From an uncultured Verrucomicrobiota bacterium (GTDB taxonomy: Bacteria; Verrucomicrobiota; Verrucomicrobiia; Verrucomicrobiales; DEV007), in the NCBI GenBank assembly GCA_902589825.1, contig CACIUL010000006.1, forward strand, positions 1 to 64,000: a stretch of DNA of 64,000 nt. Reading direction: 5' to 3'. The notes beneath the pieces are model-generated. The model worked only from the letters and a program-made list of their open reading frames with translations. It made no database searches and had not been told where the DNA came from. Positions within the stretch are counted from its first letter, which is position 1. The number at the start of each line of letters is the position of its first letter. This document shows positions 1 through 64,000 of this stretch, in pieces. Both the position numbers and the translations under genes were made by a program.

Positions 1-206
1 ACAACAGTGCCGACGCTCTCATGCCCAAGTGCAAAGGGAAAGGCTTTTTCCATTCCCGGAAAATGGCCCGCAACAAGCTCGCTGTCTGTATTGTTGCAGA
101 TACAAGCAACCTCGGTTTTAACCAGTGCCTGATACTTCGTGGGAACAGGCACCGGAGTGTCAATGACAGTTACCTTATTTGGCTCAATAACGGCTACGCT
201 CTTCAT
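1..206 (-). CDS. Zinc-dependent MDR alcohol/polyol dehydrogenase, N-terminal fragment (runs off left edge)
   Basis: Manual minus-strand translation from ATG at 206-204: MKSVAVIEPNKVTVIDTPVPVPTKYQALVKTEVACICNNTDSELVAGHFPGMEKAFPFALGHESVGTVV; GHE motif typical of zinc MDR dehydrogenases. Absent from the ORF track because it has no stop in the window. Confidence 0.75.
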   Translation of the reverse strand, partial: MKSVAVIEPNKVTVIDTPVPVPTKYQALVKTEVACICNNTDSELVAGHFPGMEKAFPFALGHESVGTV

Positions 207-345
207 GTGTTTGTTCTTTGATTAATTCCCTGCACGTTCGCTTTCATCAACAGTGTAAATCAAAATTTCCAAATACCCGGAAAACTTTGCGAATCTCCAA
301 TTCCTGCGAGGAGTCTTATTACAGTAGTCCTTGCCATGGTCCCCC

Positions 346-412
346 CCGATAGTTACCTCTCTCCAGCCCTTATTAGTGGGGTTTGAGGGTGGGGAGAGGT
401 AACGCATATCGG
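346..412. repeat. Long imperfect inverted repeat / stem-loop in intergenic region
   Basis: ccgat-a-gttacctctctcca-g-ccct ... agggtggggagaggtaac-gca-tatcgg; about 24 pairs with one G-U and small bulges. Confidence 0.7.
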
Positions 413-490
413 AGCAATGTTTTGATTACGCCAGTGATGCTTGCTCTCCTTGCCAATAATACCGTCTTTCACCATCAGGAAACCAAGATT

Positions 491-512
491 TGTTAATTGT
501 TAACAATTAACA
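491..512. promoter_or_regulatory. Perfect 22-bp palindrome, candidate GntR-family operator
   Basis: TGTTAATTGTTAACAATTAACA equals its reverse complement; lies 36 bp upstream of the GntR start codon. Confidence 0.65.
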
Positions 513-548
513 TTGACCCCTAAATCATAAACGATTAATGACAAATCA

Positions 549-1157
549 ATGAATGCTGCGCTGCAAAAACTCCGCTCAACACGCGACCGCATTACTGACA
601 CACTACGGGCTGAAATCTTATGCGGCCAATGGTCAAATGATGTTCCCGTAAGGGAACATTCACTTGCCAAACGATTTGGCGTGAGCCGGGGCCCCGTCAG
701 GGACTCCCTGCTCCAGCTCTCGCAGGAAGGCGTCCTGGTTTATCAGGCAAACAAGGGAGTGCGCGTCAATTCTCCGCCGATTGAGGAACAGAGGCAGCTG
801 CTGCAATCAATGCGGAGACAAATGGAGACCTTTTGTCTCCGCAAATGCATGGATCAACTGGACAAGGATGACGATGAAAACCTGCAGGAAATACTGCAGA
901 GACTCACTCGAGCATGCAAGCTCGGGAAGATATGTGACATTGCGGACATGGATCTTGCCCTGCATCGCTACCTCGTGCGCCGTGCATCACTGGAACTTGA
1001 AGCCGTTTGGCTCGGCATCACATCACGCCTGTTGATGGATTATTCACGAATTGACCAGTTTGAGGAAATAATCTATGAGCATGCCGCTATTGTGCAGGCT
1101 GTTTCTGATCGGGATACTGAGGCTGCCCAGAAGGCGTTAATTGAAAACATCATCTGA
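549..1157 (+). CDS. GntR family transcriptional regulator (FCD-like C-terminus)
   Basis: N-terminal winged HTH: ITDTLRAEILCGQW...VREHSLAKRFGVSRGPVRDSLLQLSQEGVLVYQANKGVRV. Confidence 0.88.
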   Translation: MNAALQKLRSTRDRITDTLRAEILCGQWSNDVPVREHSLAKRFGVSRGPVRDSLLQLSQEGVLVYQANKGVRVNSPPIEEQRQLLQSMRRQMETFCLRKCMDQLDKDDDENLQEILQRLTRACKLGKICDIADMDLALHRYLVRRASLELEAVWLGITSRLLMDYSRIDQFEEIIYEHAAIVQAVSDRDTEAAQKALIENII

Positions 1158-3955
1158 TGCGTCTCTCTGCCGCTATCGCCGCCCTTATCGCAGTTTCAAT
1201 TGGTGAGACTTGCGCGTCCAAAGACGCTTCACATAACGGGGAAGCATTATTTGCATTAAAGGTCTTCCCCTTGCTGAACAGCAAGTGCTTTGCCTGCCAC
1301 GGTCAGGAAAAAGAAAAGGTCAAGGCCCAACTTGTACTTACATCACGAAAAGCAATGCTGGCAGGGGGTGAAAGCAAAAAGCCCGGGTTCATACCGGGCA
1401 GCCCCATGCGTAGCCCGATATATCTCGCTGTAACGCGCAAGCACGAGCCTGACTGGTCGGCGATGCCTCCAAAACAAAATGACAGGCTAACCAAGGACCA
1501 GGTTCAGTCACTAAGTCAGTGGATCACCTTGGGCGCACCATGGCCCGATGAGCAAACGCGTGCAAAATATACCGCGCTGGAGAGGTCGAAGCCGAGGACG
1601 GCTGATGGGTTACTGATACAAACCAGCGGAGGGCTCTCAGAAGAATGGACTTATCGACGCTACCAACCAAAGGACCTCTGGGCATTCCAACCCATCAAGA
1701 AGGTGACCAAGCCCATGAATGCAGAAAATCCCATAGACGCCTTCATCCTGCACAAACTCGAGCAGTCAGGAGTCAAACCTGCACCACAGGCTCATTTCCG
1801 AACTCTGGCAAAAAGAGCTTATTACAACCTGACAGGATTGCCCCCTACCCCATTTGAAATCTACCAGTTCAGACTGCAATGGGACAAGGACCAATCCACT
1901 GCATGGAGCAACCTGATCAACAAGCTTCTAGCAAGCCCTCACTATGGAGAAAGGTGGGGGCAGCATTGGCTTGATATCGTCCGGTATTCCGATACCGGGG
2001 GATACTCCAACGATTATGAGCGCTCAAACGCATGGCGTTACAGGGACTACGTCATCAGGGCATTTAACAGCGACAAGCCCTACAGCGACTTTGTCATTGA
2101 ACAAATTGCCGGTGATGAACTATGGAAAATGCAACCTGCCAAGCAACGTGATCCAGAACTGTTGATTGCATCCTCATTTCTGCGCATGGGCCCATGGGAT
2201 CCCGCAATGGTAAAGGTGCCCCAGGCCAGACAAATTTATCTGGATGATGTCGTGAACGCCGTGGGGCAAACCTTTCTGAGCACAACCATGCGCTGCTTCA
2301 AGTGCCACGACCACAAATTTGATCCTCTGCCAACCCGTGATTACTACAGGATGTATGCGGCATTTGCAGGAACTCAACTGGCAGAAAGACCCGCACCTTT
2401 CCTCAAGGAAGAAAATGTTTCCGGTTTTGAAAAGGGGCGGAGCATGACGCAAAAGATGCTCGATTTTGCCACAAGCCGGTTTGAGGCCATTTATAACAAG
2501 CAGGAGTCCGCAGCCAGCGCATGGTTCACTGCGCACGGCAAGGATTACATGGACGAGAGATCCAGGAGAAACCTGCCTGACGAAGAGAAGCCTCCCCGTC
2601 ATGTCGGTCTCTCTCCCGAAGAAACCGGCCGCAAGAAAGTGCGCGAACAGGACAAGTGGATCTGGAATCGCCGGATGGAACGCTATAAACCAATGGTTCA
2701 GGGTGTTTATAACGGACCGGATCCGAAATCCCTCAACGCGCGATCCATGCGCATGCCCAAGTCTACCCCGAAAGGGGCTCCCTCCCCAATCCACATACTG
2801 ATGGGAGGATCACTTGAAGCACCCGGTGAAAAGGTTAGTCCCGGAGTGTTGAGCGGCATGGGCATTCCATCCTCAACTGACTCAGCCGACCCTTACAAAC
2901 TGACAAAAAGCCTTCATGGGCGGCGCCTTGGACTGGCAAAGTGGATTGTCGACCCACGCAATACAATCACTGCACGGTCGATCATTAACCGCGTATGGCA
3001 ACATCATTTCGGGCGAGCGCTTGCAGGTAACCCGAACAATTTTGGTGCCAAAGGCGGCAAACCCACTCACCCCGCATTACTGGACTGGCTGGCATCGGAC
3101 TTCATGGAAAACGGCTGGCAATTAAAGCGCTTGCACCGCATGATAATGACTTCGTCCACATATCGGCAAAGCGGTCAGCATCCAGACATTTCAATGCTGC
3201 GCACCATGGACCCTGAAAATAAACTCTTTGCCTACAGATCACCGCGCAGGCTGACTGCAGAGGAATTGCGTGACAGCCTGCTAAAAACCACCGGCGAATT
3301 AAATCCAATGGCCGGAGGCCTGCCCGTTTATCCGGAAATAAATATGGAAGTCGCCCTTCAACCACGGATGATCCAGTTCTCAATCGCTCCGGCCTACCAG
3401 CCATCACGTCTTCCCGGGCAGCGTAATCGGAGAAGTATATATGCTTATCGCACCCGCGGACAACCGGATCCATTCCTTGAACTTTTCAACCAGCCGAACC
3501 CAAATGACTCATGTGAAGAAAGAGATTCAACGTCTGTAAGCCCACAAGCCTTAACTCTACTCAACAGTCAAATAATGACCGACAGGTCCATTGCCCTTGC
3601 AATGCGGGTTGAAAAAGAATTCGACACGCTGCACCTGCAGGTTAAGCGGGCGGTCCAACTGGCATTGGGACGTGTGCCAAGCAAGACCGAATGGGACTCG
3701 CTCAAAAAGTATGTTTTGAAGATGGAAATCTATCACGGCAAGCACCAACCCGTTCCTGTTACTTACCCGAGAAGCATTATCCGTTCATTAGTGGAGGAAT
3801 TCACCGGGCAACCCTTCCAGTATAAGGAAATACTACCTGTCTTTGATGACTACGTGCCGGACAGAAGGCCGGCTGACGTAAACCCGAAAACACGGGCTCT
3901 CGCGGATTTGTGTCTCTTGCTTTTCAACTCCAATGAATTCATCTATGTTTACTGA
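1157..3955 (+). CDS. PSCyt1-DUF1549-DUF1553 (PSD1) domain protein, planctomycete cytochrome C type
   Basis: CFACHGQEKEKVKAQLVLTSR..ML.GGESKK..PG.P..S and MPPKQNDRLT; RCFKCHDHKFDPLPTRDYY; RSIINRVWQHHFGRAL. ATGA overlap with GntR gene. Confidence 0.88.
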   Translation: MRLSAAIAALIAVSIGETCASKDASHNGEALFALKVFPLLNSKCFACHGQEKEKVKAQLVLTSRKAMLAGGESKKPGFIPGSPMRSPIYLAVTRKHEPDWSAMPPKQNDRLTKDQVQSLSQWITLGAPWPDEQTRAKYTALERSKPRTADGLLIQTSGGLSEEWTYRRYQPKDLWAFQPIKKVTKPMNAENPIDAFILHKLEQSGVKPAPQAHFRTLAKRAYYNLTGLPPTPFEIYQFRLQWDKDQSTAWSNLINKLLASPHYGERWGQHWLDIVRYSDTGGYSNDYERSNAWRYRDYVIRAFNSDKPYSDFVIEQIAGDELWKMQPAKQRDPELLIASSFLRMGPWDPAMVKVPQARQIYLDDVVNAVGQTFLSTTMRCFKCHDHKFDPLPTRDYYRMYAAFAGTQLAERPAPFLKEENVSGFEKGRSMTQKMLDFATSRFEAIYNKQESAASAWFTAHGKDYMDERSRRNLPDEEKPPRHVGLSPEETGRKKVREQDKWIWNRRMERYKPMVQGVYNGPDPKSLNARSMRMPKSTPKGAPSPIHILMGGSLEAPGEKVSPGVLSGMGIPSSTDSADPYKLTKSLHGRRLGLAKWIVDPRNTITARSIINRVWQHHFGRALAGNPNNFGAKGGKPTHPALLDWLASDFMENGWQLKRLHRMIMTSSTYRQSGQHPDISMLRTMDPENKLFAYRSPRRLTAEELRDSLLKTTGELNPMAGGLPVYPEINMEVALQPRMIQFSIAPAYQPSRLPGQRNRRSIYAYRTRGQPDPFLELFNQPNPNDSCEERDSTSVSPQALTLLNSQIMTDRSIALAMRVEKEFDTLHLQVKRAVQLALGRVPSKTEWDSLKKYVLKMEIYHGKHQPVPVTYPRSIIRSLVEEFTGQPFQYKEILPVFDDYVPDRRPADVNPKTRALADLCLLLFNSNEFIYVY

Positions 3956-3956
3956 C

Positions 3957-5339
3957 ATGAATCCATTCCACTGTGGCCGCCGCGAATACCTCTATGGACT
4001 AGGTTCATCGCTCGGGGCATTGGCAATGACCGACTTGCTCGCCGGCGAGACCATCAGTCCCCTTGCCCCCAAAAAGCCAATGCACCAGCCAAGTGCCAAG
4101 GCTGTAATCATGCTCTTTATGGAAGGCGGACCAAGCCAAGTTGACACCTTTGACCCGAAACCAAGGCTAAATGAAAGGCATAAATTGGAATCCAAGAGGT
4201 CTGCAGGACTTGCAACCGGTTTTCGCTTTTATGTAGGCAGCCCCTTCAAGTCACGCAAGGTTGGCCAATCAGGCCTGGATATGAGTGACCAGTGGATTCA
4301 TCTTCCCGAGGTTGCCGATGAATTGTGCAATTACCGCGGCTGCCAAGCGGAATCGCTCAACCACCCCGAGGCACTCTTCCATATGAATACCGGCAGCCGA
4401 CTCGGAAGCGACCCCGCACTGGGGGCATGGGCCAATTACGGGCTGGGCAGCACCAACCAGAACCTTCCAGGCTACATTGTCATGAGCGAGCTGGCACTGC
4501 CTCAAGGAGGATCACGAAACTGGAGCAACGGTTTTTTACCTGCCCATTTTCAAGGAACAAGGCTCAGACCGGAAGGCTCCCCCATTCTTGACCTTCACCC
4601 ACCTGCCCACAAAACCAGGCAACACCAAAGGCAGGCACTTGACCAATTATCACAGCTCAATGAGCTGCATGCAAAGAAGCACCCGCACCACCGGGATTTA
4701 GCAGCAAGGATGGAGAGCTATGAGCTGGCTTACAGAATGCAGGCAGAGGTCCCGGGAGTCATGGATTTAAAAGGAGAGTCAGAGGCTACCCGTGAAGCAT
4801 ATGGCATGAACCAAAAACATACCGAGAAGTTTGGGACACAATGCCTAATGGCTCGGAGACTTGTTGAAAAGGGAGTTCGCTTTGTGCAGATTTTCTCAGG
4901 CGGTTGGGACAGCCATGATTACCTTGAACGCGGTCACTCCTCAAGGATCAGGAGCGTGGACAAGCCCATGACTGCACTTATCAAGGACCTAAAGCAAAGA
5001 GGCATGCTGGATGACACACTGGTGATCTGGACCGGAGAGTTTGGCCGTACACCAGACAATAACCGCCGTGGCGGTGTCTACTCCCTTGGCAGGGGACACA
5101 ATATTGATGCCATGACAATGCTACTTGCCGGAGGCGGTGTTAAAAAGGGAGCTGTCGTTGGAGCGACTGATGAAATTGGAGCCACCGCCACAGAAGTGGT
5201 TCACCCAATTCGTGACCTCCACGTGACTATTCTTCACCTCCTGGGACTTGATGACAACAGTTTGACCTACTTCCATGGAGGACGATATAAGCAACTCTCA
5301 CAATTTGGGGGCAAGGTTATCAGCGAACTGATCGCATGA
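3957..5339 (+). CDS. DUF1501 domain-containing protein
   Basis: Follows the PSCyt/DUF1553 gene; RREYLYGLGSSLGALAM, LFMEGGPSQVDTFDPKP, WTGEFGRTP. ORF track starts at 3933; ATG at 3957 seems more natural. Confidence 0.85.
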   Translation: MNPFHCGRREYLYGLGSSLGALAMTDLLAGETISPLAPKKPMHQPSAKAVIMLFMEGGPSQVDTFDPKPRLNERHKLESKRSAGLATGFRFYVGSPFKSRKVGQSGLDMSDQWIHLPEVADELCNYRGCQAESLNHPEALFHMNTGSRLGSDPALGAWANYGLGSTNQNLPGYIVMSELALPQGGSRNWSNGFLPAHFQGTRLRPEGSPILDLHPPAHKTRQHQRQALDQLSQLNELHAKKHPHHRDLAARMESYELAYRMQAEVPGVMDLKGESEATREAYGMNQKHTEKFGTQCLMARRLVEKGVRFVQIFSGGWDSHDYLERGHSSRIRSVDKPMTALIKDLKQRGMLDDTLVIWTGEFGRTPDNNRRGGVYSLGRGHNIDAMTMLLAGGGVKKGAVVGATDEIGATATEVVHPIRDLHVTILHLLGLDDNSLTYFHGGRYKQLSQFGGKVISELIA

Positions 5340-5388
5340 TCCATGCCAGAATCGCTTAAGAACTTAACAAGCTTCCTGCCAAACCAGC

Positions 5389-6246
5389 ATGAGGATAGTT
5401 ACAGCAATCATCAGTGCTTGCCTTCCACTTGTCGTGTCGGCGAATGCACTCAAGCCCGGGACAAATCTCGTGAAAATCAATCACGACGGACACCTAAGGG
5501 AAATGCTGGTGCGCTTGCCGGAAAACTATACACCAATGCGCTCTTATCCTGTCATCTTCGGCTTCCACGGGGCAGGTGGGCCAAAGGAAGGATATCACCG
5601 CCAACTCGAGCACCTCGTACACGGGCATGGATTCATCAGCGTCAGTCCACAGGGGATCAGTAACGCCAGGGGCATTACAGGCTGGAACGGTTTTGCAGGA
5701 CATCGTATAAGCAATACTGATGATGTCGGCTTCGTGCGGAAAAGTATCGACCACCTTAAGCAACAGGCCTCCATTGACCAGGATCGAATTTATGCAACCG
5801 GAGGATCCAGCGGAGCCATATTTTGTTTCCGGCTGGCGATGGAGACAGATCTGTTTGCAGCAATCGCACCAATGAGGGGCGCCATGATAAAAAGACCGCC
5901 CGCTCCGAAGAATCGTCCAAGAATATCCATTCTCCTTGTATGCGGGGCCAATGACCCTCTCTTTAAAGGTGGCGAGCAGGCCCGCGGCGAAGTGTTCTAT
6001 TCAGCCCGGGAAACAATGCAGGCATGGGCTAAAAACCATGGCCATGATCATCCCCCCAAAAAACAGGTCACGAAAGAGGGAATTCAACTGACTCACTTCG
6101 GCTCAACGGAGACTGGTCCTGAATTGGTGCTATATGCCGTTGAGGGTACAGGGCATCGTCTGGGCCGAGGACAAATGCGGAGCGCCTTGGATTTCATGGG
6201 CAAGTTTTTCCTGCGGCACTCAAAACCCGTTACTTCAAAAAAGTAG
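5389..6246 (+). CDS. Secreted alpha/beta hydrolase, polyhydroxybutyrate depolymerase/feruloyl esterase (LpqC)-like
   Basis: Signal peptide; LPENYTPMRSYPVIFGFHGAGG, DRIYATGGSSGAIFCFRLA (GxSxG-like nucleophile), VEGTGH. Confidence 0.75.
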   Translation: MRIVTAIISACLPLVVSANALKPGTNLVKINHDGHLREMLVRLPENYTPMRSYPVIFGFHGAGGPKEGYHRQLEHLVHGHGFISVSPQGISNARGITGWNGFAGHRISNTDDVGFVRKSIDHLKQQASIDQDRIYATGGSSGAIFCFRLAMETDLFAAIAPMRGAMIKRPPAPKNRPRISILLVCGANDPLFKGGEQARGEVFYSARETMQAWAKNHGHDHPPKKQVTKEGIQLTHFGSTETGPELVLYAVEGTGHRLGRGQMRSALDFMGKFFLRHSKPVTSKK

Positions 6247-6292
6247 TTTCCAGCGACTGCAATAAGATCATTCCCGCACATCATGCAATTAC

Positions 6293-6320
6293 CCTTTGCC
6301 GGCAACTCCATTGCCAAAGG
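6293..6320. terminator. Stem-loop between convergent genes, possible terminator
   Basis: ccttt-gcc-ggcaa ctcca ttgcc aaagg; no clear T-tract. Confidence 0.3.
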
Positions 6321-6395
6321 AAGAATGCAACGACAAGAAAAGCGGAGATCCAACAAAAAGCGTTAATAGCAAGGCTTTCCAGTTCACTGAAAATT

Positions 6396-6608
6396 CTAGT
6401 CGCCGCCACCCTCATCCGTCCGCCTGTTTGAAGCCTTCCTTTTCAGCTCTCCAGCAATGTCGCGCAGGGCGCCAAGAAAGCCGCAAAGCACCCATAAGGC
6501 AACCAACGCAACCACACTGAGCCCTATAATGCCCAGCCCATTCTCCGTTGTGCTGAATGGGGCATCGAAGAGGCCTTTTATATAGTTCCACACAAATAAG
6601 AAAATCAC
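6396..6608 (-). CDS. Small single-pass membrane protein, hypothetical
   Basis: 70 aa with one hydrophobic segment (GLGIIGLSVVALVALWVLCGFLGAL) and charged tail. Confidence 0.45.
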   Translation of the reverse strand: MIFLFVWNYIKGLFDAPFSTTENGLGIIGLSVVALVALWVLCGFLGALRDIAGELKRKASNRRTDEGGGD

Positions 6609-6672
6609 CTATTCCGTGAATGATGAAAAGGCAAAAATCATTTCAGCTCATAATAAGGCCGATCCGCAACCT

Positions 6673-6858
6673 TTATTCCCGACCAGAGCCTTGCTCAACA
6701 CCATCTTCACATCCTTTCACCTGATCTTCTTCTTCCTTCGCTTTCGAACGCGGCGCTATACGCGCCGTAATGTAAAGAATCACCGTAAGCAAGACTGCTG
6801 GAACCACGAGAATCAATACACCCCATAAAAGGACATCTCCGGTCAACTCATCAGACAT
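6673..6858 (-). CDS. Small single-pass membrane protein, hypothetical
   Basis: MSDELTGDVLLWGVLILVVPAVLLTVILYITARIAPRSKAKEEED; internal ATG preferred over the ORF-track start at 6891. Confidence 0.45.
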   Translation of the reverse strand: MSDELTGDVLLWGVLILVVPAVLLTVILYITARIAPRSKAKEEEDQVKGCEDGVEQGSGRE

Positions 6859-7008
6859 TAATAATATGAACGGCAAATGCCCATCAACCATTCAGCACGT
6901 TATCGCGACCTCACCCAAGGCACAAGCAACTCTGGATCATGGGTAAGATAATAACGATGGGTAAAGATTTTTCATTGCGAGCCCATAACAGGCATCGGAC
7001 ACTTTTTC

Positions 7009-7944
7009 ATGGACCACATTCCTGACATCAATGACCAGGCAACACTTGATGGCATACTTAACCAGGCCGTTAAATTTGAAACGCTGCAAAATCGTGGGAG
7101 CCATGACGAGGAACTGATCTACCTGCCCAACAAGCTTTCCCCCTTCTCAGGATGGAGTAAGGAAACTCACAGTAATGGACAGGTCTGCGACTTGGTCCAT
7201 TATCTCGACGGTAAGCGCGACGGGCTTTCGGCTGAATGGTATGAGAACGGGCAATCATGCCGAAATTCTACATACAGGGCAAACCTCCTTCATGGGGCTT
7301 TTGAAGAATGGTACACAAGCGGCAACCTTTCCTTGAAATGCACCTATTCCGATGGCAGCAGAGATGGACTTTACGAAACCTGGTTTGAAAACGGAAACAG
7401 GCAGGAAAGGTATACTTTCAGCAATGGTCAAAAGGAGGGGCTCTGTGAAGACTGGCACGAGAACGGACAACCGGCCCTTAAGCACACGCTCATCAATGGG
7501 CAAATGGAAGGCCTGAGCCAATCCTGGTATGAGGATGGCCAGAAATGGAAATCAATTAACTATAATATGGGCCAATACCATGGTCTCTACGAGTCATGGC
7601 ATCCCAACGGGAAGAGGCGATCCAGATACAATTGTCAGAACGACCAGATTGATGGAACTTTTGAGGACTGGCACCCGAATGGCAATCGCTGGAAAAAAGC
7701 AAGCTATAAGAACGGTCAATACCACGGTTTATATGAAGAGTGGAACCTCGAGGGGAAGCGTCGCACCAGGGTCAATTACAGCAACGGCTTGAAGGAAGGA
7801 CTATGTGAAGGATGGCACCAATCGGGCAATCAATCATGGAAATGCACCTTTAAAAGCGGCAAGGAGCACGGACTTTGGGAGCGCTGGGACGATAAGGGCA
7901 ATTACACCGCTGAGCAGTGGCAGGACGGGGCACCTGTTGAATAA
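7009..7944 (+). CDS. MORN-variant (MORN_2/YwqK-like) repeat protein
   Basis: About 10 tandem 24-aa repeats G-L-x-E-x-W-x-x-N-G (GLYETWFENGNRQERYTFSNGQKE...). Confidence 0.85.
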   Translation: MDHIPDINDQATLDGILNQAVKFETLQNRGSHDEELIYLPNKLSPFSGWSKETHSNGQVCDLVHYLDGKRDGLSAEWYENGQSCRNSTYRANLLHGAFEEWYTSGNLSLKCTYSDGSRDGLYETWFENGNRQERYTFSNGQKEGLCEDWHENGQPALKHTLINGQMEGLSQSWYEDGQKWKSINYNMGQYHGLYESWHPNGKRRSRYNCQNDQIDGTFEDWHPNGNRWKKASYKNGQYHGLYEEWNLEGKRRTRVNYSNGLKEGLCEGWHQSGNQSWKCTFKSGKEHGLWERWDDKGNYTAEQWQDGAPVE

Positions 7945-8002
7945 GGCGGTGGAGATGACGCTTCCAACAAAAAAGCCCTCTGCCATGCATGGATATCAAA
8001 TG

Positions 8003-8075
<73 letters not shown>

Positions 8076-8144
8076 TTATTGATGAGGATCGTGAGACTAC
8101 GTGCATTCACGACCCCTGACAAGCGGGAAATCAGATATAAACCA

Positions 8145-9329
8145 TCACATTGCAGCATTATAGAGAGCCTTAAACTCCTCCAGACCAATGCCCCTCGGAT
8201 TAAATTCTGCAGTCCATTGGGATGCTGCCTCCTCAGCCATTTTGTGAATCAATTCCTCTTTAATGCCGAAACCTGAAATACCCTTGGCCATCCCCAGCAT
8301 ATCCAGGAACTCAAGGACACGAAGCGACAGATCACCGCGATACAGTTCGCTGTAAATCGCCCTGATTTCGGGGTCAGCTTGATTGTATTCAATCACATGA
8401 GGCATCATGACCCCTACTGCCTGCCCATGTACCACTCCGCAATGCGCAGTCAATGGATTTGCTGCTGCATGAGCCGCCCCGAGCATACTGTTCTCGATAG
8501 CAACACCGGCATAAGCAGCACCCAGTTGAACCTTCGCGCGACACGCAAGGCTGCCAGGATCCTTAACAACACCCTCAAAACCATCATTTAGCAATGCAAA
8601 TGCAAGCCGGGAATAGGAACTGCTGACCGGCGTGCGCGACTTACACACTGCACTTTCGATGGCATGAGTCAGTGCATCAATTCCAGTATGCGCAGTCACG
8701 CTTGATGGCTGCGTCAGGGTTAACTCAGGGTCAAGAATCGCCACCCTTGCAGCAGCCTTTCTGTCTCCACAGGCCATTTTCATGTGCGTTTTCGCATCTG
8801 CAATCAGTGCAAAGCTCTGACACTCGCTACCTGTGCCGGCTGTTGTGGGAATAGCGACCAGCGGCAACATCTCTTTCGTGGCTTTACCGCTACCCCAGTA
8901 ATCCTTCATTTTGCCACCATTGGTTAGGATAAAATTGCACCCCTTGGCAGTATCCATGCTGGAACCGCCTCCCAACCCAATAAGAATATCCACCGACTCA
9001 GACCGGGCAACCTCAACACATCGGGCGACATCCTCTGTCGTGGGATTCTCATTAACCTCAAGAAAAACAAAGGTTTCCAGCCCCGAAGCACTAAGTGAGC
9101 TCATTACCCATTCAGCATGCCCCGCGTCCGCAATCCCTGGATCAGTAACAATGAGCGCCCTGTTTCCGCCAAGTTCGCGCGACAATTCACCAACTCCGGA
9201 AACAGATCCCGGCCCAAATACAACCCGAGTCCCGGGAGCATGTGCAAAATTTATAATGTCACTGCCCACCCCCAGCCCCTCACAAAGCGCTTCAGCGGTA
9301 ATATGCTCCTCTAATGACATTCCAAACAA
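8145..9329 (-). CDS. Iron-containing alcohol dehydrogenase
   Basis: GLGGGSSMDTAKG, AIPTTAGTGSE, TGIDALTHAIE, NPLTAHCGVVHGQAVGVMMPHVIEYN. Confidence 0.92.
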   Translation of the reverse strand: MFGMSLEEHITAEALCEGLGVGSDIINFAHAPGTRVVFGPGSVSGVGELSRELGGNRALIVTDPGIADAGHAEWVMSSLSASGLETFVFLEVNENPTTEDVARCVEVARSESVDILIGLGGGSSMDTAKGCNFILTNGGKMKDYWGSGKATKEMLPLVAIPTTAGTGSECQSFALIADAKTHMKMACGDRKAAARVAILDPELTLTQPSSVTAHTGIDALTHAIESAVCKSRTPVSSSYSRLAFALLNDGFEGVVKDPGSLACRAKVQLGAAYAGVAIENSMLGAAHAAANPLTAHCGVVHGQAVGVMMPHVIEYNQADPEIRAIYSELYRGDLSLRVLEFLDMLGMAKGISGFGIKEELIHKMAEEAASQWTAEFNPRGIGLEEFKALYNAAM

Positions 9330-9357
9330 TCAGGAAACACTCCATTGCTTGACGCAA

Positions 9358-10794
9358 TCAAGCCACCTGAATGGACCTCCTGCGGTAAAGGAATTCGAAG
9401 AGGTTGCCCTCATGCGGTTGATCCCACTCAATATGGTTGGTTGCCATTGCACCAACATTCAAACGCTCAATATGGTCGGCGGCAATGAGTGATTCAATCC
9501 ATGCCTCATCACTACTTATTGCGGCAACGGCAAGGGACTTGCCAATGGAATCAAGCATCTCTGACTGGGGCATCTCAATAACACTGGCATAGGGAAAAAG
9601 AAACTCTGTATTGCCAAGGGAATGATCAATTGATTGACACCGGGTAATGGTCGGCAACATATAATGCATCGAATCCCTCAGGACATAGCGATCGCTTCCG
9701 TCCCTTTTCTCAAGGCTCACGTCACGGGCACCACCCTCCTTAAGCCCCTCCTCAATGGCACCATTGATCCACTCAGCCATTCTTGGATTGGCAAAGCCTG
9801 ATAAGCTCGCCTCGGGATCATCCTGAGCCCGCACACTCATTCCCAACAAGGCATCTGCAAGCGCATCCGCGATCTCATCCGCATACCGCGGCACCACTAT
9901 ACAGCTGGCATTGATACACGACCTGCCCGAATTGGCACTCACCGAGCGGATCATGAGGTCGAGATGGTCTCGCCAGTTCTCAATCTCATCCTCTCCAAGA
10001 AGAATCTTGGATCGACCTGCCCCGTGCACCTCAACACTGGGGTCATTCTCATATTGGCTGACGGTATCATCTCCGCCGAAAAGCATCACCCGCCCGCACC
10101 GTCTGATAATAGCGGCGCTGCCATCATGCCCCGCAGGGTAGAAGCTGAATGCCTCAGCAGGAGCACCAGCCTTGATAAAGGCCTGTATCACACGCCAGGG
10201 TGTCCATGGCTCTTCCCGGCCGGGCTTCAAAACAACCGGCGTTTTCATCGCCAGAGCAGGAATCCAAAGAGCGTTCACTGCAGGACTGTTTGATGGAAGG
10301 ATCACTCCAAGCGCATCTGTCGTCGGCACAAACGAAAGCCTCACTCCCTCATCCAAGAAATGACCCCCATCAAGGATTTCAGGCGGCAGCCCCCTTGAAA
10401 GCCCCTTGAAAATGGTTGGCACCTCGCCAAAAACGCCATGCAAGCGCTCCATATTCATACGAATCAGTGCATGGGGAAGCCCGCTTGTAGCAGCAAGGGA
10501 TAACAGGTAATCATCCGGCGACTGCAGTTGCCCCTCTTGACCGACCGGGAGATCGTCGTGAAGAAATATGTCGCCGGCAGAAACGGTGATATCCAGCAGG
10601 TCGGAGGCAGAGAATTTCTGTAACGCCGCCCGCCCCCTGGTCATGTCCAGCAGATCGCGCCTGATCAAGCCGGAATTGGCCATGGTGATCCTTGCCACTT
10701 CATCACCGCCTCCGACAGCCTCTATCGACTGCACATCAAGGCTGCAATAAGGCGAACCGCTGCGAAGCAATGGGATGGTGGGAATCATAACCAC
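9358..10794 (-). CDS. Aldehyde dehydrogenase-superfamily / LuxC-like acyl-CoA reductase
   Basis: GVILPSNSPAVNALWIPALAMKTPVVLKPG, MLFGGDDTV, SANSGRSCINAS (catalytic-Cys region). Confidence 0.75.
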   Translation of the reverse strand: MVMIPTIPLLRSGSPYCSLDVQSIEAVGGGDEVARITMANSGLIRRDLLDMTRGRAALQKFSASDLLDITVSAGDIFLHDDLPVGQEGQLQSPDDYLLSLAATSGLPHALIRMNMERLHGVFGEVPTIFKGLSRGLPPEILDGGHFLDEGVRLSFVPTTDALGVILPSNSPAVNALWIPALAMKTPVVLKPGREEPWTPWRVIQAFIKAGAPAEAFSFYPAGHDGSAAIIRRCGRVMLFGGDDTVSQYENDPSVEVHGAGRSKILLGEDEIENWRDHLDLMIRSVSANSGRSCINASCIVVPRYADEIADALADALLGMSVRAQDDPEASLSGFANPRMAEWINGAIEEGLKEGGARDVSLEKRDGSDRYVLRDSMHYMLPTITRCQSIDHSLGNTEFLFPYASVIEMPQSEMLDSIGKSLAVAAISSDEAWIESLIAADHIERLNVGAMATNHIEWDQPHEGNLFEFLYRRRSIQVA

Positions 10795-10815
10795 AGCACA
10801 GCGCCTTCAAAAGTG

Positions 10816-11871
10816 CTAGTAGACACCCTCCACGACCTTTTTTTCCATGGCACCGAACGGCCGGACATCTCCAACTCCATCCCACGGGTAATCATCGATG
10901 GGCTCCCTGCGAATGGCCTCGTCACGCTCAAGGAATCGCGGCATAAAGAACTCCTTTGTCAGGGTCGTCAATTCCACCCTTCCAAATTCTCCATAGGGCA
11001 TGGTGATGGCTGTGTCCTCAGGGTTCACCACGCGTAACACGGCGCGTGGTTGCGGGGCGTAATAGGTTACACTATAGGTCTCGTCAAGTGGCCTGCTGAC
11101 AGCTAGCCCCATCAGGGTATTGCCGTAAGTTGGAACCAGTCTTGTCTTCCCCTCAAGAACTTCCTCCACCCAGAAACGCACAGCCTGTGGAGTCATGGTG
11201 GTCCCGCCGCAAAAAACTCCCTTGATTCCCGCCCCCGGTATCGAGATCCTCTCACCAATTGCCTCAAGCAGCTTTGGTGTGGTAAACATGCAGCCAATAT
11301 CCCGATGCTTGATAATCTCTACCGCCTGGTCAATCACGTGCCTCTGGTAGCGTTCGACCTCATCAATCTGCTTGCGGATAATTAGCTTCTTCACCCAGCG
11401 CGGATCAAGATCAATATGGTAGCAACTACCTCCCCGGAATTGGGCAAGATGCTCAACGGCAAGGCGCAAGCGCCGGGGCCCTGTTGGTCCCACCATTATC
11501 CAGTTTGCACCGGGAGGAAAATGCTCATCAGCAAGTGTCCCGGAAAACATCTCATAATCGTGCTTGTAGTCGTCCCAACCGACACGCTGCTTGGGCAGAC
11601 CCGTTGTGCCGCCTGTCTCAAAGACATTAAACGGGCGCCCCTTCATTCCCCTTGGGACAAAGCGTTCATTTTTCTCGTCCCGTAACCACTCATCCTGGAA
11701 ATGATCAAAGCGGTGGATGTCGTCAAAGGACTTGACCTCCTTGCGCGGGTCCCAACCTGCCTGACTCTTCCAGTGAAGCCAGAACGGGCATCCGGTTTCC
11801 TCGTCAAAATGCCAGGCTAGAATCTCTTCAAGGCGTTCGTCGAGTTGAGATCGGGCTTCGTCAGATGTCAT
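10816..11871 (-). CDS. Adenylate-forming enzyme (PaaK/LuxE-like), lacking the usual C-terminal subdomain
   Basis: ETGGTTGLPK (P-loop-like), YGNT, terminal GDVRPFG; ORF ends just after the GDV motif. Confidence 0.72.
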   Translation of the reverse strand: MTSDEARSQLDERLEEILAWHFDEETGCPFWLHWKSQAGWDPRKEVKSFDDIHRFDHFQDEWLRDEKNERFVPRGMKGRPFNVFETGGTTGLPKQRVGWDDYKHDYEMFSGTLADEHFPPGANWIMVGPTGPRRLRLAVEHLAQFRGGSCYHIDLDPRWVKKLIIRKQIDEVERYQRHVIDQAVEIIKHRDIGCMFTTPKLLEAIGERISIPGAGIKGVFCGGTTMTPQAVRFWVEEVLEGKTRLVPTYGNTLMGLAVSRPLDETYSVTYYAPQPRAVLRVVNPEDTAITMPYGEFGRVELTTLTKEFFMPRFLERDEAIRREPIDDYPWDGVGDVRPFGAMEKKVVEGVY

Positions 11872-11937
11872 GGGAGAAAATCAGATAACTTTACAATGAA
11901 GAACAAATCTTGAAAGGCTTACTGCACACAAGAAACC

Positions 11938-13494
11938 CTAGAGATCAGGGAAAAACTTGTTCACGGTTTCCCGAGAGGGCTTGCTCGTAAATGAAGAAAC
12001 CACCAGCATGGCAAGAACACCTGCACCGAAACTGAACGCGACCGGCATCACGCCGTTAAGAACCGTATATTCCCCTCCCCAGCCGGACTGCTGGAAGAAA
12101 TAAAGCCATACCGCCATTGCTGCAATCACCGAAGCAAAGGCGCCCGCCTTGGTAGCACCTTTCCAGTAAAGGGCGGCAAAGACCAGCGGGGTCAAGCTTG
12201 CAAAGCCTGAGAAGCTCCAGACCGCCAAATCAAAGACACTCTTGTCAAACAAGACCAGAGAAAGGATATAGGTAAGCAGGACAATAGTAACAACGAACAT
12301 TCTCGCGATCAGCACGATCTGCTTGTCGGAAAACCTGTCACGGCCACACCGCTCAAGGACAACATCATTGGTAAACATCGTTCCAAGACAAAGAAACTGG
12401 GAATCCAGTGACGACATGATTGCTGCCAGCACCCCGGCAGTTACCAGCCCAACGACGACGGGATCCTTGACCAGAATACCAACGGTTTTCGCCAGAACAG
12501 CCCCCCCGGATGTATCGGCGGGCAGCTTGCCTGTTGCCCAGAGGCCAATAAGCACACATGGAACCCAGACAACCATTATGCAAAGGGGATGAGCAATGAC
12601 GGTAAGCCTGAAACTCTTCGCACTTCGCGCTGTCAGCCAGTGCTGGAACAAGTGCGGGAACATTCCAACGCTCAACGGGATGAGCATATAGGTGATGAAC
12701 ATGAGAGGCGGAACGCCCACTTCCCCCTCTTCTCCGGAGACAGTCCTCACCAGATGACTCTCCTTGGCCTGCTGTATCGCGGCACTCAGCCCTCCCAGCT
12801 TATCGCTAATCAAATAGAAGGCCAGCAATCCCATACACATGAAGACGATCGTCTGGAATGTATTTGCCCAGGCTGCAGCCCTCGATCCGCCGGCAAAGAT
12901 ATAGCACAATACCACGAGGCAAACGACAGCACCAGTCAACCAAGGGGGCACAGCACCATCCGTTGAAGCAAAAAAATCAGGGAACATTCCCGGAATTTCC
13001 TTGTTTGGCCCCTTTGCGCCACTCACACCCATGATGGTCTTGCTTGCACCAATGACGCCAATCAATAGGTAAGGAATCACCAGCAACACTAATATCGGAA
13101 AGAGCAGGTAGCCAAAGCCGCGGGACTCAAAACGGTCCCGGAAGAACTGAATCTGGGTGACGTATCCGTATTTCTTGCCAAACGACCAGAGTTTAATGCC
13201 AATCAGGAAAAAGCAGGCAGCATGTATCAGCCCTGACGAAGACGCCATCAATCCATAGGTGCCAACACCACGCTCAAAGGCTTTGCCAGTGGAGCCAACC
13301 AGTGCAAAAGCCGTCATCGTTGTCCCGAATACAGACATCAGGAGCATGAACGGGCCGATGCTGCGACTCGCCACGAAGTAGTCCGTGCTCGTGCCACGGA
13401 ACAACCTTCGACTGAACAGCGCCAAGGTCATCAGCAACGCGAGATAGGCGCCGATAATGACAAGCGGGGTCGGAGAAGCGGCAATCAAATGCAT
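11938..13494 (-). CDS. Sodium:solute symporter (SSS family)
   Basis: FRGTSTDYFVASRSIGPFMLLMSVFGTTMTAFALVGSTGKAFERGVGTYG; many TM helices. Confidence 0.88.
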   Translation of the reverse strand: MHLIAASPTPLVIIGAYLALLMTLALFSRRLFRGTSTDYFVASRSIGPFMLLMSVFGTTMTAFALVGSTGKAFERGVGTYGLMASSSGLIHAACFFLIGIKLWSFGKKYGYVTQIQFFRDRFESRGFGYLLFPILVLLVIPYLLIGVIGASKTIMGVSGAKGPNKEIPGMFPDFFASTDGAVPPWLTGAVVCLVVLCYIFAGGSRAAAWANTFQTIVFMCMGLLAFYLISDKLGGLSAAIQQAKESHLVRTVSGEEGEVGVPPLMFITYMLIPLSVGMFPHLFQHWLTARSAKSFRLTVIAHPLCIMVVWVPCVLIGLWATGKLPADTSGGAVLAKTVGILVKDPVVVGLVTAGVLAAIMSSLDSQFLCLGTMFTNDVVLERCGRDRFSDKQIVLIARMFVVTIVLLTYILSLVLFDKSVFDLAVWSFSGFASLTPLVFAALYWKGATKAGAFASVIAAMAVWLYFFQQSGWGGEYTVLNGVMPVAFSFGAGVLAMLVVSSFTSKPSRETVNKFFPDL

Positions 13495-13739
13495 TATGAA
13501 CCCTCCTCCACCGGTTCATCATCCTGGTCCTGTTCTGCCCAGTCCACCAGCTTTGACGGCCATGCGTATTTAATAGCAAAAGCCCACAGAATAGCAGCGA
13601 TTATGGAATACATCGCATGATAGAAAAGACCGATTGGCATGAATTCAAAAACCAGGGATGAATCGTCCCAGTTCCAGAAATCCTGATGCAGAACGCCAAG
13701 GATAACGGCCAGCAGTATGATGACTTTTTTTCCCGACAT
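13494..13739 (-). CDS. Small DUF3311-like membrane subunit paired with SSS symporter
   Basis: LHQDFWNWDDSSLVFEFMPIGLFYHAMYSI; start/stop overlap with the symporter gene. Confidence 0.7.
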   Translation of the reverse strand: MSGKKVIILLAVILGVLHQDFWNWDDSSLVFEFMPIGLFYHAMYSIIAAILWAFAIKYAWPSKLVDWAEQDQDDEPVEEGS

Positions 13740-13780
13740 TATGAATGTTCAACGATAAACAAGACTTGCCCCAAGCTCCT

Positions 13781-15319
13781 TTACTTGGCCGCAGTCTTGC
13801 CGGCCTTGCCCTTCTTTGCAAAGGCGTAGAGATTGGTCTGACTGGCAATATAAAGCACGTCATTGGCAACGATCGGACTTGCATAAACCGGGGCGGAAAA
13901 CTCGATAAGGCCGACCTCCTCAAGCTTTCTCCCATGCTTAAGTATAACAACCTCGCCGTCCTCATTGCCTATAAAAACCTTGCCGTCAGCAACCAGGGTG
14001 GATCCCCAGATGTGGCTCTTGGTGTCAAACATCCACTGCTTCTCGCCGGTCTTGAAATCAACACAATGGACCCGACCGCGATAATCCGCAGCATACACAA
14101 GCCCATCAGCAACCGAGGCCGTCGATATTCCCCTCTCTATTTCAGTGTAATCCCAGGCCAGCTTGCCAGTAACCGCATCAACGCAGGTCATGCGTCCGAC
14201 ACCTTCACCATGCTCGGGATCCTGCCCGATGAGGCAAATGACCTTTCCCTGATGATAAACCGGTGAAGATATATACTCGCTCGGCCCCTCAAAGGTCGCA
14301 TACTTAATTTTCTTTCCATCCTTATCCACCCTGTATTCAGGAAGATTGCCATCCACGCGCCAGTTCTCAGGCAGCACCAGAAACCCTTCGTCATCCTCCT
14401 TTGCCTTCGGACTGAAGCTGTAAAGGATACCGTCACCGGCACCAAAGAAAATCGCTTCCTTCCCCCCCACCTTCGCAACCATCGGGCTCGACCAGTTGCA
14501 ATGCATCACTCGCTCACCGATCTTTGATGCTTCTTCTCCCACAAGCTCGCCCGTGGCAGGGTCAAGCAGGATCAGGCAAGGAGCCTGCGGGGCGGGAATA
14601 TTCAGGTGCGACCAGTCAACTCCGTTGGATGTCGTAACAGCAAGTTTGCCGTCAACCATGGTTGGGGAGGAACTTGCAATATTATGGGGAAACACACCCA
14701 GTTCCTCACGCATATCATATACCCAGATCACGTCACCGTCCTTCTCACCGGGCTCGACCACCTTGCCGCCGGTTGCCATGAACTTGGCCTCATCCTTGAA
14801 CGGCCCGTCATTTCCATTACTCATGCCGGCCATGTCCAGACACACAACCTTGCACCGATTGGAAATGAAATAAGCCCTGCCCTTGTGAATCAGGGGCGAG
14901 GAACAAACACCCAGGTATTCCCAATCGGAAACCTTACCCGCACCAAGTTTTGGAATCACGAGCTGCCACAGGAAACTGCCGTCTTTCTCGTCAAAGCACA
15001 TCACGATGCCACGATCACCTTGGTGATTGGGATCCCTCGGCGACTCATTATTCGTGCCAATGAGAACTTTCCCCTCAGCAACAGTCGGCGTCCCGTAGCT
15101 CTGGGACCCGATCTTTGCCACCCATTTGACGTTCTTCGTCGTAGACAGGTCGATCTCCTCTGAGCCTTTCTTCCTTTTTCCAGGGTCCATATTGGAAGGA
15201 ATGGACTTGGACACCGAGGCCATGTTGTTATGGGGGGTCCCCCCCCACTCAGGCCAATCAGCACCATTGGCGACAATGGCAATTGAGGATAGAGTAAAAA
15301 ATGCGGCTATCTTTTTCAT
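13781..15319 (-). CDS. Secreted PQQ-binding-like beta-propeller protein
   Basis: Signal peptide; repeated GKLAWDYTEIERG, GEKQWMFDTKSHIWGSTLVADGKVFIGNEDGEV blades; DWPEWGGTPHNNM N-terminus. Confidence 0.85.
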   Translation of the reverse strand: MKKIAAFFTLSSIAIVANGADWPEWGGTPHNNMASVSKSIPSNMDPGKRKKGSEEIDLSTTKNVKWVAKIGSQSYGTPTVAEGKVLIGTNNESPRDPNHQGDRGIVMCFDEKDGSFLWQLVIPKLGAGKVSDWEYLGVCSSPLIHKGRAYFISNRCKVVCLDMAGMSNGNDGPFKDEAKFMATGGKVVEPGEKDGDVIWVYDMREELGVFPHNIASSSPTMVDGKLAVTTSNGVDWSHLNIPAPQAPCLILLDPATGELVGEEASKIGERVMHCNWSSPMVAKVGGKEAIFFGAGDGILYSFSPKAKEDDEGFLVLPENWRVDGNLPEYRVDKDGKKIKYATFEGPSEYISSPVYHQGKVICLIGQDPEHGEGVGRMTCVDAVTGKLAWDYTEIERGISTASVADGLVYAADYRGRVHCVDFKTGEKQWMFDTKSHIWGSTLVADGKVFIGNEDGEVVILKHGRKLEEVGLIEFSAPVYASPIVANDVLYIASQTNLYAFAKKGKAGKTAAK

Positions 15320-15325
15320 TTTAAG

Positions 15326-17593
15326 TTACTTGCTTGGAGTGATTGAGATATTGTCGACGTATACAGGCTTCTGGCTCTGCGGGGAAAAGCCGAACAATCC
15401 GGGGGCACCCTGCGTGTGTCCCTTTGCGTGGGGAACCTCAATTGTCCAGGCTTCCGGTTCCTTCTCCCCCTTGGGCCAAACCTTGGCGCGGACTGTCGCT
15501 GTCCCCTTATCATCGACATCAACACGACTCTTCAAGGTATACCACTTCTTGTATTTTACAGGGAACGGCACTGAAACCTTCAGTCTCTCCTGATTTGAAT
15601 TCACTTCCAGTTGATTGGCGTTGCCCTTGAGCACGATCAGGTAGCGCTGGTTAACCAGCCCCACATCAGACTTAATCCGCCGGTTGCCATCCGTCATCAC
15701 ATCAGCCTGCATGGTATAGTTCTTGAGGTCAGGGTGACCGATAAAGGTCATCGCCCGCTGGAAAAGCACCCGGTCCAGCGTCTTGCGCAAGGCCTTAGTG
15801 CCGTCAACCTCACGCACCTCCCACTTGAACCTTGCTCCAATCCAGGGCAGGGGCGGATAGGCAAATTTCTCACCGGGATCAATCTTGGAATCAATAACTG
15901 TCTTGTAAGACTCAAAGTCTTCCGCAAAGGGGATAGCGGAAAGCACCCGCCCGCGGAAGATTCCGCTGACCGTCCCGTCATTGCCCTTCCATGCCCCGGC
16001 GGAAGCCTTGGCATCTGAGCCGGCACGAATATCCCTTATCTTGGCAAACTCGGCATCCATTTCCGTCTTCACCTTTGCTGTTGGCGGAATGTATTTGGCA
16101 AACTTGGCCGTCGGGCTCTTGCCAACCACATGACCAGCCGAATCAAGTTGCTGCAGCTTGAGACTCCTGCTGGTGCCCGGCTGCAAAAGGACATCAACGG
16201 GAACAACCCTGAGTTCGCTTGCCTTGCCAGCCTTGCCAGCATCAGGAACAGGCCACTCCGGGCAGGTGATGCCATCCTGCTTAAACTTCCAGCAATACAA
16301 TTGCTTGGTTGAATGGAGATACAGGCGACCATTATAGATCGTCGGAGATCCAATCAGGTTTCCGTCGAACTCAAGTGTATGAAGAATTTTCGCCCCCTCA
16401 TCAGAAGGCTCAATAATATAGAACTTGCCACTGAAAATCGGCACAAACAGCTTGCCGTCACAATAAAGCGGCGAGGCGTGCAGGTTGTCATTGCCAAGCT
16501 TTTCATGCCAGAGAACCTTGCCTGTCTTGGCATTGATGCAGTTTAATTCCCCAACCTTGGAAACAAGGTAAACCCTGTCCTTCACCAAGACAGGTGAACT
16601 GGTAAAGGACACCGTGGGATTACGCCAAACCTCAGCAGAAGCGGGAAGCACCTCCTGTTGAGCCCCGAAGTCAACCTTGGCAGGCATCTTCACGGCAACC
16701 ATTCTCCCCTCCTCAGTGGTATCGATATTCTCCTTGCCGTGCGGACATATGACGGTGTCGCCAAAAATAACAGGACTGGAATTTACCCCGCCAAAACTCA
16801 TGTGGAAACGCCAGAGCGGCTTTCCGTTAAGGGCGTTAACGCATACAAGGTTGCCGTCTCCCGTGCCGGCGTAGAAAACACGGGTTCCGTAACGGGACTC
16901 AACAACAGGCGTTGAAAATGAGCTGTCCTTTGGCGCAATTCCGGGTTCACTGACCCAGACAATTTCTCCACTGACCTTGTCAAAGGCATAAAAACGATCA
17001 CGTGCCGGTCCCTGCTTACCCCAGTAGCTGGTGATACAGTGCATAATGACAAGTTGCCCCTCCACGATAGGCGCCCCGGTGCGACCGTTGGGAAATGTCA
17101 ACCTGCCAAACCGCTCCATCATGGAGTGCTCCCAGAGTATCTTGCCGTCAGGACTGAAAGCGACAAACAGGCCATTGGTGGTCTGCAAATAGACATTGCG
17201 CGTCTCAGGATCAATTGCCGCGGAACCAATGGAGTATCGGTCATAAATCGTGTCACTGATATAATCGCGAAAAGCGTGCTGCCAGATCAACTTGCCGCTT
17301 TTGGCATCAATACATGAAATGGTCTCTTCCACTTCCTGCCCTTCACCCCGGTAGCCAAAGACGTACATCTTTCCATCAGCAACCACTGGGGCTCCGCGTC
17401 CCTTCATTTTGAAAGTCCAGTCCGGCTTCTCATCAAATGACCATCCGCTGTATTTCTCGTGGCAAACACCATCACCATTTGGACCGCGCCAGGAAAACCA
17501 CTGCGGGTCATGATCTGCTCCTGCGACAAATGGCACAGAAAAAGAAAAGAGGATAAAGCTGTTAATTAATGCGATCGCTCCAAATTTCGACAT
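15326..17593 (-). CDS. Secreted PQQ-binding-like beta-propeller protein with C-terminal LamG/DUF1080-like module
   Basis: Repeats such as GKPLWRFHMSFGGVNSSPVIFGDTVICPHG; C-terminal FEDFESY..KWEVREVDGTKAL..VYVDNISITPSK. Confidence 0.82.
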   Translation of the reverse strand: MSKFGAIALINSFILFSFSVPFVAGADHDPQWFSWRGPNGDGVCHEKYSGWSFDEKPDWTFKMKGRGAPVVADGKMYVFGYRGEGQEVEETISCIDAKSGKLIWQHAFRDYISDTIYDRYSIGSAAIDPETRNVYLQTTNGLFVAFSPDGKILWEHSMMERFGRLTFPNGRTGAPIVEGQLVIMHCITSYWGKQGPARDRFYAFDKVSGEIVWVSEPGIAPKDSSFSTPVVESRYGTRVFYAGTGDGNLVCVNALNGKPLWRFHMSFGGVNSSPVIFGDTVICPHGKENIDTTEEGRMVAVKMPAKVDFGAQQEVLPASAEVWRNPTVSFTSSPVLVKDRVYLVSKVGELNCINAKTGKVLWHEKLGNDNLHASPLYCDGKLFVPIFSGKFYIIEPSDEGAKILHTLEFDGNLIGSPTIYNGRLYLHSTKQLYCWKFKQDGITCPEWPVPDAGKAGKASELRVVPVDVLLQPGTSRSLKLQQLDSAGHVVGKSPTAKFAKYIPPTAKVKTEMDAEFAKIRDIRAGSDAKASAGAWKGNDGTVSGIFRGRVLSAIPFAEDFESYKTVIDSKIDPGEKFAYPPLPWIGARFKWEVREVDGTKALRKTLDRVLFQRAMTFIGHPDLKNYTMQADVMTDGNRRIKSDVGLVNQRYLIVLKGNANQLEVNSNQERLKVSVPFPVKYKKWYTLKSRVDVDDKGTATVRAKVWPKGEKEPEAWTIEVPHAKGHTQGAPGLFGFSPQSQKPVYVDNISITPSK

Positions 17594-17753
17594 AGAACTA
17601 CAAATTTAACGGTTAATGCGCTCAAATACGCAACGGATTCTTTTGGAAAAATCCAAAATAAAATGCGCCTGTCCCCGGCAATCTCAACCAAAACCGATTG
17701 CCACCTAGCCCCTTAAGCCTCCTGTGAGCTCTTGAGGCCTGAAAAATCAGCCA

Positions 17754-19088
17754 TTAAAGGCCATAACAAACCAGCCTGCCGGCATTGTTGCGAACAAAGA
17801 GCTTTCCATCAGCAATGGCGGGCGAGGCCCAGCAACGTCCGCCCAGGGCCTGAAAGCGCCCCCTGTCCACAAACCCGTCCGGAGCAGCATCACAAAGCAG
17901 GACTTCCCCCTTCTCAGTCAACACCACCAATTTGTCGCCCGAGACGATGACATTGCCCCGATTTCCACCAAGCGGAACGCTCCATTGCAAACTGCCATCG
18001 TCAAAGCGCAGGCAACAAAGCCTTGCCTTATTGCTGTTGTCACCACTTACGGCATAAATATAACCACCTGAGCGAACCGGAGACTGAAACTGGCAAACGA
18101 TGTCCCGCGTCTCATAGACCAGTTCCGCCCCACCTCCCGCCAGTGAAATCAATCCCGCTCCCTTTCCGTATCCGGAAGCAATGAACAAATGACCTGAATA
18201 GTAGCAGGGAGTTGCCGCGTTGATTTTATAACTTGTCTTCCAGGGAATGCGCGCAACAACCTCTCCCCCGGGCGGGGTGAGAACGACAAGCCCGTGCGCA
18301 TTGAAAGAAGCAATCATTTCCCTCCCGTCATGCTTGAAGCTGACAGGTGAGGAATAGCTCACGTTGTCGGCTCCGCCAGCCCAAAGCTTTTTCCCGGTTG
18401 CAGCGTCAAGACCAACAACAGAACCACTACTCCCACCGGGTTGAACGATCAGGGTCCCTCCTGACAGAAGAGGAGCTCCGGCAAAACCATATTGAGGCAG
18501 CCTCCCCTGCAGATCCTTTGCATAATCGCGCATCCACAGTTCATTCCCGTTGGTCATGTCGATGCACCGAAGTTCGCCCTGATGGCTGAGGACATAAACC
18601 CGGCGATTGACGGGATCGATAGTCGGCGTCGCAGCAGGACCACCTTCAAACATCCGTTTGCCCTCAGGACATTTATAAGACAGGACCCATTGCTCTGAAC
18701 CGTCATCGACACTCAGGCAATAAACCGTGTCCGATCCGGCACGATTGCCCACGGCTACAACGCGGTTATCGGCAACGGCAACCCCGGCCGCACCTTTTCC
18801 CAGTTCCCGGCGCCAGAGAAGTTCCGGCTCATTATCAAGCCAATCCTTTTCCAATGCATAGCCCGAATGACCATTCCGGCTGCTGCCAAGGTGGCCTAGC
18901 CACTCATCCGGGCTTCCGGGCAGAGGAGGTGTTACATTCTCCTTTTCCTCGGCTATCAGGGCCGTTCCGGACTTGAGTTTTTCGGAACAGGAGCTTACCA
19001 GCAGGCAGCAACCTGCAGCAAAAACGTGCGCCACGATTAAAATGGAGCTTCTAGATGCAAGTATGAGGCCTCCGCTTGGTATTTTCAT
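17754..19088 (-). CDS. PQQ-like beta-propeller lipoprotein
   Basis: Lipobox-like LLVSSC; blades GDELWMRDYAK, GKKLWAGGADNVSYSSPVSFKHDG. Confidence 0.8.
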   Translation of the reverse strand: MKIPSGGLILASRSSILIVAHVFAAGCCLLVSSCSEKLKSGTALIAEEKENVTPPLPGSPDEWLGHLGSSRNGHSGYALEKDWLDNEPELLWRRELGKGAAGVAVADNRVVAVGNRAGSDTVYCLSVDDGSEQWVLSYKCPEGKRMFEGGPAATPTIDPVNRRVYVLSHQGELRCIDMTNGNELWMRDYAKDLQGRLPQYGFAGAPLLSGGTLIVQPGGSSGSVVGLDAATGKKLWAGGADNVSYSSPVSFKHDGREMIASFNAHGLVVLTPPGGEVVARIPWKTSYKINAATPCYYSGHLFIASGYGKGAGLISLAGGGAELVYETRDIVCQFQSPVRSGGYIYAVSGDNSNKARLCCLRFDDGSLQWSVPLGGNRGNVIVSGDKLVVLTEKGEVLLCDAAPDGFVDRGRFQALGGRCWASPAIADGKLFVRNNAGRLVCYGL

Positions 19089-19276
19089 GCCTTTACTGCA
19101 AATGGAGGCTCCTCGTCGCTATTCCCAGAAACCCCATTTGCGCATTTGCTGCAAGTGAAAGCCAAATTTCCCTGTTTTCAACAGTAAAGCCAGCCCCCTC
19201 AGCCTTGACAGCGCTTTGAATAGAAGCTATAGCAAACGGCCCTCCAATTCAGGAAAACCCTCGCACTCTATTCACC

Positions 19277-19795
19277 ATGTCCCAGATGAACGTCATCCTT
19301 AAAGAAAAAGTGGAAAACTTAGGTGCTGAGGCCGATGTGGTTAAAGTAAAGCGCGGTTTCGCCCTAAATTACCTTATCCCTACAAACAGGGCCTATGAGG
19401 CCACAAAGGGAAACCTTCGCCACATCGAAGCCCTGACAAAAGCCAGGGCGGAAAGGGAGGCCAATGAGCTTGAGGCGGCAACCAAGCTGGCCAGCAGACT
19501 TAATAAACAACGCCTGAAATTTGAGTTGGCAACCGGCCAAGGGGGCAAGGCATTTGGCTCTGTCACCACGAAGGACATTCATGATTCCCTGCACGAAACC
19601 GACCGCCAATTCCGTGATATTGAAAGACGGCAGATCGAGCTCAAGAAGCCGATCAAGAATACTGGCGAGTTTGAGGTCGGCATCAAGCTGCACCCGGATG
19701 TCAGCGCAGTCCTGAAGTTGAAGGTGTCCGCCAAGGAAATTGCCCCCGAGCAGGAGGAGACAGCTGAGGAAGAGGCACCCCAGGAGAATCCTTAG
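19277..19795 (+). CDS. rplI: 50S ribosomal protein bL9
   Basis: MNVILKEKVENLGAEADVVKVKRGFALNYLIPTNRAYEAT. Confidence 0.96.
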   Translation: MSQMNVILKEKVENLGAEADVVKVKRGFALNYLIPTNRAYEATKGNLRHIEALTKARAEREANELEAATKLASRLNKQRLKFELATGQGGKAFGSVTTKDIHDSLHETDRQFRDIERRQIELKKPIKNTGEFEVGIKLHPDVSAVLKLKVSAKEIAPEQEETAEEEAPQENP

Positions 19796-19998
19796 GGCTC
19801 TCCTGAAGGTTCCCTACATCCCAACTCCCCTTGAGAGGTCGTTCTTAACGTCCCTTATCATCGTGCTTTAGATTTAAGCCCGCTTAATCCAGCCTTCACC
19901 CGGAACACGAAAACACGGGTAATTCTTGTCCTCCCAATTGGTTTTTGCTTTAAAGAATTTTCACTCTCTGCATACTTAGTGAAACCATTCTTCTTTAA

Positions 19999-21540
19999 AT
20001 GCCAGACACCCCTGCTCCAGAGCACCCTCAGGACCCGCCAAAGCCTATTGAAGAGCCTCTGGTTGCCCTTGCCGCAGAGGACGCGCCGGAACTGCAAGGA
20101 CAGGCGATGAGCAGCCAGCGCTCGACTTCAACAAACCAACCAGGGCAACGCAACCGCTCCCCTGTCGGGACCGCCCCGAATGCAAAGGAAATATCCCGCG
20201 CACTACCCCACAACTCTGATGCAGAGAAAGGCGTACTCAGCGCCATGCTCCAGTCTCAACGCGACAACATCGGAGACGCCGTCGAAAAGCTCTGCCCTGA
20301 AGCATTCTATGTCCCCGCACACGCAACCCTCTTTGAGCTGATTCTCAAGCTCTTTGACTCAGGGCAACCCATTGATGCCATTACCCTGCAGGAAGCCCTG
20401 ATGCGTGAAGATCTCATGAACAAGGTTGGCGGTCCCGCTGCGGTCCTTGAGATCATGGATTTTATTCCGGACGCCAGCCATTTTGATTTCTATGTCGATC
20501 TGGTTCTCGAAAAATACCTTCTGAGGCGAATCATCAGCACCTGTACTGATTCCATAACGGCTGCATACACTCACGAGCTGGAGCCCGAGGAAATCCTCAG
20601 CCAGGTAGAGCAGGACATTCTGGATATAGGCAATGACAAAAACGCAGCCGCGGTGCAGGAAAATATGCGCACACATGTCCTCTCTGCCATTGAGACCATT
20701 GAGGAAATGTACGCGAACAGGGGGAAGGTTCAGGGAATCCCTACCGGCTTCAAGGATGTGGATAAACAACTAAACGGCATGATGCCCGGGCAAATGATCA
20801 TCATTGCTGCCCGACCAAGCATGGGAAAGACATCCCTTGCCATGAACATCGCTGAACACGTTGCACTCCACGAGCAACTGCCTGTGGCCATTTTCAGCCT
20901 GGAAATGACCACTCAGGACCTGGTTCAAAGGCTGTTGTGCAGCCGGGCTGGAGTCAATGGACAGGATATTCGGGCCGGCATGCCGAAGGAGAAAGACTTC
21001 CCCAAGCTGATGCAGGCATCATCTGAGCTGGCCAACGCCAAGATGTTTATTGATGATACGCCAAGTATCAGCATCCTGGAATTACGCGCAAAAGCGCGAC
21101 GACTGAGTCAAAAAGAGGAAATCAAGCTGATCATAATTGACTACCTGCAACTGATGCGCTCGACAACACGCAGGGCACAGGACAATCGCCAGCTGGAGAT
21201 TTCCGAGATTTCCTCTGGAATAAAGGCCCTCGCCAAGGAGTTAGAGGTTCCGGTCATCGTGCTTGCACAGGTCAACCGAAACCCCGAGGAGCGCAAAGGC
21301 GGCAGACCGCGGCTCAGTGACCTCAGGGAATCCGGCTCACTTGAACAGGATGCGGATGTGGTGGGCCTGCTGATGCGCCCGGAACGCTACGCCGAAGAGG
21401 ATGACGACCCCGATGAGCACAAGGGCGAGGCGACCTTCATTATCGCCAAGCAACGAAACGGCCCCATCGGCGATATCCCCCTGGTCTTTATCAGCGATCA
21501 GGTTCGGTTTGTCGATGCCGCCAAGGAAAGGGAGCATTGA
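19999..21540 (+). CDS. dnaB: Replicative DNA helicase DnaB
   Basis: PHNSDAEKGVLSAML, TGFKDVDKQLNGMMPGQMIIIAARPSMGKTSLAMNIAEH, IIIDYLQLM, DLRESGSLEQDADVV. Confidence 0.97.
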   Translation: MPDTPAPEHPQDPPKPIEEPLVALAAEDAPELQGQAMSSQRSTSTNQPGQRNRSPVGTAPNAKEISRALPHNSDAEKGVLSAMLQSQRDNIGDAVEKLCPEAFYVPAHATLFELILKLFDSGQPIDAITLQEALMREDLMNKVGGPAAVLEIMDFIPDASHFDFYVDLVLEKYLLRRIISTCTDSITAAYTHELEPEEILSQVEQDILDIGNDKNAAAVQENMRTHVLSAIETIEEMYANRGKVQGIPTGFKDVDKQLNGMMPGQMIIIAARPSMGKTSLAMNIAEHVALHEQLPVAIFSLEMTTQDLVQRLLCSRAGVNGQDIRAGMPKEKDFPKLMQASSELANAKMFIDDTPSISILELRAKARRLSQKEEIKLIIIDYLQLMRSTTRRAQDNRQLEISEISSGIKALAKELEVPVIVLAQVNRNPEERKGGRPRLSDLRESGSLEQDADVVGLLMRPERYAEEDDDPDEHKGEATFIIAKQRNGPIGDIPLVFISDQVRFVDAAKEREH

Positions 21541-22056
21541 TCATCATTGTGAGCCTGATGCCATTCCTGCAAGTTGCTCACACTGTTCATCAAGCACCAA
21601 ATTCAAAGGCACCTGCCCTTGGCTAAGGTGCATTTATTCACATCCTCAGCCGACAAAAGTGGACAAGCTGTGAACCGACAATCAAAAGTCGAAAATACTC
21701 CTTACCAACACCTCTGCCACTGGCTGAGCCACATATTTTTTTAGAACTTCAAACCTGACACAGAACAGGATCTTGGGAAATCCGAAATGACGCAACCCGC
21801 TCACAATGTGGCACTTGCTTTTCCTGGTCTTTTCCAAGAATGCTTTCGCATAAAAAAAATCGCGCGGACTCCTGGCTACAAAATTGACCTCACCGGCATC
21901 AAGAAATACCAAACTTTCTCGGGGTTCAATGATATGGCTCATTGAACATCAATGAGCAAAGCCGACTCACCTAAGACCTACGGCATGAAAATGCCCATGC
22001 CCGACCATTTTACCAAAGATTATACACAAGTTATTCACAACCGGTGAATCGCGCCT

Positions 22057-24369
22057 TCAGGAAATCCTTTCGACAACGATTCTTGATCCGTCCCGCTCAA
22101 CTATTCGCACCCTTTCGCCCGCCTCAATGAACTCACCGGTGGAGACCACGTCGAGGAGTTCACTGCCCAGTCTCGCTTTTCCGGAAGGGCGCAAGTCGGT
22201 TTCAGCACTGCCACTCTCACCTACAGAGGGAAAGGTGCCGCCCGCGGCAGCCGCACTGTCTCCGGAGCCGGCGTCAGCCATATCCCCTATGCCTGTCCCC
22301 TGACCAACGTCCGCCTCAAGAATCAGTCGCCTGAACCCGGGCATGGAGGGCAGATAACGCAGCAGCAGAATCACCAGCACCCCCGCCCCAATCAAGGCAA
22401 TAGTAAGGTTCATCAGTGGACCACTGAGCACTGCGCCGATCCCGGAAAGGGAGAACCCTCCGTCCCAGTCAAGGTCCAGGGGGTCAACCATGGCAAAAAT
22501 CAGTGAACCGAAAATCAACGCGAATCCCGTCAAGCCAAAGATAAGCAGGCCGGGAAAAACAAAAAACTCGATGATCACAAGGACAATACCCAGCAGGAAA
22601 ATCCCGAGAGATTCATACCCTGCAATATAACCGGCAACATTATGCCCGAAAAAAAACAATCCGAAGCATATTAACGCCGTAAAACCAGGGACACCGAAAC
22701 CCGGAGCCTTTAACTCCATATAGGCACCGGCAATACCGAAAAGCAAAAGCCAGGGAGAGAGCTTCACGATCCAGTCAGCGACCCATTCAAACCCAAGCGG
22801 CTTTGCAATCACCAGTTCGCCTTCAAGCCCCTCCTGGGCAACAAGGTCCTCAACCGATGTTGCTGTTCCTTGGGCAAAAAGGCGACGGCCATTAATGATT
22901 TCCACTGCTTGAGAAGAATTCAAAACAAGCAGGTCATTCTCGGTATCCGGGGCAAATGCATCACGCTGCTCGAGGCCGCCTTCGCTACTGATAACAGGGA
23001 GCTCAAAGGAGAGCTCAATTTTCGTGTCAATAAAGGCCTTGGCGATATCCGGGTTGTGTCCTTTTCTCCTGGCAACGTCATCGGCGGTGGAAAGAATATC
23101 ACCCATCACTTTCTTCAGCATGGTCTCGGGAATTTCCTGACCGCCACCCATGACCGGCGCAGCCGCCCCAATGGTGCTTGGTGGGTGCATGTAGATACGA
23201 TCTGTTGCTATCGCAATAAGCGCACCGGCAGACATTGCCTTGGGATTCACATAAGAGTATGTGGGAACGGTGATTTGCTGCAGGTCAGCGAGCATAATCT
23301 CCTCGGTATACCAGGCGATCCCCCCGGGAGTATTCAGGTCAAAAATAATGGCAGAAGCCCTGTCGTCATCTGCCTTCTTGATCACCCTCTTCATGAACTC
23401 AAACTTCGTTTCCCGCATAAGCGATTCCATCTCAACAGGGATAACCACAATCTTGCCCTTGTAACTCTCGAGCCTGGTCTGCCCGAATTTCAAATTCTCT
23501 TGAGGATCCTCAGCAGGGAGTGTCTCATTTTCCTCCAGGTTAACCCCGGCGGATACGGGCGCTTGTCCATTCTCTTCTGACCTTAGAATACGTGTTTCCG
23601 GGGCAGTCACCTGAACGGGATCGCCAGACAATCCTGCCTCGGAAAGAAGCCCACTCAGCCCCCTCACTTCGCCGCCTTCAATTCCAGCCCTTACAGCCTG
23701 CCGGGCATCAAGCTTCAACACATCACCGGAACTGGCAAACTTGACCCCATCCAGGATCACTTCCTCCTCCGGTTCACAGATTCCCTTCACCAGCGAGCCT
23801 GGCCTGCCTTTTTGTGCAAGCAGGCCCACCAGTTCATCGGTAATGTCATAATAACGCAAATCCGTAAGGCGACGCGGCAAATCCTCTGCCGGACCACGCC
23901 AGTCAATAGCCTCTACTTCCCCGCCCAGCACAGTGTCAGGAGAGAAATAGACCTTGTCCGCACTTAAGGCGGCAATCGCACCTGCCCCACTGGCCGCACC
24001 ATCCACCCACGCAATAACCGGCACCTTGGCCTTTACCAAAAGCTCAGCAAGCTTTCGTGCCTCACTGGCAAACCCCCCGGGAGAATTGATGCGCAATACA
24101 ATTGCAGATGCCCCAGCCTCTGAAGCACGCGAAATGACACCACGTATATGCTCGCCCTGCTTGTTCGTCACGAAAGCGTACCGGTCAAGGTTGACAACCA
24201 CCGGCCGCCCCTTCCATGAATCCGGCTCGTTGGCGCTCACCTGAGCCGAAGAGCAATTGATGGCGACAGCCAGGATGAAGGCAATAACCACGAGGCATTG
24301 ACCCGGCATCGACAACTTTGAACCGGAACCTATGGACTTAATCGGAATCTCAAACAAAGAATATTGCAT
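22057..24369 (-). CDS. NfeD-family membrane protein with two tandem ClpP-like (S49/STOPP) domains
   Basis: Domain 1 VVNLDRYAFVTNKQGEHIRGVI..NSPGG..DGAASGAGAIAALSADKVYF; domain 2 FDLNTPGG..VNPKAMSAGALIAIATDRIYM; multiple TM helices; C-terminal NfeD OB-fold. Confidence 0.87.
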   Translation of the reverse strand: MQYSLFEIPIKSIGSGSKLSMPGQCLVVIAFILAVAINCSSAQVSANEPDSWKGRPVVVNLDRYAFVTNKQGEHIRGVISRASEAGASAIVLRINSPGGFASEARKLAELLVKAKVPVIAWVDGAASGAGAIAALSADKVYFSPDTVLGGEVEAIDWRGPAEDLPRRLTDLRYYDITDELVGLLAQKGRPGSLVKGICEPEEEVILDGVKFASSGDVLKLDARQAVRAGIEGGEVRGLSGLLSEAGLSGDPVQVTAPETRILRSEENGQAPVSAGVNLEENETLPAEDPQENLKFGQTRLESYKGKIVVIPVEMESLMRETKFEFMKRVIKKADDDRASAIIFDLNTPGGIAWYTEEIMLADLQQITVPTYSYVNPKAMSAGALIAIATDRIYMHPPSTIGAAAPVMGGGQEIPETMLKKVMGDILSTADDVARRKGHNPDIAKAFIDTKIELSFELPVISSEGGLEQRDAFAPDTENDLLVLNSSQAVEIINGRRLFAQGTATSVEDLVAQEGLEGELVIAKPLGFEWVADWIVKLSPWLLLFGIAGAYMELKAPGFGVPGFTALICFGLFFFGHNVAGYIAGYESLGIFLLGIVLVIIEFFVFPGLLIFGLTGFALIFGSLIFAMVDPLDLDWDGGFSLSGIGAVLSGPLMNLTIALIGAGVLVILLLRYLPSMPGFRRLILEADVGQGTGIGDMADAGSGDSAAAAGGTFPSVGESGSAETDLRPSGKARLGSELLDVVSTGEFIEAGERVRIVERDGSRIVVERIS

Positions 24370-24454
24370 TAGACGGCTTCGAGTCTTTCTTTGTTAACTT
24401 AGCAGTAGACGCCGCATTAGGCAAAGGCAGTAAAATGACCAACCTAAAACACAA

Positions 24455-26305
24455 ATGGGACTGATCCCGGAAAGCACTATCCAGGAAATACTTGCCGCCA
24501 CGGACATCGTGGAGCTGATCAAGGGATATTTTCCACTTCAACGCAAAGGGCAGGATCACTGGGCGGTGTGCCCGTTCCATTCCGAAAAATCCCCTTCCTT
24601 CAAGGTCAGTCCCTCAAGGCAGGCGTATTATTGCTTTGGCTGCAATGCAAAGGGGAGCGCGATCGGGTTTGTCATGGAATACGAGAACCTTGATTACCCG
24701 GCAGCCATCAGGCGCCTTGCCGACCGAGTTTCCATAACCATTACCGAGAGCGAGGACGACCCCCGGGCACGGGAGCAGGCAAAGCAGCGGGCGCGCCTCC
24801 TCGAACTGCATCAGCAATCAGCCAACTGGTTTCACGCTTACCTTATGCAATCCGATGCAAGCGATGCTGAAAATGCGCGGCACTATCTCAAGGAACGGGG
24901 CCTCGACGCTGATATTGCAAAGCGCTGGAACATTGGCTTTGCCCCTTCCAACGGCAACCTCTTTGCTAAGTGGGCAAGGGACAGCAATTACAGCGGTAAG
25001 CTAATGGCCGTCAGCGGGCTCATGTCACTACGTGATGAAAACAATCCATCACGGGGATTGTATACACGATTCCGTGACCGGGTCATGTTCCCTCTAAACA
25101 ATGACTTCGGAGAAACCGTTGCCTTCAGCGGAAGGATCACTGACCCGGAGGCAAAGACCGCCAAATATGTAAACTCCCCTGAAACCGAGCTCTTCAGCAA
25201 AAGCAAAATTTTCTTCGGGCTCGATAAAAGCAAACGTGCCATTACCAAAGCCGAGTCCGTCATTGTCTGCGAAGGACAACTGGACATGATAAGGTGCTAT
25301 GAAAACGGGATTGAAAATGCTGTCGCCCCACTCGGCACTGCATTTACTGAACATCACTCCCGGGCACTGAGACGCTTTGCCGGAGACCGCGCAGAAGCCC
25401 TGCTATGCTTTGACTCGGATGCCGCCGGCTACAAGGCTTCCGTGCGCGCCTATATGTCACTCTCAGCCAGTGGAATATTTGTCAAGGCCGTGCAACTCCC
25501 CGCCGGCGAAGATCCTGACTCGCTCATCAGCTCAAAAGGTGCCCAGGCATTCCGGCAACTCATTGATAACGCCAGCCCCTTTTATCATTTCCAGATCGAC
25601 CTCCTCGGTGAATCGCTCGACATCAACAACCCGCGTGACCGCGTGACTTTCGCCGACGAACTGGCTCCATCCATTTCCGTAATCAGCGACTCGGTGGCAA
25701 GGGAAGCAATGATCAACGAGGTTGCAACCCGGCTCGGAATTGCAGCTGCCGATTTTCGAACCCGTGTTGCCAATGCCGTTGGGAAGGGGCAACACATTCC
25801 GGCTGGCAAGAGCACCGATCCCAATAAAACGTCAACTAAATTGAAAGTTGATGATGCCGATGCCCGGATCTTGATACGACTGGCACTCACTCATGAGGAA
25901 ACAAGGGCATGGATGCAAGAGCAACACAGTAAATACGCTGCACTGATCAACGAAATACCGAGCGCTGACCTATTAAGGGAAATTTGGGACACCCTCCCGG
26001 AATCGACAAGGTTAAATATCATTAACGCTTACCTTTCCTCGCTAACTGCTGAAAAAGAGCAGGCAATTAGGGAAATTCTTGAGGACCGCTTTGCCGACAT
26101 GCAGCTTGAAGACGCGCAAAGGGCTCTGCTAAGGCTAAGGATCAAAGCCATTGAACAGGATCGTGATACAACCAAGACAAAAGCTGCCCAAACCAATCTG
26201 AGCGAAAGTCAAATTATTGATTTGACTGGCAAGGTTGAGTCTCAAAGGAAAGAATTGCTTGACCTCAAAAAAGCCCTAAAGAATATTGCACCAAACAGGG
26301 CTTAA
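24455..26305 (+). CDS. dnaG: DNA primase
   Basis: [52 protein letters not shown]; Toprim VCEGQLDMI. Confidence 0.97.
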
Positions 26306-26357
26306 ATTGATCCGAGTTTTTGGTAATCCCCATACTAAAAACTCACAAAAAAACAGA

Positions 26358-28406
26358 ATGCCGGGCAAAACCTCTACCTCAACAAAACGCCGCGCCACCA
26401 AGAAGGTGGTATCCAAAAAAACAAAGCGAGACGCAATCACCGGTAAAAAGGTGAAAGGCAAGTCGCCACGGAAAACAAGAGCGGAACAAAAAACCAGTTC
26501 CGGTTCTGAAAATCACACACCTGAAAGTGTTACCATTAACGGTGTGGTCATTGAGATGGAGCATGTCGCAACACTCAAGGGAATTCTTTCTTTGCCAAAA
26601 CGCCGGCGCGGACGCCCTACCAAGGAAGAGGAACAGTTGCGCAGCAAGATTCTCGCAGAACACGGCATCACCGGGGATCCGCGGATCAAGCGCCCACGCG
26701 GACGCCCCAGGAAAAATGCTCCTAGCTCGATCTTTACCGAAGGTCATTCCCAGCACGACGGACAGGATCAGGCAGGAGCAAAAAGCAGCTCGCTGCATAT
26801 CGACTCACCCAGGATACAGGAAAAGATACGTGAGCTCATTAAGCTGGCCAAGGAACAGGACTACCTGACATACGATGACGTCAATGAAGCTCTTCCCGCT
26901 TCTGCATCCGAGAGCACCTTGCTTGAAGATGTCATTTCAAGGCTGCAGAACATGGAGTTTGATATCATCGATGCTTCACAGGTCGATAAGGTTGGTGAGA
27001 TCAGAAAACAGAAGCAGCAAAACGATGAAGAACCCCAGAAAGCTGGGACAAAGCTGGATATCCTCGATGATCCCGTCAGGATGTATTTAAAGCAAATGGG
27101 GCAAGTTCCGCTTCTTACCCGCGAAGAGGAAGTAGAGATCTCAAAACGCATTGAGACCGCTGAAAAAAACGCCCACAAGCTGCTCCACCGGTTCGGCTTT
27201 GCCAGTGAACTCTATCTCAATATCGCCGACCGCCTCATTGAGGGCAATGAACGTTTCGATCGGGTTATTTCCGACAAGGAAATCACTAGCAGGGAACGCT
27301 ACATCAAGGGACTGAAGCGCCTTGTGAAAAATGTTTCAGACACCAAGGATGAGGCTGACACCACATACAGGAAGCTTCAAAAACCAAAGGTCCGTTCAAG
27401 GAAAAAACTAGAGGAATCATTCAACTCTCTGGTCGCAAAGCTGGCCAAGTCATACAGGAGATTCCATTACAAGGAAAAAGTCCTCGACGAGTTTTTGGAC
27501 AAGGTCACCGACTACCATTCGAATTTTATTCGCCTTGAGCGCAAGGCAAATAAATCAAATGCCGCAAGCAATGCCCAGGAGCAATTTACTGAGTATTGCC
27601 TGAGCGCATGGCACACCCCTGATGAGCATAAGGTAAACATTAAGGAGTTGCGCAAATGGGTTAAAGCAGCGGTGCGTGCCAAGTCGGAAATGGTTGAAGC
27701 AAACCTTCGGCTTGTTATTTCAATAGCAAAGAAATACACCAACCGCGGACTGTCCTTCCTCGACCTTATCCAAGAGGGAAATATGGGATTGATGAAGGCG
27801 GTGGAAAAATTTGAATACCAGCGGGGCTACAAGTTCTCCACCTATGCCACCTGGTGGATCCGACAGGCCATTACCCGTTCAATTGCTGACCAGGCCAGGA
27901 CAATCCGGATTCCTGTTCACATGATTGAAACCATCAATAAATTGATGCGGGTTCAAAAACAGCTCGTCCAGGAATATGGTCGTGAACCTTCTGAAGATGA
28001 GATCGCAGAAGAAATCCATCTCCCTGTGCAACGCGTTCGCGCCGTGCTGAAAATGGCCCAGCAGCCCATTTCGCTTCAAGCCCCTGTAGGTGAAGCCGAT
28101 GACACAAGTTTTGGCGACTTTATTGAGGACATGAAGGCCGAGAACCCCATGGAGCAGACAGGGTTCACCTTATTGCGATCCAAGATCAAGGACGTGCTTG
28201 ATACACTTACAGAAAGAGAAAGGGCGGTTTTAGAGCAACGTTTTGGACTCCTCGACGGTTATACTCGCACTCTTGAAGAAGTTGGACAGCAATTCGAAGT
28301 TACCAGAGAACGCATCCGACAGATAGAAGCCAAGGCTCTGCGTAAGATGCGCCACCCAACACGGTTGCGCAAGCTTGAGGGCTTCATCGAGATGTCCTAC
28401 GCCTAA
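26358..28406 (+). CDS. rpoD: Primary sigma factor RpoD with basic AT-hook-like N-terminal extension
   Basis: [92 protein letters not shown]-terminal HTH. ATG 26358 preferred to ORF start 26286, which overlaps dnaG. Confidence 0.96.
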
Positions 28407-28461
28407 GGACCACAAGGGATTACCGGCTGCCGCAAACTCGAAGCGCTAAACAACCAAAGAA

Positions 28462-28481
28462 GATTACCTCGCCGGGTAATC
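28462..28481. terminator. Short stem-loop between convergent rpoD and CNT transporter genes
   Basis: gattacc tcgccg ggtaatc; no T-tract. Confidence 0.25.
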
Positions 28482-29834
28482 CTATGGCATCGAAGCTGCG
28501 TAGAACATTCCCGCGACCGAGGCTGAAAGCAGGCTCGCCAGGCTTCCTCCTATGAGGGCCTTAATACCCAGGCTGGCAATATCAGATTTCCTCTCAGGAG
28601 CCAGCCCGCCAATACCACCAATCTGGATGCCAATCGATGCAAAATTGGCAAAGCCGCACAGGGCAAATGTTGAAAGAAATACTGATCGGCCGGTTAGTTC
28701 CCCCATCGCCTTTAATTCGCCAAGGCTGGCAAACGCTACAAATTCATTAGCGATAACCTTTACTCCGATAAGTTGACCCACCCTAAGCACCTCGTCGGAT
28801 CCAACACCAATAAGCCAGGCCAGGGGAGCGAAAACAAACCCGCAAACCGCCTCAAGGGAAAGGGAATCAAAACGCCCTGCGCTCCATTTTTCCACAAGCC
28901 CGTTGATGTTACCGGCTTCTCCCGGCAGAGGCACCACGCCAAGCCATGAACCAAGCATAAAGTTTACCATTGCGATGATGGCAATAAAGGCAATGAGCAT
29001 CGCTGCAACATTCAGGGCCAGCTTTAGCCCCTCAGTCGTGCCATTGGCAACGGCATCGATTGCATTGGTCCCAATTCTCTCCCGGTCCACATTCAGGTCC
29101 CGACTGACCTCACCGGTCTCAGGAACAAGCATCTTGGCAATCAGAAGCGCCGCGGGCGCATTCATCAAGGATGCACAAATCAACACTTTCCCGAAACGCT
29201 GCATTTCCTGATCATCCCCACCCCCGAGAAACATCACATAGGCACCAAACACCGATCCGGCGATTGTCGCCATGCCCCCAACCATCAGGGCCGTCAGCTC
29301 AGAGCGCGTCATCCTGGACACATACGGCTTGATGATCAATGGGGCCTCAGTCTGACCGACAAATACATTTGCCGCGGCAGCAAGGCTTTCAGCGCCGGAA
29401 AGCCTCATTAAACGACTCATGATCACCGCCAAAAACTTCACAGTCCACTGCAGAACTCCCATGTAATAGAGAAGTGAGGTAAGCGCAGAGAAAAAGATAA
29501 TCATCGGGAGAGCATGGAAAGCGAACACGAAACTGCGCTGAACACCAAGATCCCCGGCAATCGATTCCGGCCGGCCAAGGAATCCGAAAACAAAATCCGA
29601 CCCGTCCATCGCGAAGCCAAAAAGGGCCAGAAAGAAACTGGAGACGCCCTCAAAAACCCAGGCAACTCCCGGCACATTGCCGAGCAGAAGGGCCGCTATC
29701 ACAAACTGCAGCAGCAACCCGCCGGAGACAACTCGCCAGTTGATTTGCTTTCGTTGAGCACTAAGGCAGTAGGCAATACCGAGTAAGCCTGCCACTCCCA
29801 CCATTCCACGCAACACGTAGCCCGTAACTTCCAT
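28482..29834 (-). CDS. NupC/CNT family nucleoside transporter
   Basis: ANVFVGQTEAPLIIKPYVSRMTRSELTALMVGGMATIAGSVFGAYV; CGFANFASIGIQIGGIGGLAPERK. Confidence 0.92.
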   Translation of the reverse strand: MEVTGYVLRGMVGVAGLLGIAYCLSAQRKQINWRVVSGGLLLQFVIAALLLGNVPGVAWVFEGVSSFFLALFGFAMDGSDFVFGFLGRPESIAGDLGVQRSFVFAFHALPMIIFFSALTSLLYYMGVLQWTVKFLAVIMSRLMRLSGAESLAAAANVFVGQTEAPLIIKPYVSRMTRSELTALMVGGMATIAGSVFGAYVMFLGGGDDQEMQRFGKVLICASLMNAPAALLIAKMLVPETGEVSRDLNVDRERIGTNAIDAVANGTTEGLKLALNVAAMLIAFIAIIAMVNFMLGSWLGVVPLPGEAGNINGLVEKWSAGRFDSLSLEAVCGFVFAPLAWLIGVGSDEVLRVGQLIGVKVIANEFVAFASLGELKAMGELTGRSVFLSTFALCGFANFASIGIQIGGIGGLAPERKSDIASLGIKALIGGSLASLLSASVAGMFYAASMP

Positions 29835-29886
29835 CTCAAAAAAATCTACCTTGCCGAACCTGAGCGGTCAAATGCACTTCTGCCTG

Positions 29887-31596
29887 CTAGGGAATCAACC
29901 CGTCAAGGATCTCGCCGCCGGTACGCAATAGTGTGCCCGGAAGTTCCCCCACCCCCTCGACGATTCCTTGCAACACCTTGCGCATAGCTGTTTCAACACC
30001 CAGTTCCTCAGCCGCCCTCATCAGGTTTTCCTTCCCGATAAGGCCTCCTTCTGCCTGTTCCGAGCCCTTTGTGAGAACAGTCATCAAGTCAATGCCCTGA
30101 TCGCGTGCCCTGTCGGCCAGCAATCCAATGGCACGCAGTCCCTTTTCACCCACTCCGGCCAATTCTGCCCATAAGGCAAGGCCGCCCTTGCTGAAAAACT
30201 GATTTCGTATATCAGCAGTAAACGGATCGGCCGCTGAAGGATCAATGCGGCAAATCGCCCAACGGAATCCCTCTGGAGGCTTCTCTGCAGTCACCCCTGA
30301 CTGGGCAAAGACCGTCTCGAAGGCTTTATCACGATCATGGCAGAAGACTTCCTCAATGACTGTTTTTTTGATCAGCGGCAACCACTTGATCACGTCAGGA
30401 TTGATTCCAAGCATGTATATCCCGGAAGGATCCCCTTCTTGGCTCAAGACCGCCCTTCCCTTAAGGCAAGCTGTCCCCGAGGAAAGAAGAAACACATCCT
30501 CAAGTATTGTTTTCGAGCCTTCGTGCACAAAATCAACCTTGAAATCATTAAAGGAAAGGCGCCTGAAGCGACTCGATCCCAGCATCTCATCAAGCCTCTC
30601 CAGGATCGGCATCGCCTCAAAGATTCCGTCCAGCAACCTTGCCTGCCCCGACCATCGAAGAGTATCCGGGTTGGCAGCAGACATCTTCCCTGTAATATCC
30701 ACATCCACCTCAACCATACCCTTCAATCTCTTGATCCAGTCCTCGGGTAAAATTTCACTGGCAGGTACGTTTCTGAATCGTGCATCCAAGTCCAATTCCG
30801 GGGAATTGCCGCTATCAAGCTTTACTTCACCATTCAGGCTCAGTCGCGCATTATCAAAAAGACTCAAGGAAGCCCGGTCAATAAGGATGCTCCCGTTACC
30901 TGCCCGGATCTCGGCACCCTGCAATTCAAGGGCAGGCATCTCCGGACTGCTGATGCGCCCTTGCTGGGCAACGACACGGTGAACCCCTGGAATCACCGTG
31001 GGCTTGATTTCAAGCCTTGTCCCCCTCCCGGAAACGCTCATCTGGTCAAGGCGCCAGTCAAAGTTCATCTCTGCAACCCCTGCCCTCTTCACGACAACCT
31101 GCTTGGGTAAAAACGAACTCAACCACCCCGCCTCGCTACCGGAGTCACCACCTCCCCCTGGATCCTGGCCTTTGTGTTTTCGCGGCTTGTCTCCACGAAC
31201 CGGGTCAATCAAGACATCTAGCCTGTCGACATCAACATCTGTAATTTCCCAGACCCTGTCCCAGACCGCGCCAAAATTCACCCTGGCGCGGACACCATCC
31301 GCCCTTGCTCTCGAAAAAAATGCTCCCGACCGGCCCTTGGCGTTATATCCGTCAGTGTAAGCAGCCATCCCTGTCCACTGGAAGCTGGTAAACTCACCGT
31401 CAGCCTTGAAGACTTGAGACACCTCATCGCCGACAACAGTGCGAAACTTGTCACTGTGAAGATAGGCACGCAGGGCCAGCAATACCAAAAATCCGCCGAC
31501 CACAACAAGCACGAACAATGTAACAACTGCTGCCAGCAAACGCCGGGCAAGCCTTCTTTTTGCCGTCTTTGGTTTTCTTTTTCGCCGAGGAGCCAT
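29887..31596 (-). CDS. AsmA-like membrane-anchored protein
   Basis: Basic N-terminus + single TM helix then long beta-rich region (RNVPASEILPEDWIKRLKGMVEVDVDITGKM..LSSGTACLKGRAVLSQEG). Confidence 0.55.
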   Translation of the reverse strand: MAPRRKRKPKTAKRRLARRLLAAVVTLFVLVVVGGFLVLLALRAYLHSDKFRTVVGDEVSQVFKADGEFTSFQWTGMAAYTDGYNAKGRSGAFFSRARADGVRARVNFGAVWDRVWEITDVDVDRLDVLIDPVRGDKPRKHKGQDPGGGGDSGSEAGWLSSFLPKQVVVKRAGVAEMNFDWRLDQMSVSGRGTRLEIKPTVIPGVHRVVAQQGRISSPEMPALELQGAEIRAGNGSILIDRASLSLFDNARLSLNGEVKLDSGNSPELDLDARFRNVPASEILPEDWIKRLKGMVEVDVDITGKMSAANPDTLRWSGQARLLDGIFEAMPILERLDEMLGSSRFRRLSFNDFKVDFVHEGSKTILEDVFLLSSGTACLKGRAVLSQEGDPSGIYMLGINPDVIKWLPLIKKTVIEEVFCHDRDKAFETVFAQSGVTAEKPPEGFRWAICRIDPSAADPFTADIRNQFFSKGGLALWAELAGVGEKGLRAIGLLADRARDQGIDLMTVLTKGSEQAEGGLIGKENLMRAAEELGVETAMRKVLQGIVEGVGELPGTLLRTGGEILDGLIP

Positions 31597-31741
31597 TACA
31601 AAAATACATATGGATGAATCGCTCTGCTCTCACCCGTCCATTAAAATACCGCCACTTCGGTTCCTTTCGACTCTTTTTTCCGCCGTTGCCTAGGACTGTT
31701 TTGGGGGTTTATTATGGTGAATTGCAAGAAACACCGCCCAC

Positions 31742-33451
31742 GTGCTCAGCCTAGATAAAATCTGCTATACCATTGACAAGGGAGATGAGGAAATCACTCT
31801 CATCAAGGACGCCAGCATCCAGGTCAATCAGGGACACTTCATGGCAATAGTTGGCCCTTCCGGTTGCGGAAAGACCACCCTTTTGAGGATCATAGCCGGG
31901 CTGAACGAGGAAAGCAGCGGCGCCATATACTGGAAAGGCAGAAATCTTGCTGAAGATGAAGACCTGTCTCCATCTGAAATCGGGTATGTCCCTCAATTCA
32001 GTATCGCCTTTGACGAACTGAGCGTTGAGGAAAGCATTGAAAGCGCAATCCGCCTGCGGGTAAGGACCAGATCATTGCAGGAGGTGGATTCCATACTCGA
32101 CAATGTGATCGCCAAGGTCGGGCTTGAAGAATTAAGGGATCGGCGGGTGGAGGTTCTTTCCGGCGGGCAGAAGCGCAGACTGGGTCTTGCACTTGAGCTT
32201 GCCAGCAACCCGGTGCTCCTGCTTTGCGACGAGGTGACAAGCGGGCTTGATCCAAAATCAGAGCAGGAAATTGTCCAATTGATGCACCAGCTTTCCCAAG
32301 AACAGGATCGCATTGTCGTCAACGTGACACATAGCCTGAGCAACCTTGAGCTATACGACTCGGTTTTGGTTCTTTTTGAAGGACGGGTCGTTTATCATGG
32401 CCCTCCGGATTCCCTCACGCACTACTTCAGTACCGACAGTGCTGAGAACATCTATCCTTCGCTCGCGCAGCAAACCCCTGCACAATGGCACGACTCATGG
32501 GAGAAACACAGCGCATCATATTATAAGAAGCAGGATGCTGCGGAAATCACCGGTTCCACACCCGGGGATTCAGCCCACCATGCAACACCAATACCCGGGC
32601 GACTGGTACAACTGCATACCTTGCTGGGAAGGCGCTGGAAGATCTTCTTTCGCGACCGCACGCAAATCCTTCTGCACTTGGCCATGCTCTTTGGATTTCC
32701 GCTTCTCGTCGTTATTTTCGGGCTTGATGGGATCCCCCAACCCATGCATGGGACGGGCATCGGATCCGGCAACCTGATAGAAAAAATCGAGACCGAGATT
32801 AAGGTCGAAAAAAACAAGCTTGAAATTGGCGGACTTTTATCCGGCTTGGTCATGTTTCAGGTGATCCTGCTCACCCTGATGGGGTCAAATAACTCGGCCC
32901 GGGAAATAGCAGGTGAAAGACTGCTGTTTGAAAAGGAGAAATTCGCAGGGCTTCATGTATCCAGCTACATAGCCAGCAAGGTCTTATTCCTGTTAATCCT
33001 CGTTGCCATCCAATCCATCTGGATGGGCGTTTTTGTCGAGTTTCTCATCCCCTCCCTTCCTGGAGAACTTTTATCCAGGCTAATCACCCTGATACTTGTC
33101 AACGCCGCGATGACTTCCATCTGCCTGGGGATCTCCGGCATGATGCGCACCCCGGAGCAGTCATCCCTTTTGAGCATCTACCTTGTGGGCTTTCAATTGC
33201 CTCTTTCCGGTGCCGTGCTCGCTCTTCCGCATTGGCTGGAGCCCTTCACCCGAACCTTTATTTCAGCCTACTGGGGCTGGTCCGGCAACCTTGACCTCAT
33301 GAAGGATCCAAAATTCAGCCAGGCAATCGACAAGGTGACCGAAAAGACATCTATTATCGAGACAGGTTTTTGCCTTACCGTTCTGGCACTGCACATCACT
33401 GCAGGCATTGCCGCTGCATACATTGGTGCCAAGCGACATAGATGGGACTAA
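31742..33451 (+). CDS. ABCG-like ABC transporter (fused ATPase + ABC-2 permease)
   Basis: GPSGCGKTTLLRIIAG, LSGGQKRRLGLALELA, LLLCDEVTSGLDP, C-terminal TM domain. GTG start. Confidence 0.92.
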   Translation: MLSLDKICYTIDKGDEEITLIKDASIQVNQGHFMAIVGPSGCGKTTLLRIIAGLNEESSGAIYWKGRNLAEDEDLSPSEIGYVPQFSIAFDELSVEESIESAIRLRVRTRSLQEVDSILDNVIAKVGLEELRDRRVEVLSGGQKRRLGLALELASNPVLLLCDEVTSGLDPKSEQEIVQLMHQLSQEQDRIVVNVTHSLSNLELYDSVLVLFEGRVVYHGPPDSLTHYFSTDSAENIYPSLAQQTPAQWHDSWEKHSASYYKKQDAAEITGSTPGDSAHHATPIPGRLVQLHTLLGRRWKIFFRDRTQILLHLAMLFGFPLLVVIFGLDGIPQPMHGTGIGSGNLIEKIETEIKVEKNKLEIGGLLSGLVMFQVILLTLMGSNNSAREIAGERLLFEKEKFAGLHVSSYIASKVLFLLILVAIQSIWMGVFVEFLIPSLPGELLSRLITLILVNAAMTSICLGISGMMRTPEQSSLLSIYLVGFQLPLSGAVLALPHWLEPFTRTFISAYWGWSGNLDLMKDPKFSQAIDKVTEKTSIIETGFCLTVLALHITAGIAAAYIGAKRHRWD

Positions 33452-33541
33452 TAAAGAAGGAATCTGCCGGGAAGAGACATATTCTGATACACGTTTTGCA
33501 ATTAATCAGAACTCACGTAAAATAAACTAACTGTAGATTTT

Positions 33542-33958
33542 ATGGCTCGCCGAGCAAGACAGGGGCTCAGCCCCATCCAGATCACATGCATTGCCGTTGG
33601 ACTTGTTGGCGTCGGATTGGTAGCCGTCCTCACTTTCAGCTCAAGCTTTTTCAGTCCTGACAATTCCCTCCGATCCGTCAGTGAACTCAACATTGGCAAC
33701 TATATCACCAGCGGCAACAGCATGGGGGGGACGGTCTGGCGGGTAACCGGCACCATTGATGAAAAGCTCAGGTGGACACGGGACCGGGGGCAAGTGGTCT
33801 CCGTCTACATTGAGCAAGGATCGACCAAGGAGAGTCTCCCCATTGTGGTTCCTGAGAAATTCAAGGACATTAGCATCAACGTCGGGGACAGGTTTACCTT
33901 CAAGGTTGAAGTTGCCGAAAAACAATTCCTTGTCGCCCGCGAACTTGTTCGCTCTTAA
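33542..33958 (+). CDS. Membrane-anchored small protein, OB-fold/CcmE-like
   Basis: N-terminal TM then VTGTIDEKLRW..RGQVVSVYIEQG..LPIVVPEKFKDISINVGDRFTFKVEV. Confidence 0.5.
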   Translation: MARRARQGLSPIQITCIAVGLVGVGLVAVLTFSSSFFSPDNSLRSVSELNIGNYITSGNSMGGTVWRVTGTIDEKLRWTRDRGQVVSVYIEQGSTKESLPIVVPEKFKDISINVGDRFTFKVEVAEKQFLVARELVRS

Positions 33959-33978
33959 ATACATTATCAAAGCCTCCA

Positions 33979-35952
33979 ATGATCCAGAAACATTACATCC
34001 TGCTGACCGCTTTCACGCTGTGCGCACTTTTATTGGAATGCCCGGCACAGGTCCTCACCGGACCTGATGCTGCAGGCGGAGCAACCAGTACCACTACCAC
34101 CAAGCCCGGCAGCACCACAGTCGTCAATCGTCAACCCGCGCAGAAAAGCAAACCCTTCCTCGGAACGGATGTGCCGGTTTTCAACCCGGGAACTGAAATC
34201 TTCAGCTGGGACGGCCAGAACTGGAATGTGACAAACAACCGCCTGATGCGCGCGCGTTTTGAAAAATACCTGAACACGCTGGCAGACGATGCCAATGAAG
34301 ATGAGGAATACCGCAAACTCATAAGGGAAATTCTCGATCAGCTCTCTCCGCACAGGGCAAGTGGCCGCCCCCTGCAGGATGCAGTCGCCCTGTTGCCGCG
34401 CGCGTCGCGCTACCGGATCGACGCAAACCTCTGTGACTCACTCTCTCAGGCCATACTGGCCGTTTATCATGGACAGAAAAACGCAGCCGCACTGACCGCA
34501 ACCAATGCAGCGCTTGAACGCGAGAAAAAGGGCCTGCACTGGAATGTTGAGGTTGCCACTTCTGAAAACCTTATAGAGGAAGCTGAGAGGAAAAGAGGGG
34601 GACCTAGAGGACAGGGACAAAACGGCGGTAACCAGAGCACAGGCAAAGCTGTTTCCAATACCGGTCGGGTTGCCGGCTATTTTCAGAGATTGGCCGAAAT
34701 TGAAGCGATGAAGGTTGCCAACAAGGCCAAGATCGGCATCTCAGAAATTCAGGCAAAAGTCGAATACCAGGCATTAATACTTCAGTTTGCCGTGCAAAGG
34801 AGATGGGAACACGTGATCATTGCCTCGCGTATATACAGGCGCCTTTTCCGGGACGGTGACGGCGTTATCGAGATCAAGGAGGGTTCTGATGCGGATAAAA
34901 TGCTGGCCAAGGGACTCGGAGTCAGCCCCACTGTCACTTCCCTCGACATGTTTGCCAATGAGGTCATTCGCGATGTGGACGAAGGAGTCCGTGCCTTTGA
35001 GTTCCTGGTCGAGAAGGACGAACTGGAAAGCGCGTCAAAACGCCTGGCCGAGGCATTCTTCCTGGGTGAATACCTGCCGAGAATTCGCACCCTTGCCCGG
35101 GAATCGAAACAAAAGGTGCAGCGCTTCGTGCAAGACGCAGATGCCCTGCTCAGCGCCATGGAGGTCCGGGACTACAAGACAGCAGATGACATTGTCGAGA
35201 GAATGCGCAACGGAGCAAAGGACTTTAACTACTCCAAGGCCAAGGCAGGCATTGAGTTCTACACCAACATGAGCAACTCCAGTCTTGCTCAGGCCAAAAT
35301 CGCCGCTCAAAAGAATGACATGGATGAATACAGCAGGCAGATGCAGATGGCGATTGAAGCCTGGCCGCTGAACCCCCAGATCAAGGAGCAGAATGAATTG
35401 TTTGCTTCCGTCGCGGATGTGCAGGTAACCACACTCAACCAGCTGGACACCCTGCTTTCACAGAACAATCACAGGGAAATCATGAAGCAGCAGGGCCGCT
35501 TCATCGCGGCCGTCCAAAGTGATCCACAGCGAAAGGAACAACTCGAGCGGGTGCTCAGTGGTGCCATGGAACTGCAGTTCACCCTGGCAAAAATTGAAGG
35601 CCTCGCTGAAAAAAATGACCCATGGGGCGCCTGGGAAATGGCAAAGGAGGCTAACTCGCGCTCAGCTGATGACATTGAACTTAACCAGTTGCTTACCTCG
35701 TTGACCCTCAAGGTAACCGACTTCGTGAAGATTCTGGATAAAGCCAAGACCCTTGAGGACAGTGGACATTCCGGGATGGGGCTGACTTATTACCTGAAAG
35801 CAAAACGCATCTATCCGAACAGTAATTTTGCTGAGGCAGGAATAAACCGGCTACTGGATGAGGTGCTTCCCAGCTCTGAAAGCCTTGCCACAACTGAATC
35901 CACCCCAGAGCAACAACAGGAGACCGGCCCTGCCCCGTTAAAATTCGACTAA
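33979..35952 (+). CDS. Secreted helical-repeat (TPR-like) protein, hypothetical
   Basis: Signal peptide; helical repeats; no family recognised with certainty. Confidence 0.5.
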   Translation: MIQKHYILLTAFTLCALLLECPAQVLTGPDAAGGATSTTTTKPGSTTVVNRQPAQKSKPFLGTDVPVFNPGTEIFSWDGQNWNVTNNRLMRARFEKYLNTLADDANEDEEYRKLIREILDQLSPHRASGRPLQDAVALLPRASRYRIDANLCDSLSQAILAVYHGQKNAAALTATNAALEREKKGLHWNVEVATSENLIEEAERKRGGPRGQGQNGGNQSTGKAVSNTGRVAGYFQRLAEIEAMKVANKAKIGISEIQAKVEYQALILQFAVQRRWEHVIIASRIYRRLFRDGDGVIEIKEGSDADKMLAKGLGVSPTVTSLDMFANEVIRDVDEGVRAFEFLVEKDELESASKRLAEAFFLGEYLPRIRTLARESKQKVQRFVQDADALLSAMEVRDYKTADDIVERMRNGAKDFNYSKAKAGIEFYTNMSNSSLAQAKIAAQKNDMDEYSRQMQMAIEAWPLNPQIKEQNELFASVADVQVTTLNQLDTLLSQNNHREIMKQQGRFIAAVQSDPQRKEQLERVLSGAMELQFTLAKIEGLAEKNDPWGAWEMAKEANSRSADDIELNQLLTSLTLKVTDFVKILDKAKTLEDSGHSGMGLTYYLKAKRIYPNSNFAEAGINRLLDEVLPSSESLATTESTPEQQQETGPAPLKFD

Positions 35953-35976
35953 GGCATTCATGCCGGTGGCATGACT

Positions 35977-36735
35977 TCACCCGCGGTATTCACTCATGAG
36001 ATCAACCATCTCCTTAACTGCTGAGTAAAAACCGGCATGTAAGGCACGAGAAACCAGGTGATGCCCCACGTTTAGCTCCTTCAGGTGAGGAACATCAAAC
36101 AATCCGGGCAGGTTATCTATTGTAATTCCATGCCCTGCATTGACCTGCAACCCCGACTGGTGAGCCAGGACGGCACAACTCCTCAAGCGCTTCAGCTCGG
36201 CATCACGAGCATCACCCGGGGGCTGGTTTGCGTAATTGCCGGTATGAAGCTCAATCATTTCCGCCCCACACCGGGCAGCCGCCTCAACCTGCTGTATTGA
36301 CGGGTCAATAAACAGGCTCACCTTCACACCAACATCCTGAAACTTTCGTATCACAGGAGTCAACTCCCCGATATTTGAACAAACATCAAGCCCCCCCTCA
36401 GTGGTGATCTCCTGTCGGTTTTCAGGCACAATGCATGCAGAATACGGGGCAAGAGACAGAGCGAGGGAAACAATATCGGCACTGTTGCCGAGCTCGAAGT
36501 TAAGACGCGTTGAAATACTCTCACTCAGTTCAACTACATCCCGATCCTGCATATGTCTCCGGTCCTCACGCAGGTGAGCAGTGATCCCGCTCGCGCCACC
36601 ACGCTCAGCGTCCAGCGCCGCCTGCACAACACAGGGTTCAGCAAAGAAAGAATCCGGCTGACCCGCATAGCGGGCCTGCCTCAAGGTAGCAACATGGTCA
36701 ACATTGACACCAAGTTCAAGCACATCCCCTTGCAC
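35977..36735 (-). CDS. pdxJ: Pyridoxine 5'-phosphate synthase
   Basis: LGVNVDHVATLRQARY, GITAHLREDRRHMQDRDV, LEVNAGHGITIDNL-type motif, ELNVGHHLVSRAL. Confidence 0.96.
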   Translation of the reverse strand: MQGDVLELGVNVDHVATLRQARYAGQPDSFFAEPCVVQAALDAERGGASGITAHLREDRRHMQDRDVVELSESISTRLNFELGNSADIVSLALSLAPYSACIVPENRQEITTEGGLDVCSNIGELTPVIRKFQDVGVKVSLFIDPSIQQVEAAARCGAEMIELHTGNYANQPPGDARDAELKRLRSCAVLAHQSGLQVNAGHGITIDNLPGLFDVPHLKELNVGHHLVSRALHAGFYSAVKEMVDLMSEYRG

Positions 36736-36775
36736 GGTTCAAGATGAGCACGAAATCGAGCCCCGTCAAATTAGC

Positions 36776-38341
36776 CTAGTGACGGAAGTGACGATGCCCC
36801 GTAAACACCATTGCCACATCCCGCTCATCGGCTGCTGCAATCACTTCATCATCCCTGACCGATCCACCGGGCTGAATGCAGGCAGTGGCTCCGGCCTCCG
36901 CCGCTGAAATCAACCCGTCAGGAAAGGGAAACATGGCATCACTTGCAACGGCACTGCCTTTAAGCGATAACCCTGCCTCACCCGCCTTCCAGACAGCGAT
37001 GCGGCAGGCATCAACGCGCGACATCTGCCCTGCCCCGACTCCAAGAGTCCTGTCCCGGGAGCCAAACACGATGGCATTTGACTTTACGTGCTTACACACC
37101 CTCCATGTAAAGCGCATCGCCTCCATTTCTTCAGCGCTCGGCGGACGGGATGTTTTGACTTTCTCCTCAAGGCTATCCAGTCCAAGTGCTGTGGAATCCG
37201 CATCCATTACAAGCAGCCCACCCGGCGCCGACCGGACCACAGGCTCATTAATTGCCGTGCTGAAGAACGCATCCGATACGCACATCAACCGGAGATTCTT
37301 TTTCTTCTGCAGAATAGCACGCGCCTCAGCATCAAATCCAGGTGCAATGATAACGTCGGTGAATATCCCGCCGATCACGCGGGCCAGCCCCTCCGACAAA
37401 GGGCGGTTGCAAACGATTACGCCGCCAAAAGGCGCCTGCCGATCCGTCTCAAAGGCCTTTTCCCATGCATCCCGCAAGTCTTCCCCCTCGTCCGCACAGC
37501 CCACTCCACATGGATTGGTGTGCTTCAGGATGGCCACAGCAGGACGCTTAAACTCACTGATCAGTTCCGCCGCCGCCGAGATGTCAATGACGTTGGTATA
37601 GGAGAGATCCTTCCCCTGCAGCTTGGTAAAGTATTCACTGAATCTCCCATAAAGGGATGCCTCCTGGTGTGGATTCTCGCCATAGCGCAGCTCTGATGCC
37701 AGAGGCAGTGATACACTGTAAGAGCTCTCCGTTCTCTGGCACTTGTTCAGGTAACCGCTGATGGCGGCATCATATTCAGCAGTTCGCTGAAAAACCTTGA
37801 TCGCCAGGGCCTCACGGGTCTTCAGGCTGGTCTCTCCGTCATTTTCCTCGATCTCGGCGGCAATCATTTCATAATCTGCAGGATCACTGATTACCGTGAC
37901 AGCACTATAGTTCTTTGATGCTGCTCTCAGCATGCCGGGACCACCAATATCAATATTTTCGATAGCCTCCTCCAGCGTCACCCCCTCCCTTGCAACGGTT
38001 TGCTCAAAAGGATAGAGGTTGACTACAAGAAGGTCTATCGGCGGAATCCCATGCTTCTGCGCCTGGTTCGGGTCCTCTGGATGATCCCGACGAAACAACA
38101 AACCTCCGTGAACCTTGGGATGAATGGTCTTTAGCCTGCCATCAAACATCTCTGGCTCTCCTGTATAATCGGCAATCTCCACGACAGGAATTCCTTCAGC
38201 AGCAAGGGCTCCAGCAGTGCCTCCTGTCGACAAAATCTCAACACCAAGCTCGTGCAGTCTCTTGGCAAAGGAGACAAGACCGGTTTTATCCGAAACGGAG
38301 ATAAGGGCACGTTTGATTTTCATGAATTGAATATAAGGCAA
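36776..38341 (-). CDS. purH: Bifunctional AICAR formyltransferase/IMP cyclohydrolase
   Basis: KRALISVSDKTGLVSFAKRLHELGVEILSTGGTAGAL; RYGENPHQEASLY; KHTNPCGVG. Confidence 0.97.
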   Translation of the reverse strand: MPYIQFMKIKRALISVSDKTGLVSFAKRLHELGVEILSTGGTAGALAAEGIPVVEIADYTGEPEMFDGRLKTIHPKVHGGLLFRRDHPEDPNQAQKHGIPPIDLLVVNLYPFEQTVAREGVTLEEAIENIDIGGPGMLRAASKNYSAVTVISDPADYEMIAAEIEENDGETSLKTREALAIKVFQRTAEYDAAISGYLNKCQRTESSYSVSLPLASELRYGENPHQEASLYGRFSEYFTKLQGKDLSYTNVIDISAAAELISEFKRPAVAILKHTNPCGVGCADEGEDLRDAWEKAFETDRQAPFGGVIVCNRPLSEGLARVIGGIFTDVIIAPGFDAEARAILQKKKNLRLMCVSDAFFSTAINEPVVRSAPGGLLVMDADSTALGLDSLEEKVKTSRPPSAEEMEAMRFTWRVCKHVKSNAIVFGSRDRTLGVGAGQMSRVDACRIAVWKAGEAGLSLKGSAVASDAMFPFPDGLISAAEAGATACIQPGGSVRDDEVIAAADERDVAMVFTGHRHFRH

Positions 38342-38577
38342 GCAGATGTATCCGCCTATGCCATATAGAGCAAGCGTAAAGCTCGCACACCGGGATTTTC
38401 CGTGATGTCATTCGCCTCAGAATATGCCATCCCAATGCCAATGATTTTCATACCCACGGAATAAAGCAACCAACCCTTTAACCATCAGTGGCTTAAAGGG
38501 TCGGCGTCATTGTTGAGACATCACGCCTGCTCAAGGGCCAAAACCACGCCAATCCCCCTGTTTATCAGGATAATCGG

Positions 38578-38606
38578 TTGACACATGCCTACTGTGAACC
38601 TAGTCT
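38578..38606 (+). promoter_or_regulatory. Candidate sigma70 promoter for rplM-rpsI
   Basis: TTGACA (38578-38583), 17-nt spacer, TAGTCT (38601-38606). Confidence 0.45.
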
Positions 38607-38610
38607 CCGA

Positions 38611-38642
38611 CTCCCTTGATTCTGGGCATTCCCATCAGGGAG
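38611..38642 (+). promoter_or_regulatory. 5' leader hairpin upstream of rplM
   Basis: ctccc(t)tgat tct ggg catt ccc atcagggag, starting about where the mRNA from the candidate promoter would start. Confidence 0.4.
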
Positions 38643-38664
38643 AAGTTAAGACGGGTCATTGAAC

Positions 38665-39096
38665 ATGAAGACTTTCTCGGCAAAAGCAAAAGACGTTGAG
38701 CGCAAGTGGTACATCATTGATGCAACCGAGCAAATCCTCGGGGATGTTGCAGTGCGTGCCGCCTCATTGTTGAGGGGCAAAGGCAAGCCCATTTTTACTC
38801 CCCATGCTGACACGGGGGACTTTGTGATCATCATTAACGCCGAGAAGGTAAAGCTTAGTGGTCGCAAAGAGGAGCAAAAGATTTACCACCGCTATTCAGG
38901 ATACGTCGGTGGTCACCATGAAGACACCCCGGCAACCCTGCGTGAGCGCGCTCCTGAGCGCATCCTCGAGTTTGCCGTCAAGGGAATGATCCCGCGCAAC
39001 CGTCTCGGGAGGCAAATTTTCAAGAAGCTGAAGGTCTATGCCGGTAGCGACCATCCACATCAGGCACAAGAACCGGAAGCCTACCAAGTATCCTGA
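38665..39096 (+). CDS. rplM: 50S ribosomal protein uL13
   Basis: [69 protein letters not shown] track begins at upstream TTG 38659. Confidence 0.96.
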
Positions 39097-39151
39097 ACCC
39101 ATACGGTTATAAAAAAGGGATTCAGCCCCACTTCCTGCAACGTTCATTATA

Positions 39152-39547
39152 ATGAGTAAGACAGACATCATCAAATCCACGGGCCGCCGCAAGACTGCTG
39201 TTGCCAGGGTTCACATGAAGCCGGGCACGGGCCAGATAACGATCAACCAGGAACCAATGGAGGATGTCTTCCCCACATTGGCACTGCAAAACAGCCTGAT
39301 CCAACCTCTCCAGATAGCCAACCAGCCGAAAAGCTGGGACCTTAATGTCATCACCAATGGCGGTGGTGTAACGGGTCAGGTCGGTGCCGTCAGGCTGGCA
39401 ATAGCCCGCGCATTGCTCAAAGACAATCCCGAGTTGAGGGCAACCTTCCGTGAGGAAGGGCTGCTGACCAGGGATGCCAGGAAAAAGGAGCGTAAGAAGG
39501 CCGGACAACCGGGCGCCCGCAAGCGCTTCCAGTTCTCCAAGCGTTAA
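39152..39547 (+). CDS. rpsI: 30S ribosomal protein uS9
   Basis: STGRRKTAVARVHMKPGTGQITIN..GGGVTGQVGAVRLAIARALL..KKAGQPGARKRFQFSKR. Confidence 0.97.
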   Translation: MSKTDIIKSTGRRKTAVARVHMKPGTGQITINQEPMEDVFPTLALQNSLIQPLQIANQPKSWDLNVITNGGGVTGQVGAVRLAIARALLKDNPELRATFREEGLLTRDARKKERKKAGQPGARKRFQFSKR

Positions 39548-39655
39548 TTCAATTCACCTATAAAGGTGGTTACTCGGTATTGAAAATTTCAGGGCAGGCT
39601 CCAGCCCCGAAATGATTTCAACTTGTTGAGTTTTGAGCTCACTTGGGTCAACTCT

Positions 39656-41251
39656 TTAGAACTTCTCAAGAAACATGTTTCGAAACTCCACCCTGCCTGG
39701 CGGAACACCTCCTCGGAGATGCCCTCTTTCCCTGCGCAAGACAATTCCCTGGGGAGTTTTCGGCCCGCCATTGACCCGGTTCTGCAGCAGTTCATTTACA
39801 TGGATCTCCACCGCTCCGTCAATGACGCGTATTCTCATTGTGTTCCAATCAGCATTACGCTCATTACTCTCTTTGAATTTCATTGTCCTCCACTCGAGCG
39901 GCTTGCCGTCGTCTCTCTTCATCTCAAACTTGCCAGCCTTAGGCTGCCCGGAGATTCGGTAAAGGTCACCCGAATTGCCTGGATGCAACTGGACTTCAAG
40001 GTATCCTTCACCGCGATCTCCGGCAAAGATCCCGACCCCACTGTCCCCATTCCCATCAGGAAATCGGTATTCCAATCTTAATTCAAAATTAAGAAACCTC
40101 TCATTTGTCCGCAACTCACCTTGGCCACCGTTTGCACCGGCAGCCGCAAGAAGCACGTCGCCTTTCACCTGCCACCCATCGTCAACAACCGCCTTGCCCT
40201 GCAGAAGCTCTAGCTTCAGCCCCCCGAAAGCACTCCAACCATCAAGATTTTCTCCATTGAACACCTTCAGAATCTGTTTTTTGCCCGAGGATCCAAAATT
40301 CAATGGTGCTGAACCCGCGTTCTCCTCAATCCATGCCATCCATCTTGCAGCTGGCTCCATCCTTTCCTCCCTGTTGCCGGCGGCATAATAATCAAACCTT
40401 TGTCCTGTCAATTTACGCAATGCATCAAGGCTTCTCCAGCGCATGCCAAAATCCTCATCACACATTAACAATTTTGCGAACGGCTTTAAACATTCATGGC
40501 GCCCCAATAACGCCAGACTCCTGGCAACCTCCCACGTTACATAAGGGGAGGCATCATCGGCCACAGGAAGGATAATATCGCCCGCACCTTGCCCTGCCAC
40601 CTTCACCAGTGCCTGCACTGCAGCACTTCTCACCACATCTGATTTACTCTTCAGGGCAAGCGAGAGGTCATTAATATCCGATTGGTTCGCCGTCACCTTT
40701 GCCGCCTCACCCGCCTTCTTCCATATCTCCCCCTTACCGTAATTACCTCTCGGCTCCAGCGCCTTAAAGAGAGACTCTACAAGTCCTTTCTCCTGTCCCT
40801 TGATAATTGCGTCAAGCACGGCACTCACCATATTGTCAAACCGCTCAAGGCTATTGGACTTGAGGACACGTCGAATTCGAATTGCTGCTTCCGGAGGTGC
40901 TGCGCCGGCTAGTTTCTCCAGCAACGCCCTGTCAATCACAGGCATTGTGGACAACTTCTGGGTAGCCTGTTCTCTAATGGCGAAGTCATCCGAATCAAGT
41001 TCATTAACAATCTCGTTGTAGAAATCTGCCGCGTTACCCTGGTTGCCAAGAAGCCCAAGTAGCTCGACAATCCCCTCCCGGTCATTGGAAAATCCAAAAT
41101 CCTGGAGCCCTGTTCCGCGCGCATCGCCAGGCGTCAGGATTATCACCAAGGACACAATGGCAGGGAAGTAAATCAGATGGAGCGGCACGGGAAACACCTT
41201 ACAGAATTTATTCAGGGGCGGCAATTCAATCATTTGCAGGGCACGGCACAC
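39656..41251 (-). CDS. HEAT-repeat protein with C-terminal 3-keto-disaccharide hydrolase (DUF1080) domain
   Basis: FNGENLDGWSAFGG..LRLEYRFPDGNGDSGVGIFAG..LEVQLHPGNSGDLYRISG; N-terminal helical repeats. Confidence 0.8.
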   Translation of the reverse strand: MCRALQMIELPPLNKFCKVFPVPLHLIYFPAIVSLVIILTPGDARGTGLQDFGFSNDREGIVELLGLLGNQGNAADFYNEIVNELDSDDFAIREQATQKLSTMPVIDRALLEKLAGAAPPEAAIRIRRVLKSNSLERFDNMVSAVLDAIIKGQEKGLVESLFKALEPRGNYGKGEIWKKAGEAAKVTANQSDINDLSLALKSKSDVVRSAAVQALVKVAGQGAGDIILPVADDASPYVTWEVARSLALLGRHECLKPFAKLLMCDEDFGMRWRSLDALRKLTGQRFDYYAAGNREERMEPAARWMAWIEENAGSAPLNFGSSGKKQILKVFNGENLDGWSAFGGLKLELLQGKAVVDDGWQVKGDVLLAAAGANGGQGELRTNERFLNFELRLEYRFPDGNGDSGVGIFAGDRGEGYLEVQLHPGNSGDLYRISGQPKAGKFEMKRDDGKPLEWRTMKFKESNERNADWNTMRIRVIDGAVEIHVNELLQNRVNGGPKTPQGIVLRRERGHLRGGVPPGRVEFRNMFLEKF

Positions 41252-41256
41252 CGTAT

Positions 41257-42453
41257 TTATAAGCCGGTAATGCGCATCAGTCCAAAATACCAGTCAAGCA
41301 GGCTGGGACCAAAGAAAATCCAGGTGATTGCCCCAAGGGCGAGATAAGGCCCGAATGGAATGCGTGTCAGTGGGCTGTCCTTCCTCAGAATCTTGGCAGG
41401 CAGGGAAACGGCAGTGCCACTCACTGAGGCAATAAAGATGGTGAAGAGAACCGCCTTCCATCCTAAAAATGCTCCAATCAGGGCCATGAACTTCACATCT
41501 CCAAAACCCATCGCCTCACGGTAATAACGCATTGAAGTCGCCCTGCCGCTTAACGTCTTCCATTCTGAAATTAGAATTTCCTCCCCATCCACCTGCAACC
41601 GGTCGTGACGAATCGTCATGCACGCCGCTTTAAATGAACGCCCATTGACTTCCGCATGCTCACATTCGATCTCCACTCGCTCAGACCCCACAAAAAACAG
41701 GTCTTCGAAAGCAGTCTTTTCAGAACCGGTTTCAAGCACAGGGTTTTCCCTGCCCTCAACAACACGCCATTGGCCGTTGTCAGGGATCTTCAGGGACTTT
41801 CTGCCGAAAGCAATTTTGCCAAGCACAACCACTGAAAATATCAGCCCATAACCGGAAGCAGCTCCAATTATTGCCCAGATCAATGCCATGACCCTGGGGT
41901 TCATGCCTCCTTGACTGTAAATCTCGCAGTCCATCACAATAACCACTGCTGAAGGCACTGCCAGGGCTACCAGACACCCGACCACGATACCACCCTTGGT
42001 AAGGCAGTCCGGAATGATCTGGAAATCAAAATCAATGAATGTGGCACAAATCAGGATTGCAATAAGGATCATGACGCCAGGGACCACTGCAGGGCTTTCG
42101 ACAAAGCGCAACCAGGCACACAGAAACAATACGGCAGTCAGAAATTCAATGAACCAATAACGAAAAGGAATGACCGCAGGGCACTTCCTGCATTTTCCCC
42201 GCAGCAAAATCCAGCTCAGCAGGGGGATATTATGGTAAAAAGGGATGCGATCATCGCAGGAGGGGCAAAATGATCGCCTGGGAGAATTCACTGAAATCTC
42301 CCGCGGAACCCTGTAAATGACCACATTGAGAAACGATCCGACAATTGCCCCCAGCACAAAAACTGTCACGGCAAGAAAGTTGTCTAGTCCAATGATCGGC
42401 ATCTCTGCAGACAATACACCTCTCTTGCTTCTCATAAAACCCTCACTTTGCAC
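41257..42453 (-). CDS. Prepilin peptidase (A24) with inserted soluble segment
   Basis: GSFLNVVIYRVPR, CPSC..CRKCP, IDFDFQIIPD, MGFGDVKFMALIGAFLGW. Confidence 0.9.
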   Translation of the reverse strand: MQSEGFMRSKRGVLSAEMPIIGLDNFLAVTVFVLGAIVGSFLNVVIYRVPREISVNSPRRSFCPSCDDRIPFYHNIPLLSWILLRGKCRKCPAVIPFRYWFIEFLTAVLFLCAWLRFVESPAVVPGVMILIAILICATFIDFDFQIIPDCLTKGGIVVGCLVALAVPSAVVIVMDCEIYSQGGMNPRVMALIWAIIGAASGYGLIFSVVVLGKIAFGRKSLKIPDNGQWRVVEGRENPVLETGSEKTAFEDLFFVGSERVEIECEHAEVNGRSFKAACMTIRHDRLQVDGEEILISEWKTLSGRATSMRYYREAMGFGDVKFMALIGAFLGWKAVLFTIFIASVSGTAVSLPAKILRKDSPLTRIPFGPYLALGAITWIFFGPSLLDWYFGLMRITGL

Positions 42454-42500
42454 TGTTTGGCAAAAAAGGTTCTTAGCCGCGACCTTGGGCTTTACAAATT

Positions 42501-43316
42501 ATGGTGAACGCGTTGATTGCTGAAGTGCCAGATCCAATGACTATAGCTGGTCGTGAGTTTGACTCCCGCCTTTTACTGGGAACCGGAAAGTTTTCATCCA
42601 ATGAAATCATGTCCAGTTCCCTGTCTGCGGCGGGAACTGAAATTGTCACCGTGGCCCTGCGTCGAGCCGACCTTACAGGCAAGTCCGATCCATTTGCTAA
42701 CATTTTGGATTTCATTGACCCGGAAAAATACCTTCTCCTGCCAAATACCAGTGGTGCCAATACCGCCGATGAGGCCGTGCGCCTTGCACGGCTTGCGCTC
42801 GCCGCGGGGCTTCCGAACTGGATTAAACTTGAAATTCACCCTGACCCCACACATCTCCTTCCCGACCCCATTGAAACGCTTAAGGCAGCAAAAACACTTG
42901 TAGAAGAGGGATTTATTGTCCTTCCATACATCAATGCAGATCCGGTATTAGCAAAAAGGCTGCAGGACACGGGGGTGGCAACTGTAATGCCACTGGGCTC
43001 ACCAATTGGAAGCAACCAGGGGCTACTGACCAGGCACCAGATTCAAATTATCATTGAGCAGGCCACTGTCCCGGTAATCGTCGACGCGGGGATTGGCACA
43101 CCAAGCCAGGCCGCTGACGCCATGGAAATGGGAGCAGCCGGTGTATTGGTGAATACAGCCATCGCCATTGCGGAGAAGCCTGAGAAAATGGCTAACGCTT
43201 TCCGGTTATCTGTCATCGCCGGGCGGGAAGCAAGGCTAGCCGGACTGGCCGCCGCCCAGGAAAAAGCTGCTGCAACCAGTCCACTGACCACTTTTCTATA
43301 TCAGGACAACTCATGA
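42501..43316 (+). CDS. thiG: Thiazole synthase
   Basis: [73 protein letters not shown]. Confidence 0.96.
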
Positions 43317-43338
43317 GGGAAGCCCTTGCAGCTTTGCT

Positions 43339-43367
43339 CTGTAATGCTTAATATTAAAGCATTGCAG
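43339..43367. terminator. Hairpin between thiG and rodA
   Basis: ctgtaatgctt aatatta aagcattgcag; 11 bp with one wobble, no T-tract. Confidence 0.3.
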
Positions 43368-43407
43368 AACAGTTCAAGGTTCTCATACCCGCCATGATGC
43401 GCCCGAA

Positions 43408-44652
43408 ATGACTCCGCTTTTCCGCAAGCTGCTAAGTATTAATTGGTTGCTGGTCATGATACTGGCAGTTCTTTTGGTTTTTGGCGTCCATTCCATCCAC
43501 GCAGCAACCGATCACCTTGGAGGCGATAACCTCGCAGGCAAATGGAATAAGCAAATCATCTCTATCGGCTTGGGGCTCATCCTTTTTTTTGCTGCTACTC
43601 TCATCGATTACCGCTGGATACGACTTGGCGCCCTGCCGATGTATATTCTTTCCATTATCCTGCTGCTGTCCACCAATCATGGAGGGGACAAGGTGGGTGC
43701 GGAAAGCTGGCTTCGAATTGGCCCCATTTCGTTCCAGCCCTCACAGCTGGCGCTTGTATCGGGAATTCTCCTGATCGCAGTTATCCTGGCAGAACTGCCG
43801 AAAATCCACAAAATTTTTGAAAGTTCATTCATTCGACTCTGTATAGCAGGCATCACTGCGGCAATCCCTTGCCTGATCATTCTTGCTGAACCAGACCTTG
43901 GATCAGCAATGGTCTGGATAGCCGTTCTCATGTTCATGCTGGTTATCGGCCGCATCTTACTGCGATACATCATCGTGATTGTTGAAGTCGGATTGATCGC
44001 ACTGCCTATCCTGTATTTTTTCGGCCTGAAGGATTACCAAAAGGAGCGGATTGAGACATGGCTCAATATGCTCTATGAGCGCCCCGTTGATGAGCTTGGC
44101 GCGGCATGGGTTCCTAAACACAACCTGATCGCCATTGGCTCAGCCGGCTACAGCGGAAAAGCCATCAATTCTACGGAAGATTTCTCACTGACATCTCCGC
44201 AAAATTCCAATTCCAAGATGGTCACCAAGATGGGCTTTATCCCTAAAAACGTCGCCATCAATGACTTTATCTTCGTCACAATTGCCGAGCGATACGGCTT
44301 CCGGGGAGCCACATTCCTCATCGGCCTGTTTGCAGCAACCTTGCTCTTGCTGCTCTACATGGGGTATCGCGCCCGTGATTCACTGGGCAAGCTCATTATC
44401 GCAGGGTGCATAGCACAGCTTTTCTTCCATGTATTCATGAACATTGGAATGTGCGTCTTACTGGTGCCTATTACCGGACTGCCATTACCATTTATCAGTT
44501 ATGGCGGAACCTTCGTCCTGATGATGCTTTTCATGATGGGAATGTGCCAAAGCGTATGGGTCCATCGACATCACTCGACCACGGAGCAAAGTGAACCAAC
44601 CCTCCAGCAGGATGACTTGCCGCTGATGCAGGAGGCTGTAAGCCGAATATAG
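43408..44652 (+). CDS. rodA: Rod shape-determining protein RodA (SEDS glycosyltransferase)
   Basis: INWLLVMILAVLLVFGVHSIH; ILAEPDLGSAMVW; LPFISYGGTFVLMMLFMMG. Confidence 0.93.
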   Translation: MTPLFRKLLSINWLLVMILAVLLVFGVHSIHAATDHLGGDNLAGKWNKQIISIGLGLILFFAATLIDYRWIRLGALPMYILSIILLLSTNHGGDKVGAESWLRIGPISFQPSQLALVSGILLIAVILAELPKIHKIFESSFIRLCIAGITAAIPCLIILAEPDLGSAMVWIAVLMFMLVIGRILLRYIIVIVEVGLIALPILYFFGLKDYQKERIETWLNMLYERPVDELGAAWVPKHNLIAIGSAGYSGKAINSTEDFSLTSPQNSNSKMVTKMGFIPKNVAINDFIFVTIAERYGFRGATFLIGLFAATLLLLLYMGYRARDSLGKLIIAGCIAQLFFHVFMNIGMCVLLVPITGLPLPFISYGGTFVLMMLFMMGMCQSVWVHRHHSTTEQSEPTLQQDDLPLMQEAVSRI

Positions 44653-44664
44653 ATTCAGTGCCGG

Positions 44665-47600
44665 CTAAAATGGTGGCGTTGTGCTTCGCAAATAGGCAAA
44701 GAGATCCTGCAATTCACGCTCCTGTAACCCGTCGAGAAGTCCCTCTGGCATCAGTGATACCGGCGAATAGGTAGTGGACTTGATTTGTTGCTTAGGAATT
44801 GAACGGGCCGCTCCAGACAATTCCCTTAAAAAGACGGCATTATCATTCTCCTCTGTCCGAAAGCCCGAATACACATCACCTTTCCGGGTCATTATCACCA
44901 CATGTTCAAACCCCTCACGAATCTCAACGCTTGGAGAAACAATACTCATCAAGAGCGATTGCTCATCACCCCTCTGGTAACTTGTAAGATCAGGTCCAAT
45001 CACACCGCCCTTACCAAACATCAGGTGACATGACCCACACCTCTGGACAAAAACCCTCTCGCCTCTCTTGGGGTTTCCGGGAGCTTCTGTAATCAGTTTC
45101 TGGAGCCGGTTGATTTCATCTTTATTGGTGCCTGCTACAGCCTTGACCGATATACCCTTAATTAACCGGTTAATTTCATCATCCCTGTAAAGTTTCATTT
45201 TCTCAGCCATGACAGGAGTTATTGCACTGCGCGGAACATCCCCTGCCGCCACAATCCGCAGGAATCCAAGGGCTGCCTTACGGTTGCCGGACAAATATTC
45301 AATCGCTGCGTCCCGTAATGAAGGTGAACCACTCTTGACGCATTGGATTAAATGCGCCGCCACACTCTCATCCGCAGGATAGCCACGCAGCGCCCCGATT
45401 GCCGCAGCCTTTACCTTGTCAGTAAATTTTCCGTCCAATACCTTCAGCAGCGCAGGCTTGGCCTGTGGCGGCAGCACCTCTCCAAGAGTTGAGATTAATT
45501 CAATACGTTCAGCCTCCTGCAACTTTGAATTTCCTAGTGAACTCAAAGCTGATTGAGCAGCACCATCAATCCGCATGCGCAGCATCAATGCAATTGAGAG
45601 CAACTCCGGGGTCTTTTTCAGTTCCACCTCCAGAGCATTCGGCAATACACCCAATTGAACCCCCTTTACAGCCTCTGCAAAACCTTTCATCAAAAGTTGT
45701 TTTGCTTTCAGGTGGGGCGCCATTTGCAAAAGACGCGCACAATACAGGAACCCTTGTTGAGTACCCTCGGCAGCAAACCGCCGCATCAAACGCTCCACTA
45801 GGTATCCATTCACAATCCCGTGCCGCCAGAAATCCGGTTCAGAAAACAGCTTCAACACATCATCAGGTGATGAGATCGCATGTTGCTCGAGGATCCACCA
45901 GACCATTAAAGGCAAATGAGGATCATCCTTAAAGTTATCCCTCCTCGAAATTTCCCCGGCTATACCAATGGCAATCTTTTTATCAGCACGGCGCGCCGCT
46001 GCAGCGAGACAACTCAACACCTCTGCTGAATTTATCTCACGCGCAAAAGCAACAAGCTGCCCTGTTGTCGACGAGTCGCGTGCAATATCAACAAATCTCT
46101 GTATGGCATAACCCCTTGCACCAGGGCTGGCAAATTCACATTCCAGCAGGTCAATACCTACAATCATTGCGAGCTCAACATCAACAGCATTACGAAGTTT
46201 CCAACCCTCCGCCTTAAGCCTGGCAACTTCATCGACAGCCATCTCAAGAATTGATCTGTCCTTCTTCATCCTGTGCCTAAATTCCTGCAGAGCCATTCGA
46301 CGGAGCAAGCGTGAACCCGAACCAAGCACGGCTATCAATTCACGATCACCGATTGCAGTGACATCCACCGGCTTGGCGGCGCTTTTTTGCCTCGATTGAA
46401 CCCTGTAAATACGACCCTTGTCATGATCAATATCACCCTCATGGTTCTTGTAGTGATTGACCTGGCGGTCCTGCCAATCGGCGATGAACAATGAGCCGTC
46501 CGGGCCAGGCGTAATCATGACGGGGCGAAACCACGCATTATCAGCCTGCACAACGCGCTCGATATCACGGGTCTGAAAAGTTGACCCATCCGGGAAGATC
46601 TCACTCAAGACCACATTATTATGCAATACGTCCACTCCCCATAACTTTCCCCGGTAACGGGCCGGAAGCCCCTCCTCATCATAAATGATGAATTGATGGG
46701 TAAACCGTTCAACCGCGATGTTTTTCATTGCCGGAAAATAACCATAGGCATGGGCATTGGTAAGCGCCCCGTGCTTGCCCCAGCTTTTTCGGTAATAGGC
46801 CCCATACAGATAGTGAAACCCGCGGGTGTCACCTCCATTGTGCCCCGAGTAAACCCTTCCACATGAGTCAACCTCAACGCCAAAGGCATTGCCTCCACCC
46901 TCAGCATAAATCTCGTAAATTCTTTTCTCAGGGTGATAACGCCATATGTGCTGCCCCATCGATTTAACAGCCTGATCTGGGGCATCTATTCCCGGTCTTA
47001 TGATTGCCGCACTGACTGTGCTGCCTTGAGCGCCATACAACCAGCCGTCCGGTGCCATTAACAGGCTATTGGCTATAGAATGGGTATCCTCAATGCCAAA
47101 CCCGCTAAGGTGCACTTCCGGAGCCCCATCCGGCTCATCATTCCCGTCCTGATCCTTGTAAAAAAGCAGATAGGGCGGGTTCGTCACCCAGATTCCCCCA
47201 TCGCCATGGGCAATGCTTGTGGCAAGGTTCAGGCCATCAACAAAAACCTTGTGAAGATCATACATGCCATCACCATCGACGTCCTCGTGAAGACTGATCC
47301 TGTCCCTTCCCCGAAACTTCGAGCCTGGAGCATGGGGCGGTGGCGGCGGCATCCGGTCATATCCAACTCGCCAGACCTTATCTCGGCTCAGTTCAACCAG
47401 CCCGGCAGGGTCAGGATATTGCATATATTGCACAACCCATAAACGCCCTTTTTTGTCAAAACTCATGTGCAGCGGTTGCCGGATTAATGGATCACTGAGC
47501 ACCTTGTCAATGCGAAGATCCACGGGAACCTTCATGCCGGGAGCCTCATCGAGATGAGCGGACCGCTTCCCCTCATTGACAGCAAGCACCCAGCCAATTG

Positions 47601-47805
47601 CATTGACCAGCATCTTGTTAAACTCATCCCTCTTGAAATCCTCGATATGCCCAAGCGAAGTATAGAAACTTCTGCCCCCCCCACCGGGTTTTATACGACC
47701 AAGCCACCGGTTGCTTCTCTTCAACTTTTTCAGCACGTCCCTCCAACAGGACCCTCGCCCCCTTTGCAAGGGGAAGGACTTTATACAAAGAGCCGCCCGT
47801 TGCAA
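44665..47805 (-). CDS. PVC-type haem-binding CxxCH / membrane-bound dehydrogenase protein with HEAT repeats; N-terminus carries the out-of-frame end of a ThuA domain
   Basis: DPLIRQPLHMSFDKKGRLWVVQYMQYPDPAG; APDGWLYGAQGSTV; VFVQRCGSCHLMFGKGGVIGPDLT. N-terminal GGGGRSFYTSLGHIEDFKRDEFNKMLVNAIGWVL is ThuA-like. Confidence 0.85.
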   Translation of the reverse strand: MQRAALCIKSFPLQRGRGSCWRDVLKKLKRSNRWLGRIKPGGGGRSFYTSLGHIEDFKRDEFNKMLVNAIGWVLAVNEGKRSAHLDEAPGMKVPVDLRIDKVLSDPLIRQPLHMSFDKKGRLWVVQYMQYPDPAGLVELSRDKVWRVGYDRMPPPPPHAPGSKFRGRDRISLHEDVDGDGMYDLHKVFVDGLNLATSIAHGDGGIWVTNPPYLLFYKDQDGNDEPDGAPEVHLSGFGIEDTHSIANSLLMAPDGWLYGAQGSTVSAAIIRPGIDAPDQAVKSMGQHIWRYHPEKRIYEIYAEGGGNAFGVEVDSCGRVYSGHNGGDTRGFHYLYGAYYRKSWGKHGALTNAHAYGYFPAMKNIAVERFTHQFIIYDEEGLPARYRGKLWGVDVLHNNVVLSEIFPDGSTFQTRDIERVVQADNAWFRPVMITPGPDGSLFIADWQDRQVNHYKNHEGDIDHDKGRIYRVQSRQKSAAKPVDVTAIGDRELIAVLGSGSRLLRRMALQEFRHRMKKDRSILEMAVDEVARLKAEGWKLRNAVDVELAMIVGIDLLECEFASPGARGYAIQRFVDIARDSSTTGQLVAFAREINSAEVLSCLAAAARRADKKIAIGIAGEISRRDNFKDDPHLPLMVWWILEQHAISSPDDVLKLFSEPDFWRHGIVNGYLVERLMRRFAAEGTQQGFLYCARLLQMAPHLKAKQLLMKGFAEAVKGVQLGVLPNALEVELKKTPELLSIALMLRMRIDGAAQSALSSLGNSKLQEAERIELISTLGEVLPPQAKPALLKVLDGKFTDKVKAAAIGALRGYPADESVAAHLIQCVKSGSPSLRDAAIEYLSGNRKAALGFLRIVAAGDVPRSAITPVMAEKMKLYRDDEINRLIKGISVKAVAGTNKDEINRLQKLITEAPGNPKRGERVFVQRCGSCHLMFGKGGVIGPDLTSYQRGDEQSLLMSIVSPSVEIREGFEHVVIMTRKGDVYSGFRTEENDNAVFLRELSGAARSIPKQQIKSTTYSPVSLMPEGLLDGLQERELQDLFAYLRSTTPPF

Positions 47806-49165
47806 ATTCCCCCTTCCCTAGCCCCTTAAGAACAGGATGATCAGCAGCAACCGGCCTGGCAAATGTTGCCAGCTTGTTGCCGTGATGATTCTGGTAATTC
47901 CCACCAAACACATCACCATCAAAACTCTCCCATGTAAGGTGTCCTTGCGGCGGTTCCTTACCCCTGAGGGAGAATGCGTGACTGGAGGTACGGATGCCAA
48001 TCACAGGCTTGCCTGACTTGATAAACCTCTCAAGGGCCGCCATCTGCTTTGCAGGTGGCGACCTACGCCTGACACTTAAAAACAAGGCATCCGTATCCTC
48101 CAGGGCAGGTTCAAGGCCGGCAAACTCATTCTCGCCATCCTCAGCAACTATAAAGTCAAAGCGATAATCCCGGATGAGTTGACCGGCAGCAAAGGCAGCA
48201 AGTGTTTGACGAGTTTGATACTCCCGTTCACCAATCATGAAGAGGAGCTTCGGCCGAGAATCCTTCTTGAAGACAAATGGCTGTCCACCAAGAATCTGGT
48301 TGCTTGTAATCGTCGCACATACATGCTCCTCAATATGAGCCACGACAAGGTCCGTGCCGGCAAAGTGACTGACCCTTGGATGCCTGGCAGGATTATACAT
48401 GGCATCCGTCAAATCACGAACCAAGACAACATTCTTGCCGTTTTTTGCCAATTGCCTTAACCCGAAAGGACGACCGAGAACACACATGTTGGTGTGCACG
48501 CCAACCAGCATAATGTTCTTTATCCCCTTCTCTTCCAGGATATTCCAGCATTCTTCCCCGCTGTCAGAAATAAAATCCTTATCAGGATCAATGCCGATCA
48601 CTGCAATTTGCCGGACCCAGGGAGATCCGGGATTTCTCCCCATTTCCTTGAGCTTGGCCTCCCACCGGGCATGAACATCAGGGTCATCATCCTCACCTCC
48701 ATCACTATGGTCAATGGGATAGCCGGCCTGTCGCTCCTCATCGTCAATCCAGTGCATCCAGGAATTAATTCCAGGGGGAAGGTTCTTGGCTCTAGGCACC
48801 TTCTTGGCCTTCAACCTTGCAGGATGCTCACGGTAGAACTCCATGCACGAGGATGGCGAGTGTATCACCAATCCGCCTTCTGACCGTACCCTCTGCAACA
48901 AAAGGTCAATGCGTGGAGCAAGCTCTTTAACACGCATAACCGCATTGTGGCAATGGTGGGAATCCCACATGTCACAAACAATCACTGCCGTTTGCTCCCC
49001 TCGCCATTGCTCATTCTTTAGCCGGAAGCCGTCGTTTGCATGCTCCGGTCCCTTCCTCTCGCGCAATTCCACCTGTAAGGGGGCAGCCAAGCAGGCGGAC
49101 AACATTAAACCGGTTATAATCAAGTAAGCCTTCATTGCATTGACACTAAGCGTTGGGCCCCACAC
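47624..49165 (-). CDS. Isochorismatase-like + ThuA-like fusion, C-terminus truncated by frameshift
   Basis: TAVIVCDMWDSHHC; VGVHTNMCVLGRPFGLRQLAKNGKNVVLVRDLTDAM; ThuA-like VAWSYKTRWGG then out-of-frame QKFLYFAWAYRGFQEG*. Likely real start at ATG 49135. Confidence 0.82.
   Translation of the reverse strand: MWGPTLSVNAMKAYLIITGLMLSACLAAPLQVELRERKGPEHANDGFRLKNEQWRGEQTAVIVCDMWDSHHCHNAVMRVKELAPRIDLLLQRVRSEGGLVIHSPSSCMEFYREHPARLKAKKVPRAKNLPPGINSWMHWIDDEERQAGYPIDHSDGGEDDDPDVHARWEAKLKEMGRNPGSPWVRQIAVIGIDPDKDFISDSGEECWNILEEKGIKNIMLVGVHTNMCVLGRPFGLRQLAKNGKNVVLVRDLTDAMYNPARHPRVSHFAGTDLVVAHIEEHVCATITSNQILGGQPFVFKKDSRPKLLFMIGEREYQTRQTLAAFAAGQLIRDYRFDFIVAEDGENEFAGLEPALEDTDALFLSVRRRSPPAKQMAALERFIKSGKPVIGIRTSSHAFSLRGKEPPQGHLTWESFDGDVFGGNYQNHHGNKLATFARPVAADHPVLKGLGKGEFATGGSLYKVLPLAKGARVLLEGRAEKVEEKQPVAWSYKTRWGGQKFLYFAWAYRGFQEG
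47675..47682. other. C8/G8 homopolymer at apparent frameshift
   Basis: tctgCCCCCCCCacc; removing one base fuses the two ORFs (49165-44665) in frame. Confidence 0.85.
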
Positions 49166-49172
49166 ATAAAAT

Positions 49173-49206
49173 AAAAAAACCGGTCGCCTCTATAGGCGAC
49201 CGGTTT
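49173..49206 (-). terminator. Rho-independent terminator
   Basis: aaaccggtcgcc-t ctat a-ggcgaccggttt, 12-13 bp perfect stem with T-run on the minus strand; downstream of the minus-strand gene at 49236-49673. Confidence 0.85.
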
Positions 49207-49235
49207 AATAGCAATTGTAACTTGAAGGTAACAAT

Positions 49236-49673
49236 CTAGGCAATTTCCTGCGCATGGAAATCGCTCCAGTCCTCAAGATTATTCAGGTTGATCGCATCAA
49301 GAATCGACCCGTTGTCCTCGATTCCTGCGCCATCCAGGATTCCTTTACGAGTATCATCGTCATGATTGTATCCAACAATACTGTCATTGAGCGCCTGGAT
49401 GCCAGCCGCATCAAGAGAACCCCCTTTTTGATCAAGGATCCACTTCTCAAGTTGTGGATAGGTGGGCTTGCTGTCCATGAAACTGTTAAAAGCCTCTTTA
49501 TCAATCCCGATGCCATCGAGAACCATCTGGTCATAACCGGCCCCAATGGCGGGATAATCATCATGAAGTTTACCGGCTTTATCCAGTGATACCTTTTGCC
49601 AAAGGCGAGGAAGATGGAGAACCCCGATCGGGCCGGCGATTCCTGAACTAATAAGTGGAATGATTTTGCTCAT
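49236..49673 (-). CDS. DUF5069-like protein
   Basis: MSKIIPLISSGIAGPIGVLHLPRLWQKVSLDKAGKL..YPAIGAGYDQMVLDGIGID..DGSILDAINLNNLEDWSDFH. Confidence 0.6.
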   Translation of the reverse strand: MSKIIPLISSGIAGPIGVLHLPRLWQKVSLDKAGKLHDDYPAIGAGYDQMVLDGIGIDKEAFNSFMDSKPTYPQLEKWILDQKGGSLDAAGIQALNDSIVGYNHDDDTRKGILDGAGIEDNGSILDAINLNNLEDWSDFHAQEIA

Positions 49674-49766
49674 AGTATATTTACGTTTGTTGACACGACC
49701 TTAGACAAGCCTGCAGCCACAGGGAAGGAATTTTTTTGATTAGTTTAACGCTTTCAGTTCCACTGG

Positions 49767-50501
49767 TCAGTCAGGGAGCTCTACCTTCAGGTACGTGCTC
49801 CCAATCCGCCCGCCTGCTGAAACAGGGTGTGTTCTTACGTTCATCATGCGCAGCATCCACACGCCCTTATATCGCTGAACACCCTCCACCTCATAACTCT
49901 TGATCAGCCTGCGCTTAGAATCGAAGCCGTTCATTCGAACCATTGCACCACTCTCCTGAGAAACCCACACGTCAACAATGGAGTAAGGGCCAATCCCATC
50001 AGGATTCACGCATCGAATCTTCCACGCGTCCCCACCCTTTGCTTTTTCAACCTTCAAATGCTGTGGATTAGGCCAATAGAGAAACCGCATTGCAATATCC
50101 TCATAAACAATATCACTGCCCCTGATTCTCTCAGAATATTTCTCCGGGGCTATAGCAGCGGCACCATCTTTATTGCTCGGCTCAGTCAATACATACTGCC
50201 CGCTTGATAACTTCAATTGCAACACCTGGTCGATCTTCCCCCTCCTGCTGTCACCATCAAAGAAAAGAAACCTCACCCCCTCCTTGAACAATTCCATCCG
50301 TAAAGGCATCGATTTTATTCCAATCTTGCGGGGCCTGATCTCGGCATCAAAAACCTGCCTCTCCAGGGACTGGCTATACCTTACATTTTCAAGAATCACT
50401 TTGGCGGGGGGAACGCTCGCTTTGGAACCAACCTGACCTAAAGCCCCCTGCAGAGAAAGACCCGCAAAGAATAAGAAATTACAACTGAAGACACGGCACA
50501 T
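49767..50501 (-). CDS. LolA-like outer-membrane lipoprotein-sorting family protein
   Basis: Signal peptide; FDGDSRRGKIDQVLQLKLSSGQYVLTEPS; YEDIAMRFLYWPNPQ; VDVWVSQESGAMVRMNGFDSKRRLIKSYEVEGVQRYKGVWMLRMM. Confidence 0.6.
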   Translation of the reverse strand: MCRVFSCNFLFFAGLSLQGALGQVGSKASVPPAKVILENVRYSQSLERQVFDAEIRPRKIGIKSMPLRMELFKEGVRFLFFDGDSRRGKIDQVLQLKLSSGQYVLTEPSNKDGAAAIAPEKYSERIRGSDIVYEDIAMRFLYWPNPQHLKVEKAKGGDAWKIRCVNPDGIGPYSIVDVWVSQESGAMVRMNGFDSKRRLIKSYEVEGVQRYKGVWMLRMMNVRTHPVSAGGRIGSTYLKVELPD

Positions 50502-50911
50502 GCTGCTTTAATGGTATGAATGCGATAATTGGACGCAAAACAATAGGCTATATTCAACCGTAATCAAAAAAGGCGATCACCAATCCACCCTTCACGATCC
50601 AATCAGTTTACAAGGCAGGCAAACCGGAAAGCGCTCACAACTCTCCAAAGCAACACCCTGCATTTACATCAGCATTAGAAAAGAAAATCCACCTGCCTCG
50701 GAATGGGAAGATTCGCGGAGAGACAAATGAGAATGACGCATGTCGACTTCTTGATGGAGGTAAACACTGGGAAAGGCGGCAATTTCATGGAAAACCGAAA
50801 AAAATAGGCTCAAAAATTTTGGCGTTATTGACTATCGCCCGGATTTTTACCAATCTGTTAAAAAATAAAGGTAAATTAATTATATTTTAACCAACAAACC
50901 AATAACCCACC

Positions 50912-51937
50912 ATGAGCCTGCGAGAGCATCTGAGAAATGTATTGCCTGACATTCTCCCTCCCGATCCTAAAGACGCCATCAAAGGCACCGAATTAATTGA
51001 GTTGGTAAAACTCAAGCTTGAGCAGAAATACAGTGACGCAACACTGCGCTACCACTTCTCTATCATGTCTTGTGATCCCAGTTCACCTATCGCAAAGGTT
51101 GAACACGGACAGGGGTATTACTTGAGGACGAACACGCTTGCATCAATGAAGAGTGCAAGGCACATGATTTCACCGAGCCAGTCAACTTTCGGTGACGTTT
51201 TCGGATACACCACATCAAATGAGGCCTTGTTAAGGGCAAATAAGTTCAGGGCCATTGTCGCACGCTGTGAGGAAAACGAAGGGAAGCTGCCTTTCGTTCT
51301 TGAAAAGACTTTTGGAGATGAAGCACAGTATGATGACCTCTGGAAATATCCGGATGTTGTTTCCATTAACTGGCAGATTGGCCAAGCCTCTGAGCGCGGC
51401 GTTGAGTTTGATCGCGACATGCTACAGCTCCAGCGCAGCTTTGGATCGCAGCCATTTACCCTGCACAGCATGAAGATGAAGCTTGAGTTGAGGCATGACA
51501 CTTTCAGGGAGGACTTCTTCCAGTGCCTAAGTAACTCACGGTGGGCGCACTTTGGCGAATTAGTCATCGCTGAACCTATTGAAGCCGCGGACATTGCCGA
51601 AAGCCTCCGCTCACTGGGCAATGAATTCGGCATCGGAATCACCAGCCTTGGACTCTCAGCCGAGACTCTTGACGAGTTACCCGAACCAGATGCCATACGT
51701 CACTTCAGCGAGCGCGAACTTGAGGGTCTGCATAAGCTTATCCGCTTCCAGCGTATTGCAGAATCACGTCCACGCAATGAACTTGGCTGGGAGCAGGTAC
51801 GCTCAATCCGGTCATCCAATCCCGAAATCGAGCAGATGTTCCAGTGGCTTTCTCACAGCCTTGACAATGGGCAGGCAGAACCCTTTGACGATTTTCGCAA
51901 TGCCATTCCCAAGATGACCACCCCGGTACCTCTCTAG
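50912..51937 (+). CDS. N-terminal HTH + C-terminal COG2958/HrgA-like restriction-fold protein
   Basis: YSDATLRYHFSIMSCDPSSPIAKVEHGQGYYLR (winged-HTH-like); LWKYPDVVSINWQIGQ; LHSMKMKLELRHDTFREDFFQCLSNSRWAHFGELVIAE. Confidence 0.5.
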   Translation: MSLREHLRNVLPDILPPDPKDAIKGTELIELVKLKLEQKYSDATLRYHFSIMSCDPSSPIAKVEHGQGYYLRTNTLASMKSARHMISPSQSTFGDVFGYTTSNEALLRANKFRAIVARCEENEGKLPFVLEKTFGDEAQYDDLWKYPDVVSINWQIGQASERGVEFDRDMLQLQRSFGSQPFTLHSMKMKLELRHDTFREDFFQCLSNSRWAHFGELVIAEPIEAADIAESLRSLGNEFGIGITSLGLSAETLDELPEPDAIRHFSERELEGLHKLIRFQRIAESRPRNELGWEQVRSIRSSNPEIEQMFQWLSHSLDNGQAEPFDDFRNAIPKMTTPVPL

Positions 51938-52259
51938 GGTGGCGGATGGGCCTCGGTTGACAATTTCAAAGGTTGCAGCTGAATTGCGCAGCACAACCTG
52001 CGCATCATGGGTATCCGGAGGGGAATGGATTACACCTCAGAAACTGATTTTCCCTAGTGCGCCTTAGCCCTCAGAATGGCGGGCAAGATCACTGTATATT
52101 GTGCCAGCAAAGCACAATACCAAGAACAGCACCACATTTACCACGGCTTCCAATGCCACCGAAGTTTTGCACCATCGTGTCCCAAATTGACTTTTCTTGA
52201 TGAACAGGGGATATTATGACCCCTCTCATTTCAAAACGCGTAACTACGCCTCACACATC

Positions 52260-53009
52260 ATGCGCTCCACCACCATAATGACGTTTACCCTAGCGTCACT
52301 TGCCATACTCCTGCCACTTGAAGCCCAGGACAATAATCAGGCAAAGAAAACACCAACTCAGGTCACTACACGTCCGGCAAACGCAACTCCTGAATGGCTC
52401 AAGAAACTTTCCATTGAACAGCAACGAAAAATCCAGAGCCTTCTCAGGGATGCTGCAACCTACCTTAACGGCATTCGTGTCCAGGAAGCATTCGAAAAGA
52501 TCATCGAAGCGGAATTGATGGCTCCGGAATACTGGGCTATCCACAACCTGAAAGGTGCAGCCTACACGAAAATCCGCGAATTTGACAAAGCAACAATTGC
52601 ATTTACAAGGGCACTTGAACTTGCCCCGGGATCGTTTTCCTGCCGCTTTAACCTTATAGAAATGAAGTTCTGTAAAGGCAATTTTGTTGATGCAGAACGT
52701 GAGTTCCGCCAACTAATGGGTGAATCTACTCTCACCGATGAAAATAAGCACCTGATTCATTTCAAGTTACTCATTTGCCGCCTGAAGCAAAATGATGAGC
52801 CTGCAGCGAAGCAAATACTCAATGACTGGGATTACCTTGATGATTATCCAGGGTTTTATTTCGGTAACGCTGCCATTCATTTCAGCAAGGCTGAGGACAA
52901 GGAGGCCAGAAAATGGCTCACCGCGGCAAAGAAAATCTATAACCCCGCCCTCATCAGTCTGTATACAGACTCCCTCATTGAAAGCGGCTGGATTGAAAAC
53001 TTTGAGTAA
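52260..53009 (+). CDS. Secreted TPR-repeat protein
   Basis: Signal peptide MRSTTIMTFTLASLAILLPLEAQ; AIHNLKGAAYTKIREFDKATIAFTRALELAPGSFSCRFNL. Confidence 0.7.
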   Translation: MRSTTIMTFTLASLAILLPLEAQDNNQAKKTPTQVTTRPANATPEWLKKLSIEQQRKIQSLLRDAATYLNGIRVQEAFEKIIEAELMAPEYWAIHNLKGAAYTKIREFDKATIAFTRALELAPGSFSCRFNLIEMKFCKGNFVDAEREFRQLMGESTLTDENKHLIHFKLLICRLKQNDEPAAKQILNDWDYLDDYPGFYFGNAAIHFSKAEDKEARKWLTAAKKIYNPALISLYTDSLIESGWIENFE

Positions 53010-53024
53010 TCAGAGCTTTCCGGC

Positions 53025-54401
53025 TCAGCGGTTCCTCTTTGCCGCAGTGTAGCCCGCCCAACAGCTTAGAAAGCCAGCTGAAAAATCCTCTGGCCTGCTA
53101 TCGGCCCATTCAGCAAGGGAGGGCACCGGCATAAACATCCCCGTCTCCACCTCACTGCACGGGAACACAAAGGGCCCTCCATGCTCTGCGCGGAACAAGG
53201 TAACAAATTCCCAGCCTGTTTGCTCACATGCATCCAGATCAATGACTTTCTCTACACCGCATGCCACTCCAAGCTCCTCCTCAATTTCTCTCTCAGCGGC
53301 ACTCCTGTTACTTTCACCAGCGTCAAGATGGCCAGATGCACTTGAGCCCCACAGACCGGGGGCACTGTCCTTAAGCATTGATCGCTTTTGTAAAAACAAT
53401 TCTCCCAGCGCATTAAAAACAAAGACATGGACAGCACGATGCAACAAGCCGAGTGCATGGACTTCGCTTCTTGGTTTCTGGTCAATGACCATGTTGTCAG
53501 AATCAACCACGTCGAAAAGTTCAGAATCGGACTGAGGATGGTCCTTTAGCGGGTGATCATCAACCAGCCTTGCCATTGCCAGCCAGTCTTCAAGCGCGAG
53601 TTCTTCGGCCCTTGCCGTCTGCGGGATGCCCAGTTGACTGCAGACATCATCCCACTTGCAATGACCAATCGGCAAGCGCTTCCGCAGTTGTTTTCTCCTC
53701 TGGGCAAAACCACACCGGAGCAACCTGTCAAATATGACAGGACTGAATGGCTCGATGCCATTCTTGGATTTGCCGGACAGATGCAGAACAGTGGATTCAA
53801 CGCCAGGCCTTGGATAGAAGGGGTCGGGAGACAGGACAAGTCGCTCTTCAATTTCCCAATTGACCCCTGTCAGAAGGGTTAAGCGCCCGTAAGCCTTGGT
53901 TCTTGGTCGCGCCAGCAAGCGATCCGCCACTTCCTTTTGTAACATCAAGACCGCCTTTGCAACCGGCGTGGGAGAATCAAGAAAACGGCGCATAATCTCA
54001 CCTGCGCAGGAATAAGGCAAATTCCCAATCAGCTTGATGGGTCCATGCTGAAAAAGCGGCCTCAAGTCAAACTTTGTGGCATCTGAATGAAAAACTGTAA
54101 CCGTTTCATCATCCGCATAAATTTCCCTTAGAAAAGAGGCCAGCTCCGAATCAAACTCAATGAGAATCAACCTCTTCACCATGCCAGCCAAATGCTGCGT
54201 CAGCGCACCTAAACCTGGACCAATCTCAACAACCACATCATTCTTGTCCGGTGACAAGGCCATTACTATTGCCTCTGCAACAGCACTGTCCGTCAGGAAG
54301 TTCTGGCCCATTGATTTCTGGGGGCAAACACCTATCCGGGCAAGCAGGGTCCTGACGTGAGAATTTCCCGAGGAATCAGGCGTGGCTTTTATCTCCTTCA
54401 T
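53025..54401 (-). CDS. rsmA: 16S rRNA dimethyladenosine transferase RsmA fused to C-terminal Nudix hydrolase
   Basis: KSMGQNFLTDSAVAEAIV; VEIGPGLGALTQHL; LIGNLPYSCAGEIM; then GHLDAGESNRSAAEREIEEELGV = Gx5Ex7REUxEExGU Nudix box. Confidence 0.92.
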   Translation of the reverse strand: MKEIKATPDSSGNSHVRTLLARIGVCPQKSMGQNFLTDSAVAEAIVMALSPDKNDVVVEIGPGLGALTQHLAGMVKRLILIEFDSELASFLREIYADDETVTVFHSDATKFDLRPLFQHGPIKLIGNLPYSCAGEIMRRFLDSPTPVAKAVLMLQKEVADRLLARPRTKAYGRLTLLTGVNWEIEERLVLSPDPFYPRPGVESTVLHLSGKSKNGIEPFSPVIFDRLLRCGFAQRRKQLRKRLPIGHCKWDDVCSQLGIPQTARAEELALEDWLAMARLVDDHPLKDHPQSDSELFDVVDSDNMVIDQKPRSEVHALGLLHRAVHVFVFNALGELFLQKRSMLKDSAPGLWGSSASGHLDAGESNRSAAEREIEEELGVACGVEKVIDLDACEQTGWEFVTLFRAEHGGPFVFPCSEVETGMFMPVPSLAEWADSRPEDFSAGFLSCWAGYTAAKRNR

Positions 54402-54481
54402 TGCGAAACAGCTATTCCCGCAATATAACAGCTAAAAGACAATTCGAAAGATCTCGAACCCCGCTTGGAAAGAATAACCTG

Positions 54482-55045
54482 ATGACCCTTGCGACGAAAA
54501 TTACGCTGTCTCGCATCCTGATGACACCATTCTTCGTCATAACGGCCATCTCTTACAGTCATGGATTAAGTCATTCTGAGCCAAGTGAAATCTTACGCTG
54601 GACCGCAATGGGAATCTTCACAGTGGCTGCACTCACTGACGTTCTTGATGGATTTATCGCCAGACGATTCAACCAATGCAGTCGACTTGGCACCTTCCTT
54701 GATCCACTGGCTGACAAGGTATTCATGCTGTCCGTCATTATAACTCTGAGCTTTACAAGCTGGGGGGAAACCCTGCCAGCATGGTATGCCGCCCTTATTA
54801 TTGCCAGGGACATGATCGAGATATCCGGCGCCATTGTAATAGGGCTCATCGCACAGGACATCAAGGTTATCCACCATTGGAGCGGAAAAATCGCGATGTT
54901 TCTACAAATAGCAGTTGTCGCGGGGGTGTTTTTCTCCTTTATCGCAGCTCTACTGGAGTTTCTGGTGATTATTAGCGCATTACTGACATTTATAGCGACC
55001 GTGCTTTACATTCGCGCAGGCCTGCGTCAATTGCCAGAGCAATAA
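54482..55045 (+). CDS. pgsA: CDP-diacylglycerol--glycerol-3-phosphate 3-phosphatidyltransferase
   Basis: TKITLSRILMTPFF; ALTDVLDGFIARRFNQCSRLGTFLDPLADK. ORF track start 54401; ATG 54482 fits family start. Confidence 0.9.
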   Translation: MTLATKITLSRILMTPFFVITAISYSHGLSHSEPSEILRWTAMGIFTVAALTDVLDGFIARRFNQCSRLGTFLDPLADKVFMLSVIITLSFTSWGETLPAWYAALIIARDMIEISGAIVIGLIAQDIKVIHHWSGKIAMFLQIAVVAGVFFSFIAALLEFLVIISALLTFIATVLYIRAGLRQLPEQ

Positions 55046-55046
55046 A

Positions 55047-56429
55047 ATGCCTGGACGTTACGCAACTAGAACCATCGCAATCGTAGGTCGACCCAATGTG
55101 GGCAAATCAGCACTATTTAACCGACTGGCCGGCAGACGGATTTCTATCGTGCATGATCAGCCTGGCGTAACCAGGGACAGAATTACCGCCGAATGCAATC
55201 TCACCAAGACACCTTTTTCAATTATAGACACTGGAGGAATAGGCACACAGCCAGATGACACCTTCAGCCAGGAAATTGAGCAGGAAGCCGACATTGCCAT
55301 AGAGGCGGCTAAAATCATACTCTTCGTCGTCGACGCGCAGGAAGGCCTTACGCCTGTGGATCATCACCTTGCAGATTACCTGCGCAAAACAGACCGCCCT
55401 GTATATTTAATCGCCAACAAGGTAGATGAGGACTCACACTCAATCCTTGCCGATGAGTTTTCGGAACTCGGAATAAACCCCGCTTTTTCGGTCAGCGCAG
55501 CCCATAACCATGGAATCACTCAACTGGCAGAACATATTGATTCCCAGTTACCTGATCCCGAACACCCTGAAATCCAGGCTCAGGATCCCATCAAGATTGC
55601 GCTGGTCGGCCGCCCCAATGTCGGCAAGTCATCTCTGCTTAATGCACTCCTTGAGGATGATCGTACAATCGTTAGCGACGTTGCGGGCACAACAAGGGAT
55701 GCTGTCGATGTCCCCCTTACTCACGGGGACATTAACTACGTCTTTATTGACACAGCCGGTATCCGACCGCGAAACAAGCAGGACAATTCCATCGAGATCT
55801 TTAGCGCGATGCGCGCAAAATCCAGCATCCGCCGGGCAGATCTTTGCGCACTGGTTGTCGATGCCTCACAGGGAATAACCGCACAGGACAGAAAAATCGC
55901 AGGACTCCTGGCCGATTACGACCAGCCATGCCTGATAATGGCAAATAAATTTGACCTCTTCCACCCCGACGCACAAAAATCGGATCGTATCGCCGCCATG
56001 ATGGATGAGGTCCGTGAAGGACTGTTCTTTATCCAGCATGCCCCTATTATCGCCGCCTCTGCAAAAACGGGTGAGTCCGTAAGGCGCCTGTTTTTCGGCG
56101 TTGAACAAATACGTAAGGCGGCCTGGAAGGGATTGAACACAGGACTGCTTAACCGCATCATGCAACAGGCACTTGTTGCCCACCCGCCACCTTCCGGCAA
56201 AAACAACAAGCGCTTCAAGTTGCTTTACGCCACAATGGCCCAGCATTCCGGCGCGCAGAGACCAATCCCCTCAGCCGAGTTCATCCTCTTCTGCAACAAG
56301 CGCAGCCTGCTGCCACAATCCTATGAACGCTACCTGGAAAACAGCATTCGCAAAAACTGCGAATACACCGGAATACCTATACGGTTTACGTTCAGGGAGA
56401 GGCCTCCCAGAAATCAGGGCAAGAGATAA
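55047..56429 (+). CDS. der: GTPase Der (EngA)
   Basis: Two G domains: GRPNVGKSALFNRL and GRPNVGKSSLLNAL; C-terminal KH-like domain. Confidence 0.96.
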   Translation: MPGRYATRTIAIVGRPNVGKSALFNRLAGRRISIVHDQPGVTRDRITAECNLTKTPFSIIDTGGIGTQPDDTFSQEIEQEADIAIEAAKIILFVVDAQEGLTPVDHHLADYLRKTDRPVYLIANKVDEDSHSILADEFSELGINPAFSVSAAHNHGITQLAEHIDSQLPDPEHPEIQAQDPIKIALVGRPNVGKSSLLNALLEDDRTIVSDVAGTTRDAVDVPLTHGDINYVFIDTAGIRPRNKQDNSIEIFSAMRAKSSIRRADLCALVVDASQGITAQDRKIAGLLADYDQPCLIMANKFDLFHPDAQKSDRIAAMMDEVREGLFFIQHAPIIAASAKTGESVRRLFFGVEQIRKAAWKGLNTGLLNRIMQQALVAHPPPSGKNNKRFKLLYATMAQHSGAQRPIPSAEFILFCNKRSLLPQSYERYLENSIRKNCEYTGIPIRFTFRERPPRNQGKR

Positions 56430-56449
56430 TATTTCCGCTGCCAGCCCTT

Positions 56450-58315
56450 CTACCCTGCAGCGTGATACCTTTGATAGGCCTTAAAAATAAATACCAGCAA
56501 AAGGCCAGCCAGCGCCACCATCCATATCCGGACCCCCTGAAAAAAACCAACCTTTTCCCTCACTGCCAATCTTATAGTTGCCGGAGGAGATGACTCACCC
56601 TGCTGGTTCAAGGTAAAAACACTAAATTGAAAAATTCGACCCGGAGAAATTCCCAGAATCTCTGCCCTCACATCACTCCCTTTCTTCGTAAGGGTCAGGT
56701 GCTCTGGCCCGATCTTTACCCAGGTAGGAACAGGCAATCCCGTTTCCTCATCCTTTAACCTCACCAAGGCATCAAGTTCATAATCCCAGTCACTTCCGGC
56801 TGGTGCACGCCAGCCAATCAATAAGGAACTGCTTCTTTGTTCAATAATTCGGATTGCCTTCACTGCAGGCACCGCCGGACTGGATCTTCTTTTATTTTTC
56901 CCGTAAGCCAAATCACTAAAACGCACACCTCCCAAGCCTGGATCCCTCTGCACTTTTTTTTCACGCCACTCAGGAGGAGGAACCAAATCCTCTTTAGCAA
57001 TCCCCTTAGGCAGCAGCACATCGCCACGGAGCTTTACCACCAATGGATCGCCCGCATAATCAATTCGCAGCAGATCTTCCACCATGCCCACCTTGTCAGC
57101 ACGCAATTCAACACGAACCATTAATGACTGACCGGGCCCAAGCTTATGGGGATTGTCCTTCACGGAAATAAAAAACGGAGGGTTGGTAATCATGGACACA
57201 TTGGCGGATTGCCCGCCGACATTGCTCAGCTGAATATTTTGCATCAACCCACGAGGACGCACATCCGGATCCTCACTCAATAAGCCTTCAAAGAAAAGCT
57301 CTTTGCCCTGAGGTATCCCAACAACAACAACCCTTGAGGGCGACGCCTTTGCAACAACCTTGACCTCCTTGCGAAATCTCTTCTCCTCAATAATTATAGT
57401 TCCATCAAACCTGTCGGCGTCATGGGAAGGAATATTCAAGTCGATAAACTTTGCAGACTGAGCAGCAATCTCATAGTCCGTTTCATCGGCATTCAATCCG
57501 CGAGGAAGGCGCAAATTAATGATGACGCCAGCCTCGAAAGGGTTATTAATACGCAAGCGTGCACTCCTTGCGTGACTATCATCATCAAACTCAAGCGTGA
57601 TCTTGTCCTGCACTTGAAATGGGGGCTTCACTTCATAGGTCAGGTTTACTTGCCTGGTAAGATTGTTACCCTTTAACCGCAGGAGCTCCCTACCCTGCCC
57701 GGAATTTTCGCGGCCAAGAAACCGTATCAGCAGCGCCTTCCTGGCCTGAGCCGGGATCTCAAGCTCAACCTTCCGTTTTTCCCCAATCATGAAACCTTCA
57801 GGCAGAAGAACTTCGCCAAAAAATCCACCATCACCCTTATTTTCTAATAGCAGTTCCCTGTCCATTGCCCCGCCCATCACCACTTCACCGAAATCAACTG
57901 TTTCCGGAACTTCAAGCACCGCCACCCGGCCCACAATTTTCAAACGCACCTCAACCGCAGCGGAAAAATTGCCCTTATCGTCACGAACTCGAAACTCAAA
58001 GTGATCCTCAACAACTCCTGCCTTAAGGGGATCATTGGTGCTGTAAGTGGCATCCCCAGTTTGAGGATCCAAATCCAGCTTGCCGTGGGCAGGTTCATCA
58101 AAAAGGGAATACTCCAGTTTTCCACGTTCACCCTTGTTACCCTTCGATAACTTAATCAGATTCTTCTCGCCTCTGTAGACATTTTCTTCAAAGCCAATCA
58201 GCAATGGACCAACCCCGTCAGGAACCCGTATTCCTCCGGGCACTTGTGCATTAGCAACAGCAACATTCATGCATATTGCTGTCATTAAGAATGCACCCAA
58301 TTTCATACTGATCAC
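56450..58315 (-). CDS. Secreted/membrane-anchored Ig-like/FN3-containing protein
   Basis: Signal peptide; VPETVDFGEVVMGGAMDRELLLENKG; FN3-like C-terminal region; C-terminal TM helix. Confidence 0.6.
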   Translation of the reverse strand: MISMKLGAFLMTAICMNVAVANAQVPGGIRVPDGVGPLLIGFEENVYRGEKNLIKLSKGNKGERGKLEYSLFDEPAHGKLDLDPQTGDATYSTNDPLKAGVVEDHFEFRVRDDKGNFSAAVEVRLKIVGRVAVLEVPETVDFGEVVMGGAMDRELLLENKGDGGFFGEVLLPEGFMIGEKRKVELEIPAQARKALLIRFLGRENSGQGRELLRLKGNNLTRQVNLTYEVKPPFQVQDKITLEFDDDSHARSARLRINNPFEAGVIINLRLPRGLNADETDYEIAAQSAKFIDLNIPSHDADRFDGTIIIEEKRFRKEVKVVAKASPSRVVVVGIPQGKELFFEGLLSEDPDVRPRGLMQNIQLSNVGGQSANVSMITNPPFFISVKDNPHKLGPGQSLMVRVELRADKVGMVEDLLRIDYAGDPLVVKLRGDVLLPKGIAKEDLVPPPEWREKKVQRDPGLGGVRFSDLAYGKNKRRSSPAVPAVKAIRIIEQRSSSLLIGWRAPAGSDWDYELDALVRLKDEETGLPVPTWVKIGPEHLTLTKKGSDVRAEILGISPGRIFQFSVFTLNQQGESSPPATIRLAVREKVGFFQGVRIWMVALAGLLLVFIFKAYQRYHAAG

Positions 58316-58455
58316 TACACTATTGGCAATACTGCAGCACCTACTGAATCAAACAGGACTGCCACATAAGCAATTCATAACACTAATGGCAACGTCCGAG
58401 GCGGTCAAAAGGGCATTCAGACAAGTCATTAAGGCAGGCATTTACCTCAAATTAT

Positions 58456-59700
58456 CTAAAGATACCCCTGTATCCGCCTTCGAAGCAGATCAATGGCAAC
58501 TGACGAGGCCCTTTCCTTAAAATAAAGCCGTTCAGCCTTAAAGCGATAATGAAACGCCACCGCTTTCTTTCCCCTGCTTGCCAGTCCAATCCAAACCGTG
58601 CCAACCGGCTTGGTTTCACTTCCCCCTCCCGGCCCTGCAATGCCCGTAACAGAAAGGCAGTGATCGCTACCGGATCGCTCCAGACAACCTTCAACCATTG
58701 CCATGGCAACACGCTCACTGACGGCACCACTATCCTCAATCATTGAAAGGGGCACCCCCAGCAAACTGCATTTTTCCTCATTCGAATATGTCACCAGTCC
58801 AACGTTAAAGATTCGGGAAGCGCCAGGGACATTTGTAATACGGCTGGCAATAAGCCCGCCGGTACAGGATTCAGCTGTAGCAACACTCTCTCCGGAATGA
58901 ACAAGCGACTTGACTGCAACTTCCTCAATTGCAGCCTCTCCCTCTGCAACAAAATCCTCAGGGGACGCATCCCGGATCATCCCGCCAAGGACACAGGCAT
59001 TGTCTCCGGTTGAGATACATCGCACAATAACGCCTCCTGCCTTAAGGCAATAGCCAATCTCAAAATCACCGGGCACAGCGTTGAGGGATTCTTCAACTCT
59101 GCCAGCAAGCTCAGATTCACCCAACCCCATGAAAAAATAATTACGGCAAACCGGAACATTTGCCCCCTCATTTCCCAGGATCGCATGCAACCGGGGAATA
59201 ACCTGATCCTCGAACATCGGGTAAAGCTCACGGGGAGGACCGGGGAGAAGAAATATATGAACAAGCTCGTCATCAGGGCCCGCAGTCAAATACAAGCCTG
59301 GCGCAGTCCCTTTATCGTTCTCAAGAACCTCTGCTCCCTCTGGCACCATCGCCTGCCTGCGATTAGACGGGCGCATCGTTATAGCTGAATCACTAAAACG
59401 GCGGGAAATGGCATCAATCACCGCAGCATCCTCAGTCATTTTCAGGCCTAGGCACTCTGCAGTCATTTCACGACTTAAATCATCCGGGGTGGGACCAAGT
59501 CCTCCAGTCACCAAAATGATCCTTGAGCGGTCAATGGCCTCGGTGAGAATTCCTTTAATTACTACTCCGTCAGGAACCGTGCTTTGCCGGGAAATCCTCA
59601 GCCCAAGGCCAAGGAGCCTCTCACCCATATACCCCACATGGGTGTTTACAACCTGACCAAGCAACAACTCGGTTCCGGTATTAATAACCTCCACTTGCAT
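58456..59700 (-). CDS. cinA: CinA family protein
   Basis: VEVINTGTELLLGQVVNTH; VTGGLGPTPDDLSREMTAE; SVATAESCTGGLIASRITNVPGAS; VTGIAGPGGGSETKPVGTVWIG. Confidence 0.95.
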   Translation of the reverse strand: MQVEVINTGTELLLGQVVNTHVGYMGERLLGLGLRISRQSTVPDGVVIKGILTEAIDRSRIILVTGGLGPTPDDLSREMTAECLGLKMTEDAAVIDAISRRFSDSAITMRPSNRRQAMVPEGAEVLENDKGTAPGLYLTAGPDDELVHIFLLPGPPRELYPMFEDQVIPRLHAILGNEGANVPVCRNYFFMGLGESELAGRVEESLNAVPGDFEIGYCLKAGGVIVRCISTGDNACVLGGMIRDASPEDFVAEGEAAIEEVAVKSLVHSGESVATAESCTGGLIASRITNVPGASRIFNVGLVTYSNEEKCSLLGVPLSMIEDSGAVSERVAMAMVEGCLERSGSDHCLSVTGIAGPGGGSETKPVGTVWIGLASRGKKAVAFHYRFKAERLYFKERASSVAIDLLRRRIQGYL

Positions 59701-59711
59701 CAGGATCAGCT

Positions 59712-60089
59712 CTATGTCGCGGAGATGAAATCAGTTTCTAGTTGGTTCGCATCGGACCACAAATCCTCAAGCGCATAGTGCTCACGCTGCTCCCTGTGCA
59801 ACACATGGACAATCACGTCCACATAGTCGAGCACCAACCACTGGCTCTCTGGAACACCTTCCCTCCCCCTGACCTCAACTCCATGATCCATGGAAAGACC
59901 TTCATCAACCTCGCGGCAGATCGCCTTTAAGTGGGGGGTCGAAGTACCAGTGCACAAGACAAAAAAATCAGCCACCGTGGAAATGCCGGTCAGGTCCAGC
60001 ACCACGACATTTTCCGCCTGCTTTTCGTCAGCAAGACGGGCTGCAGCAAGTGCCAGCTCACGGCCTTCAATAATTTTTTTTTCCTCCAT
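59712..60089 (-). CDS. rsfS: Ribosome silencing factor RsfS
   Basis: ADEKQAENVVVLDLTGISTVADFFVLCTGTSTPHLKAI; WLVLDYVDVIVHVLHREQREHYALEDLWSDA. Confidence 0.95.
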   Translation of the reverse strand: MEEKKIIEGRELALAAARLADEKQAENVVVLDLTGISTVADFFVLCTGTSTPHLKAICREVDEGLSMDHGVEVRGREGVPESQWLVLDYVDVIVHVLHREQREHYALEDLWSDANQLETDFISAT

Positions 60090-60220
60090 TGACTACAATG
60101 ATCCTCATTCCCACTGAACTCCTAATCAAACAAAACTTTCAACCCTCAATACTTGTTGCACAGCGGAGAAATGAATTCATTTGAGTTCAAGCGTGAAATT
60201 CTGTATCTAGATACTCAGCT

Positions 60221-61327
60221 ATGGAAAAGCACCTCGGCCAGCTAATCCTCACGGGCATACCGGGAACATCACTGGACCCGGAAACAGCGAAGTTAATAAA
60301 GGCGATCAATCCTGGCGGCTACATCCTCTTTGGAAGAAACATTCAGTCTGCAACTCAACTGCGCCAACTCATCGATGATCTCAGGGCAGCAAGCAATACT
60401 GAGCCGATCATCACGATTGACCAGGAAGGCGGTCGCGTTTCCCGCCTTCGCCTAATCGGAAACGAACCGCCAAGCGCCCAGCAACTTCGCGACAAGGGAT
60501 CTGTTGAATTAATAAGCAGGCACGGAGAGCTGACAGGAAAACTTCTCCGCCTTTTTGGCTTCAACCTGGACCTGTGCCCCGTCCTTGATTTTTCTCCTGA
60601 TGACAATGCTGACAACTCCCTGAAGGGACGCTGTTACGGTTCAACGGTTGCCAAAGTCATCGAGAATGCTTCTGCATTCAACGCCACCTTGCGAAAGGAG
60701 GGCATTCTTTCCTGCGGCAAACATTTTCCAGGGTATACATATGCACTGTGTGACGCACATGAGGAACTTCCCATTGTTGATCGAACCCGGTCTGAATGGT
60801 TGGAGAATGAAGCAGTTCCCTTCCAGTCCCTGCTCCCGGAACTGGACAGCATCATGGTATGCCATACCCACTATCCGTTCATGGATCCTGATCGCCCGCG
60901 ATGGCCCGCGTCACTCTCATCCAATGCAATAACCGAGGTATTGCGCAAAGAACTTGGGTTTAAAAATGGCCTTGTTATTACTGACGACCTTGATATGGGA
61001 GCGATCCTCAAAGAAGTTTCATTTGAAGAAACAATCAGTAATGCAATGCATGCAGGAAATGACATGGTGATGATCTGCCACCGCATGGAAATGGTCCAGC
61101 AGGCCTACAATACCCTTGAAACACTGACACGCTCGGCGGTAACGCCTGCCCTTGAAAGGATAGCAACCGCAAAGAAAAGGCTTTGCAAGCCCTCACCATT
61201 CAGCATAGAGGAATTTAACGCCCTTGACTCTATGGTCTGGGACCTTCGGGTGGACACCCTCGGGGAAGAGGAGGCATCCAAGCGCAGCCCGGAAGACGGT
61301 AAACGCAGCCCGGTTGAAACATACTGA
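60221..61327 (+). CDS. nagZ: Glycoside hydrolase family 3 / beta-N-acetylhexosaminidase
   Basis: GGYILFGRNIQSATQL; TIDQEGGRVSRLR; GKHFPGYTYALCDAHEELP; LVITDDLDMGAI. Confidence 0.85.
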   Translation: MEKHLGQLILTGIPGTSLDPETAKLIKAINPGGYILFGRNIQSATQLRQLIDDLRAASNTEPIITIDQEGGRVSRLRLIGNEPPSAQQLRDKGSVELISRHGELTGKLLRLFGFNLDLCPVLDFSPDDNADNSLKGRCYGSTVAKVIENASAFNATLRKEGILSCGKHFPGYTYALCDAHEELPIVDRTRSEWLENEAVPFQSLLPELDSIMVCHTHYPFMDPDRPRWPASLSSNAITEVLRKELGFKNGLVITDDLDMGAILKEVSFEETISNAMHAGNDMVMICHRMEMVQQAYNTLETLTRSAVTPALERIATAKKRLCKPSPFSIEEFNALDSMVWDLRVDTLGEEEASKRSPEDGKRSPVETY

Positions 61328-61369
61328 ACACTGCTATATGTGTAATCATCTCACCCCTCATTAGAAACG

Positions 61370-62068
61370 ATGCTCCCTGAACTCGAACAACTCCTTGTCA
61401 TCCAGGACAGGGATCAGAAAATCCTGACACTCAAGTCTGACCTTGAGAGACTTCCTCGCGAAGAGGAGAACGCCAAGCTGCGACTTGTCGGAGATCGCAC
61501 GTCAAAAGAAAAGATCGAGCAGGAAATCAAGGAAAACGAAGTTGCCATCAAATCACTGGAACTGGACATTGCAACACGCAGTGACACCATTTCAAAACTC
61601 AAGGTCCAACAGTTTGAGACCCGAAAGAATGACGAATACCAGGCAATCAACCACGAGATTGAACGTTACCAGAAAGACATCTCAAGCCTCGAGGACTCAG
61701 AGATAGAACTCATGGAAAAAGGAGAGAACCTGTCATCTGATCTTAAGAAAGCCGAGGACACCCTGCAAAGCACACAGGACATTGTTGACAAGGAAATTAA
61801 AATCATCCACGAACGACGGACTCATTGCCAGGGCCAACTGGATGAAACAACAAAGGAAAGACAATCGATTTCCACATCAATTCATCCTGACCTGCTCAAT
61901 GAGTTTGAGCGGATATTCTCCAGCAAAAAGGGTGACGCCATCACTGAGCTCGACAAGGGTATATGCACCGGGTGCCACATGAAGGTAACCCCTGCGACGG
62001 CAGCAGCCGTCAGGGCATCAAAGAACATCGCGCATTGCGACCAGTGCGGAAGAATGCTTTACAGTTGA
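61370..62068 (+). CDS. C4-type zinc ribbon coiled-coil protein (DUF164 family)
   Basis: Coiled coil then CTGCHMKVTPATAAAVRASKNIAHCDQCGRMLY. Confidence 0.88.
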   Translation: MLPELEQLLVIQDRDQKILTLKSDLERLPREEENAKLRLVGDRTSKEKIEQEIKENEVAIKSLELDIATRSDTISKLKVQQFETRKNDEYQAINHEIERYQKDISSLEDSEIELMEKGENLSSDLKKAEDTLQSTQDIVDKEIKIIHERRTHCQGQLDETTKERQSISTSIHPDLLNEFERIFSSKKGDAITELDKGICTGCHMKVTPATAAAVRASKNIAHCDQCGRMLYS

Positions 62069-62126
62069 TTGCAGCTGGAAAATGATCGCCAAAAATGGCG
62101 ACATGAAAAGGGATTCCGCGGGGAAA

Positions 62127-63296
62127 TTAAGCGGGGCCTTTCCTTGCAAAATCCCTGCCCTTCAACTCCTCTATCGCTGCACTCACCTCCGCCTCATCCA
62201 TATCATTCACCTCAACCTTGCGTCCAATTTCGGGAACCAGGGTTATCGTCAATTGTCCACCAAGGTGCTCGCGAAATTCCTCAAGCCCTTTCAAAACATT
62301 CAGACTATCCTTACCTCCTGAACACAGGCTGTCATCAAACACATTGAATCCCACCTGCTCTATCAGGCAGAGAATCCGTTCGCAGTCATCCCCGGAAATC
62401 AATCCAATCCTTTTTGAATAAACCAGGTCAACAGCCATTCCGACTGCAACAGCCTCCCCGTGCCCCAAAGAAAACCCGGTTATTTGTTCAAGCTTATGTG
62501 CTGCCCAGTGACCGAAATCCAGCGGCCTTGCCGAGCCCAGCTCATATGGATCACCGGATGTCGATATATGATCCACATGCAATCCAGCACTTTTCCGGAT
62601 AACCATCTCAAGGGCATCACTTTCAAGGTTGCGCAATTGCATCGCATTACGCTCAATCTCCTCAAAGAACAGACGATCCCTAATCAAAGCAACCTTGATG
62701 GCCTCTATGATTCCAGCCCTGCGTGCAGGAGCTGAAAGGGAATCAAGGAAGAGCAAATCATTAACAACCGCAAACGGGACCGCAAAACTGCCCACCCAGT
62801 TCTTCTTGCCAAAAAAATTCACCCCATTCTTTACTCCAACACCTCCATCACCCTGACTAAGACTGGTTGTAGGCATCCTCACCAAGCGCACACCCCGGTG
62901 CGCAGTCGATGCCGCGAACCCGACAAGGTCAAGGAAGGCACCGCCCCCTATGGCAAGAACAAAGGAATGCCGGTCAATTTTGCAACGGTTGATCTCAGCC
63001 CATATTTCCGGAACCAGCGACCAGTCATTCTTGCAAGGCTCCCCGCCCGGTAGCACAACTGGAGAAGCTGCCAACTCCAACTCGCCATCTTTAGCACTGA
63101 ACCACCTGGTAATGTCCCGCAAAAGATTCTGGTTGCCGCCGACCACTCCACCATCAACAAAAACAATGACACGATGCGTCATCGAGTCTCCAGCCCTGGC
63201 CAATATATCGCTCAATGCCGCATTCCCAGTGGAGAATGCACCACGTGTAAACACGACACGATGCGCGAATTCTAGGTGAATAGGGCGTTCTATCAT
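62127..63296 (-). CDS. eboD: EboD-like sugar phosphate cyclase (3-dehydroquinate-synthase superfamily)
   Basis: GGEPCKND; FVLAIGGGAFLDLVGFAASTAHRGVRLVRMPTTSLSQGDGGVGVKNGVNFFGKKNWVGSFAVPFAVVND; HIATSGDP-like HISTSGDPYELGSARPLDFGHWAAHKLEQ; GHGEAVAVGMAVD. Confidence 0.85.
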   Translation of the reverse strand: MIERPIHLEFAHRVVFTRGAFSTGNAALSDILARAGDSMTHRVIVFVDGGVVGGNQNLLRDITRWFSAKDGELELAASPVVLPGGEPCKNDWSLVPEIWAEINRCKIDRHSFVLAIGGGAFLDLVGFAASTAHRGVRLVRMPTTSLSQGDGGVGVKNGVNFFGKKNWVGSFAVPFAVVNDLLFLDSLSAPARRAGIIEAIKVALIRDRLFFEEIERNAMQLRNLESDALEMVIRKSAGLHVDHISTSGDPYELGSARPLDFGHWAAHKLEQITGFSLGHGEAVAVGMAVDLVYSKRIGLISGDDCERILCLIEQVGFNVFDDSLCSGGKDSLNVLKGLEEFREHLGGQLTITLVPEIGRKVEVNDMDEAEVSAAIEELKGRDFARKGPA

Positions 63297-63398
63297 AAAA
63301 TGCGGGACTTGGTTAAAAATGTCCGCACCCCGGACAATATAACGTGTGAACTATCAAACGTTAAGCTCTGAATAGAAAAAAACACCCGGAAGTTACCA

Positions 63399-64000
63399 TC
63401 AAGTTGCCGATATACGCTTTTGCAGCAGTAAAACAGGCGGCAACATCACTATCATGGTTGCACCAAGCCAGGGAAAGGCTGCAGAAACAGCCACAGCATC
63501 AATTAAAAGCATCCCACCTATCAGGAGGGCAACCGCCTTGGAGACTCGCCCTTCCTCATCCCCTTTCATGAGCAGGATACAATATGCCGTCCAGCCCGCC
63601 CAGGTTATGAGCGCAATCAAGAGCATCATATGGGATTCCGCTCGAAGGAAATAGGCCCACGCCGCAGCAATAAGAGGCACAGTAAGCATACTCATACCAA
63701 AATGGCCGGTCCCCTTATCCTTGACCTCTCCGCGTGCAGCAAGGGTAATCCCCACTGTATAGATTCCCAGTGCTATTGCCCACATGAATACCAATTCCGT
63801 AAACCATCCGCCATGCTCAGGGGCAGAGGCAGCAACCAGGTAAAGCAGAAGCCTGCAGGCGCCCATCAGGAAAACACTGCCGGTCCAACGCTTGTGCAGG
63901 ACATTATAGCCGACAATCATGAATCCCAGCAAAAGCGTGCACCCTGGAGACGCCCCGGCGAGGATCATGAGTATGAAACCTCCCCCAAGGAAAGCAATAG
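63399..64000 (-). CDS. eboC: EboC-like UbiA prenyltransferase-family membrane protein, C-terminal fragment (open at right edge)
   Basis: Frame stays open to the edge (IAFLGGGFILMILAGASPG...); YNVLHKRWTGSVFLMGACRLLLYLVAASA is UbiA/EboC-like; next to EboD-like gene. Confidence 0.7.
   Translation of the reverse strand, partial: IAFLGGGFILMILAGASPGCTLLLGFMIVGYNVLHKRWTGSVFLMGACRLLLYLVAASAPEHGGWFTELVFMWAIALGIYTVGITLAARGEVKDKGTGHFGMSMLTVPLIAAAWAYFLRAESHMMLLIALITWAGWTAYCILLMKGDEEGRVSKAVALLIGGMLLIDAVAVSAAFPWLGATMIVMLPPVLLLQKRISAT

Follow-up and report, generated by a model that had tools for sequence, protein, structure and literature searches.

The gene that appears split in the window, the 64,000-nucleotide stretch of contig CACIUL010000006.1 analysed here, is very probably intact in the cell, and its split a consensus error of the metagenome assembly in which a run of seven Gs was recorded as eight. 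The most economical account is that long G/C homopolymers were systematically over-called throughout this assembly, a 3.2-Mb metagenome-assembled genome that is 81% complete, is spread over 142 contigs and has Verrucomicrobiales as its named relatives, and that about 14 genes were hit, the window gene among them. The gene most likely encodes an uninterrupted protein of ~1,500 amino acids combining isochorismatase-like, ThuA and PVC haem-dehydrogenase modules.

The frame changes at a run that occupies positions 47675–47682 (C8 on the forward strand, G8 on the coding strand) and that reads CCCGGT-G8-CAGAAG when the minus strand of 47500–47900 is inspected. The upstream ORF (47624–49165, minus strand) encodes an N-terminal export signal, MKAYLIITGLMLSAC..., predicted from sequence only, followed by the isochorismatase-like domain and most of ThuA. 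It terminates as ...TRWGGQKFLYFAWAYRGFQEG*, and its last 48 nt, located 3′ of the G8 run, lie outside the true frame. The downstream ORF (44665–47805, minus strand) reads ...GGGGRSFYTSLGHIEDF and carries the end of ThuA, a PVC-type dehydrogenase domain (TIGR02604/DUF7133), a HEAT-like region and a C-terminal CxxCH haem-binding domain (TIGR02603), its segment 47805–47683 being likewise outside the true frame. The upstream ORF leaves ThuA right after TRWGG, and the downstream ORF carries on as RSFYTSLGH. The sequence-only reading had placed a frame switch between two overlapping ORFs exactly at this tract, and sequence, Pfam matches and codon usage all bear this out; codon-usage scoring found the one-surplus-base frame change independently. 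Its proposal that one G fewer yields a continuous frame also holds, the fused frame amounting to 1,499 amino acids and being similar in length to the open frames of relatives.

The same reading's domain assignments are upheld by Pfam and NCBIfam profiles. The ThuA match is divided between the two ORFs, with profile positions 5–184 in the upstream ORF (47657–48238) and 177–209, including the RSFYTSLGH motif, in the downstream ORF (47587–47682), so that the frame change cuts ThuA beside a conserved motif. The best stretch of the isochorismatase-like (cysteine hydrolase) domain lies at 48395–48559 (Pfam). The downstream ORF exceeds both NCBIfam cut-offs of the PVC-type haem-binding CxxCH proteins, with 234.3 bits against 122.2 for TIGR02604 (best stretch 46393–47322) and 114.9 bits against 68.15 for TIGR02603 (44683–45078), all on the minus strand. 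It differs from that family in that the Verrucomicrobiales relatives carry isochorismatase-like and ThuA domains N-terminal to it in the same frame. Translated without a frame change, as in these relatives, the real gene would thus specify one exported protein of ~1,500 amino acids with isochorismatase-like, ThuA, PVC haem-dehydrogenase, HEAT and CxxCH haem-binding regions.

Orthologues in close relatives, which the earlier reading had proposed as a comparison, are consistently uninterrupted: the frame stays open through the site in all 49 distinct homologous loci (53 minus duplicates) from Verrucomicrobiales and Planctomycetes, and GG-x-x-FYTSLGH is well conserved in the close homologues. On complete contigs of the nearest relatives, a single open frame of about 1,507–1,521 codons is present in congeners G001 and G002 as well as in the related genomes G018 and G032, and the frame of congener G003 is open up to the contig end. 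At the site itself, G002 reads TGG-GGG-GGC, an in-frame G7 that is one base shorter than the G8 run of the window, while the run is interrupted in G003 (TGG-GGA-GGC) and in G001 (TGG-GGC-GGC). G002 is therefore the only one of the three congeners with an uninterrupted run, and the run is absent in more distant homologues. Neither the tract nor the split is conserved among the three congeners, and the comparison shows the split to be private to this assembly and equivalent to a G7 run with one G too many.

A census of homopolymers places this single surplus base in a genome-wide pattern. G/C runs of at least eight bases in the assembly were examined by scoring, from codon usage, the coding frames that flank each run, and the same scoring was applied to shorter G/C runs, to A/T runs and to samples from congeners G001 and G002. 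Shift calls rest on codon usage combined with reading of the proteins, with a direct orthologue check for gyrB, aroA and the window gene only. Raw in-frame to shifted calls at G/C runs were 190:2 for five bases, 37:1 for six, 10:0 (plus 22:1 in a separate sample) for seven, 28:6 for eight, 2:6 for nine and 0:4 for ten. Reading of the proteins showed the flagged cases at 5–7 bases, and two of those at eight, to be neighbouring genes; the automatic calls L105, L119, L160, L188, L274 and L297 were accordingly dropped as gene junctions, as were those at the 5–6-base runs of L131, L139 and L170, of which L139 probably involves opposed genes. No genuine frame break was left at the sampled coding G/C runs of 5–7 bases, with 259 in frame and none of the examined 7-base runs genuinely shifted, whereas genuine breaks affect roughly 4 of the 32 G8 runs that could be classified, 6 of the 8 G9 runs and all 4 G10 runs (P=1e-11 for at least eight versus 5–7, calculated on raw counts). 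All 14 likely real shifts thus fall at G/C runs of at least eight. Thirteen of them are a surplus of one base, a bias to be read with the caveat that under-calls would show up among shorter runs, which were less densely sampled.

The congeners behave differently. In G001 and G002, 27 of 28 classifiable sampled runs of at least eight bases are in frame, and runs of at least nine are shifted in 10 of 12 cases in this assembly against 0 of 11 in these two genomes (P=7e-5). The reading frame of a LamG-like protein in G002 is broken at a G8 run (L207:2001–2008, G002:C522), either by an error or by a real indel. A/T runs of eight bases in the present assembly include 15–16 in frame and no real shift, and those of nine bases, on small numbers, 4 that are in frame and a single probable shift. 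This sole probable A/T case, an A9 run (L295:1501–1509, G000:C24:36678–36686), may break the frame of a sulfatase gene close to its end.

Housekeeping genes are among those broken. In gyrB the split comes at a G9 run (L115:1501–1509, G000:C9:48299–48307), the GyrB profile being matched in two frames over positions 1–135 and 133–639, and aroA is split at another (L103:1501–1509, G000:C5:79815–79823), with AroA profile positions 1–358 and 358–412 falling on either side. Both genes are whole in the congeners in which they were found, where the long run is missing. A second gyrB-like gene of this genome, carried by relatives too, is a remoter homologue that stays below the cut-off at 394 bits. Simultaneous loss of gyrB and aroA would hardly be tolerable for a cell. 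Other probable breaks at G/C runs of 8–10 bases occur in L100, L123, L124, L134 (two runs), L140, L141, L142, L146, L147 and L151; among the genes hit there are a C25 peptidase, whose Pfam domain is cut, a sulfatase, a Planctomycete-type cytochrome protein and a Tricorn-like protein. The functional spread of these genes does not resemble that of contingency loci.

Several features are those expected of a consensus error: the break lies exactly at a long homopolymer in a gene whose homologues are intact, and elsewhere in the assembly the fault grows with run length and is independent of gene function. Since it recurs at long G runs even in DNA gyrase, an error of sequencing or assembly is almost certain and a biological switch is not indicated; we infer that the fault originated there and not in the cell. 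A survey of prokaryotic genomes likewise expects singleton, homology-validated frameshifts to be mainly sequencing errors (PMC3711429). The present case shares with the draft-assembly homopolymer errors described there a one-base break at a long homopolymer, private to one assembly, with intact homologues elsewhere and essential genes also affected, but differs in being concentrated on G/C, with A/T runs of 8–9 bases largely spared. This sparing is unexpected for a base-independent homopolymer error and not fully explained by one. It also counts against error that 28 of 32 G8 runs are in frame, so that runs of this length are not always hit, as is illustrated by the second C8/G8 run of the window (15239–15246), in frame inside ORF 13781–15319 (minus strand). 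Literature searches on poly-G frameshifts in metagenome-assembled genomes and on overcalls in pyrosequenced metagenomes returned nothing useful.

The sequence-only reading had listed four options without choosing among them, and the genome-wide pattern strongly supports the first, homopolymer error, at the expense of phase variation and slippage. A real, recent frameshift, namely the gain of one base by a slippage-prone G7 run in the sampled population, with destruction of the long product, is conceivable, G runs being mutable and the split private to this genome, but is improbable and much less likely than homopolymer error, as about 13 other genes would have undergone a like event at a like site, including gyrB and aroA. 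The downstream 3 kb also remain open in one frame with no further stop, frame break or other disabling change that would mark a pseudogene. Comparison with the nearest congener, G003, gives a dN of 0.132 for the part upstream of the tract and of 0.124 for the downstream part (dS about 1.5–1.7, near saturation), which reveals no relaxed constraint in the latter, although near-equal values would suit both an error and a very recent event. A mismatch-repair-deficient mutator lineage was considered and is unsupported, because mutS and mutL are intact, each within a single open frame. Slipped-strand phase variation, in which the run would toggle the long product on and off, is very unlikely. G8–G10 runs are typical of contingency loci, G-run phase variation has been put forward for another verrucomicrobial bacterium, Akkermansia muciniphila (PMC3048395), and some of the other shifted genes encode surface or secreted proteins. 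The coding-region G8 run with its frame change does recall the poly-G contingency loci of Campylobacter, Neisseria and Helicobacter; here, however, other bases interrupt the run in two of the three congeners, more distant homologues lack it, no positionally conserved, length-varying repeat was found among the three congeners, and housekeeping genes are affected as well. Switching loci should moreover go both ways, yet 13 of the 14 shifts share one direction, and almost all of the sampled long runs of the congeners remain in frame.

Programmed or rescue slippage by RNA polymerase or the ribosome, with the fused protein and a short form as its two products, would account for the broken gyrB and aroA were the extra bases real, and homopolymer-frameshifted genes are known to be rescued in other bacteria (reviewed in PMC5009743). 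Programmed frameshifting is, however, expected to show conserved slip sites (criteria in PMC3711429), and no such site with overlapping frames was found, as all homologues read through in one frame; the run is out of frame in no relative, and the sampled long G runs of the congeners are, with one exception, in frame. Such slippage at the window gene is accordingly still harder to credit. Its broader form, in which at least 14 genes, including gyrB and aroA, would carry real G8–G10 expansions and have their frames restored by polymerase or ribosome slippage on poly-G, is likewise a very long shot, proposed by analogy. Poly-A slippage rescue in insect endosymbionts similarly involves essential genes frameshifted at homopolymers; here the runs are of G, the genome is neither reduced nor AT-rich (window GC 51%), and the congeners lack the phenomenon. 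Least probable of all, to a degree that is nearly negligible, are two genuine separate genes. Isochorismatase-ThuA proteins of Planctomycetes are mostly stand-alone (about 540–640 amino acids; L038–L063), but all congeners have the fused gene, the downstream piece would lack a signal peptide for its haem-binding domain, judging by its sequence, and the break falls within ThuA, before FYTSLGH, leaving both products incomplete. On the position of the break, the two-gene reading was dropped.

Attribution of the split to a consensus error removes a tempting candidate for phase variation or slippage and serves as a warning that frameshifts at G/C runs of at least eight bases in this assembly are suspect. 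Counting in-frame and shifted runs by length, against congeners and essential genes, could tell such artefacts and contingency loci apart in other metagenome-assembled genomes. Were the extra bases true in the reads, essential genes split at poly-G would instead represent a notable case of decoding rescue.

The comparison of homologues also bears on the architecture of the protein. In Verrucomicrobiales, the isochorismatase-like and ThuA domains are fused to the PVC haem dehydrogenase in proteins of about 1,510 amino acids (L032, L033, L035–L037 and L046). The break in the window gene sits inside ThuA, away from the boundary between the isochorismatase-ThuA part and the dehydrogenase, and the fusion itself is lineage-specific.
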